Virus record (IMG/VR): IMGVR_UViG_3300036790_000131
Coordinates: 1 to 36,136 of that record
From: a virus
Direction: 5' to 3' (one strand)
DNA length: 36,136 nt
The notes below the pieces were generated by a model. That model was not told the origin of the DNA and did not search any database. It worked only from the letters and a program-made list of their open reading frames with translations. This document shows, piece by piece, positions 1-36,136 of this stretch; position 1 is the first letter of the stretch; the number at the start of each line of letters is the position of its first letter. A program made the translations under genes and the position numbers.

Positions 1-2853
1 CTCAGTCAGGTCAGACTGGTTTGACCAATTATGAAGTTGTAGGGTTTCTGGGCTTCCTGCTTGAAATTGCTGAGGAAGGATGCCCGCCTTTTGTTCGGCA
101 TAAGGCCGCGCATTAGGGGATAAATACCCTTCATCTCCTTTTACGAGTAAATTACCCGCAGCATTTCGCATATGCGGACCAAAATTCACCCAGTTATTTT
201 GACCCCTAGTTTCGGAAGTCAAAGCCGGGATCGCTTCCTGCGGAAACATTTGAGCATGTGTTCTATACGCGGCTTCTTCACCCTTCGGGCCAAATTCATA
301 TCCCGATGCTGCGTGACCATACAAGTCATGAATCGCACGAAATTTCTCGTTGTAAGTCAGCCCGGTTTTAGGATCGACATCAGCCATTGGGTGATTCGCA
401 TCCATATCAACACCCGGAAAGAAATACAGATGCTTGTTATTATCAACATCTGCCTTCATTTCTTTCGAGTTCGCGTAGGGTTGACCTTCTTTCGTCCACG
501 GCTCAAATTTGAAACCATCTGCGACCGCGTGATCCCACTGTTCGTCAATCCCCTGTTTCAATGCGCCATAAGTCTTCTGAACTTCGAGACTGGTTGGATC
601 ATGTTTCATCTTGTCAAACGCATCTGCAATTTCCTGTGCACGAGGATGGACTTCGGGTGTAACTGGCTTAACCGCATCACGTCCTTGTGATTGATTAAAA
701 GCATCAGCACTCTGCGCAACTGTACGCTCGTCTGATGGCAAAGGAACAGTACCCGGGGGGCCGAGTTCTCCCCGATCACTCTTCCACAAATCCTTAAAAC
801 GTTCGACAAAACTATTAGGCAAAGAGATAGAAGTACCCATCGCAGTGGACGGGTCTTTCTCCCTTGTCAACAAATTTTTCAAATAATTCGCAGTACGCGA
901 AAACCATTCTCCCCATGCCGGATTGAACATGATTTTATTCATGAGTAATTCGGTAGCAAACTTCCCGGCAACGCCGAGAGGTCCGAGAAGATGAGCCGCT
1001 ACATATTCCGCAGCATATGCACCAACGGAACGAATGTCAGAAAACCCACCACCCAACGGGTCAAAAAGTTTCGATACTGTCTGCCAATTCTGATATCCCT
1101 CCGGGCCAAGAAGTTTCTGGAATGCACCCGGGGCCTGACCGCGACGAATAGCTTTGTTGTCAATCGCCGCTTCAAGTCCACGCATTGTATTGCCGGTGAC
1201 CGAATTCTTGTTCATTGCTGAACGCAGCCCGTTGGCTATATCCTGATACTTCTCGGCATCAGCGCGTAACTGTCGTGCGGAGTCATATTCAGCCGGAGAA
1301 ATCTCATCACTGTGTTGTTTAAACCACCCGTCAAGGGCTTTTTGGGCCTTAGGAATGTCAGTCTTATAAGCCTGTTCGCGGGCGGCTGCATCCGAACTCA
1401 CACCTGCGGCACGAGCCCGGTCGAGATCAGCCTTCAAATCACTATAAGTTTTCGGCTTCTCAGGAATATCTACTTCATCAGGATTGAATTCCTGTGGTTC
1501 GAGTGGAGTCTCTCCCGGAGTCAGAGTCGCATTGTGTTCATTGACGAGATCGTTATAATGGTCGATCCCCGCCTGTTGAGTACGAAGAGCCTCGTCCCGT
1601 TCTTTCTCCCACGCAGACACTTCCCGGTTGGAAATCTGGTCGGCGTGCTGGTATGTCTTTTCAGATGTTGATTTCGCTGTCGATGCAATATCATCAATTG
1701 TCTGGAATTTAGACGGAGTCTGAGTGCCCGAGATAGCTTCGGGAGCAGTTTCACCCAAAATAAGAGCATTGTGAGCATTGATTTTATCTTCTGCTGTCTG
1801 ACCGAGCGAACTAACCATCTGGCGGGTAGCCGCAGGGGTTACCTGCTCTTTTTGGAATTTTTCCGCCGCGCCGGGGGTGGTAAACTTATTCGCAACCTTG
1901 GCCGCGAGCGGAGCTTCTTCTTGTTGAAGTGCCGAAATCGGGGCAGTCACACCCGCCGTCTTTTGGGTAGTCGGACGCAAAAGCGTGCGTTCATCTTTCT
2001 TTTTCTCTAGTGTAGGTGCCGGGGTTTCTAAATCTTGTGTTGGAGACTTACGAACAATAGTATCATGTACTTTACTGACAGTATGTGTAATTGCTGCAAG
2101 TGTCAACAAAGATTGCAATCCAGCACCAGTGATTGCCGACGCATGCTCCTGAGGGGTCATATTACCCCAATTGGCGTATAAATTGGTCAATTCTTTTTTT
2201 GCCGCGACCGTCATCTGGGCGGTGAAAGCTGAACTTAACAAAAGATTGAATATCGGCTTTGCCTCAGCTTCAGGCATTGCCGCAATAATAGCCAAATTCG
2301 TCGGCGTCATCAAACTAGCCACGATTTGTCCTGTCTTCTCGCCAACCCCGGACAGAATAGGATGCTGTTCTTTTGCAGCTTCTTCAAGATTTTGTAGAGA
2401 TGGTTTTAGACCATATGCTGTAGGCATATACGCATCAAAATTTTGAACAGCCGTCAACATTTCAGCGGGTGCTCGACCCACTTCTTTACCTTTCTCAACA
2501 ATCGCGTTTTCAAATTCTTCTAGGGGTTCACTCAGATATTTTCGACCAGCTACAAGCGCGCCAAGCGCGCTTTCAGGAATCCCCGACCCTATATCCTCTG
2601 TTACACGGTCAGACAAAGATTTCTGGGTTCCTGCCGGAACCGAAGGTGGTGGAGTCGCACTATTAGTGGGATTGACCTGAGAAAAAATATCAGGAGCAGA
2701 CGTTGCCTTCGTCAAATCCGACGAAGTCGCCCCACCGCCTAAAGTCACGGGTATTCCGCCTACATTAGGTTGGTCGGTCGTCCCGTTGGTTACCGGGGTT
2801 GGAATGGAAACAGATTGCTTCGGTGGATTAACTTGGTCAAAAATGTTTCCCAT
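1..2853 (-). CDS. Large internal-virion-like protein, C-terminus beyond the window (951 residues visible)
   Basis: An open frame runs from ATG at 2853 to the left edge without a stop, so at least 951 residues are encoded and the C-terminus is missing. The N-terminus is rich in P, T and S and carries a short motif twice, NIFDQVNPP near residue 3 and DIFSQVNPT near residue 54. The middle (about 330-540) is charged and helical. Around residues 620-650 is a hydrophobic, glycine-containing stretch. Residues about 832-894 form a compact conserved-looking block with FRAIHDLYGHA, a GEE/RTHAQMF segment and ETRGQNNWVNFGP. I have seen this His- and Trp-containing block in other large phage proteins but cannot name the family or its activity. 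Position after the tail genes and size fit an ejected internal virion protein, as in podoviruses; this is inference. It lies 8 bases after the 756-residue gene. Confidence 0.8.
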   Translation of the reverse strand, partial: MGNIFDQVNPPKQSVSIPTPVTNGTTDQPNVGGIPVTLGGGATSSDLTKATSAPDIFSQVNPTNSATPPPSVPAGTQKSLSDRVTEDIGSGIPESALGALVAGRKYLSEPLEEFENAIVEKGKEVGRAPAEMLTAVQNFDAYMPTAYGLKPSLQNLEEAAKEQHPILSGVGEKTGQIVASLMTPTNLAIIAAMPEAEAKPIFNLLLSSAFTAQMTVAAKKELTNLYANWGNMTPQEHASAITGAGLQSLLTLAAITHTVSKVHDTIVRKSPTQDLETPAPTLEKKKDERTLLRPTTQKTAGVTAPISALQQEEAPLAAKVANKFTTPGAAEKFQKEQVTPAATRQMVSSLGQTAEDKINAHNALILGETAPEAISGTQTPSKFQTIDDIASTAKSTSEKTYQHADQISNREVSAWEKERDEALRTQQAGIDHYNDLVNEHNATLTPGETPLEPQEFNPDEVDIPEKPKTYSDLKADLDRARAAGVSSDAAAREQAYKTDIPKAQKALDGWFKQHSDEISPAEYDSARQLRADAEKYQDIANGLRSAMNKNSVTGNTMRGLEAAIDNKAIRRGQAPGAFQKLLGPEGYQNWQTVSKLFDPLGGGFSDIRSVGAYAAEYVAAHLLGPLGVAGKFATELLMNKIMFNPAWGEWFSRTANYLKNLLTREKDPSTAMGTSISLPNSFVERFKDLWKSDRGELGPPGTVPLPSDERTVAQSADAFNQSQGRDAVKPVTPEVHPRAQEIADAFDKMKHDPTSLEVQKTYGALKQGIDEQWDHAVADGFKFEPWTKEGQPYANSKEMKADVDNNKHLYFFPGVDMDANHPMADVDPKTGLTYNEKFRAIHDLYGHAASGYEFGPKGEEAAYRTHAQMFPQEAIPALTSETRGQNNWVNFGPHMRNAAGNLLVKGDEGYLSPNARPYAEQKAGILPQQFQAGSPETLQLHNWSNQSDLTE

Positions 2854-2861
2854 GATTCTCC

Positions 2862-5132
2862 TTAAAACGTCCAACCGTTAGTTTTTGCTATCTTCTGGGC
2901 GAGTTGATTGTTACCGCCAGCAACAGTAACAAATTGTTTCGCGATTGCCGGATCAGTCAACGGTTGTCCATTACCCCTCGGAAGAGCTATTGATAACGGA
3001 ATGGATTGAGAAGCAACTCCGAGACGTTGTAAAGCCGCCTTGCCCTTGTCACTAACTAGATTCGGATAAGTTGTACCCATCGTCCCAAGATACTTTCGAC
3101 CCATTGCAGCCAGTCGAATGTCAGCACTCTTAGCCAATTGTTTTAGAGTTGCTTCAATCTTCGCCGGGGATGAATCATCACTAGTTACCGTCTTCATCAT
3201 CTCGATATCGCTCTCGTGTTCGGCACGATTAGCATTCAAGAAAGAATTGAACTCTTTCCGAACGGGCTCTAACGCGGTCTGGAATTGAGCAAAGTCCGTA
3301 TCGTTCTTCGCATTATTCATAATCCAGTTCATAGAACGGTTGATAATCGGACTCGGGGAACCCGCAATCAACTTTTTCCGCATACTGTCAGTTGCATCCA
3401 GAGCATCATCAACGTGACCAAGGAAGGTATCAAAGGTCACTATATTCTGACCCGTGGAGCCCTTCTTATTCCCGCTATAATCCTCGTACATATTCGCCTT
3501 AGTTTCAAGGGCTGATGGGCTGAAATCCGCTGGGTCCAACCCCCGGGATTGCGCTTCTTTAGCGATAGCGTTCGCCATGACCGTTTTCTGTGCGCCACGA
3601 TACGACGTGATATCTTTCAACTTAGTAATATCACCGTCAACAATGTTCTTTGCCTGTTGCTCGATGGCGGGTTCGTCAGTTTCCGCAACAATACGGGCAT
3701 TCGCGCTGTCACTCGCCTTAGTTTTATTCTCCTGCTCGTTCAAGTCAACAACCTTTTGAGCTTCTGAAATCTGTTCCGGGGTAGAATTCGGATTAGCCAA
3801 GATAGCATTTGCCGCTGCCAAATTCTTAGCACCCGCACCCGCGAACAATCCTTCCGCCTTAGCTTTCGATTCCGCTTCGAGACGTTCCGTCTTCTTGCCC
3901 TCGATGTAGTCCTGAGCGTCCTCGGGAGTCATGCCAATCAGATTGAGCAAATCCCCGCCGTTTGGAGCATGCAACAAAGTATCAAGAATATTATCCGGTC
4001 TATTATCCACCGTGTTACCCGCGCCCACTGATTGAGTCAACGAGTACAAGGTAGACATGAGATTTCGATTCTTACGAATCACGGGAGCAAGATTCACATC
4101 TTTTGCTTTATCCCCAAGAATTTCCTTACCCAGAGTATTCAAAAGATTCTCACCAAACGTCACCGCTTGGTAATCATGCATTGCACTGACATACGCGTTG
4201 ACGGGGAGCCGAACATTACCACCTGTTGCTGCATGAATGTCCTTAAATTGACTGTTCACCTCGGCTAGTTTATCGGCAACCTCTTTTGGAAGTTGAATAT
4301 TTTTCAAATCAGGATTGAGAATAGCGTAAGTCGGCTCTTCTTCTTCCTGTTGAGTTTGTGAATTAAAAACCAGTTTCGTACCATCCATAATGACGTTTGA
4401 GTCAGTCAACTTATGACCGCTATTCGGGGCAGTTACTTCATCTGCGGAAAGTCCTTGTTGCAAAAATGCTTTCGGCGCATTCGGGTCTGATGTTCTAGTC
4501 TTTTCGTATTCATCAAAAGCTGACTTAAAGATTTGGGCGTTTTCGTTCTGTTCAGTCAACATTTCATGCTGAGTATGAGCAGACGCAGCCTGCAACTGTA
4601 CCAGTTTCGCGTTGTTCTGAATCGTCATCAGCTTCCGAGTCTGCATATCGTCAATCTGTTTCTGCGCGGCAGCATTCCGGTTTTGAATGACGTTCTTTCC
4701 TGCTTGCGCGGCATTTGCGCCCGTTGCCGAATAATCGTTCGTTGGCCCGTAAGGAGTCTCCCGGTAGGAATTCGGGACAAGCATTCCCGAGAGGGCGGCT
4801 GCAACAATTGCCTTGCCCATTGAGCTTCTGCTCTGCGGGACTTGACGGCGTTGTCCAGTTACCGGATCGGTCACCATCACCGGGCCACCCGACATAGTTT
4901 TGAGAATGCCATCAAAGAGACGGGCATGTAACGAGGGAGGTGTCGCTTGTGGCGCAAGTGTAGGCGTCGTTGACGGAGTCTGGGGCAACGTCGGCATCGG
5001 CGAATTTCCGGAGGGTCCTGCCGGGGGTATTTGCGGAGTAGTCGTCGGAGTTGTAGGAGCCGCCGGAGGTGTTGTTACCGGGGGATTTGCTACAGTAGTC
5101 GAGGGTGTCGTTGGTTGCATTAAATCAGTCAT
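2862..5132 (-). CDS. Probable internal virion protein, 756 residues
   Basis: Starts at ATG 5132 with AAGGA five bases upstream. The first 80 residues are almost entirely P, T, A and S, a disordered tail common in virion proteins. The rest is soluble, rich in A, Q, K and D, with long predicted helices, for example 120-230 and 400-480, and no recognisable catalytic motif. No signal peptide or clear membrane span is seen. It sits between a 215-residue gp14-like gene and the giant downstream gene, the place where podoviruses encode proteins ejected into the host with the DNA. I do not recognise a specific family; the role is inferred from position, size and composition. Confidence 0.75.
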   Translation of the reverse strand: MTDLMQPTTPSTTVANPPVTTPPAAPTTPTTTPQIPPAGPSGNSPMPTLPQTPSTTPTLAPQATPPSLHARLFDGILKTMSGGPVMVTDPVTGQRRQVPQSRSSMGKAIVAAALSGMLVPNSYRETPYGPTNDYSATGANAAQAGKNVIQNRNAAAQKQIDDMQTRKLMTIQNNAKLVQLQAASAHTQHEMLTEQNENAQIFKSAFDEYEKTRTSDPNAPKAFLQQGLSADEVTAPNSGHKLTDSNVIMDGTKLVFNSQTQQEEEEPTYAILNPDLKNIQLPKEVADKLAEVNSQFKDIHAATGGNVRLPVNAYVSAMHDYQAVTFGENLLNTLGKEILGDKAKDVNLAPVIRKNRNLMSTLYSLTQSVGAGNTVDNRPDNILDTLLHAPNGGDLLNLIGMTPEDAQDYIEGKKTERLEAESKAKAEGLFAGAGAKNLAAANAILANPNSTPEQISEAQKVVDLNEQENKTKASDSANARIVAETDEPAIEQQAKNIVDGDITKLKDITSYRGAQKTVMANAIAKEAQSRGLDPADFSPSALETKANMYEDYSGNKKGSTGQNIVTFDTFLGHVDDALDATDSMRKKLIAGSPSPIINRSMNWIMNNAKNDTDFAQFQTALEPVRKEFNSFLNANRAEHESDIEMMKTVTSDDSSPAKIEATLKQLAKSADIRLAAMGRKYLGTMGTTYPNLVSDKGKAALQRLGVASQSIPLSIALPRGNGQPLTDPAIAKQFVTVAGGNNQLAQKIAKTNGWTF

Positions 5133-5139
5133 TGTGTCC

Positions 5140-5787
5140 TTAACTAACTACGTTATTACCTAAATCTTTTCCGACTTGACCCGCAAAGCCACCAGTAAAG
5201 GCTCCGGCTGCGCCCATCCCGAGTTTCATTATATCGGTCTTCCACCAATTGTCTTGTGTATCTATATTTTGCTGTGAAGTCTCTGCATTTTGCAAAGAAT
5301 CCGTTGCGTTTTTATTCGCCGCGTTGGATGCGTTAAAAACATTCGGTGCTTGTTCTTCCGCGCCCGCCGCTTGGAAGAAATTCTGTCGTCCGGTGGCATA
5401 ATTCTCTTGTTGAATTTCATTTTGCGCAGCGGCAGTATCCGCTGCGGCTTTTTGTTCCGCCGACATGACCGTCGCTTGCGTGCTACCCGCAGGTGTGACG
5501 GTGTTTCCGCCACCAATCGCAGCCGCGCCCGATGCCGCCGCTCCCTTAAGATTTCGCGCTTCGGTTGCTCCCGCCTGTTCGGCGGATGCCTGTCGAGCAT
5601 TCAATTCAGCTTGACTAAACCCAGCTTGGCTGGGTCCACCACTTACGATAGTCTGCATAGAATTCATGATGTTATTGAACACTGAATTCGAGCCAGCAAA
5701 CACCGTACCTGCCTCGGAGGTCACCTGCTTAGAAAACTGCTGGACCTGTTGATTAATAGCCTTGAGGGCTGAACTCGGACCACACAT
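5140..5787 (-). CDS. gp14-like internal virion protein, 215 residues
   Basis: The start at 5787 is preferred over an upstream alternative start because AAAAGGA precedes it by five bases and the protein then begins MCGPSSALKAI. An MC-x-P opening is typical of small podovirus internal virion proteins of the T7 gp14 type. The body is rich in A, Q, N and G and lacks strong hydrophobic stretches until a glycine/alanine segment near residues 185-207 (LGMGAAGAFTGGFAG), which could insert into or cross a membrane. It stands first of three consecutive virion-like genes, 7 bases before the 756-residue gene. T7 gp14 forms part of the channel used during DNA ejection; transferring that role here is inference. 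Confidence 0.65.
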   Translation of the reverse strand: MCGPSSALKAINQQVQQFSKQVTSEAGTVFAGSNSVFNNIMNSMQTIVSGGPSQAGFSQAELNARQASAEQAGATEARNLKGAAASGAAAIGGGNTVTPAGSTQATVMSAEQKAAADTAAAQNEIQQENYATGRQNFFQAAGAEEQAPNVFNASNAANKNATDSLQNAETSQQNIDTQDNWWKTDIMKLGMGAAGAFTGGFAGQVGKDLGNNVVS

Positions 5788-5797
5788 GGGATTCCTT

Positions 5798-6190
5798 TTA
5801 TAACGCCAAGAGATATTCATCCCCGGAGTGTTTCATCTTCATTACTTTGACAAAAAAATTCGCCAGTTCCGGGTAACTCGTTTTGATAATCACTTCAGTA
5901 AAACCGCTTGCTCTCGCCTTTTCTACCGCATCACGCAAGCCTTGAATAATCGCACGCGCATTACGAGATTTGTCGGTACCATCTGCCCATACACATGAGA
6001 TACGCAGGGTTTTCGTATACCGAACAAAAGAGATCGGACCTTTTTGGTCTTCAATGACCTGTACTTCTTTCGGAGTAGAGTCCCCGGTAAAATGCTCTAT
6101 ACTCCATTCCCCCGGATGAAATGTATCCGCGTCAATCGCCGATTGTAACGGGAGAATATCATCTTCTTCAAATTTCCGAATCTTCAGCAT
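5798..6190 (-). CDS. GNAT-like acetyltransferase, 130 residues
   Basis: The protein begins MLKIRKFEEDD at ATG 6190, directly after AGGAGG; an in-frame TTG at 6211 has no such site. The order of strands and helices, an opening IRKFEEDDILPLQ, a central strand pair (ISFVRYTKTLRISCVWAD), then a helix following a short N-A-R turn and a final EVIIKTSYPELANFFVKVMKM segment, resembles compact GNAT proteins found beside phage tail and internal virion genes. The acetyl-CoA pyrophosphate loop is not a clear QxxGxG/A, so activity is uncertain. It could be a structural derivative of the fold. Its place between tail and internal virion genes matches similar genes in T7-like phages. Confidence 0.55.
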   Translation of the reverse strand: MLKIRKFEEDDILPLQSAIDADTFHPGEWSIEHFTGDSTPKEVQVIEDQKGPISFVRYTKTLRISCVWADGTDKSRNARAIIQGLRDAVEKARASGFTEVIIKTSYPELANFFVKVMKMKHSGDEYLLAL

Positions 6191-6197
6191 AGACCTC

Positions 6198-6674
6198 CTA
6201 GAGCGCTTCAATCCGAATGCTTAATGCATATTTCATGGCGAGGGGCGTGCCTGAAGCATATCCCGAGGTTGCATACTGAATAGAAGAAGCAGCAGCGTTA
6301 ATGACCGCTATCGCCTGCTGATAAGTTGTCGTAGTATTCCCGGCATTAGTAGGCGTAATCGTCACCGATTGTGCAACACTGTTGTTATCATCCGTCCACG
6401 TAATCTGAACAGAAGGTAAAGTCGAGGATACCAAATCTGCGGTAGTCACAATGATATAAACTGAAATACGGTAAATCCCGGCTACGGGGCTCGCAACCAA
6501 ATTCGTGGCCGAAATGCTTGTATCTTGTGCGGTTAAATCCACATCATTGGCCGTCAATTGGATGGCGGATGCTGGAACATACGCCGAATCATTACCTGCG
6601 CCGTCGCTCAGGAACTTGACATTAATCCCACCCGCTGCTGCTGCGGGTACCGAATCATTAAAGTTTGATGCCAT
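6198..6674 (-). CDS. Tail-associated beta-rich protein, 158 residues
   Basis: Start ATG 6674 with GGAG five bases upstream; the start lies inside the last 17 bases of the preceding HNH gene. The sequence is rich in T, S, A and N with alternating hydrophobic residues, for example GIYRISVYIIVTTAD and SVQITWTDD, as in a small beta-sandwich. It resembles short proteins encoded near phage tail fibres that form the outer layer of the tail or a fibre tip. No catalytic motif is visible. Function is inferred from the fold-like pattern and position. Confidence 0.6.
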   Translation of the reverse strand: MASNFNDSVPAAAAGGINVKFLSDGAGNDSAYVPASAIQLTANDVDLTAQDTSISATNLVASPVAGIYRISVYIIVTTADLVSSTLPSVQITWTDDNNSVAQSVTITPTNAGNTTTTYQQAIAVINAAASSIQYATSGYASGTPLAMKYALSIRIEAL

Positions 6675-7137
6675 ACGTCTCCAAATATTCTGCTGCTAAA
6701 CGAAGAGCAACAGGGTCATCTCGAAACAACCCTAATCCTGCATTACACTTTCGGTGAAGTATTCCGCGAATACATTTCCCACAACTTTTCCGACCAGAAC
6801 AACATCGATGGTCATGGTCGATAACAGGGGCATCTGCGAAACCTAACGTTCGTGTCGTTACCAATAAAGCCAAAGGCTTATTGCACAAAAGACACAATCC
6901 GTTCTGTTCGGTAATCCTAGCATTCAACTCACTTATGGTTACCTTATGACGTGCCCTAAGGGAACGTTTTTTATAATATTCGGGGTCTGATAGTGCCGCA
7001 GGATTAATGTATGTCTTCGCGTATTTTCGATTCCATTCTTTCTTACAAATTTTACATTGACGCCCACGTCCCACCCCGTATATGTTTTCAGGTGAAAGTT
7101 CATGACCTTGATTACAGTGGGTTTTTCTAGCTGTCAT
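6658..7137 (-). CDS. Free-standing HNH endonuclease, endonuclease VII type, 159 residues
   Basis: A DNA endonuclease of the recombination endonuclease VII/HNH family, probably a homing enzyme. An N-terminal zinc knuckle is formed by C8, H12, C28 and C31. The nuclease core has C82xxC85, the DHDH metal site at 107-110, a short insertion with several cysteines (112-122), and RGILHRKCN at 124-132 with the expected asparagine. All key residues are present, so activity is plausible. ATG 7137 follows a GGGGG-rich site by about six bases and lies one base after the upstream stop; an ATG at 7149 in the same frame is possible. The 3' end overlaps the next gene by 17 bases, as expected for an element inserted precisely at a gene junction. 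Unlike the capsid HNH gene, no intron surrounds it. Confidence 0.85.
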   Translation of the reverse strand: MTARKTHCNQGHELSPENIYGVGRGRQCKICKKEWNRKYAKTYINPAALSDPEYYKKRSLRARHKVTISELNARITEQNGLCLLCNKPLALLVTTRTLGFADAPVIDHDHRCCSGRKSCGKCIRGILHRKCNAGLGLFRDDPVALRLAAEYLETYGIKL

Positions 7138-7138
7138 T

Positions 7139-7450
7139 TTATCCCCCATCGCTGGTTCCGTTTATCTCGACACCCCAAACGGAAGCCGCGTCGGAAATTC
7201 CATTGATAAATATTTGCTTAGTCGCACCTGAGCCGGTGGGACGACCATTCACGTAAATCGCTTCGCCCGCAGCCCACTCGATTTGAGAATCTGCACCAAC
7301 ATATACTAAAATTTGACCGTCCTCGGGAGGCGTCGATTCTACGTGGGTATTCTGGATTCCCGTGACTGTGACTTGTGATGCGCCCGCTGGTCCTGAAATA
7401 TCACCCGTCAGGGGAGATTGGGAAGCCGGGTAGGTTTGACGATTCATCAT
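7139..7450 (-). CDS. Small tail protein, 103 residues
   Basis: Begins at ATG 7450 or the adjacent ATG 7447; its start overlaps the stop of the preceding gene (ATGA). Composition is G, S, T and P rich. An opening of the type SPLTGDISGPAGASQVTVTG resembles N-terminal segments of phage tail-fibre and structural proteins with collagen- or beta-helix-like turns. The C-terminal half (QIEWAAGEAIYVNGRPTG) has alternating beta character. No enzyme motif is present. It belongs to the tail cluster and lies directly before the HNH gene. Confidence 0.55.
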   Translation of the reverse strand: MMNRQTYPASQSPLTGDISGPAGASQVTVTGIQNTHVESTPPEDGQILVYVGADSQIEWAAGEAIYVNGRPTGSGATKQIFINGISDAASVWGVEINGTSDGG

Positions 7451-8145
7451 GTCTCCAAAGGCAAAAATTGGAAGGTCACCAGAGTAGTTCCCACCCCAGT
7501 ACTCGTAGATGGGTTAACTACTGTGATGTATACAGTCGTGGATTGGGGAGAATCTGCATTTGCCCCGAGAATGTTTTGAAAGGCCCAGTTGTATGGAGCC
7601 GTATCAAAAATAACATCCACGATTACGCCCGCGCTGACCTCAAAAGGAACTGCGGTATCTGATGCTCGCGGGCTATCAATACTTTGGGAAAGCGCCGTAC
7701 CATACATCCGAATCTCGACTGGACTCGTTGCTGATATTTGTAACAGTTGAAACGATTTTGCCAACGTAACAACACCTGTATACGCCTGACCGGGGGCGAG
7801 AGTCGGAACCGCCAATGTAGCCGAAGCCGACACTAGGGTTGCCGTACCCGAGCTAGAACTACTTTGTTGAATTACCGTCGTATTCGTTGTCGTGGAAGAC
7901 GTTCCAGTTCCCGCTTGTTGTACCGGGAGTGGAATGACTCGACGGGTCGGAATTTTTCCGCTTTCATCAAATTGCCGAAGCGTATCCACTGTCGCTGAAA
8001 AAGGCGGAAGCGGACATCTCCGGTAGGGATTAGTCCCAGTCCCCAACCCCTGCATAGACATTACCGGGGTTGGAGATGGAGGATTTTCAACTTCCGAAAA
8101 ACCTTTAGGGCTAGAACTCCGAAGTGATTGCTGTAATGGCGGCAT
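7447..8145 (-). CDS. Tail-associated structural protein, 232 residues
   Basis: Start ATG 8145 with AGGAGT upstream, 8 bases after the 1430-residue gene. Residues 1-75 are proline-rich and polar. A serine/threonine run (about 82-105, SSTTTNTTVIQQSSSSSG) forms a flexible linker. Residues about 110-230 form an all-beta region with LAPGQAYTGVVTLAKSFQLLQISATSPVEIRMYG, which resembles small jelly-roll tail proteins. The split into linker and beta domain suggests an adaptor or fibre component. I do not recognise a named family. Confidence 0.6.
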   Translation of the reverse strand: MPPLQQSLRSSSPKGFSEVENPPSPTPVMSMQGLGTGTNPYRRCPLPPFSATVDTLRQFDESGKIPTRRVIPLPVQQAGTGTSSTTTNTTVIQQSSSSSGTATLVSASATLAVPTLAPGQAYTGVVTLAKSFQLLQISATSPVEIRMYGTALSQSIDSPRASDTAVPFEVSAGVIVDVIFDTAPYNWAFQNILGANADSPQSTTVYITVVNPSTSTGVGTTLVTFQFLPLET

Positions 8146-8153
8146 GCCACTCC

Positions 8154-11100
8154 TTACTGTTCTACCTCGTAAGCGCCGAAAATGGTCAAGGTTTGCAATT
8201 CATTCTGGGCTGCTTCCGCAGGCCATTGAACTGAAATCTGAAGATGTCGGCAGTATGCGAGCAAGTCCTCGTTCTCGGCCATGTAAAATCTCTGGGCAAG
8301 AATAGAAGAACTAGGCGGAAGATTCGGAGGGTCTGTCACCCAATGTTTCAGGATATCAAAACTTCCGGTATAGTACGGCAAAGCTTCATCCGTGATAACA
8401 CCAAGGATGAGAGGAGAACCTACGTTCACGCTCTCTGTCGTAATAAACGCAATCTTCGCAATCTGACCGGGTTGAGCCAAAACAATAGAACCGATCACAG
8501 CATACGCTGCATAGGTACTACCATTAGAATCGGTTGAACCCCCGTCAGTCGTAGCTGTAATGCTGCGAGCCAGAATCATACTCGACGCACTCACCTGTCC
8601 AAGCAAAAGATTATGGATACCGGGACTGGTTTCTACGCTCTTGATTGCACCCGCACCGTTTACTACGGTCGCGAACGGACTCCATGCAACACTACCTTGT
8701 TCCGGGGCTGGGGTTTGGATAAGTTTATACCATCCATTAGTTCCGTCCGCAACATACCATGCCGCATCTTCACCATTCACATACCACGCCACATAAACCG
8801 CTCCTGACACCCACGAAGTACCGGGTTGTCCGGTATTTTGACGGAATTGATCGCCGATATTGAAACCGACATAACTCAAGCCCGCGCTAGGATCGAATAT
8901 GACAAACTGTTTGTCTGTCGTAAAGAATCCAATGAGACCCCCATTCACATCGAGCGCATTATAGCTCCCGAGTCCCACTCCAGTAAGATATGGAATCGCA
9001 GGTAAAATCGGACTCGACGTAGTCCCGTTGCCGGGTATGATGTACACATCACTCACAGTAAAAACCAACATTCCGATAGCTACCGGAACGAGACGCTTCA
9101 CTTGTGAAGGACATGACGCGAAATTCCCCGGCGCTGTTCCATCTGTACCATTCCCAACCGGGGCTAAAGGCCCGGTGGTGTAAAACACTTGGTTTCCAAT
9201 GCTGTACCAGATGCGATTGAGATGGAACGTCAGATTGATTGCACCCGCCGCCGGGGGAGTATTTTCCCCCGCTTCTGCACCTTCCACCAAATTATTGAGT
9301 TCAGTGTCCGGGGTTGTATCCACGTATCCATAACGCAAGTACTGCGTAAGCGGAACGGTATACGGAGAATTGACAAATCCCGGAATCAACAGCGGGGTTG
9401 TAAACCCGTCTGCCGAGCGGAAAATGGCAACATAGTCGGCCTGTGGATCAATAGTCGATGGATTCAAACCTGAACCGGGTCCGAAAGCAACTTGACCTTT
9501 TACGATTGGACCTGTTGCCGCGCTAACCGGACCTACGTTCGACACCGTATTATCGAGAGTGTTTACTAAAGCAATCCAATACAACCATCCCTGTTGACTA
9601 GTCGCAGTGATCGAAGACCCCGTCGGCGCACTCTGAGGTACAGAACCCTCGTTAATCCATTGAAGGGGAGGATTCGGGTCCGCAAGTATGGAGCCGATGG
9701 CTGTATTTGTCCACGTCGGAGGATTTGTTCCGGTAGCACCTGTTTCATATGCAGCTTCTTGGTTGCTGTTTGTATCGATAATCTCAGTACCGGGGAGTGT
9801 GTACGTCGTGTCGTCACTCCATACAAAATCACTCACGGGACCGATATTGTTCCACAGATATTGTTGACCCGCAGTCTGGATTTCTACGACACGCCCGCCC
9901 CATACGATGACCTCATTCACTGTATCATAGGTAGCACCAACTTTAGTAAAAGCAGGCCACACGGGTGCAGAAGTACCACTCTCGTCGCGCCCTACCGCCA
10001 AAGTTTGCGATGGCGCAGACCCCGAACCGGGGCACATGAAAATAAAATATCCACCGGAATGATGCCACTTCGCATACGAAATCTCAACCGCGTAATTACC
10101 GGCCTGCGGAAAATGCCAAGTCGCTGAGTCCGCCGGAAAAGCTGCGGTTTCGCTAAATGGACCCGGACCGGTGTTACCCGAACGATTCGTTCCGCACATA
10201 TCCACGCCCGCTGGTCGGCCAAAGCCGTTCTTCGGGGAAATAGTCTGAGTGACTCCGTTTGTGTTCCCACTAACTTTATAGGCACCCGGTACGACAGTTC
10301 CGGGATCAATGCCCACAGAATCGAAGGTAAAGAAAGCTCCATCGTTGTGCTGCATCGTGAAGGTGTAAGTACCCGGACGCGGGATAAAAATGTACGTCTG
10401 GATTGAACCATCCCAATTATTGTTGATAACCCCGGTATCAATCGGCGTGATTGTACCCGGTTCACCCGCCCCATTTACCGGAAGCATGCCATAATCAGTT
10501 GAATCATCCCCGCTTCCCGGTGGTAATGTTTTTTGTAACCAAAGTCCATCCAGAGTAATGTGTAGGGGACTAGCAAATGATCCAGCGCCCCACGTCACAT
10601 CACTCCCGACAATAGCCGGGTCTGCTGCATTGAAGAAGGGAACCGCGCCCTGATAAATTCCTTCCTGTTGAGAATTCGGTTCGGTGAACGCATAAAGGTC
10701 CAAAGAACTATTCACAAAAGGTTGAATCTTTGGTCCGAGTTGAAACAAATACTTGGACGGAGAGACGATAAAATCTCCCACGTTATAGTGGGTGTGCGCT
10801 GCCCAAGTCAACGAAGCCGCTAGTTGTACGCAAGTCCAAATCGCTGATCCACCATGAGACGATTCAGAAACAGTAGATGGAGGATTCGTTCCTGCTACTT
10901 TAATTGCTTGACCGTATTCCGCAACCGGGTTCGTAATCGAACCAATTACAGTTGCCGTATAAGGAGCTTGAAATGCAGTAGTCGTCAATCCCGTCGCACT
11001 GACAGTAAACTGAAGACCTGTAAGATTCGGAAAGCTACCCTGACCGGGGGCGAAGGTACACAAATTAGCCAGCACAACAGTATCTCCAGCCACGAGAGCG

Positions 11101-12446
11101 GGAGATTGGGTATCTGTTTGGAAATAGATGTTAGTACCATCACTATAAACAGACGAAATCACAACCTTCTGTTGCGGGGTTGGACTAGTTGTCCACGTCG
11201 GCATAACCGATCCGGTTAATCCGGGGGTCGTAATCTGCCACAAATTTCCGAACGTAGGATCGATGAAAACTGAAGCAGGGGAATAGTAAGTATCCTTTTG
11301 CCACGAGACCGCACTACCTGATGCCGTAAATGACGGTGCTTCCGTCGGGGCCTTGATTCCCCAATTCTCTACATTGGAACCCCGGTTAATCCACAGAGTA
11401 TTCCCGTCGAGGGTCAAACTACCCATAAAATCATTACCCGGCGCAGGAACAGTCGTTCCGTATGTAGGCACGCTCGCCCCGGTCTCTGCGATATAGGGCG
11501 TACTTCCATCTCCTGTCGTTCCAGTTTGTATAATATAAGCGGGTCCGGCTTCGGCACTACTTACATTGGGAAATTCAACGTCTGAAACAAACTTTCGCCC
11601 TAAAAGAGTATGGTCATATTTTTGGGTGAGAGTAATCGTTGCCCCGTTGAGCCACGTTTCCGTAGTCAAACCCCACAACTGAAAAGAAGTTCCTACCGGA
11701 TAATCTCGGGTATCATCTGTTAAAGAGACAGTCAACGTCAATACATTGTCGGAAACACTAACATCAGTCACACTTCCGATAGAGATGCCGATAAACTGTT
11801 GAATATTTCCGTTTGCCGGGTCCAACAAATACGTTCCAAAGGGATAGGTACCCGCCAGCCCGTCGGAACCCTGTAGGAATGTGTTATTCCCAGCCGATGT
11901 CCGGACAAATAAGGACTGTAACCACTTCTTCTGGTCGATACCATCTGCGAAATAAAGGGAATTACCGACGGCTTGAGTATAGCTTTGACCCGCGCCGGGG
12001 GATTTCACGAATGCCAATCCAGTGTTATACCCGCTATCACCCCCGCGTTGGAAGGTATCTGTCAGAGAATACAGATGGTCTGTTCCAGAACCACCTTCAT
12101 CGATTATAGTGAATATCTTTTCAAGAGTTGTTCCAAAGACATCACTGGTACCCTTATTGACCCGGAATTCATCAAACGAATCAGGGTCATTATAAGTATG
12201 AGTGTCGTACAGTGGGTTTCCGGGACGACGAACCAAAGTCAAACGATTCGAGACTTCAATGTTTGACCCAGCTATGAGTGCATCCCCGGATGTATCCGAA
12301 TAAAACTTTTCAGAAATATGACTCGCACTTGCGGCACGTAGGGGTGACCGGTTTGTATTTATACCATTGAAAAACCGACCGGAATAGATATTAGCGTACT
12401 TCGGGGGTTTTTGTGGTTGACCACCATTTGCCTGAATTTGAGACAT
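8154..12446 (-). CDS. Very large tail protein with degenerate repeats and a PA14-like domain, 1430 residues
   Basis: The largest complete gene in the window; ATG 12446 follows AAGGA. Residues 1-200 contain NRSPLRAAS and LTLVRRPGNPLYD, which resemble the start of podovirus tail-nozzle (T7 gp12-like) and related tail proteins. A repeated unit of roughly 50-70 residues with the pattern x-G-T/L-S/G-x-x-P-x-W/Y...DG-x-x-W-x-N-x-G recurs near 310-357, 390-440, 515-545, 815-850 and 890-940. Residues about 640-806 form a PA14-like beta-barrel (RPGTYTFTMQHNDGAFFTFD near 690-710), a domain associated with carbohydrate binding. From about residue 980 the protein is a further beta-rich domain. It probably forms part of the tail tube or tip and may contact host glycans; both roles are inferred. 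Confidence 0.75.
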   Translation of the reverse strand: MSQIQANGGQPQKPPKYANIYSGRFFNGINTNRSPLRAASASHISEKFYSDTSGDALIAGSNIEVSNRLTLVRRPGNPLYDTHTYNDPDSFDEFRVNKGTSDVFGTTLEKIFTIIDEGGSGTDHLYSLTDTFQRGGDSGYNTGLAFVKSPGAGQSYTQAVGNSLYFADGIDQKKWLQSLFVRTSAGNNTFLQGSDGLAGTYPFGTYLLDPANGNIQQFIGISIGSVTDVSVSDNVLTLTVSLTDDTRDYPVGTSFQLWGLTTETWLNGATITLTQKYDHTLLGRKFVSDVEFPNVSSAEAGPAYIIQTGTTGDGSTPYIAETGASVPTYGTTVPAPGNDFMGSLTLDGNTLWINRGSNVENWGIKAPTEAPSFTASGSAVSWQKDTYYSPASVFIDPTFGNLWQITTPGLTGSVMPTWTTSPTPQQKVVISSVYSDGTNIYFQTDTQSPALVAGDTVVLANLCTFAPGQGSFPNLTGLQFTVSATGLTTTAFQAPYTATVIGSITNPVAEYGQAIKVAGTNPPSTVSESSHGGSAIWTCVQLAASLTWAAHTHYNVGDFIVSPSKYLFQLGPKIQPFVNSSLDLYAFTEPNSQQEGIYQGAVPFFNAADPAIVGSDVTWGAGSFASPLHITLDGLWLQKTLPPGSGDDSTDYGMLPVNGAGEPGTITPIDTGVINNNWDGSIQTYIFIPRPGTYTFTMQHNDGAFFTFDSVGIDPGTVVPGAYKVSGNTNGVTQTISPKNGFGRPAGVDMCGTNRSGNTGPGPFSETAAFPADSATWHFPQAGNYAVEISYAKWHHSGGYFIFMCPGSGSAPSQTLAVGRDESGTSAPVWPAFTKVGATYDTVNEVIVWGGRVVEIQTAGQQYLWNNIGPVSDFVWSDDTTYTLPGTEIIDTNSNQEAAYETGATGTNPPTWTNTAIGSILADPNPPLQWINEGSVPQSAPTGSSITATSQQGWLYWIALVNTLDNTVSNVGPVSAATGPIVKGQVAFGPGSGLNPSTIDPQADYVAIFRSADGFTTPLLIPGFVNSPYTVPLTQYLRYGYVDTTPDTELNNLVEGAEAGENTPPAAGAINLTFHLNRIWYSIGNQVFYTTGPLAPVGNGTDGTAPGNFASCPSQVKRLVPVAIGMLVFTVSDVYIIPGNGTTSSPILPAIPYLTGVGLGSYNALDVNGGLIGFFTTDKQFVIFDPSAGLSYVGFNIGDQFRQNTGQPGTSWVSGAVYVAWYVNGEDAAWYVADGTNGWYKLIQTPAPEQGSVAWSPFATVVNGAGAIKSVETSPGIHNLLLGQVSASSMILARSITATTDGGSTDSNGSTYAAYAVIGSIVLAQPGQIAKIAFITTESVNVGSPLILGVITDEALPYYTGSFDILKHWVTDPPNLPPSSSILAQRFYMAENEDLLAYCRHLQISVQWPAEAAQNELQTLTIFGAYEVEQ

Positions 12447-12454
12447 ACTGTCCT

Positions 12455-13621
12455 TTAGAAATTATTAACCCACCAGCCATAGCCCACTTGAAAATTGGTC
12501 GAACTACCATCAGTTGGTTCTGTCCAATACGAAGTCGAGACCGCAGTGCTCGCAACGGGAATATGGGTTGAAACAGTTCCGACTTTCGTACCATCTATGT
12601 AAAAATCAAAGACGCCTGCGGAACTCTGAACAATCCGAAAATCGTGCAAGTCGGTATCCGGAACGACGCCGGTACTGCCAACGGTCACACTGCTGCCATC
12701 TGGAGATGCGTAAAACATCCACGTCGTATCACCTGCATTCGTTGGCGAGAATCGGAAACCAACCACGGCAAAAGACGGCGTATCCGAAGAGAGCCCGCCA
12801 CCCGCTACGCTCGATTGAGGTGCAATGCAGACCCAGCTTCGGGTGAGCGTCGTTCTCTGTAACCCAAATCGTGTCCAGAAAGCATTCAGACTCCCGACGG
12901 AAATACCGTCGTGGGCATCGGTGAGATAAATCCCACTCGACGCGGCTAACTGGTATGTAGCACCCTCCGTCGCAGTCGGTCCACCCTGCTGCACAGACGA
13001 TCCGGTTGTAGGAACCATACCAAGACCATTCCCCCCTTCCAAACTCGTCCCAGCGGCGCAAGAAAACCCATGCACATTCTGGAAGGACTCGTAGATAGGA
13101 ACCGCTGTGGACGGAATCTCTATATTGACAGAACCATTACCTTCATCGGTAATTATTGCTGAGGAATCTAGCGATTCCAAATTGAGAAGTTTCTGATTTA
13201 CGTTCGGGGTTCCATTCACTTCTAGTGTCGGAATCTGGACGGGTGGAACCCATGAGATGACTTGATTCGGAATCCACGTTCCGACATCAAACGGAGAAGA
13301 ACCTTCAACCTGTTGATTGTTCGGTCCCCATGCGGGCTGACCTTCAACGGTATACCCGGTCACGCGGTAGTAAGTGTTCACCGGGAGGAGATTGTCATTC
13401 CCCCAGACGTACTGGTCTGCTGCCGTTGGCGTCGAAGCCGACGACGCGACATTCCCATCGGAATCGAGTTGAATCGTGATCTCGACACCCGAGACGACGT
13501 TGGCGACACCTGTCACGGTGCCATCCTGCGAGAGTTTCATTTTCAAATAGCCGTTGGCGAGGATATTCCCCTCGGCATCCTGAAAATTGCCTCCGGTAAG
13601 CTGGGTCTTAGTTGCTGTCAT
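12455..13621 (-). CDS. Tail fibre-like protein with lectin-like C-terminal domain, 388 residues
   Basis: ATG 13621 follows AAGGGA. Two modules are visible. Residues 1-130 (FQDAEGNILANGYL, LDSDGNV, NDNLLPVNTYY) match the 118-residue protein encoded at 14477-14833. Residues about 170-388 match the 281-residue protein at 13630-14475, with shared segments such as FRFSP...DTTW, PDTDLHDFRI and FYIDGTKVGTVSTHIP. The last pattern is typical of concanavalin A/LamG-like jelly rolls used by phage tails for glycan or surface binding. Thus one protein carries both halves that the neighbouring pair encodes separately. No enzyme motif is seen. Confidence 0.7.
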   Translation of the reverse strand: MTATKTQLTGGNFQDAEGNILANGYLKMKLSQDGTVTGVANVVSGVEITIQLDSDGNVASSASTPTAADQYVWGNDNLLPVNTYYRVTGYTVEGQPAWGPNNQQVEGSSPFDVGTWIPNQVISWVPPVQIPTLEVNGTPNVNQKLLNLESLDSSAIITDEGNGSVNIEIPSTAVPIYESFQNVHGFSCAAGTSLEGGNGLGMVPTTGSSVQQGGPTATEGATYQLAASSGIYLTDAHDGISVGSLNAFWTRFGLQRTTLTRSWVCIAPQSSVAGGGLSSDTPSFAVVGFRFSPTNAGDTTWMFYASPDGSSVTVGSTGVVPDTDLHDFRIVQSSAGVFDFYIDGTKVGTVSTHIPVASTAVSTSYWTEPTDGSSTNFQVGYGWWVNNF

Positions 13622-13629
13622 ATTTTCCC

Positions 13630-14475
13630 TTAATTATCAAGCCAACCCATACTCGACACCAAAATTGCTGTCGCAGCCGAGGTGTTCGTTTGATTATCTT
13701 GAAACACGAGATTCGCTAACCGAAGACTGTTAACCGGGATGTTGGACGACACCGTTGCAACCAAAACTCCATCAATCCAAAACTGAATCGAGGTACCTCC
13801 TCCTACGGAAAGAATCTGAAAAGTATGAAGATTTGTATCCGGGATAATCAAAGTATCAACGATAGTCTGATGGGTAGCATCGGTTTGACATATGGCTTTC
13901 CATGTCGTATCACTAGCACCCGCAGGTGAGTATCGAAAAGCCACTACATTCTTAGCGGGGGCATCACTTTTCATCGCTACACCGCTCGATGAAATACAGG
14001 TTGCCTCTCCCATCCCAATCCAAGCTCGTTGGACAGGGAATGATGGAGACAACATAACCCGGTAACAACCTTGTGACAACGTACCAAGCGTAATTCCAGT
14101 GGCTATGTCTGTTCCCGCGTTAGATGTAGCGTTATCAACCGCACCCGCTATACTTCCCGATGAGGGCAAAGAAGATTTATATTGCAGAAGAGGAGGATTT
14201 GTAGCGGTAGCTTCAATCGCAGAAACTTGACCAGAAGCCCCCACAAATCCGCTAGCACCGACTTGACACCCAAATTTAGAAAGACTAATACTTCCGCTCT
14301 GGTCACCACCAAACACCCATCCGTGTGACTTCAAAAAACTAACAAAGGAAAGACCAAGAGCCGCTATACTCGCAGCGGTCACTGAAAAATTAGAACCGCC
14401 ACGGTCTATGACAAGAAGATCATTACTCTGCGCGGGGTTACCCGATGACATCTGGGAAATTTTCAAACTTGCCAT
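13630..14475 (-). CDS. Tail fibre-like protein, 281 residues
   Basis: The start is ATG 14475 (MASLKISQMSSG), one base after the stop of the preceding gene and with GGAG upstream; a longer upstream start lacks support. The opening KISQM...NDLLVIDRGGSNFSVTAASIAAL is a common N-terminal module of phage tail fibres and appendages, likely used for trimerisation or attachment. Residues about 110-281 are a jelly-roll-like domain with YSPAGASDTTW, IPDTNLHTFQIL and FWIDGVLVATVSSNIP, matching the C-terminal half of the 388-residue neighbour. It is likely a receptor-binding or tail appendage component; this is inferred. Confidence 0.7.
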   Translation of the reverse strand: MASLKISQMSSGNPAQSNDLLVIDRGGSNFSVTAASIAALGLSFVSFLKSHGWVFGGDQSGSISLSKFGCQVGASGFVGASGQVSAIEATATNPPLLQYKSSLPSSGSIAGAVDNATSNAGTDIATGITLGTLSQGCYRVMLSPSFPVQRAWIGMGEATCISSSGVAMKSDAPAKNVVAFRYSPAGASDTTWKAICQTDATHQTIVDTLIIPDTNLHTFQILSVGGGTSIQFWIDGVLVATVSSNIPVNSLRLANLVFQDNQTNTSAATAILVSSMGWLDN

Positions 14476-14476
14476 A

Positions 14477-14833
14477 TTAAGTCTCCAACAAAATCGCACC
14501 CTGATTATTCTCTAAAAGAATCACACTACCATTTTCTTGCAACACAAAGTCCCCTGAAGGGGTAGTCGCGGTAAATTGACCCTGCCATACTAACAACCCG
14601 AGGGATGAATAGGCTTGCAGAACATAAAACGTTTCTGGGGTCAATTGATCGTTCGGCCACAAATCAATGGCAACGTTTCCATTCTCATCTAACCCGGATG
14701 ACACAGACTTAGTCGCAGCAATTTGAGAAACCCCAGAAGTACCGTCAAGATAGAGAAGCGCCACTAATTTTCCATTAGCCAGAGGATTTCCGTCGGCTGT
14801 TTGGAAAGTGAAAAAATACGTCTGAATCGACAT
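14477..14833 (-). CDS. Small tail protein, paralogue of the 388-residue protein's N-terminus, 118 residues
   Basis: ATG 14833 overlaps the stop of the GIY-YIG gene in TGATG. The protein has FQTADGNPLANGKLVALLYLDG, LDENGNV and NDQLTPETFYVLQAYS, aligning over nearly its full length to residues 5-115 of the 388-residue tail protein. This ADGNxLANG module is common in phage tail and baseplate-associated proteins and forms a small beta fold. The last 20 residues repeat a LLEN/LLET pattern (VILLENNQGAILLET). It probably works with the adjacent 281-residue protein as a two-chain equivalent of the fused paralogue. Confidence 0.6.
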   Translation of the reverse strand: MSIQTYFFTFQTADGNPLANGKLVALLYLDGTSGVSQIAATKSVSSGLDENGNVAIDLWPNDQLTPETFYVLQAYSSLGLLVWQGQFTATTPSGDFVLQENGSVILLENNQGAILLET

Positions 14834-15330
14834 CACCGGCCCCCCGCAGCGGCATGTCGAGCTTTGCCGCCTAGTTTCTGGGCACTCAGAGACGGCGAAA
14901 TTCGTCGAGCTTTCATCGTCGCTCTAATTTTAGCTCCCCAAGTAATACTACGGCCTTTATTATGGCGTCCGTTTGTATTTCCCCGCATGCTGGTTACAAG
15001 ACTAGGGCAGCATTTTCCTTTATTCCAAGGCACCATCCCGGAACGCCCCCCGCCGCCATCAGCGAGATTATATCCAACAGTTTGCGTCTTCATTGCGGCG
15101 ATGAATAGCATCTCTACGAAATTCAAATCTTCCTGAGAGTCACAGTCGATAAGCGATTCGATAGAAAAATTTTCAATTCCGTATTTTCGGATAGCCGCGT
15201 ATAGTTTAGGTTTTCCATTACTATGCAAAGCCTTTGTCTTTTGACTGCATAAATAATACTTCAAGTCTTGACGTGTTTGACCAACATATTTTTTATCATT
15301 AATGCGGTTGGTCATTACGTAGACTTTCAT
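14833..15330 (-). CDS. GIY-YIG homing endonuclease-like protein, possibly inactive, 165 residues
   Basis: GIY-YIG nuclease fold: KVYVMTN at the start, KKYVGQT at 13-19, AIRKYG at 46-51, and FVEMLFI around the metal-binding glutamate E73, followed by GYNLADGGGG. The C-terminal part (about 95-150) has PWNKGK and GRHNKGRS, short NUMOD-like DNA-binding motifs. The position normally held by the catalytic arginine (about residue 26) is tyrosine, so cleavage may be weak or lost. The gene is inserted exactly at a junction: its ATG overlaps the upstream stop (ATGA) and its TGA overlaps the next ATG. Both flanking genes remain complete, so it is free-standing. Confidence 0.85.
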   Translation of the reverse strand: MKVYVMTNRINDKKYVGQTRQDLKYYLCSQKTKALHSNGKPKLYAAIRKYGIENFSIESLIDCDSQEDLNFVEMLFIAAMKTQTVGYNLADGGGGRSGMVPWNKGKCCPSLVTSMRGNTNGRHNKGRSITWGAKIRATMKARRISPSLSAQKLGGKARHAAAGGR

Positions 15331-16271
15331 TGTCCCCTCGCGGCGATACCTTGTTGCATCTTCATCATATAGCCGTCTTGTAACGCCTGCCAGTTATTCA
15401 GAAAAATATTCTTCTGCTCTTCTGTCAAACCTTCCGCTCTAGCAAGCAGAGCCGCCTTGAATTGATTATTCGCATACGCAGCACGAGGATCATCCGCAAA
15501 ATGCCACATGAGAGCCAGAAAACCCCAGTCATATACATACTGCATGAAATCAGGTAAAGGAGCCCAAGTTTGATTAATGCTTGTAATCGTCGGAGCCGCT
15601 AGTTGAACATGAACGCTCACCGGATAAGGCTTATCCGGAGCCGAACTCAACCGGAACGTCGTATTCCCCTGCCCATCTTCGGTATGCGGCGAAAGGAATT
15701 CCGGACGATTGGCGCTCGTCTCTAAAGCCAATTGATTTTTGATTGTTAATTCCCACCATTTAAGAGGCGTACCTGTCGAGGTGAGATCAAGAACACTAGC
15801 GTGTTCAATATGTGAAAAAGATGGAACGGCTACAGTATAATCTTGGGTCGTAATATTAGTCCACGTTCCTACAGTATCGGTTCCATTCGGAAGTGATACA
15901 TTCGCGGTGAATTGAGAACCCGAGGACGTTTCCACCTCAATAAGAAGACCATTCAATCCGGTCAGGGTAGCCAACCCTTTTCCTAGTAAAAGATTTCCGG
16001 GTGCAAATGTATTTGTTGCTGTCACGGTGAGAACACCGCCCGAAATAGAAACCGCACTCGATGTCGCTTGGTTCGGAGTCGGGTTACACGTGAACACCAA
16101 TTCCAAATTATTCCACCACCACTCAAAGGGAGGACTGAGAATAGCTTGCATGACCAAAGTCGCCGAGGTAAGCGCAGGTTCCAAGGAATTTCCGATTACT
16201 GGGTTGCGGTTAAAATCCAACCGTCGGGTGAAGTTAATGCTGTCTTGAATCGTTCGAGTTGAAAGAGGCAT
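15327..16271 (-). CDS. Head-tail connector or tail tube candidate, 314 residues
   Basis: ATG 16271 follows AAGGAA. Residues 1-60 and 130-314 form one mostly conserved-looking unit, with GNSLEPALTSATLVMQAILSPPFEWWWN at the start and a helical C-terminus (PDFMQYVYDWGFLALMWHFADDPRAAYANNQFKAALL). An intervening beta-rich segment at about 60-130 (SGGVLTVTATN, NLLLGKGLATLTG) looks like a small inserted domain. The protein follows the putative neck protein and precedes tail genes, so an adaptor or tubular tail role is likely. I cannot assign a named family. Confidence 0.55.
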   Translation of the reverse strand: MPLSTRTIQDSINFTRRLDFNRNPVIGNSLEPALTSATLVMQAILSPPFEWWWNNLELVFTCNPTPNQATSSAVSISGGVLTVTATNTFAPGNLLLGKGLATLTGLNGLLIEVETSSGSQFTANVSLPNGTDTVGTWTNITTQDYTVAVPSFSHIEHASVLDLTSTGTPLKWWELTIKNQLALETSANRPEFLSPHTEDGQGNTTFRLSSAPDKPYPVSVHVQLAAPTITSINQTWAPLPDFMQYVYDWGFLALMWHFADDPRAAYANNQFKAALLARAEGLTEEQKNIFLNNWQALQDGYMMKMQQGIAARGQ

Positions 16272-16278
16272 AGATTCC

Positions 16279-16638
16279 TTATTCGACCAGTTTGCGGATA
16301 ACTAAACTGCCCCATATGAAAGGCGCAAATGTCCAACCCCACAAACCTAGATCGATAGCCAAATCTCCGATACTTTCGATCCCTTCTCCACGGATATCAA
16401 AAATATCCGCCAAGAAATTAAGATGAGTTTGCGGCGTCATGACACAATGAACGGAATCAAGCATATCCGTCGTCCCGTGCCCGTCGGTGAACCCAGCTAA
16501 TTTCACTGAATTGACCATAACGGGAAAACGATCATGGTTAGCCACTAAAACCAATTGATTCGAGACTGCTCCCAAAAGAATGAACAACAAGGGAAGAGCC
16601 AATACATACAAATACGTTTTCCGCAGAAACTTCAACAT
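16279..16638 (-). CDS. DUF5317-like small membrane protein, 119 residues
   Basis: Two hydrophobic segments are visible: about 8-33 (LYVLALPLLFILLGAVSNQL) and about 95-113. Between them lie VANHDRFPVMVN, CVMTPQTHLNFLADIFDI and IESIGDLAIDLG. These three landmarks (N-x-x-R-x-PV, T-x-L-x-x-L-x-D, SIGD) are what I associate with DUF5317, a bacterial membrane protein family of unknown function. It is odd in a head-tail gene block. It may alter the host membrane or be a virion-associated membrane protein; neither can be shown here. GGAG precedes ATG 16638. Confidence 0.6.
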   Translation of the reverse strand: MLKFLRKTYLYVLALPLLFILLGAVSNQLVLVANHDRFPVMVNSVKLAGFTDGHGTTDMLDSVHCVMTPQTHLNFLADIFDIRGEGIESIGDLAIDLGLWGWTFAPFIWGSLVIRKLVE

Positions 16639-16648
16639 AATTCTCCGA

Positions 16649-17719
16649 TTAAATCCATGGACCGTAGGGATAGGCAGGAGAAATCCCAGTAACGAGACCC
16701 CATCCGGTATCCATTACTCCCGGACTCGATGGCACAAAACCCCAATCATCTTGTTCTCTACTACCCTGACTCACTGCTTCGTCAAGGGATTTCATCCACA
16801 TCGCCCACTCGTCCTTAAACTTTCCACGAACCTTCATGTCCGGGGACCGGCGATAACACTGTGCAAAAAATCCATTCTGGAAATAGGTAAAATAATCATC
16901 TGGGATCGGCTCAAGATATTGTCCGAGGGATGTGAACTTAGCAACTTTCATCTGGCCGATTGGTGCAATTTGCCACACCGGACCTGTTTGCGACGGCATG
17001 GGATTCAATCGAAAACCTTGTCCCTTCGGATTAACCGCAGTCCAAGTCACCGAACCGTCAGTCGCAGTAGTCGCCACGGTCGTAGGATTGTTAATATCAG
17101 GAAAAATGGGATTAAGATTTGTGACAAATGGATTTGTGTTTCCACACGTCCCATATCCGGTAACAATCCACAGGTTGCCAAAAGCATCTGCAACTTGCGT
17201 GATGGGATTAATGGGAAGAGATGTCGCACCTAGGGGATTCGTATAGACGACTCCGGGACCGGGGTTTTGTAATCCGCTCAACGAGGTGATCTGAGATTGC
17301 CCCCAGACTCCAAACGTCAAAGTATCATTCTCCATCCAGCTAATCTTAGCCATATTTCCGGTCTGAGCATTAGTAAGCAGAACATCACGCTTTACTTCAA
17401 CCGGGCGGAAAGGTTTGGGATACTGCGTGGAACTAGTGTTATATGCACCGCAACTCTCTAACCATCCAAGATTGACAACCGCAGAAGCATAATCCTGTTG
17501 CCAACTATTGATGAAAAAAGGAGGGATGAGAATTCGGTTAAATTTGAAATTGAACGGTGAACCCCGCGAACTACCCGCGAGCATGCCCGTCATCGTATCG
17601 TTAGCGGCAGCACACGCTGTAATCTCGTAAGAACCACCCGTCGGCAGGGTCGGGGAAATATCACCCATGGCCCTAGCTATATCCACGAGATTTTGAAGCG
17701 TATACGATGAGTTACCCAT
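16649..17719 (-). CDS. Neck/head-tail structural protein, 356 residues
   Basis: ATG 17719 is preceded by AGGGAG. The N-terminus (YTLQNLVDIARAMGD) and the C-terminal block (DDYFTYFQNGFFAQCYRRSPD..KFKDEWAMWMKSLDEAVSQGSREQDDWGFVPS) look like one conserved virion protein. Between them, residues about 170-265 carry a repeat of the kind seen in the 1430-residue tail protein (DAFGNLWIVTGYG...TDGSVTWTAVNPKG), suggesting an inserted decoration module. Its location after the capsid region and before the 314-residue connector candidate supports a neck or adaptor role. The exact function is not recognised. Confidence 0.6.
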   Translation of the reverse strand: MGNSSYTLQNLVDIARAMGDISPTLPTGGSYEITACAAANDTMTGMLAGSSRGSPFNFKFNRILIPPFFINSWQQDYASAVVNLGWLESCGAYNTSSTQYPKPFRPVEVKRDVLLTNAQTGNMAKISWMENDTLTFGVWGQSQITSLSGLQNPGPGVVYTNPLGATSLPINPITQVADAFGNLWIVTGYGTCGNTNPFVTNLNPIFPDINNPTTVATTATDGSVTWTAVNPKGQGFRLNPMPSQTGPVWQIAPIGQMKVAKFTSLGQYLEPIPDDYFTYFQNGFFAQCYRRSPDMKVRGKFKDEWAMWMKSLDEAVSQGSREQDDWGFVPSSPGVMDTGWGLVTGISPAYPYGPWI

Positions 17720-17743
17720 ATTTTCTCCCTACTCCTCAAAGTG

Positions 17744-17780
17744 CGACTCATTCCTGCTTAACAGGCCAGCCCCGGAGTCG
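17744..17780 (-). promoter_or_regulatory. Hairpin in the 76-base spacer before the 356-residue gene
   Basis: CGACTC at 17744-17749 is complementary to GAGTCG at 17775-17780, and an inner CCTG/CAGG pair (17753-17756 with 17762-17765) extends the structure. No U-run follows on the minus strand, so it is not an ordinary terminator. It may protect or separate mRNA segments. Confidence 0.35.
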
Positions 17781-17795
17781 CCACGGTTATCTCTA

Positions 17796-18455
17796 TTACC
17801 GCAGGTTAGACGATGAGATGCGCTCCCGGTAAATATCGGCGGCATCCACAGTCTGACCATTCTTCTCTTTACGAGTAAAACGGCATTGAACTGAGGTAGA
17901 CATGGAATTGTTGGTATTCAAATCCACGGCCTCCATATACTCAAGCTGGGCCTTCTCAAATCTCGCCCGGTTGAACACCCCGTCTTTAGGAGCCACGTTC
18001 TTACCGTCTTCGTCAAAGAAGAAGTTGACAGGAACGGGAGGATTCCAAGTACGACCACAACGCAAACAACGAACCCAGATATCACCATTAATCATCTGGT
18101 GTTTGAGCACAGCAAACTGTTCTTTATTACCACCAACACTAAGAACACGCATATCCCGAGGGGATACGACCCCGCCCTTGCGATGGGTACAATGCGCCCA
18201 TCGATAAGCATCTTGTTCATCATCCTGCGCGAAAACTCGACCTTGCTGGGCTCGGTCTTCCTTCAGTTGCTTCTCTAAGTGGTCCCGTTCGGCGAGCCGT
18301 GCTTTCAAATCCTGAATGTGATACTTGCGTTCTTCCTGTTCCAAAACAGAAGCTTCCAACTGCTGTTTCTTCAACTGAACTTCAAGACGCTTTGCTTCCA
18401 GTTCCAACTGCTTAATCTGTTCGTCCTGTGTCTGGACGTTTTTTTCCTCACTCAT
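17796..18455 (-). CDS. Coiled-coil protein with zinc-finger-like site, 219 residues
   Basis: ATG 18455 follows AGGAGGAG. Residues 8-75 are a continuous charged heptad region (KQLELEAKRLEVQLKKQQLEA) and should form a coiled coil. A likely metal site is made of C89, H91, C130 and C133 (WAHCTHRKGG and VRCLRCGRTW). The C-terminal part has a helix at about 160-180 and a basic tail. It lies between capsid-associated genes and the neck protein. Such proteins may bind nucleic acid or act in assembly; I cannot name the family. Confidence 0.65.
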   Translation of the reverse strand: MSEEKNVQTQDEQIKQLELEAKRLEVQLKKQQLEASVLEQEERKYHIQDLKARLAERDHLEKQLKEDRAQQGRVFAQDDEQDAYRWAHCTHRKGGVVSPRDMRVLSVGGNKEQFAVLKHQMINGDIWVRCLRCGRTWNPPVPVNFFFDEDGKNVAPKDGVFNRARFEKAQLEYMEAVDLNTNNSMSTSVQCRFTRKEKNGQTVDAADIYRERISSSNLR

Positions 18456-18464
18456 AACTCCTCC

Positions 18465-19169
18465 TTAGTCTTCTAATCTACCACCTGCGGTACGAAAACA
18501 CTGAAGAGTGCGATTGTACCGATGGAAGGCCGGGGTTGTCGGGGTTTTCCCAAAAACCTCTTCTGCCTTCGTTTGCGAAATGACGCTCTTCAAAATCAAT
18601 TGAAGCAAACATGTGCGCCATCCACGATACTTCTCTACCGTCGGAACACCGTGGTCATCAAATCGCATGACCGATAATTCCGGGGCAAACCCAAACTGAC
18701 ACCAACACCCAACCTCTGGCGGCAATTCACCACGTTGAACAATTAACGTTACCTTGCCACGCTGGGGATGGATTCGATACCAGCATTTAACCCCCGCATC
18801 CCGGAGCTTTTTAATAAACACGTCAGAGTGCATGATGCGACCGATTCGATCACCCTCTCGGGCGTATTCTTCGGGAGTGACCCACTGATATTCCCGCGCT
18901 TGATGATCCGCGCTCTCTTTCAGACGAGCAAATTCTTCTTTAGTTTGACTCGACGCCTCGGCATCACTGACATTCTGTGCATAATCCGCAATAGCTTCTA
19001 GTAATGCAGGGTCGTCGGTATCAAAACCCTTATCGTAAGTCTCCCACGGCGCATCTTCGGACTTTCTAGTCCCTTGTGCTTTTGCAATTTCTTCTGGCGT
19101 CATATCAGTGGCGACAGGAGTTGGTGCGGAATTTTCCCACCGCTCCATATACTCTTCATTTGATGGCAT
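18465..19169 (-). CDS. Hypothetical protein, 234 residues
   Basis: The start at 19169 (MPSNEEYMERWENS) is chosen because TTTTGGAG precedes it; a longer reading frame upstream has an atypical composition and overlaps the neighbouring gene. The first 110 residues are acidic and helical. The second half has a compact mixed fold with VKCWYRIHPQRGKVTLIVQRG and a C-terminal block WRTCLLQLILKSVISQTKAEEVFGK. No catalytic motif is visible. It lies in the head gene block and overlaps the 109-residue gene by 14 bases. Function unknown. Confidence 0.65.
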   Translation of the reverse strand: MPSNEEYMERWENSAPTPVATDMTPEEIAKAQGTRKSEDAPWETYDKGFDTDDPALLEAIADYAQNVSDAEASSQTKEEFARLKESADHQAREYQWVTPEEYAREGDRIGRIMHSDVFIKKLRDAGVKCWYRIHPQRGKVTLIVQRGELPPEVGCWCQFGFAPELSVMRFDDHGVPTVEKYRGWRTCLLQLILKSVISQTKAEEVFGKTPTTPAFHRYNRTLQCFRTAGGRLED

Positions 19170-19485
19170 CGTATGATTTCTCCAAAATTTTCGGGGATAA
19201 AACAGCATCAGGCGTCCGCAGAGCCCATTCGACACCACACTCCCAAGCATCTCGACAAGCGTTCCAATCTTTCGCTCGTATATTAGGATATTTTTCTTGC
19301 AGCATAAGAATATCGGAAACGCAGGCATTTGAACGAATATTCCTACGAAACACCCCTTTTTCTACCTCAATTAAGAGGTATCCAAAATTACAGGACGGTT
19401 GTCTTCGTGCTGTTAACACTTCACGACTACTAGAAAGAAATTTCTTTATTTCGATTTTCAAACAACGCCATCGCCACTTCAACAT
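19156..19485 (-). CDS. Hypothetical basic protein, 109 residues
   Basis: AGGAGGAG lies eight bases before ATG 19485, which fixes this start over an upstream alternative in the same frame. The protein starts very basic (MLKWRWRCLKIEIKK) and ends with a helix-forming segment (DWNACRDAWECGVEWALRTPDAV). Codon use looks less like its neighbours, but the strong ribosome site and overlap with the next gene support it. No family recognised. Confidence 0.55.
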   Translation of the reverse strand: MLKWRWRCLKIEIKKFLSSSREVLTARRQPSCNFGYLLIEVEKGVFRRNIRSNACVSDILMLQEKYPNIRAKDWNACRDAWECGVEWALRTPDAVLSPKILEKSYDAIK

Positions 19486-19565
19486 GGTTTGACTCCTCCT
19501 AAGTTTAGATGCCTCTGCCCCTAGTGAGGAGCCGACCACGTCTGTGAGTTTCCTTTGGTGATGTA

Positions 19566-19907
19566 TTAGTCCGTAGTACGTTCATGAGGCGTACTCGGTG
19601 CTGACGCTTCGCCGTCGCTTGCAATCAACGGTTCCACTACATACCTAGGCTTGGGTAATCCACCTTCGTCCGGGGATGCAACAGTTGCACCAATCTCCAC
19701 TGCACAAAATTCTTTAAACATGTTGTCATTGAATGCCGCTAACTCTAGTTGACGGCGCTGGCTTTCCAGCGCTCGGCGTTGAGCGCCATTCACATTCCGT
19801 AAAAGCCGATTAGTATCCCGCAGGTGAGTCACTTCCTCTTGAAGCGTCTCATTTGCTTCGACCAACGATTCAATCAAAAACTTTGGGTCTACTGTCTCCT
19901 CCAACAT
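19566..19907 (-). CDS. Coiled-coil protein, 113 residues
   Basis: ATG 19907 follows AGGAGGAG, which itself directly follows an intrinsic terminator. Residues 10-58 are strongly helical and charged (ESLVEANETLQEEVTHLRDTNRLLRNV), consistent with a dimeric coiled coil. The C-terminal 40 residues are polar and disordered. It lies just downstream of the capsid and decoration genes and may be a minor head or assembly protein; the role is inferred from position only. Confidence 0.6.
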   Translation of the reverse strand: MLEETVDPKFLIESLVEANETLQEEVTHLRDTNRLLRNVNGAQRRALESQRRQLELAAFNDNMFKEFCAVEIGATVASPDEGGLPKPRYVVEPLIASDGEASAPSTPHERTTD

Positions 19908-19919
19908 GACTCCTCCTAT

Positions 19920-19954
19920 AAAAAAGAGGTCACCCCCTTCGAGAGGTGACCCTT
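19920..19954 (-). terminator. Intrinsic terminator after the decoration gene
   Basis: Minus-strand GGTCACC (19945-19951) pairs with GGTGACC (19928-19934), with extra flanking pairs, followed by a run of U at 19920-19925. The next gene's AGGAGGAG and ATG 19907 follow at once. Confidence 0.8.
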
Positions 19955-19961
19955 TGAAAAA

Positions 19962-20537
19962 CTAAGGAATTACCGTCACTAGGACTTGACAATAGATCAT
20001 ATCGCCAATACCCGGTTCAGTAACACCGTCTGTGCCGGTTTCCGTATTATCGAACGTCGGAAACTCGACTTCAATCACTGCATGACCCAGAGCCAGCGCC
20101 GTAATGGTAATCGTCGCATCATTAGTGCTTGATGCCACAACCGACGCCACATCGGCACTATAGCCAGCGTATGCGCTCGGACGATACCACGAGGGACTTC
20201 CGGACGAAGGGTTGTTGTAAGACTTCGCAACAAAATTCCCTACTTCGGAATACGAGTTATCCTTCGCATCGACTAGAGCCGCAGTCAAAACCGCGACCGT
20301 CTCATAGGTGCCGGTAGCCGAGAGACTCAGCGTAATAGCATACTGAGCGACGGGGAACGTCGAACCTGCTGTTGCGCCGATACCCTGACCGTTTGCCCCA
20401 TTAGAGCCGGGATGAGTCAAAGTCCCACCGCTGGGGTTGGACAGAGCAGATGCTCCGGTTCCACCAGACAGTTGTACATATGCAGCTACGCCCAGACCAT
20501 CGGTCGGGGTATGCTGCGGATTTGGATTTCCTGCCAT
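19962..20537 (-). CDS. Probable capsid decoration protein, 191 residues
   Basis: ATG 20537 (MAGNPNPQHTPTDG) has AGGAAG six bases upstream; an ATG at 20558 in frame lacks a good site. The N-terminus is glycine-, serine- and threonine-rich. The C-terminal half has an Ig-like pattern (TNDATITITALALGHAVIEVEFPTFDN), as in bacterial Ig-like (Big2) domains often displayed on phage heads. It directly follows the major capsid gene and is bounded by two intrinsic terminators, which would suit a highly expressed decoration protein. Role inferred from position and fold-like pattern. Confidence 0.65.
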   Translation of the reverse strand: MAGNPNPQHTPTDGLGVAAYVQLSGGTGASALSNPSGGTLTHPGSNGANGQGIGATAGSTFPVAQYAITLSLSATGTYETVAVLTAALVDAKDNSYSEVGNFVAKSYNNPSSGSPSWYRPSAYAGYSADVASVVASSTNDATITITALALGHAVIEVEFPTFDNTETGTDGVTEPGIGDMIYCQVLVTVIP

Positions 20538-20555
20538 CGTAATCTTCCTATCTGA

Positions 20556-20578
20556 CATGCAGTACTAACGTCTGCATG
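20556..20578 (-). promoter_or_regulatory. Hairpin upstream of the decoration gene
   Basis: CATGCAG (20556-20562) and CTGCATG (20572-20578) form a perfect 7-pair stem, just after the capsid terminator and 18 bases before the decoration start. It may stabilise the 5' end of that mRNA. Confidence 0.4.
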
Positions 20579-20579
20579 C

Positions 20580-20613
20580 AAAAACTTGGCGGACTTACAG
20601 ACTGAGTCCCGCC
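20580..20613 (-). terminator. Intrinsic terminator after the major capsid gene
   Basis: Minus-strand GGCGGGACT (20605-20613) pairs with AGTCCGCC (20588-20595) with one bulged G, followed by AAG and five U (20580-20584). It starts 12 bases after the capsid stop codon. Confidence 0.8.
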
Positions 20614-20625
20614 GCCATAGTTCGT

Positions 20626-21591
20626 TTAGCTAATCGCGCTTGCCGCATCAATCTGCCGCATACGAATGGTCGTATCCGGTCCCAGAGAGGTTGTGAAGTG
20701 GATTCGATAAGAAGTCCACCCCGGAATCAAACCTTCGGGGTCAGCAACCGTCGGCTCTGCGTTCTGTACGACGTTGCATTTGATGTTCTGCCAATCGCCA
20801 TCACCGTAATTAACGTCACCCTGTGCGCCAAGATTAATGGCGAAGATGCCGTCACGTCCGAAGATATAAGTGCGAAGTGCGGTCAGACCCGTGACGCCTT
20901 TGTAATTCGAGGTCTTAGTCACGAGGTTTGTCTGGAAGAAATGCACACCCGTAGACGGGATTTCAATCATTTCCTCAAGATCAACACTCACCAGTTCGTC
21001 CATCTTTTGCTGTCCTGCGACAGTATGCTTCAAGATGTCGATGGGGGAATCATTGCTGTTGTCAGCAAGGACATCACCCAAAGCGAACGGATGGATAACT
21101 CCGGCAAACGCCTTGGAAGCGTTGTCGAAGGGCTTCACAGCGCGACCCGCCAGCGACTGAACGCTGTTACGAATTTGAGACAAGCTCAAAGCCGTGAACG
21201 AGGAGGTGCTAGAAGCGGCCAACTGCACCAGCACGCTAGCGTCGATGGAAGATGCACCATCAGCGGTTGCACGCACAAGGGCAGACAGGGATTCGCCCAG
21301 ACGATACGACATTTCCTTCGCAACATTCTCAACGGTCTGGTCAATGGCAGTAGCCAGAGACAGCGAGGAGAAGTTTGCATAGTCAGCGTACTCACCGATT
21401 GTGGCCGTGGTCGTAAGAACGTTGATAGACAGAGAACTGCCCACGGTACCTTCCGTAGTCTGGACGGTATTTGCGGCCAGCGGAACGTACATGAAAAGCT
21501 CGTACTGGTTACCGGACTTCATCGGCAGGTCAAGACGCTCTGCACAACGAACGAACGGAGTCTGCGACTTCAGGTTCTCACGGAACTTTTT
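20626..21591 (-). CDS. Major capsid protein, N4-gp56 type, exon 2 (321 of 343 residues)
   Basis: Forms the icosahedral head shell. Reading starts at AAA AAG TTC after the intron, not at the internal ATG 21522. Characteristic N4-gp56-family landmarks: an LP-x-x-SG turn (LDLPMKSGNQ), a strand with LFMYVPLAANT, then TEGTVGSS and a TATIGEYADYANFS segment, followed by a helix with VENVAKEMSYRLGESLSALVRAT. Without exon 1 and the 23 codons before ATG 21522 the protein would lack the conserved N-arm. Spacing between YYD in exon 1 and the LP turn is 23 residues after joining, which is what I recall for the family. The upstream gene is the scaffold; an intrinsic terminator follows. Confidence 0.9.
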   Translation of the reverse strand, partial: KKFRENLKSQTPFVRCAERLDLPMKSGNQYELFMYVPLAANTVQTTEGTVGSSLSINVLTTTATIGEYADYANFSSLSLATAIDQTVENVAKEMSYRLGESLSALVRATADGASSIDASVLVQLAASSTSSFTALSLSQIRNSVQSLAGRAVKPFDNASKAFAGVIHPFALGDVLADNSNDSPIDILKHTVAGQQKMDELVSVDLEEMIEIPSTGVHFFQTNLVTKTSNYKGVTGLTALRTYIFGRDGIFAINLGAQGDVNYGDGDWQNIKCNVVQNAEPTVADPEGLIPGWTSYRIHFTTSLGPDTTIRMRQIDAASAIS

Positions 21592-22170
21592 CAGAACTTG
21601 TTACGTTGGAAGTCTCAACGGATTAGGCATTTCTGCTAATCTCATACGGTTTTGGTTTCCGTATGCTCGGACTATCACATCACCTTTTTGAGATACTCTA
21701 CAATATCCGTCAGTAGAATCAGATGATTTTCCATCACCCCTACCATAATATTGCAATACCAATGTGCCAAACCACGAACTTTGTTGGTTTCGTGATTATG
21801 CTCGATTTGGCAATCTCGATTGAAGATATTCGGAAGAATTTGATGACATACGGCACAAAGACCGTTTTGGTCATCCCATAACTTCTGCTTACCCTCGATT
21901 GTCATGTTATACTTTCGGAGCAAATGACGATTCAATTCAGCCTGCTTGTATTCAGGCTTTTCTCGATATCGTTTTTGATACTCATTCATCTTGGCACGGT
22001 TAAGTTGAAGCCAAGATTTTCTTTGTTCCGAAGTTTGCATGTGGTGCCCTCTCATTTAGTCTCTCACGGTGTAAAACTTTTGTCAAGTTTCACTTCCGCC
22101 TTATTCCCGTTACAGGGTTCAAGCCAATTAGAGTGGGTTTTTGACTACGACAAAAAGTCGCTTATCGCCA
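21592..22170 (-). ncRNA. Group I self-splicing intron in the major capsid gene, 579 bases
   Basis: Elements on the minus strand, given as window positions: P1, exon ACUACGAU (22171-22178) with intron GUCGUAGU (22144-22151), ending in a U-G pair at the 5' splice site. P3, CCCACUCU (22130-22137) with AGAGGG (about 22047-22052), one bulge. P4, GCUU (22121-22124) with AGGC (22098-22101). P5, CCC/GGG (22106-22117). P6a, nine pairs (22085-22093 with 22071-22079). P7, GACUA (22057-22061) with UAGUC (21670-21674). P9, seven pairs (21643-21649 with 21659-21665). P9.1, six pairs with a GAAA loop (21621-21641). P9.2, five pairs (21604-21620). P10, exon 2 AAAAAG (21586-21591) with CUUUUU (22152-22157). 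The last intron base is G (21592). P8 carries the HNH gene. I have not assigned a subgroup. Confidence 0.93.
21675..22040 (-). CDS. Intron-encoded HNH homing endonuclease, endonuclease VII type, 121 residues
   Basis: Encoded in the P8 region of the capsid intron. ATG 22040 is preceded by GAGAGGG; another ATG at 22055 is in frame but has no site. A basic helical N-terminus (1-50) should bind DNA. The core has C62xxC65, IEHNH at 79-83 where relatives usually have DHxH, and KVRGLAHWYCN at 87-97. The second metal pair appears to be H93/C96 rather than two cysteines, and glutamate replaces the usual first aspartate, so the metal site differs from the norm. The TGA stop lies directly against the P7 3' strand. 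The enzyme probably cleaves intronless capsid genes to spread the intron. Confidence 0.88.
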   Translation of the reverse strand: MQTSEQRKSWLQLNRAKMNEYQKRYREKPEYKQAELNRHLLRKYNMTIEGKQKLWDDQNGLCAVCHQILPNIFNRDCQIEHNHETNKVRGLAHWYCNIMVGVMENHLILLTDIVEYLKKVM

Positions 22171-22236
22171 ATCGTAGTACTTTACCGTGGACTGAGGCAG
22201 GTTAGAAAGCTGGTTACCTGAGGGAGAAAAACTCAT
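22171..22236 (-). CDS. Major capsid protein exon 1 (residues 1-22)
   Basis: ATG 22236 lies 12 bases after the scaffold stop, with AGGA ten bases upstream. It encodes 22 residues that start MSFSPSGNQLS and end STVKYYD, before the frame meets a stop seven bases inside the intron (TGG CGA TAA). The YYD ending is the conserved N-arm of N4-gp56-type capsid proteins. The exon ends in phase 0 at GAT, so joining to AAA of exon 2 keeps the frame. Too short to be recognised as a gene on its own. Confidence 0.9.
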
Positions 22237-22248
22237 ATTGGGTTAATC

Positions 22249-23235
22249 CTAGAAACGACGATTAGCCGCGATTAATTCCTTACGACGTTGAGCAGCCTCG
22301 GATTCGAGTTTGTCAACGAGTTGACGAAATGCCGGGTCTTGCATTTTTGCCCGGTACTCATCAGAAGTAAGACGGTTAATGTCAACCAAAGTCATAGAAT
22401 TTCCTTCACCGCTAGCCTTGGGCTGGCCGTTGGATGAAGACACACGGTCATTCAATCCGGAAGGTACATGACTTGGTCGCTTTGTTTGCGGTTGAGTCGG
22501 GGAAGTAATCCGACTTTCAGACTCAACGGGAGACTGCGATTTCTGCTCCGTCACCACGGGGTCCTGAACAGGTTCAGGAGTGGTAGCCTGCTGCACGGCA
22601 GGCGCTTCAACAAGCAATCCGGCTTGGCGAAGCGTTGAACTAGCTGTTACAAAATTATCGACGGTAGGAGCCAGCTTGTTCTTGAACATCCAGTCCGTCA
22701 GAGTTGAACGATTATCCGCACAATCAAAATAATCAGGAGTGTGCGTCACGAAGTCACCATAATTCTCGGTAGCTCGTGCTTGTAATACAAAAATCTGTTG
22801 TTGATTCAATACCTCGCGCAACTTCGCAGGAGGAACCCCTATTGCCGACTCAAGGAGTCGATCACGAGCACTATCAAAATGTTCCGGGTCGGCAATCTGT
22901 TGAGAAATCTCAAAACGCTCTTCCGGGGACAGTACACGCTCTTTGAAATTCACAAAATCATCACTCAGCCGTTCAGCATTAGCCGGGATATCTTCTCTTG
23001 GGCTAATACCCAACCGATTATTGCGGGTCACTTCACGCAATTTCTGAACGAGTTCAACATTTTGATTTACCAACTTCTGGCGCAATTCGTCCTCAGTACG
23101 GTACACGATGACCTGTTTACCACCAATCGGACGACCCTGCTTATCCTGCGGTTGATATTCATACCGGAGTTCAGGAAGTTGGGGTACTTCGGTTTCTACC
23201 GTTTCAAGAACGGGTTCATTCGGGGTAAAACTCAT
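22249..23235 (-). CDS. Scaffolding protein, 328 residues
   Basis: ATG 23235 follows AGGAGGAG. It lies between portal and major capsid genes, the usual place for the scaffold. The sequence is highly charged and helical (residues 45-130 and 290-328), with a P/Q/S-rich flexible region at about 215-275 and a basic C-terminal helix (KLESEAAQRRKELIAANRRF), the type of end that docks to capsid protein. No protease motif is present. Scaffolds direct procapsid assembly and leave before maturation; that role is inferred from location and composition. Confidence 0.75.
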   Translation of the reverse strand: MSFTPNEPVLETVETEVPQLPELRYEYQPQDKQGRPIGGKQVIVYRTEDELRQKLVNQNVELVQKLREVTRNNRLGISPREDIPANAERLSDDFVNFKERVLSPEERFEISQQIADPEHFDSARDRLLESAIGVPPAKLREVLNQQQIFVLQARATENYGDFVTHTPDYFDCADNRSTLTDWMFKNKLAPTVDNFVTASSTLRQAGLLVEAPAVQQATTPEPVQDPVVTEQKSQSPVESESRITSPTQPQTKRPSHVPSGLNDRVSSSNGQPKASGEGNSMTLVDINRLTSDEYRAKMQDPAFRQLVDKLESEAAQRRKELIAANRRF

Positions 23236-23248
23236 AGACTCCTCCTAT

Positions 23249-23596
23249 TTAACTCATCTCTTCAGAATACGGCGGGACCTCGGGATTTTCCATAGTCCCG
23301 ACAGTATTAGAATTGAAAACTTCGATCTCTAACGCTGTAGCCAACCGTTGCATCAAACCCTTATAAAAAGCTGCCGCCGCTTGCGCGGTAGCATGATTAC
23401 CAATAAGAGCAGCGTGATCTGAATTTGGAGTATTGAGTAACCGAATATTCATCAATCGAATTTCCTGCTCCATCAACCTCTGCAAAATGTCAAACCACTC
23501 CTGTCGAACCGCACTAACTAATACGGCACGATCATGGTCACTTAATACAAAATCGAACTCGACACCTTTAATGGAATCGCTATTTGGGTCTAACAT
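23249..23596 (-). CDS. Hypothetical head-module protein, 115 residues
   Basis: GGAGGAG precedes ATG 23596. Predicted all-helical: VLSDHDRAVLVSAVRQEWFDILQRLMEQEIRLM then TAQAAAAFYKGLMQRLATALE. The last 15 residues are acidic and proline-rich. It lies between portal and scaffold and may help head assembly. No family recognised. Confidence 0.65.
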   Translation of the reverse strand: MLDPNSDSIKGVEFDFVLSDHDRAVLVSAVRQEWFDILQRLMEQEIRLMNIRLLNTPNSDHAALIGNHATAQAAAAFYKGLMQRLATALEIEVFNSNTVGTMENPEVPPYSEEMS

Positions 23597-23621
23597 ATCT
23601 CCTCCAAATTTAGTGAGTGTT

Positions 23622-23688
23622 CCCTAGACATCTCGTTCGCTAGGGCTGGCTTCCCGCGACTCAGCGGTACGTCTGCATCGCAACAGAC
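23622..23688 (-). promoter_or_regulatory. Two hairpins in the portal-115-residue gene spacer
   Basis: In the 96-base spacer, CCCTAG (23622-23627) pairs with CTAGGG (23640-23645), and GTCTG (23671-23675) pairs with CAGAC (23684-23688). Neither is followed by a U-run, so these are possible mRNA processing or stability elements, not terminators. Confidence 0.35.
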
Positions 23689-23692
23689 CCAA

Positions 23693-25837
23693 CTATTCGA
23701 CCGTAGGTAACTGTCCCTCAATCCCACCGGGATTCGGAACACCCTCAACCGCTTCGCTCATACCGCTCGCTTTCGCGGCCTCGCGGGTGATATCACGCTT
23801 GATTCGGTCATCTGATGCTTGATCTTCCAACTGTTGTTTTTGCTGGAATTTTTGTTGATCGCCTGCTTGTTTCGCCGCAATCTGTTGTTGCATCATCGCA
23901 GCTTTGCTGTTAGCGTTACGCTTCTGAATCATCTCCGGCGTCATCTTCTTGATGATGTCGTTCTTATTCTTCCATTCGCTAGCTTCAAGCCACATCGTCA
24001 CAATAGGTTTAAAATCGATGAATTCCTCGTTGATATCCGCGAGACTCTGTTGAATCTGCGGATTGTCAAGAATCTGCGTGAGCATCACCATGGATTGTGC
24101 CATGGTTCGTTTCGCGGCTAACGACGCCCCGGCGAGGACCTCATATTCAATTTGAGCATCATGAAATTCTTGAAGATTCAATTTCTGGGTAAAGTCATCC
24201 CCCATCTCTTGACCAAGAATATGAATAATCGCCGCATCTGACATGACCTTAAATACCAGCATGTCAATGATGGACAAAAACGGTTTAAATACTTGCTCAA
24301 TGAAATTATCCAGCGGACCATCGAGCCGAGTTGCACTCGCGCCCGCGAGGATGTTAGCACCGCCTGCGGTACGCCCCATTGAAGATCGAGGACCAGCTGA
24401 ACTTCCCTGAACAAGCATTTGATCTGCACCAGATGACGACTCAGTCGCAGTCTCACTCTCTTTGAGAGCCGACCAAATATCATTCGGAACCTTGGGGGTT
24501 TCCAACATCCGATACGATTTTTCTGTATCGGTCACCGACATTATTTTACCGAGCGTAGTACGGAGCATCTGGGTCGGAGCATTATCGTTACGATCCCGGA
24601 GGTAAATTGGATTCACACCAAAAGACAAAATCTTAAGAATAGCGTTAATCGTCCCTTGATCGACACGTTGATTTTGACCGACAATGAGTCCTAATCCCAT
24701 ACCATAAAAGGCATTCGGACGATTCCACCAATTCGATGACAGAAAGGGCAACCTCTTAAATTCATTATCACCCGAATACAGAACCCACTTTTGATTTAAA
24801 ACAATAATTCTTCGTTCCTTATCCCAGTATTCCAAAACTTCTAATTTAGTTCTGTGAGGGTCCGGACTGTTCTTCACATTTGGTTTTTCCGCATGATGAA
24901 CAACACCCTCGATATAGGTCGCCTGCGTGGTTTCCAGTGTTTCCGCTTTAATGGGAGTATTCCAAATTGCATTCATCTGGGCAAGAGATGGAAAACGATA
25001 TCCCGAAATTTCCTGTCCCTCATCCCCATTCACATCCGCCCCGGCAATCGCCTTACGAAGATCATTGAGTTGATACCAATCGAGGTATCGAACATCAATA
25101 GCCCACATAGCTTTACTAATGTCACCAATGGCTAACTGCGAATCAACCAAAACTTTGTCAATGGGACGCCAATCAAAATATGGAAGCGGAATCACCTTAG
25201 TAGTTGTAGTAATCTCAGGCGCTTCATCCGTCACGAGAGAAGTCGAAGTATTAGCACCCTTCGGATCACCCGCGTCTATATGCCGAACGGTGGCTTTTCT
25301 CTTGTAGGTAGTAATCTCCTTCCAATCATACCCCCACTTGAAAATCCCAGTACCCAAATGCGCCATCTGTTCCAAACCATTTTTTGTGTTTGTTTTGAAA
25401 TCACACTGGTCTAAGATGAAGGAAAAAATTGCCGTCTTTGCGTCCACCACATCTTGGGAAGTACCCGGACGCGGACGCAACAACATCGGTGGGTCGTCAT
25501 AAAACAAACCCTTATACAACTGGGGAACGACCGCATTACAAACCTTCGCAACTGTGAACCGCTGAACATTAGGCTCCAGAACATAGGTGTTTTCGTACAC
25601 GGTCATTGGGCGAGGCGATTGATACAGAAGGTCTGCGTCACGCCACAGTAATGCCCACTGACGATTTTGAATATACGCCTTTGCTTGAGATGCAGAACCC
25701 ACCACAAGTGCCAAATCAGTGGAAACCTTCTCGGTATCCCCGTCCTTAGTAAAATCTGCCATCGTGAGAACGGCATTCGGATTTCCGTCGGAGGGAGGGG
25801 TAGCATCGTCAACACCTAATAAAGTTTCTTCTGCCAT
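23693..25837 (-). CDS. Portal protein, 714 residues
   Basis: Forms the dodecameric DNA-entry ring at one head vertex, working with the terminase. It lies directly after the large terminase gene and before head assembly genes. The central region shows portal hallmarks: long helices, SNWWNRPNAFYGMGLGLIVGQNQRVDQGTINAILKI at about 370-405, and a GSSAGPRSSMGRTAGGANILAGAS loop followed by helices ending in LGQEMGDDF. The C-terminal 90 residues are Q/K-rich and helical, a likely barrel domain. ATG 25837 is chosen over the GTG three bases earlier. The size is within the range of large podovirus portals. Confidence 0.85.
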   Translation of the reverse strand: MAEETLLGVDDATPPSDGNPNAVLTMADFTKDGDTEKVSTDLALVVGSASQAKAYIQNRQWALLWRDADLLYQSPRPMTVYENTYVLEPNVQRFTVAKVCNAVVPQLYKGLFYDDPPMLLRPRPGTSQDVVDAKTAIFSFILDQCDFKTNTKNGLEQMAHLGTGIFKWGYDWKEITTYKRKATVRHIDAGDPKGANTSTSLVTDEAPEITTTTKVIPLPYFDWRPIDKVLVDSQLAIGDISKAMWAIDVRYLDWYQLNDLRKAIAGADVNGDEGQEISGYRFPSLAQMNAIWNTPIKAETLETTQATYIEGVVHHAEKPNVKNSPDPHRTKLEVLEYWDKERRIIVLNQKWVLYSGDNEFKRLPFLSSNWWNRPNAFYGMGLGLIVGQNQRVDQGTINAILKILSFGVNPIYLRDRNDNAPTQMLRTTLGKIMSVTDTEKSYRMLETPKVPNDIWSALKESETATESSSGADQMLVQGSSAGPRSSMGRTAGGANILAGASATRLDGPLDNFIEQVFKPFLSIIDMLVFKVMSDAAIIHILGQEMGDDFTQKLNLQEFHDAQIEYEVLAGASLAAKRTMAQSMVMLTQILDNPQIQQSLADINEEFIDFKPIVTMWLEASEWKNKNDIIKKMTPEMIQKRNANSKAAMMQQQIAAKQAGDQQKFQQKQQLEDQASDDRIKRDITREAAKASGMSEAVEGVPNPGGIEGQLPTVE

Positions 25838-25847
25838 CACGTACCTT

Positions 25848-27863
25848 TCATCCCATCAAATCCGCTAAGGGGTCTTGAAAAGAATTATCCTTCGCCATGT
25901 TATCTGCGAGTTCGCTCATGGATGTATCCGGAAACTCCAACCCAGCATTATTCAATTCATATGAATTGGTTGCGGGGTTAAACTTTCCCGAAGATGTATT
26001 TGGTTTTCCATTCCCGAACACGACTTCATGAAAATGCTTCGAGCCGGGGTTAATCGCAAAACCAGAGCTTTGCGCTGCCATCTTCCCCTCAATGTCTGCA
26101 TAACTCGAAAACTGATTAATCAAAATCGCTAAAGCGTCCACGATATCATCATGAGTACTCGCAGCAGTCCCGAATTTAGACAATTCCTCGTAAAGTTCTT
26201 CGAGGCCGGGGCATGAATTCACAAACCGCAAACGATCATCCCCAAGATACCGCAATACCGGTTTAGCCTTCATCGCCTTAGAATTCGCTTTATTCCCGAG
26301 TCCGAGGGATACAAATTCAATAGGAACGCGAATTTTAAGTTTATCCATTTCCCGATAACACTCGCGACCCATCCACTTGACCCCAACGGATTCTTCTATA
26401 CAGATTCTCTTCGGTTTCCAATTCAGAGCAGTCGCCGCAATCATAGCGGGCAATTCATACTCGTTATAGCGGCCACGCTTCATGTCGATGACATAAAACC
26501 GACCACCATAAATCAAGGCTGTTATAATGACGGTGTAATCCGCCCACTGCTTGGTCGAATAGGCAGTATCCACGGTAGTGACGATCATTCCACTATCTGG
26601 CAGGTCGTTTGCATTAATAGTGCGACGAATCAAAAGTTCTCTTGGGAACTTTACGACGTGAAGTTGCGTCGGGTCGTTCAAATACTTAATGGCAAACCAC
26701 GGGTCGGTTTTCTTCTTATTCCGAAGAAACTTATATGTCAGTTGACCGGGTTCATTGAACCACAGTACGTAATCCGTTTCTGTCATCTCCTCTTCAATTT
26801 TACCCGCCAACACAGCCGCCGCCGTAGGCCACCAACACGGACGAATATAAATTTTCATCGGAGCCGTTTCGCCGTCTTCGAGAAATTTCTTTTCGTTCTT
26901 GATGTCGTGTCCGTACACGTCCTCACTGTCATACCACGTCCCAATCTTGTCGTAAAACCCATAAGGGTGCAACATAGCTTGGTTGATACTGACCTGTTTA
27001 TTGACGTTCTTCAAACGATCCACTGTCTGGGAGTTCTCGTTCGTCACCACGTCATCGAGCTTCAGAATCCCGACGTGCCATCCGGTCAACGACTGTTCGA
27101 TTGATCCGGCGAATACCGTGGGCTCTTTGTCCGGCATATTACACGCGGGAGTCCAGTATTCGTGTGCTTGCCCATCCTCTTTAGGAACACAATGTTCCGG
27201 GAACAAAACCTGAAACATGGACGGACTTCCATCCGGGGTAGTTTTTGGACGATATGCCTTCTTGGGGTGAAACAGGTCAGCAAACTTCGCGTCCCCGTCT
27301 TCCAACTCAAAGTGACCCTTGATCTCGCCGACAAAATCTTTAGCCAAATCAAGAACACCCGTCAAAACCAGAATAGTGGATTCCGACCAACAGATAATCC
27401 ACTGAACACAATCCGCCATATCCATAGAGGACTTAAATCCGCCTCGGGGAACCAGCAACAAACGTTCTTTCTTGTCTTCGTAGGTATTCGCAAATTCTTT
27501 AAATGTAGCAATCGTAGGGTCTTTTCTCACAAAGAATTCGTTACAAATTTCCTCGTGAGTATTGTGGACCGTCCCATCCGTCCATACATACTCCTTGTCC
27601 GAAGTATCTTTATACTTCTCCAACAACTTGCAAAGGAAAAACAAATTCGTCTGAGCCATGAACCGATAGCGAGCAATCAAATTAAGATCGACCAGATCGT
27701 ACTTCTTACACACCGCCAAAACCTTCTGTTGTTGCTCCTTGGGAAGTCGTAGAAAACTAATGCCCGCTTTGGAATCAATCTCTTCCCACGTCTTATCTCG
27801 GTGTTGATAATTCTTGTCCCATTTGTGCTTCTCACACAATACCGCCAATTGATCGAGCTTCAC
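25848..27863 (-). CDS. terL: Terminase large subunit (packaging ATPase/nuclease), 671 residues
   Basis: Drives DNA into the procapsid and cuts the concatemer. The start is GTG 27863 with AGGAGGG six bases upstream. The ATPase domain has Walker A VPRGGFKSS at 138-146 and a Walker B-like ILKLDD at 266-271, where D271 takes the place of the usual catalytic glutamate. The RNase H-like nuclease domain shows VDTAY with D432, ICIEE with E490/E491, and HDDIVDA with D572/D573. The C-terminal 80 residues are a polar tail that may dock to the portal. The portal gene follows after 10 bases. Confidence 0.95.
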   Translation of the reverse strand: MKLDQLAVLCEKHKWDKNYQHRDKTWEEIDSKAGISFLRLPKEQQQKVLAVCKKYDLVDLNLIARYRFMAQTNLFFLCKLLEKYKDTSDKEYVWTDGTVHNTHEEICNEFFVRKDPTIATFKEFANTYEDKKERLLLVPRGGFKSSMDMADCVQWIICWSESTILVLTGVLDLAKDFVGEIKGHFELEDGDAKFADLFHPKKAYRPKTTPDGSPSMFQVLFPEHCVPKEDGQAHEYWTPACNMPDKEPTVFAGSIEQSLTGWHVGILKLDDVVTNENSQTVDRLKNVNKQVSINQAMLHPYGFYDKIGTWYDSEDVYGHDIKNEKKFLEDGETAPMKIYIRPCWWPTAAAVLAGKIEEEMTETDYVLWFNEPGQLTYKFLRNKKKTDPWFAIKYLNDPTQLHVVKFPRELLIRRTINANDLPDSGMIVTTVDTAYSTKQWADYTVIITALIYGGRFYVIDMKRGRYNEYELPAMIAATALNWKPKRICIEESVGVKWMGRECYREMDKLKIRVPIEFVSLGLGNKANSKAMKAKPVLRYLGDDRLRFVNSCPGLEELYEELSKFGTAASTHDDIVDALAILINQFSSYADIEGKMAAQSSGFAINPGSKHFHEVVFGNGKPNTSSGKFNPATNSYELNNAGLEFPDTSMSELADNMAKDNSFQDPLADLMG

Positions 27864-27872
27864 GACACCCTC

Positions 27873-28478
27873 CTACCGATTTTGCATGTTGTCGCAACAC
27901 TCTTTAGAATCTACCCTCCCGGTACCGTCGGGGTTTTTCGGTACTCGGGGGTCCATCTTAACCAAGCCATGAGTGCATGAACCGGGCCCGGTAAACCATT
28001 TACAATTCCCACACTCTCTCGGAGGTTTGTTTTCAGCCAACGTCACGAAACCTGTCATAGGGGTTCCATCTTTGGAAAAACCCAACTTGTGACTTAGATA
28101 CACACCACGATAGGCTTCTTCCAAAGAAGAATCATTCGTTGCGGGAACGATTTGCTCACCCTCATGTATCTTATATATGCCCGTTTTAGGAACCGATGGC
28201 GTCCCCTTCGCAAACGACCCGAGAGGTTTGAGCGCGTCCTTCACATCCATACGCTTCTCACCGGGTTTATCCCCGTATCGGGAATTGGGGTTTACTTTAT
28301 CCGCTGGAGACACAGTAGGCTTGGGAGCCGGTGCGGATAGTTTTGGGCGAACCGCTTCGGCATTCTTAGCGTTCTCCCGCAAGCCCGCAGCAACGCTTGA
28401 AGTTTCATCATCGCCCGATTGATAGGCGTTCGTCATTTTGTTCATTGCATTACTTACTGCGGTTTTAATATCGGGCAT
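27873..28478 (-). CDS. Protein with a CxxC-type metal site, 201 residues
   Basis: AAGGAA precedes ATG 28478. The first 100 residues are polar and probably disordered. Residues 99-112 (TGIYKIHEGEQIVP) match a motif in the next upstream protein. The C-terminus has C156xxC159, C168, H170 and C194/C195 (ECGNCKWFTGPGSCTHG...), a likely zinc or iron-sulfur site. It directly precedes the terminase gene in transcription. A packaging or assembly accessory is possible; the family is not recognised. Confidence 0.65.
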   Translation of the reverse strand: MPDIKTAVSNAMNKMTNAYQSGDDETSSVAAGLRENAKNAEAVRPKLSAPAPKPTVSPADKVNPNSRYGDKPGEKRMDVKDALKPLGSFAKGTPSVPKTGIYKIHEGEQIVPATNDSSLEEAYRGVYLSHKLGFSKDGTPMTGFVTLAENKPPRECGNCKWFTGPGSCTHGLVKMDPRVPKNPDGTGRVDSKECCDNMQNR

Positions 28479-28485
28479 GAATTCC

Positions 28486-29013
28486 TTACATACCTACAGC
28501 AGGACCAGCGCCAGCAGCGGGGGCTGCTTCAGGCATAGGAGACGGAGCCGCCGTCATAGGAGCCGGGGCATTAGCGCCGGTGGCTGCATCCGGAGATGGA
28601 GTACCCATATGGTCTTCCATATGAGAATGCAAATCACCCATATCATTAGAGACGTGGGTTTCATCTGGGTGATGCTCGGGATGATGATGTTTGTGAACAT
28701 GAATCATCTTTCCGTCATGCGACTTAGTAGTCGAAATTTCCCGTATTTCTTTCTTAGGCTTTTTATCGCCCTTCGTAATTCCCGCATAGGGGTTAACCAT
28801 TGGATTGTCCTTTTTGGGAATAACAGCTTCCCCTTTTTGTAGATGAGCAAGTCCCGTTCGGGGCACTACATCAACACCTGTGTGATACTTCGGAACATGT
28901 ACGGGCAAATGTTTGCCCTTAGTGGCGGCATCAAATTCCGCCAATTTTTCTTTACCAAGAATCTCCGGATGCTCGTGAAGATATCCTTCTTGAGCTTGTG
29001 ATTCAAAAGGCAT
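28486..29013 (-). CDS. Histidine-rich phage protein, 175 residues
   Basis: Begins MPFESQAQEGYLHEHPEI; an MPF(K/E)SxAQ opening is common in short phage proteins near the packaging genes. Residues 53-66 (TGLAHLQKGEAVIP) repeat the GExVVP-type motif of the neighbouring 201-residue protein. Residues 105-135 are exceptionally histidine-rich (MIHVHKHHHPEHHPDETH), a likely metal-binding patch. The C-terminal 35 residues are a low-complexity A/P/G/M tail. GAGGGG precedes ATG 29013. Probably virion-associated or an assembly factor; the function is not known. Confidence 0.65.
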   Translation of the reverse strand: MPFESQAQEGYLHEHPEILGKEKLAEFDAATKGKHLPVHVPKYHTGVDVVPRTGLAHLQKGEAVIPKKDNPMVNPYAGITKGDKKPKKEIREISTTKSHDGKMIHVHKHHHPEHHPDETHVSNDMGDLHSHMEDHMGTPSPDAATGANAPAPMTAAPSPMPEAAPAAGAGPAVGM

Positions 29014-29015
29014 AC

Positions 29016-29180
29016 TTAGCCCCTCTTACGACCTGCGGCGGACATCTTAGCCATTTTTCCTGTTCCCCATTTTTTACGACCGATCCAAGCCGCCAAAGCC
29101 CCGGTATTCTTCACACCTTTTCGACCGAGCTTGCCTTGCAATTTCTTGAATCTTGCACCAGTCCCTAACTTAGGTTTCAT
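29016..29180 (-). CDS. Very basic 54-residue protein
   Basis: ATG 29180 overlaps the phosphatase stop (ATGA) and TAA lies at 29016-29018, two bases before the next gene. Its lysine/arginine content is extreme (MKPKLGTGARFKKLQGKLGRKG... ending MSAAGRKRG), with no acidic residue visible. It could bind DNA or RNA, condense DNA in the head, or be an interior virion peptide. I do not recognise the family, but exact fitting between neighbours supports it as a gene. Confidence 0.75.
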   Translation of the reverse strand: MKPKLGTGARFKKLQGKLGRKGVKNTGALAAWIGRKKWGTGKMAKMSAAGRKRG

Positions 29181-29677
29181 TTTGTCTCCTTAAAGAGAGT
29201 TGGCACAACGTCCCACAACTCTCGAATTTTAGCTTTCATCCCAACGCCGGGGTCAAAAGGAGGATACAATGTCTTATATTTCCGCATTGATGCACCTGCT
29301 CCACCCGGCATCTCCCCGATAGACCTGAGATAAAGAAGGGCGGTTGAAGGCCCTCGGGAATGACCTGCGTTACAGTGAACCAATACCTCATGATTTTGGG
29401 TTCTCTGTTGATGAATAAATCGGAGACCATCCAAAATCATTTCGTCGGGAATCATCAAAGGATCGTCGATATCCAAACAGTTCATGGCAGCCCAATGACC
29501 ACGTTGGGCAAAAAGATATTCGGGACCTTTTGGCGCTCCCATAGTAGTATATTTCAACATCGCTCGATGACCATCGGGGCCATCCTTCGCACAAGTCAAG
29601 CGGGAAAATCCCCGCTCTTTCGCCTTGGGAACATCTTTGTCCCCGCCGACCCATAATCCTTTAATGATTTCTTCCAC
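29177..29677 (-). CDS. Dual-specificity-type protein phosphatase, 166 residues
   Basis: Cysteine phosphatase signature HCNAGHSRGPS at 101-111: nucleophile C102, phosphate-binding R108, and S111. A candidate general acid is D69 or D71/D72 in MNCLDIDDP. The length matches a minimal DSP domain and no other domain is present. It would remove phosphate from Ser/Thr/Tyr or possibly from nucleic acid or nucleotide substrates. GTG 29677 is the start, with GGGAGG upstream. It lies beside the basic 54-residue protein; the substrate is unknown. Confidence 0.85.
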   Translation of the reverse strand: MEEIIKGLWVGGDKDVPKAKERGFSRLTCAKDGPDGHRAMLKYTTMGAPKGPEYLFAQRGHWAAMNCLDIDDPLMIPDEMILDGLRFIHQQRTQNHEVLVHCNAGHSRGPSTALLYLRSIGEMPGGAGASMRKYKTLYPPFDPGVGMKAKIRELWDVVPTLFKETK

Positions 29678-30005
29678 TGTTATCCTCCCGAAGTTTCAAA
29701 TTCAACGCAACAAAGGCGTCGTGAACATGTTCTCGGAAGTGATTGAAATCCTCTTTCTTGAGAAACATCTGTCGCCTACGGTCTGCGGATTGGGGCGTAT
29801 CTTCACCAAAAACAGAGCGAGTCAAACAAGGATTTTTAGGAAATGCCGTAGACCGAATAACCGCCGTCGTCGCATTCTTTATTTTTCGGTTTCGGGAATC
29901 AGGACCGCGTAGAGCAACAAGAACATCCCACAACTGTTCTCCGTAGGGTTCAAATAACATGTCCTGAATTTTGTCAAGAGCTTCCCTTAAATTTTTAGGT
30001 TTCAA
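29661..30005 (-). CDS. Hypothetical protein, 114 residues
   Basis: Starts with TTG 30005, whose last two bases overlap the previous stop (TTGA), suggesting translational coupling; no strong ribosome site is present, so an internal start is possible. Segments that look well structured are EPYGEQLWDVLVALRGPDS and EDFNHFREHVHDAFVAL. No catalytic pattern is seen. It overlaps the phosphatase start by 17 bases. Family not recognised. Confidence 0.6.
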   Translation of the reverse strand: MKPKNLREALDKIQDMLFEPYGEQLWDVLVALRGPDSRNRKIKNATTAVIRSTAFPKNPCLTRSVFGEDTPQSADRRRQMFLKKEDFNHFREHVHDAFVALNLKLREDNSGRNH

Positions 30006-30274
30006 TCGGTCAGAACTATTCGGGATTTCTGCGGTGCGGACGGAGGCACCGTTTGAGTTGCAACAGCGTTCGTTTGAAGTTGTCCGGGTTGCTTTGCCGC
30101 CTTAGCCTGCAAAGCTTTCTGAATAAGATCATCTACATATGACTTGAGCGCGATATTAGCCCAATCTGTCGCAAACTGGAGGCTCGTGTTGTCCAGAATC
30201 ATTTTGATTCCGTTGAAGTTCCACGCCTTCGCAAACGCTTGCGTCATCTCCTTGGTTACTAGTGGATATCCCAT
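30002..30274 (-). CDS. Hypothetical protein, 90 residues
   Basis: GGGAGGGG precedes ATG 30274, a strong ribosome site. The sequence is helical (EMTQAFAKAWNFNGIKMIL, TDWANIALKSYVDDLIQKALQAKAAKQ) with a polar tail. It overlaps the C-terminal 119 bases of the preceding 128-residue frame. No family is recognised. The ribosome site makes this frame the better supported of the two in the overlap. Confidence 0.65.
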   Translation of the reverse strand: MGYPLVTKEMTQAFAKAWNFNGIKMILDNTSLQFATDWANIALKSYVDDLIQKALQAKAAKQPGQLQTNAVATQTVPPSAPQKSRIVLTD

Positions 30275-30542
30275 TTTGTTTCCCCTCCCGTTGTTTTTTG
30301 AATTCGTCTAGTGCCGCATCTATGGCTTTATCAATTTCAGGTTCCGGGGGTAGTTCAATGGGTGTGACTGGAGGTCTTCCCCCTTTGGGGTTCGGGTCAA
30401 TCAAAGCAATATTCAAAAACCCACACATGATTGCTGCCCGATCAAGTGCCCGAAGACGTGTCACCGGGTTTACCTTCTTATCATCGCCGATCTGGAGATA
30501 ATCTTGAACTATTCGATCCTTGTTTGGTCTCCGTCTCGGCAT
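30156..30542 (-). CDS. Possible terminase small subunit-like protein, up to 128 residues
   Basis: AGGAGGAG precedes ATG 30542. It starts with a basic helix-turn-helix-like region (RRRPNKDRIVQDYLQ..VNPVTRLRALDRAAIMCGFL) of the kind used by small terminase subunits to bind the packaging site. A proline-rich linker and a charged helix (EIDKAIDAALDEFKKQREGK) follow. The last 40 codons overlap the next gene in another frame and have a less protein-like composition, so the true end may be shorter. Small terminase identity is a weak inference. Confidence 0.5.
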   Translation of the reverse strand: MPRRRPNKDRIVQDYLQIGDDKKVNPVTRLRALDRAAIMCGFLNIALIDPNPKGGRPPVTPIELPPEPEIDKAIDAALDEFKKQREGKQNGISTSNQGDDASVCEGVELQRNQNDSGQHEPPVCDRLG

Positions 30543-30549
30543 GCTCCTC

Positions 30550-30903
30550 CTAAAATAAGCAAATCCCTTTCAACAACGCACCCTTCTTGAAAACTCCACG
30601 CTCCGTCAACCGGGCATGCCATTCGGCGAATAGGGGGCCATGGTTGTCCCGAAAACCAGTAGCAATATGAATCATCTCATGAACAAGAGCACTCAACTTT
30701 TGAGAATGGGTTTTACATTTTTCACGATTCAGAAGTATGAGATAGCGATGACGTTTATCTTTCGCCAACCGTTCTGTACACGCGATGTCATTTTCTTCTC
30801 CGGGGTTTGACCACCGAATTATCACGTTCGTAGACAATTCCCCGAAGAAAAATTTCTTGTTGATATGGAGGAACCAACGTTTAAGCGTTCTGTCGCTCTG
30901 CAC
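30550..30903 (-). CDS. SprT-like zinc metallopeptidase, 117 residues
   Basis: Metallopeptidase of the SprT/Spartan type: zinc motif H75-E-x-x-H79 (LVHEMIHIATG) with third ligand H88 in DNHGPLF. The N-terminal half (FGELSTNVIIRWSNP) fits the first strands of this fold. The size is that of the catalytic domain alone. In other systems SprT-type enzymes cleave proteins crosslinked to DNA; whether this phage enzyme does so is unknown. The start is GTG 30903 with GAGGAGGAG upstream. The 54-residue membrane-like protein lies just upstream. Confidence 0.85.
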   Translation of the reverse strand: MQSDRTLKRWFLHINKKFFFGELSTNVIIRWSNPGEENDIACTERLAKDKRHRYLILLNREKCKTHSQKLSALVHEMIHIATGFRDNHGPLFAEWHARLTERGVFKKGALLKGICLF

Positions 30904-30918
30904 TGCTCCTCCTCGTGA

Positions 30919-31083
30919 TTACAGTTTTGCTTTCACATCGGCAACAAGTTTTGCAACTTCTGCTTTGAAATCTGCAACCGCCACCTTGATTTCCGCGCCA
31001 GCAGCCTTGACTTCTCTGCCAACCAAACCTCTAAAACCGTACCCGGCAGCAAACGCTCCCAAACCGATAATAATAAATTCCAT
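30919..31083 (-). CDS. Small membrane-anchored helical protein, 54 residues
   Basis: ATG 31081-31083, preceded by AAAGGAG, through TAA 30919-30921. Residues 2-22 are hydrophobic (EFIIIGLGAFAAGYGFRGLV) and likely span a membrane. The remainder alternates K/E/A (KVAVADFKAEVAKLVADVKAKL) and should form an amphipathic helix. The small size and anchored helix would fit a regulator or virion membrane protein; the function is not known. It sits between the GIY-YIG and SprT genes. Confidence 0.7.
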   Translation of the reverse strand: MEFIIIGLGAFAAGYGFRGLVGREVKAAGAEIKVAVADFKAEVAKLVADVKAKL

Positions 31084-31092
31084 GACTCTCCT

Positions 31093-31602
31093 TTACTCGT
31101 TCCAATTTCTACCTGAACGAATGTGAGCAATCGTAGCAGGACAAACCCCATATAATTCCGCCAATTCGGATTGAGTAAAACCCGGATGACAAGAACGTAC
31201 AAAGGAAACTTGCGGAAGGGTTAATATCGCCCGACCATTACCCGTGCCTCGATTTGCTTTAGAACTTTTAACACCAATCTTTTTTCTTGTTTCTTCGCTG
31301 TGACCAGTAGACCCGCCCAAACCTCCTCGCATTACATTATAGCCACGAGGAGCATATGTATCAAAGAACTCAATCAAAAACTCTTCTGCTTGGGATAACA
31401 TTTCCTTTGAATCGAATCTAGCGATTGCTTGAATTTCAAAGGCGTTGGCTCCATATTTACAAATAGCATGATGGATAGGATAACCCCTATTGTCATGATA
31501 TGCCGCCGAAACATGTTTTCGCCAACGATATTCAGGAGTCCCAACTGTCTTACCGATATATCGCTTTCCGTTTACTTTATTTGTTATGCAGTAAACGTAC
31601 AT
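31093..31602 (-). CDS. GIY-YIG homing endonuclease, 169 residues
   Basis: Complete GIY-YIG nuclease domain: MYVYCITN, KRYIGKT at 13-19, catalytic R26 in YRWRKH, AICKYG at 46-51, and metal-binding E73. The C-terminal part (about 127-165) contains a helix-turn-helix-like DNA-binding segment (FTQSELAELYGVCPATIAHIRSGR) and KANRGTGN, a NUMOD-type spacer. All key residues are present, so it is probably active. It is free-standing between a 121-residue gene (3-base gap) and the 54-residue gene (9-base gap), and interrupts no gene. Confidence 0.9.
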   Translation of the reverse strand: MYVYCITNKVNGKRYIGKTVGTPEYRWRKHVSAAYHDNRGYPIHHAICKYGANAFEIQAIARFDSKEMLSQAEEFLIEFFDTYAPRGYNVMRGGLGGSTGHSEETRKKIGVKSSKANRGTGNGRAILTLPQVSFVRSCHPGFTQSELAELYGVCPATIAHIRSGRNWNE

Positions 31603-31605
31603 GAC

Positions 31606-31971
31606 TCACTCGTGCTGTGGTGCTTGAGACAAACCATCCGACGCTAACGAACCAGTCGGAGGGACGGGAACACCGTCGTGATCTGTAGTAGCCGCGCCGA
31701 CTTCACTATACGAGGGAACTAGAGAATTACCTACAACCCCCGCAGTGCCATCCGCCAAAATCTGAGAAGCCCGCTGGACAACCCCGCTCACTAACTTGAG
31801 CCCAGCTTTACCCGGAGGGGTGGTACCAAGAATAGTACCGCTGTCATATGGAGTGATCGTCTCCAATGTAGACGCACTGGAACCCGTAGCGGATAACTGA
31901 TATTGCTTTACAACTCCTTGGGTTTGTACCCCGGATGTGCCGGAACCCGAAGGCTCTAAAATAGCTGCCAT
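31606..31971 (-). CDS. Hypothetical structural-like protein, 121 residues
   Basis: ATG 31971 to TGA 31606. The composition is rich in G, S, T, P and V with alternating patterns (SSASTLETITPYDSGTILG, ADGTAGVVGNSLVPSYSEVGAATTD), as in small virion or decoration proteins. There is no enzyme motif. It follows the GT2 glycosyltransferase directly and might be a glycan acceptor protein; this is speculative. Confidence 0.55.
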   Translation of the reverse strand: MAAILEPSGSGTSGVQTQGVVKQYQLSATGSSASTLETITPYDSGTILGTTPPGKAGLKLVSGVVQRASQILADGTAGVVGNSLVPSYSEVGAATTDHDGVPVPPTGSLASDGLSQAPQHE

Positions 31972-31980
31972 AACTTTTTC

Positions 31981-32037
31981 CTATCTGCGGCGATGTGTAT
32001 CCCACCAGTCAATGGTGAGACCGTCTTCCGCGTATTT
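31981..32037 (-). repeat. Shared C-terminal tail, copy in GT2 gene
   Basis: Encodes KYAEDGLTIDWWDTH plus RRR. The second copy at 32658-32714 encodes KYAKDGLTIDWWDTH plus VAG. In the shared 15 codons most differences are synonymous and only one residue changes (E to K), so the peptide appears to be kept by selection. Confidence 0.85.
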
Positions 32038-32658
32038 CGTCCGATGCGTAGCAGCATATTTCTGGGCTGCTAAAATCTCGTGTTCTTCCATACCGTGGTT
32101 AGCTTGTTCATAAACCACTAACGGGCGCACGTCCGATAAAGATTGATACTTATACTTCAGTTTCAACTCTTCCACGAGTTGACCATCCGCCGAATAATCT
32201 CGATTCGCCGGGAACTTACAACCCGTGTCACGGCGATACATAAACATCGCCGAACCCGTCAAATTTATTCCGGGTGGGTCTCGATGACAGATTTCACCAT
32301 AAGCCAACACAGGGAAGATCGCCCAAGTCTCCGTGACCCGAGTTAGAGTCTCAAAAACACCCGAATCGGCATAATAATCATCATCATCAATTTGGAGAAT
32401 GTATTCTCCGCGAGCGCTGTCGAAAGCCTCTCGACGAGCAGTATTCCCATAATCTTTGGGATGACGTGTTCTACACGTTAATATTTTTCGTCTTGGATCG
32501 TCTCCTAAAGATAAAAGGATTTCTTTTTTCTGTGATGTGACAGGACAATCAACTACTATGACGTGCTCCCAGTCTTGATTGGTTTGGGTATCGATAGAAT
32601 CGCAAAGACGTTTCAACGTCGGGCGAATCAGTGTAGGTGTGATTATACTGTAACGCAT
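31981..32658 (-). CDS. Family 2-type glycosyltransferase, 225 residues
   Basis: GT-A fold: MRYSIITPTL at the start, VIVVDCPV, then ILQIDDDDYY with the metal/nucleotide-sugar-binding DDDD at 91-94. It transfers a sugar from a nucleotide donor to an unknown acceptor. The start is ATG 32658, which overlaps the previous stop (TAATG). The last 18 residues (KYAEDGLTIDWWDTHRRR) are nearly the same as the end of the preceding 316-residue protein. It lies in a cluster of three glycosyltransferases and probably acts in the same modification. Confidence 0.85.
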   Translation of the reverse strand: MRYSIITPTLIRPTLKRLCDSIDTQTNQDWEHVIVVDCPVTSQKKEILLSLGDDPRRKILTCRTRHPKDYGNTARREAFDSARGEYILQIDDDDYYADSGVFETLTRVTETWAIFPVLAYGEICHRDPPGINLTGSAMFMYRRDTGCKFPANRDYSADGQLVEELKLKYKYQSLSDVRPLVVYEQANHGMEEHEILAAQKYAATHRTKYAEDGLTIDWWDTHRRR

Positions 32659-32714
32659 TATCCCGCCACATGTGTATCCCACCAGTCAATAGTGAGACCA
32701 TCCTTTGCATATTT
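32658..32714 (-). repeat. Shared C-terminal tail, copy in 316-residue transferase gene
   Basis: Partner of the copy at 31981-32037; see that entry. Confidence 0.85.
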
Positions 32715-33608
32715 CAACGGACCCGACCTACGTTGGGGTTCCGGGCGATAAGGCTTTTGGTCTTCGGAGACATTAAACCCAAGTTGATAATGATCTGAAA
32801 TCTTAGGTGCCCACGCATTCCCTCGGTCGTATTGATGAACAATACAAAACGGGCTTTCGCTACCCTGCGGATACGCTACGCCATTGACCAACGTCGGGGG
32901 AGTACTTCTAAGATTCGAGCGCAAACCGATAGGTTTATCTGGATTACCTTCCACGTCCCCAATCAACCACCACCCTGCGGTGAGGATAAAACCGGATTCC
33001 GCCGGGGGGATAATCATTTCATCTTTGAATTCTGTTCGCAGCAACATGTTCAATGCTGCTTGGTCATCCCCAAAACGGTCCGTGGAGCTTTCATAAATCC
33101 GTTTGGCGAGTTTCAACATCGCCTTAGCTTCTCCCGCGATTGTGCCCGCGCAGACGACTTCTTGGTTTTCCAAAAGTCGATTTCCGTCGTCACCATAGAG
33201 TTTGTAAACCCACTTAGGATTACAAAATTCATTTCGATAGAGAATAAATTCAGATGCCCCAAAAATCTTAGCTGTTTGTTTCTCCATCCACGGTGATGGA
33301 TCAGACTGGACCACTACGTCCTTCACATCACTCTGGATCACAAATCGAACGTTCTCTTGATTCGCTTCCAACCAATCTACCAACAGTTTGAAACGTTGGA
33401 TGACAACATTACCTTCGACTTGAGTATAATCAATCAACTCGAATCCGAGTTTAATCAACGTCTGTCGAGCTACATCAGTAATATTCCGAACAAAAAGAAT
33501 CTTTCGTCCCCGAAAACCGGACTGAGCAAGAGAGACCGCGTAATTTTTAAAAATGCACCATTGATAGTTACACGCAGTCGCGATAATGACATCATTCGTT
33601 GCATCCAT
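32658..33608 (-). CDS. GT-A-like glycosyltransferase, 316 residues
   Basis: N-terminal DVIIATACNYQWC and a central FVIQSDVKDVVVQSDP (SDVKD at 93-97), a DxxD-like metal/sugar-nucleotide site. ECAGTIAG- and GDDQAALNMLL-type segments follow, as in nucleotide-diphospho-sugar transferases related to GT8/DUF-type families. The start overlaps the preceding gene by 17 bases. The C-terminal tail KYAKDGLTIDWWDTHVAG is shared with the GT2 protein. Family placement is not exact; a glycosyltransferase role is likely. Confidence 0.75.
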   Translation of the reverse strand: MDATNDVIIATACNYQWCIFKNYAVSLAQSGFRGRKILFVRNITDVARQTLIKLGFELIDYTQVEGNVVIQRFKLLVDWLEANQENVRFVIQSDVKDVVVQSDPSPWMEKQTAKIFGASEFILYRNEFCNPKWVYKLYGDDGNRLLENQEVVCAGTIAGEAKAMLKLAKRIYESSTDRFGDDQAALNMLLRTEFKDEMIIPPAESGFILTAGWWLIGDVEGNPDKPIGLRSNLRSTPPTLVNGVAYPQGSESPFCIVHQYDRGNAWAPKISDHYQLGFNVSEDQKPYRPEPQRRSGPLKYAKDGLTIDWWDTHVAG

Positions 33609-34326
33609 TAGAGAATCCTTTATGGTCGTACAAGTATTTCATCGCTTCGGGTTTACAGGAATGGAAAGCCGAGAGTTTTTCTATCGGGAGGGTCTCAGGC
33701 ACCACGTTGTAACCATCACCGAAGAGATTATGGATGGTAGGAATTTCATGAAGTTTCACGCCATTAGTACTCATCACCTGCCCGATCCATAGGTCATCAG
33801 CGTAATGTGTAATCCGAGCCGCTAGGATCAACTCCATGGCGGTACGATTCAGAAACATACATCCTCCCGGATGGAATGTTCCGTTGCCCGAACCTGAGTA
33901 AACTGCCGTATCCCAATCGGACTTTAGTAGTCTGTCGGGATACACGAAAGTATCGTCATCAACCCGCAAGATATAATCATACCCACCATCCAGCGCGTAC
34001 TTACAGATCGCTTTCATCTTGTCAGGATTGTGGGTATAGTTATCCCCGCAATCAAGATAAACCTCATCGGCGAGCGGCGGACGCAACACATCTTTCGGAA
34101 TAGTTGAAGGTCTCTGGTTGGGCTTTACGAGATTCGACCGCAACTTGGTTCCATAGAAAAACCGATAATCTACACCCGCCGGAATATCCTTCACCCAAGT
34201 GTTACGGATCGTAGATACCCGGTCTGATTGGTTCAAGCACCGAGTCTTGTTGTATTCCACGGTGAGGTCATCAATGTAATAGTCATATCGATGTGCGGTA
34301 AGAATCGCGATGAGCAACTTTTTCAT
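33592..34326 (-). CDS. GT31/fringe-like glycosyltransferase, 244 residues
   Basis: ATG 34326 (MKKLLIAILTAHRY) is chosen over an earlier GTG because GGGGGAG lies directly upstream. Features of galactosyltransferase/fringe-type enzymes: RNTWVKDIPAGVDYRFFYG at about 41-59, YDYILRVDDDTFVYPDRLL with DDD at 123-125, and FHPGGCMFLNRTAMELI at about 151-166. It is the first of three glycosyltransferases. The acceptor is unknown; virion protein or DNA modification are both possible. A hairpin-rich leader precedes it. Confidence 0.8.
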   Translation of the reverse strand: MKKLLIAILTAHRYDYYIDDLTVEYNKTRCLNQSDRVSTIRNTWVKDIPAGVDYRFFYGTKLRSNLVKPNQRPSTIPKDVLRPPLADEVYLDCGDNYTHNPDKMKAICKYALDGGYDYILRVDDDTFVYPDRLLKSDWDTAVYSGSGNGTFHPGGCMFLNRTAMELILAARITHYADDLWIGQVMSTNGVKLHEIPTIHNLFGDGYNVVPETLPIEKLSAFHSCKPEAMKYLYDHKGFSNGCNE

Positions 34327-34635
34327 TTCTCCCCCAGAAAAACGATAGGGCACTCAACGTCGGGAGACGGAGTGCCCTAAACTCGGGATGGTCGGTACCG
34401 TCGAAGATACCGAGGAGGAGTTCCATCCCGTTTATCGATGTATGACCGTCTTTCGTCGGAGACTAACAAGTTAAAGGTGAGTCACAAAGGACTCGATCTA
34501 TGCTCTGCGGGGCGGCGGTCAGCCGTAAAATTCTACTCTTCCTATAAGGTGACAAATTCGGGGGTTATTCGTAAAGAAAATACCCCTAACCTTAAGAAAA
34601 CAAAGGAAAAATAAATCCTATAAATTTTCATATTA
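34327..34635 (-). promoter_or_regulatory. Non-coding structured leader upstream of the glycosyltransferase cluster
   Basis: No convincing gene lies here. On the minus strand I see: stem CGGC/GCCG (34513-34525); GAGTC/GACTC (34479-34494); a larger element with outer CGGGATGG/CCATCCCG (34384-34391 with 34423-34430) and inner seven-pair stem (34393-34399 with 34406-34412) that needs one G-U pair on the minus strand and would be a C-A mismatch on the plus strand. The internal loop holds CUCCUCC (about 34414-34421), complementary to the GGGGGAG ribosome site at 34329-34335. A terminator-like hairpin follows. Positions 34546-34635 hold only a weak GGGG/CCCC stem. Confidence 0.5.
34347..34378 (-). 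terminator. Terminator-like hairpin just before the first glycosyltransferase
   Basis: AGGGCACTC/GAGTGCCCT, nine perfect pairs (34347-34355 with 34370-34378), plus inner CGTC/GACG, then AUCG and five U (34338-34342) on the minus strand. The ribosome site and ATG 34326 follow within 20 bases. Confidence 0.65.
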
Positions 34636-34839
34636 CTACAAACTAGGTTTTTCTCCCTCTGTTCCCGCGAGTACTTTTTCTTGAATGGCCTCTATATTCA
34701 TAGAATTCCCCACATATGTAAGGTTAGCCGATTTTCCGGCGTCCATGGTAAGTCGTTGACGACGAAGGAGTTCCTCCCAATATTCAGGAGAATCCCGATC
34801 TAATTTCCGAAGGTCTTTCCAGTATCGTCTAGACATCAT
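34636..34839 (-). CDS. Hypothetical protein, 67 residues
   Basis: ATG 34839 or 34836, after GGAGGG; its start overlaps the preceding stop (ATGA). Charged helix (MSRRYWKDLRKLDRDSPEYWEELLRRQRL) followed by a polar tail. Last gene of the small-gene cluster. Function unknown. Confidence 0.6.
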   Translation of the reverse strand: MMSRRYWKDLRKLDRDSPEYWEELLRRQRLTMDAGKSANLTYVGNSMNIEAIQEKVLAGTEGEKPSL

Positions 34840-35009
34840 CCCTCCAGAGAAATCAGTTTCCCGATCTCCCAGTCCCGTTCTCCGAGGGCCGGATTGTCGA
34901 ACAAAACTTTTTGAATATACACGCCCTCGACATCTTTTTTGACCTCCCCCAAAATAATACCTGCTCCAGTGAATCTACTAGTGACCCGCTGACCGATGTC
35001 AAAAGCCAT
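34836..35009 (-). CDS. Hypothetical small beta protein, 57 residues
   Basis: GGAGGTGG precedes ATG 35009 (MAFDIGQRVTSRF), which fixes this start over an ATG at 35036. The pattern GQRVTSRFTGAGIILGEVK...VLFDNPALGERDWEIGKLI resembles a small SH3-like/KOW-like barrel that could bind nucleic acid or peptide. Overlaps the preceding gene by 11 bases. Family not recognised. Confidence 0.6.
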   Translation of the reverse strand: MAFDIGQRVTSRFTGAGIILGEVKKDVEGVYIQKVLFDNPALGERDWEIGKLISLEG

Positions 35010-35229
35010 CGTCCACCTCCGGGCCGACATGGTCATATATCCCCTGTGCGGTCATACCGTAAAAATCCTCCACAACCGTGATGGAGTCGTTCTTTTGAAG
35101 ATATGTTAGATATATAGTATGATTGACCATACGTCGGAAGCGTGGGTCGGTCTGGTACAACTCGGAATGTTTCTCGATGAAACTGCCTTTACGCTCCGCA
35201 TCGCGGAGCACTTGCTTCAATAGTGGCAT
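34999..35229 (-). CDS. Hypothetical protein, 76 residues (98 if started at 35295)
   Basis: ATG 35229 (MPLLKQVLRDAERKG) has an AGGCGG-like site. An in-frame ATG at 35295 would overlap the previous gene by 40 bases and gives a less likely N-terminus. Helical and charged, with a C-terminal VVEDFYGMTAQGIYDHVGPE segment. Family not recognised. Confidence 0.5.
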   Translation of the reverse strand: MPLLKQVLRDAERKGSFIEKHSELYQTDPRFRRMVNHTIYLTYLQKNDSITVVEDFYGMTAQGIYDHVGPEVDDGF

Positions 35230-35255
35230 ACACACCGCCTTTTTCAGGTATCTTT

Positions 35256-35456
35256 TTATTTCGTTATAGCAACCGCACGAGCTATCCGAAGCCATTCAGG
35301 CAGCGCCGAAACCCGAGCCGCGAGTTGGTCATTGTGGAGGTCCACAGAATCTTTTAACTTAGGACTGGTGTCTTTCACCGCCTCAGCATTTTGGATTCTT
35401 TGGCCTTGAGCCTCATTAAACTTCTCCAACTCGTTTATAAAATCCGTATTTGTCAT
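35256..35456 (-). CDS. Hypothetical protein, 66 residues
   Basis: AGGAGAG precedes ATG 35456. The acidic, helical N-terminus (FINELEKFNEAQGQRIQNAE) is followed by SALPEWLRIARAVAITK. It is 8 bases after the coiled-coil gene. Function unknown. Confidence 0.6.
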   Translation of the reverse strand: MTNTDFINELEKFNEAQGQRIQNAEAVKDTSPKLKDSVDLHNDQLAARVSALPEWLRIARAVAITK

Positions 35457-35464
35457 GTACTCTC

Positions 35465-36136
35465 CTATGCTTTTTGAAATTTGATAACTAGCCGACCACT
35501 TAACTTCTGAGCCACTTCAGCTTCCGTTTTGATTCTCTTCAAGAGCAAAAGATCATTTTGCTTAATACTACGGGTAAGTTCGAGAGCCGAAGTCAGAGCC
35601 AAAACAGCCTTTTGCACCTGTTTTAACACATCCATAGCCGAAACTGTGGGGGCTTCTTCCACCGGTATACGAGGAACTTCCACGATCTTGACCGCGATTG
35701 CCTGCTTTATGGCAGCTTCCCGTTCTTTACGCCGCTCAACATCCGCCTCAAATGCCTTCCGCTTCCTCTCAAATTCTTTCTGGCGTTCTTTCTCCCGTTT
35801 CTCCTGTTCCACCATATATTCTTTATGTTTCCGTTCTGCCTCCCGGTTACCATCCTCTCGCGCAATACGTAACGCCTCAGCCTCTTCTTTGATTCGCGCC
35901 TGAATCCGAGATTGTTCCTCCGCGTTCTTCTTTTCGGCTGCCTTTTGCCGAGCTTCTGATGCTTCAACCCGTTTCTCGGCTTCTATCAAGGCGTCCGCGT
36001 CCCGCTGGCGGGAAACACGTTGACGTTCGGCGATATCCATATCATTTCGCACGTCCCGAAGGTGGCTTTTCAATCCCACTAACGTCTCAAACTCTCGAAC
36101 GACCTTCTGGGTCATCCGTGGCGCACGGAGTTCGAC
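35465..36136 (-). CDS. Long coiled-coil protein, 216 or more residues, 5' end near or beyond the right edge
   Basis: The frame is open to the right edge. ATG 36115 (MTQKVVREFETLVG) has no ribosome site, and seven in-frame codons upstream contain no stop, so the true start may lie outside the window. Residues 20-140 are an extreme E/K/R/A coiled coil (EEAEALRIAREDGNREAERKHKEY). After a short proline region (VPRIPVEEAP), a second helix occupies 163-216. Likely a scaffold or tether; the family is not recognised. Confidence 0.65.
   Translation of the reverse strand, partial: VELRAPRMTQKVVREFETLVGLKSHLRDVRNDMDIAERQRVSRQRDADALIEAEKRVEASEARQKAAEKKNAEEQSRIQARIKEEAEALRIAREDGNREAERKHKEYMVEQEKREKERQKEFERKRKAFEADVERRKEREAAIKQAIAVKIVEVPRIPVEEAPTVSAMDVLKQVQKAVLALTSALELTRSIKQNDLLLLKRIKTEAEVAQKLSGRLVIKFQKA

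What the first reader, a model, noticed from the sequence alone, without database searches (positions are those of the whole stretch)
21592..22170. Group I intron splits the major capsid gene, with precise splice sites
The capsid frame is broken after ...STVKYYD and resumes at KKFRENL. All main group I helices can be drawn. P1 ends in a U-G pair at the 5' splice site, the last intron base is G, and P10 (exon 2 AAAAAG with intron CUUUUU) abuts P1, fixing the 3' splice site. Joining is in frame (phase 0) and restores the 23-residue spacing from YYD to the LP turn that I recall for N4-gp56-type capsid proteins. An intron in the most highly expressed virion gene would make splicing a possible control point for head production.
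Basis: partly seen in the sequence, partly recalled or inferred. Interest (0 to 1): 0.88.

Follow-up and report, generated by a model that had tools for sequence, protein, structure and literature searches.

The report
Capsid-gene intron at an insertion hotspot
A phage's main shell-protein gene is interrupted by a self-splicing (group I) intron carrying its own DNA-cutting enzyme, exactly as proposed; in related phages the same gene carries up to five insertions, including tiny 35-94-base 'mini-introns' that lack the catalytic part and always sit just upstream of a full intron, as if one ribozyme removed two introns.

Summary
Minus strand: exon 1 22236-22171, intron 22170-21592 (579 nt), exon 2 21591-20626. 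The spliced 343-aa protein aligns uninterrupted with intron-less relatives up to 94% identical and scores better as a major head protein than the unspliced frame. Near-identical alleles with and without a same-site intron exist (99.98% over 4.4 kb). An alignment of 27 cores including the window shows the group I core, P7 included (98% of cells paired, 36 pairs with double changes, 0/500 shuffles). By itself this is a new member of a known kind.

The surprise lies in the relatives. Of 102 complete homologous capsid genes, 48 carry insertions, at some 30-40 sites. 29 distinct insertions are only 35-94 nt: U|...|G ends, guide sequences complementary to both exons, no room for a core, always a stop or frameshift. 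Each precedes a full intron by 15-121 nt, never the reverse. I infer that one core splices both (a natural 'spliceozyme'); there is no RNA evidence.

The parts
22171..22236 (-). Exon 1 of the major capsid gene (codons 1-22, ATG at 22236)
   Evidence: Spliced protein matches intron-less relatives over residues 1-343
21592..22170 (-). Group I intron, 579 nt
   Evidence: P1, P10, terminal G; core covariation; covariance model hits 22140-22009 (70 bits) and 21721-21641 (40 bits) (the window is 1 of the 27 training rows)
20626..21591 (-). Exon 2 of the major capsid gene (codons 23-343)
22145..22157 (-). Internal guide sequence: CUUUUU (P10 half, 22157-22152) then GUCGUAG (P1 half, 22151-22145)
22131..22137 (-). 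P3 5' strand CCCACUC (pairs with 22053-22047, one A-A mismatch)
22057..22065 (-). P7 5' strand GAGAGACUA, G-binding site, pairs with 21674-21669 UAGUCC
   Evidence: G-C/A-U and A-U/G-C double changes in relatives
21675..22055 (-). Intron-encoded endonuclease VII-type (DHHRN) homing endonuclease, up to 126 aa, in the P8 loop; more likely start ATG 22040 (close relatives L062/L065 begin MQTSEQ there)
   Evidence: PF02945 9e-15; PHROG 2914 1.2e-17; alignment A1
21643..21665 (-). P9 hairpin CAUACGG...CCGUAUG
21604..21641 (-). P9.1 (GAUUAG/CUAAUC) and P9.2 (CGUUG/CAACG) hairpins before the 3' splice site

Best explanation
The insertion is a mobile, self-splicing group I intron in the major capsid gene of a tailed phage whose nearest named relative (Tunturi_3) infects an Acidobacteriota host. 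The precursor RNA folds P1 (exon 1 on the guide sequence) and the P3-P9 core; guanosine attacks after the U of codon 22, the freed exon 1 attacks after the terminal G aligned by P10, and the capsid message is restored. The intron encodes an endonuclease VII-type (DHHRN family) homing endonuclease inside the P8 loop, which most likely cuts intron-less capsid alleles so that repair copies the intron in. Shown by sequence: boundaries, reading frame, core structure with covariation, ORF family, near-identical alleles with and without a same-site intron. Inferred: that splicing is autocatalytic and efficient, and that the ORF drives homing.
For: Uninterrupted alignment of the spliced product to intron-less relatives up to 94% identical. 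Head-protein score improves from E 2.3e-8 to 7.7e-17 on splicing; TIGR04387 from 29.5 to 46.0 bits. P1/P10 shuffle test p = 0.003. 45-pair structure with P7 on 27 related cores: 98.0% of cells paired vs 78.1% shuffled and 31-40% slid; 36 pairs with changes on both sides; 0/500. The covariance model finds the core either side of the ORF, and in same-site sister introns that were not used to build it (69-84 bits). RF00028 matches relatives full-length below its cut-off. L065 with and L029 without the same-site 567-nt intron are 99.98% identical over 4432 nt upstream and 99.3% over 4.5 kb downstream; the empty allele has GAC, the intron allele GAT, i.e. the required U. PF02945 9e-15.
Against: No RNA evidence. 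Rfam gives no hit in the window itself. The window is one of the model's 27 training rows. The endonuclease has E for the first D of DHDH and HX2C for the second CX2C of the consensus, so its activity is not certain. Homing is inferred from allele distribution only.
Confidence: 0.95

Rival explanations
1. The gene is broken: a dead or decaying insertion, and capsid is made only from the downstream frame starting at ATG 21522.
For: An ATG-initiated 298-aa frame exists from 21522.
Against: It would lose 45 N-terminal residues, including those around the junction, that complete relatives keep; P1, P10, core and a full-length endonuclease ORF are all intact; the same-site intron recurs in many distinct relatives.
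Confidence: 0.02
2. Assembly artefact: the insertion was joined in by the assembler.
For: The window is a metagenome-derived contig.
Against: Homologous introns sit at the same base in many contigs from different metagenomes, including some with near-identical intron-less counterparts.
Confidence: 0.01
3. On the 35-94-nt mini-insertions of relatives: they are translational-bypass elements (T4 gene 60 or mitochondrial byp type), skipped by the ribosome and not spliced.
For: Similar size; a 5' hairpin holding the last exon-1 codon; at site 20 the codons on either side are in most cases both TAT.
Against: At the other sites the flanking codons do not match (GAT/AAG, CGT/GAG, GCT/GAA, CCT/GAA, CCT/ACA, CCT/GAT). 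Bypass does not predict the terminal G, the U-G at the junction, the P10 pairing that follows exon-2 changes, or the constant downstream partner intron.
Confidence: 0.1
4. On the mini-insertions: they are autonomous miniature group I ribozymes like the 63-75-nt rRNA introns of Phialophora, which keep P1, P7 and P10 (PMC3160393).
For: Published precedent for a 67-nt intron that splices in vitro; one mini (L244) has a P7-like GACUGAUAGUC.
Against: Most minis are shorter (down to 35 nt) and show no shared P7-like element by eye; autonomy does not explain why each sits just upstream of a full intron.
Confidence: 0.15
5. On the mini-insertions: they are removed in trans by excised introns or a host or phage factor, not by the neighbouring intron in cis.
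For: An engineered group I spliceozyme removes introns in trans (PMC4094466).
Against: Trans action does not predict the fixed order and 15-121-nt spacing to a downstream full intron.
Confidence: 0.15

Closest known systems
Capsid-gene intron of mycobacteriophage LittleE (Cluster J; PMC3706429), and the lactococcal Tuc2009 capsid intron cited there
   Same: Group I-like intron in a major capsid gene, U/G junction, homing-endonuclease ORF; splicing of LittleE shown by RT-PCR and N-terminal protein sequencing
   Different: Different phage group; the endonuclease is LAGLIDADG-like there and EndoVII-type here; no mini-introns reported in the passages read
EndoVII-type (DHHRN) homing endonucleases: F-CphI of cyanophage S-PM2 and intron-encoded relatives in LUZ24, Berlin, JH2 and others (PMC6083498)
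   Same: Same catalytic family, associated with or inside group I introns
   Different: The hosts named there are psbA-associated or DNA polymerase introns; here the capsid gene, ORF in the P8 loop
Multi-intron genes of Bastillevirinae and Twort phages (PMC11878797)
   Same: Several group I introns in one phage gene with a short internal exon; exon skipping observed
   Different: The introns described there carry cores; no coreless mini-introns in the parts read
Small group I introns of Phialophora SSU rRNA, 63-75 nt (PMC3160393)
   Same: Very short, P1 and P10, most of the core missing
   Different: Keep a P7, end in U, one rRNA site, no partner intron described
Engineered Tetrahymena spliceozyme (PMC4094466, PMC4509937)
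   Same: A group I core removes an intron that is not its own
   Different: Designed, acts in trans; here a natural arrangement is inferred, probably in cis, unproven

Membership tests
Group I intron (window) | P1 between exon 1 and IGS with U-G at the 5' splice site | tested here: met
   CUACGAU/GUCGUAG; p = 0.003
Group I intron (window) | P3, P4, P5, P6, P7, P8 core with covariation | tested here: met
   27 sequences, 98% of cells paired, 36 pairs with double changes, P7 pseudoknot included
Group I intron (window) | Terminal G and P10 aligning exon 2 | tested here: met
   G at 21592; AAAAAG/CUUUUU
Group I intron (window) | Match to Rfam RF00028 at its gathering score (a library threshold, not a defining property) | tested here: not met
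   None in the window; relatives 40.8 and 25.2 bits against 50. The Rfam model is reported incomplete for phage introns (PMC11878797)
Group I intron (window) | GTP-dependent self-splicing | not testable with these tools
   Needs RNA
EndoVII/DHHRN homing endonuclease | CX2-4C, DHDH, R, CX2C-N motif (PMC6083498) | tested here: inconclusive
   C67/C70, E85-H86-N87-H88, R94, C101, N102 present; first D is E, second CX2C is HX2C; PF02945 9e-15
EndoVII/DHHRN homing endonuclease | Cuts intron-less alleles and drives homing | not testable with these tools
   Only allele distribution available
N4-gp56 major capsid protein (TIGR04387) | Score above curated cut-off (60 bits) | tested here: not met
   46.0 bits, E 4.2e-12 over residues 12-195: related to it, not filed as a member
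Phage major head protein (PHROG 1357) | Profile match | tested here: met
   7.7e-17 spliced, 2.3e-8 unspliced
Coreless mini-introns of relatives, as group I splicing substrates | U at exon end, terminal G, contiguous P1 and P10 matching both exons | tested here: met
   27 of 29 distinct minis have P1 of at least 6 bp and P10 of at least 4 bp, abutting; L189 has P10 shifted and L196 (site 22) one P1 mismatch; cognate exons pair better than same-site non-cognate ones in 55 comparisons, worse in 5, equal in 14
Coreless mini-introns of relatives, as group I splicing substrates | Removed from RNA by a neighbouring group I core | not testable with these tools
   Inferred from order and spacing only
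Translational bypass element | Matching take-off and landing codons | tested here: not met
   Only site 20 has equal flanking codons (read by eye)

The most novel reading that the evidence does not exclude
In the capsid genes of this phage group there are natural, non-autonomous group I introns: 35-94-nt elements reduced to a guide sequence (P1+P10) and a terminal G, excised by the catalytic core of the full intron that always follows 15-121 nt downstream. One ribozyme thus removes two different introns from one transcript, a natural counterpart of the engineered spliceozyme. Sites that hold full introns in some phages (20, 22, 28, 53) hold minis in others; the window's own site (22) is one of them, so minis may have arisen by loss of the core once a neighbour could supply it. 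The window gene itself carries no mini.
Probability: 0.55. Interest if true: 0.92.

Novelty: new variant of a known kind. Interest (0 to 1): 0.72.

Why it matters
Taken alone, the window's intron adds one well-resolved case of a mobile intron in a virion structural gene, of a kind already published. Taken with its relatives it marks a capsid gene in which nearly half of the complete homologues carry insertions, some with four or five. If the mini-introns are spliced by a neighbour's core, group I introns can become non-autonomous the way transposons do, and a natural system exists for asking how one ribozyme chooses between two sets of splice sites, a step often imagined on the way from self-splicing introns to a shared splicing machine.

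Tried and rejected
Rfam on the window at gathering and at E<=10: nothing relevant. Complementarity between mini tails and the partner intron, as a tether: no signal (combined p 0.999). Mini plus full pairs in other genes: the portal gene has full introns, sometimes two 36-84 nt apart, but no minis seen; the short 'introns' the program placed in two other genes look like alignment gaps, and the 747-921-nt insertions in terminase look like inteins. Bacterial genomes: one hit only, on a contig labelled Bacteroidetes MAG. Without the U/G rule the splice program scored higher in 25 of 62 genes, mostly at large introns whose ends I did not resolve; mini boundaries agree to within a few bases. Excess of U at exon ends (17/17 GAT at codon 22 against 26/94 in genes without an insertion there) is partly built in by that rule, so I rely on the near-identical allele pairs. 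The label-permutation figure of 10^-11 for the order of minis and full introns treats related genes as independent and is not a real probability.

Full report
1. The observation. The capsid gene lies on the minus strand. Exon 1 (22236-22171) encodes MSFSPSGNQLSNLPQSTVKYYD; the next 579 nt (22170-21592) are not capsid; exon 2 (21591-20626) resumes KKFRENL. Joining is in frame and gives 343 aa. In viral contigs, 202 stretches encode relatives; the best is 94% identical over residues 1-343 in one uninterrupted 1029-nt frame (L003), so the junction is right at protein level. The spliced protein matches PHROG 1357 (major head protein) at 7.7e-17 against 2.3e-8 for the frame from 21522, and TIGR04387 (N4-gp56 capsid) at 46.0 against 29.5 bits, both below that model's cut-off of 60. 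The nearest named phage is Tunturiibacter phage Tunturi_3.

2. The intron. Rfam does not see the window, but sister introns match RF00028 full-length below its cut-off (L213 40.8 bits, E 4.6e-7; L127 25.2). An alignment of 27 cores, the window's (ORF removed) among them, supports P3 to P9.1 and the P7 pseudoknot: 98.0% of 1207 cells paired, 36 of 45 pairs changed on both sides, none of 500 shuffles as high, and 31-40% paired when slid. A covariance model of this core hits the window on both sides of the ORF (70 and 40 bits) and same-site introns outside the training set (69-84 bits). The window has a mismatch at one P3 pair.

3. The ORF. 22055 (or 22040) to 21675 encodes an endonuclease VII-type protein (PF02945 9e-15), the class named DHHRN homing endonucleases (PMC6083498). 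It sits in the P8 loop; its possible start overlaps P3 and its stop abuts P7. Residues match the motif except E for the first D and HX2C for the second CX2C. The ATG at 22040 is likelier, because close relatives begin there and GAGAGGG lies just upstream.

4. Mobility. L065 and L029 differ almost only by a 567-nt intron at this site: 99.98% identity over 4432 nt upstream, 99.3% over 4.5 kb downstream. L211/L171 (99.7%) and L252/L016 (99.5%) show the same for other insertions. At site 22 the five empty alleles compared all have GAC and the alleles with an insertion GAT, which supplies the U needed for P1.

5. The hotspot. Collecting relatives by three routes (with some from 27) gave 124 distinct capsid genes, counted by their 3' sequence. 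A spliced-alignment program mapped the insertions. Of 102 complete genes, 54 have none, 24 only full introns, 24 full plus mini, and none a mini alone. I count roughly 30-40 sites; the number depends on how neighbouring positions from different query numberings are merged. Full introns fall into at least two kinds: those with an EndoVII-type ORF or none, and those with LAGLIDADG-like ORFs (the latter recognised by eye, not searched). Insertion lengths are clearly two-peaked: up to 94 nt, then nothing until 180 nt.

6. The mini-insertions. There are 29 distinct ones at about ten sites. Each begins with a guide sequence: 27 have at least 6 bp of P1 and 4 bp of P10 directly abutting; L189 has P10 shifted and L196 (site 22) one P1 mismatch. 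Shuffle p-values are mostly 0.003-0.02. Exon changes at the same site are matched in the guide: exon 2 GAAGGC/GAAGGU/GAAGGG with AGCCUUU/AACCUUU/CCCCUUU at site 307; exon 1 CCCGGCU/CCUGGUU/CCUGGAU with GGCCGG/GACCAG/GUCCAGG at site 313. Swapping same-site exons lowers pairing in 55 cases, raises it in 5 and leaves 14 equal. Two program boundaries (L246 and L196, site 313) were moved by hand to the equivalent junction with the best P1, which favours the hypothesis for those two. All minis put a stop or frameshift into the message. The same minis recur in contigs of different metagenomes (L075/L076, L136/L138), so assembly error is unlikely.

7. The partner rule. Every mini is followed by a full intron 15-121 nt downstream. 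Two apparent exceptions resolve: L155's partner lies 37 nt on, beyond the query, and L170's contig ends there while the identical gene L202 has it. The reverse order was never seen. About eighteen different site pairs show it. Both kinds of full intron serve as partner. The simplest reading is that the downstream core splices the upstream mini: group I cores recognise P1 largely through its shape and U-G pair (established knowledge), and an engineered version exists (PMC4094466). I found no tether between mini and partner and have no RNA data. Full introns at sites 20, 22, 28 and 53 in some phages and minis in others suggest core loss, but no tree was built.

8. What is known. Capsid-gene group I introns (PMC3706429), EndoVII-type introns (PMC6083498), multi-intron phage genes (PMC11878797) and very short rRNA introns (PMC3160393) are published. 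Literature searches aimed at short, coreless, bypassed or trans-spliced group I introns found no natural case of a core removing a second, coreless intron, in an open-access library that omits most subscription journals.

9. Verdict. The finding is correct, and the window's intron by itself is a new member of a known kind. The relatives, some of them at this very site, raise a larger and testable claim that is kept separate in the novel case; it is why the whole is rated a new variant.

Noticed in passing
L127 582-1100, L239 2664-3169, L164 4630-5105, L221 191-693: The portal gene of some relatives carries group I introns of the same family, sometimes two full ones 36-84 nt apart.
   Followed up: partly
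L145/L227 and L159 (terminase large subunit): Insertions of 747-921 nt ending near HN-C look like inteins.
   Followed up: no
L082 (sites 20 and 52): Two full LAGLIDADG-type introns at the site pair where relatives L204 and L213 hold a mini plus a full intron: a plausible ancestral state.
   Followed up: partly
L127, L137, L152, L154, L210, L217, L240 (site 327): The full intron at site 327 always has a mini upstream, but at three different sites (300, 307 or 313).
   Followed up: no
L070, L125, L238 (site about 31): Introns (about 240 to 1200 nt) whose 3' ends do not fit a terminal G cleanly; boundaries unresolved.
   Followed up: no
window 22055-22040: A GAGAGGG Shine-Dalgarno-like stretch for the endonuclease is the P3 3' strand, so ribozyme folding and endonuclease translation may exclude each other.
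   Followed up: no
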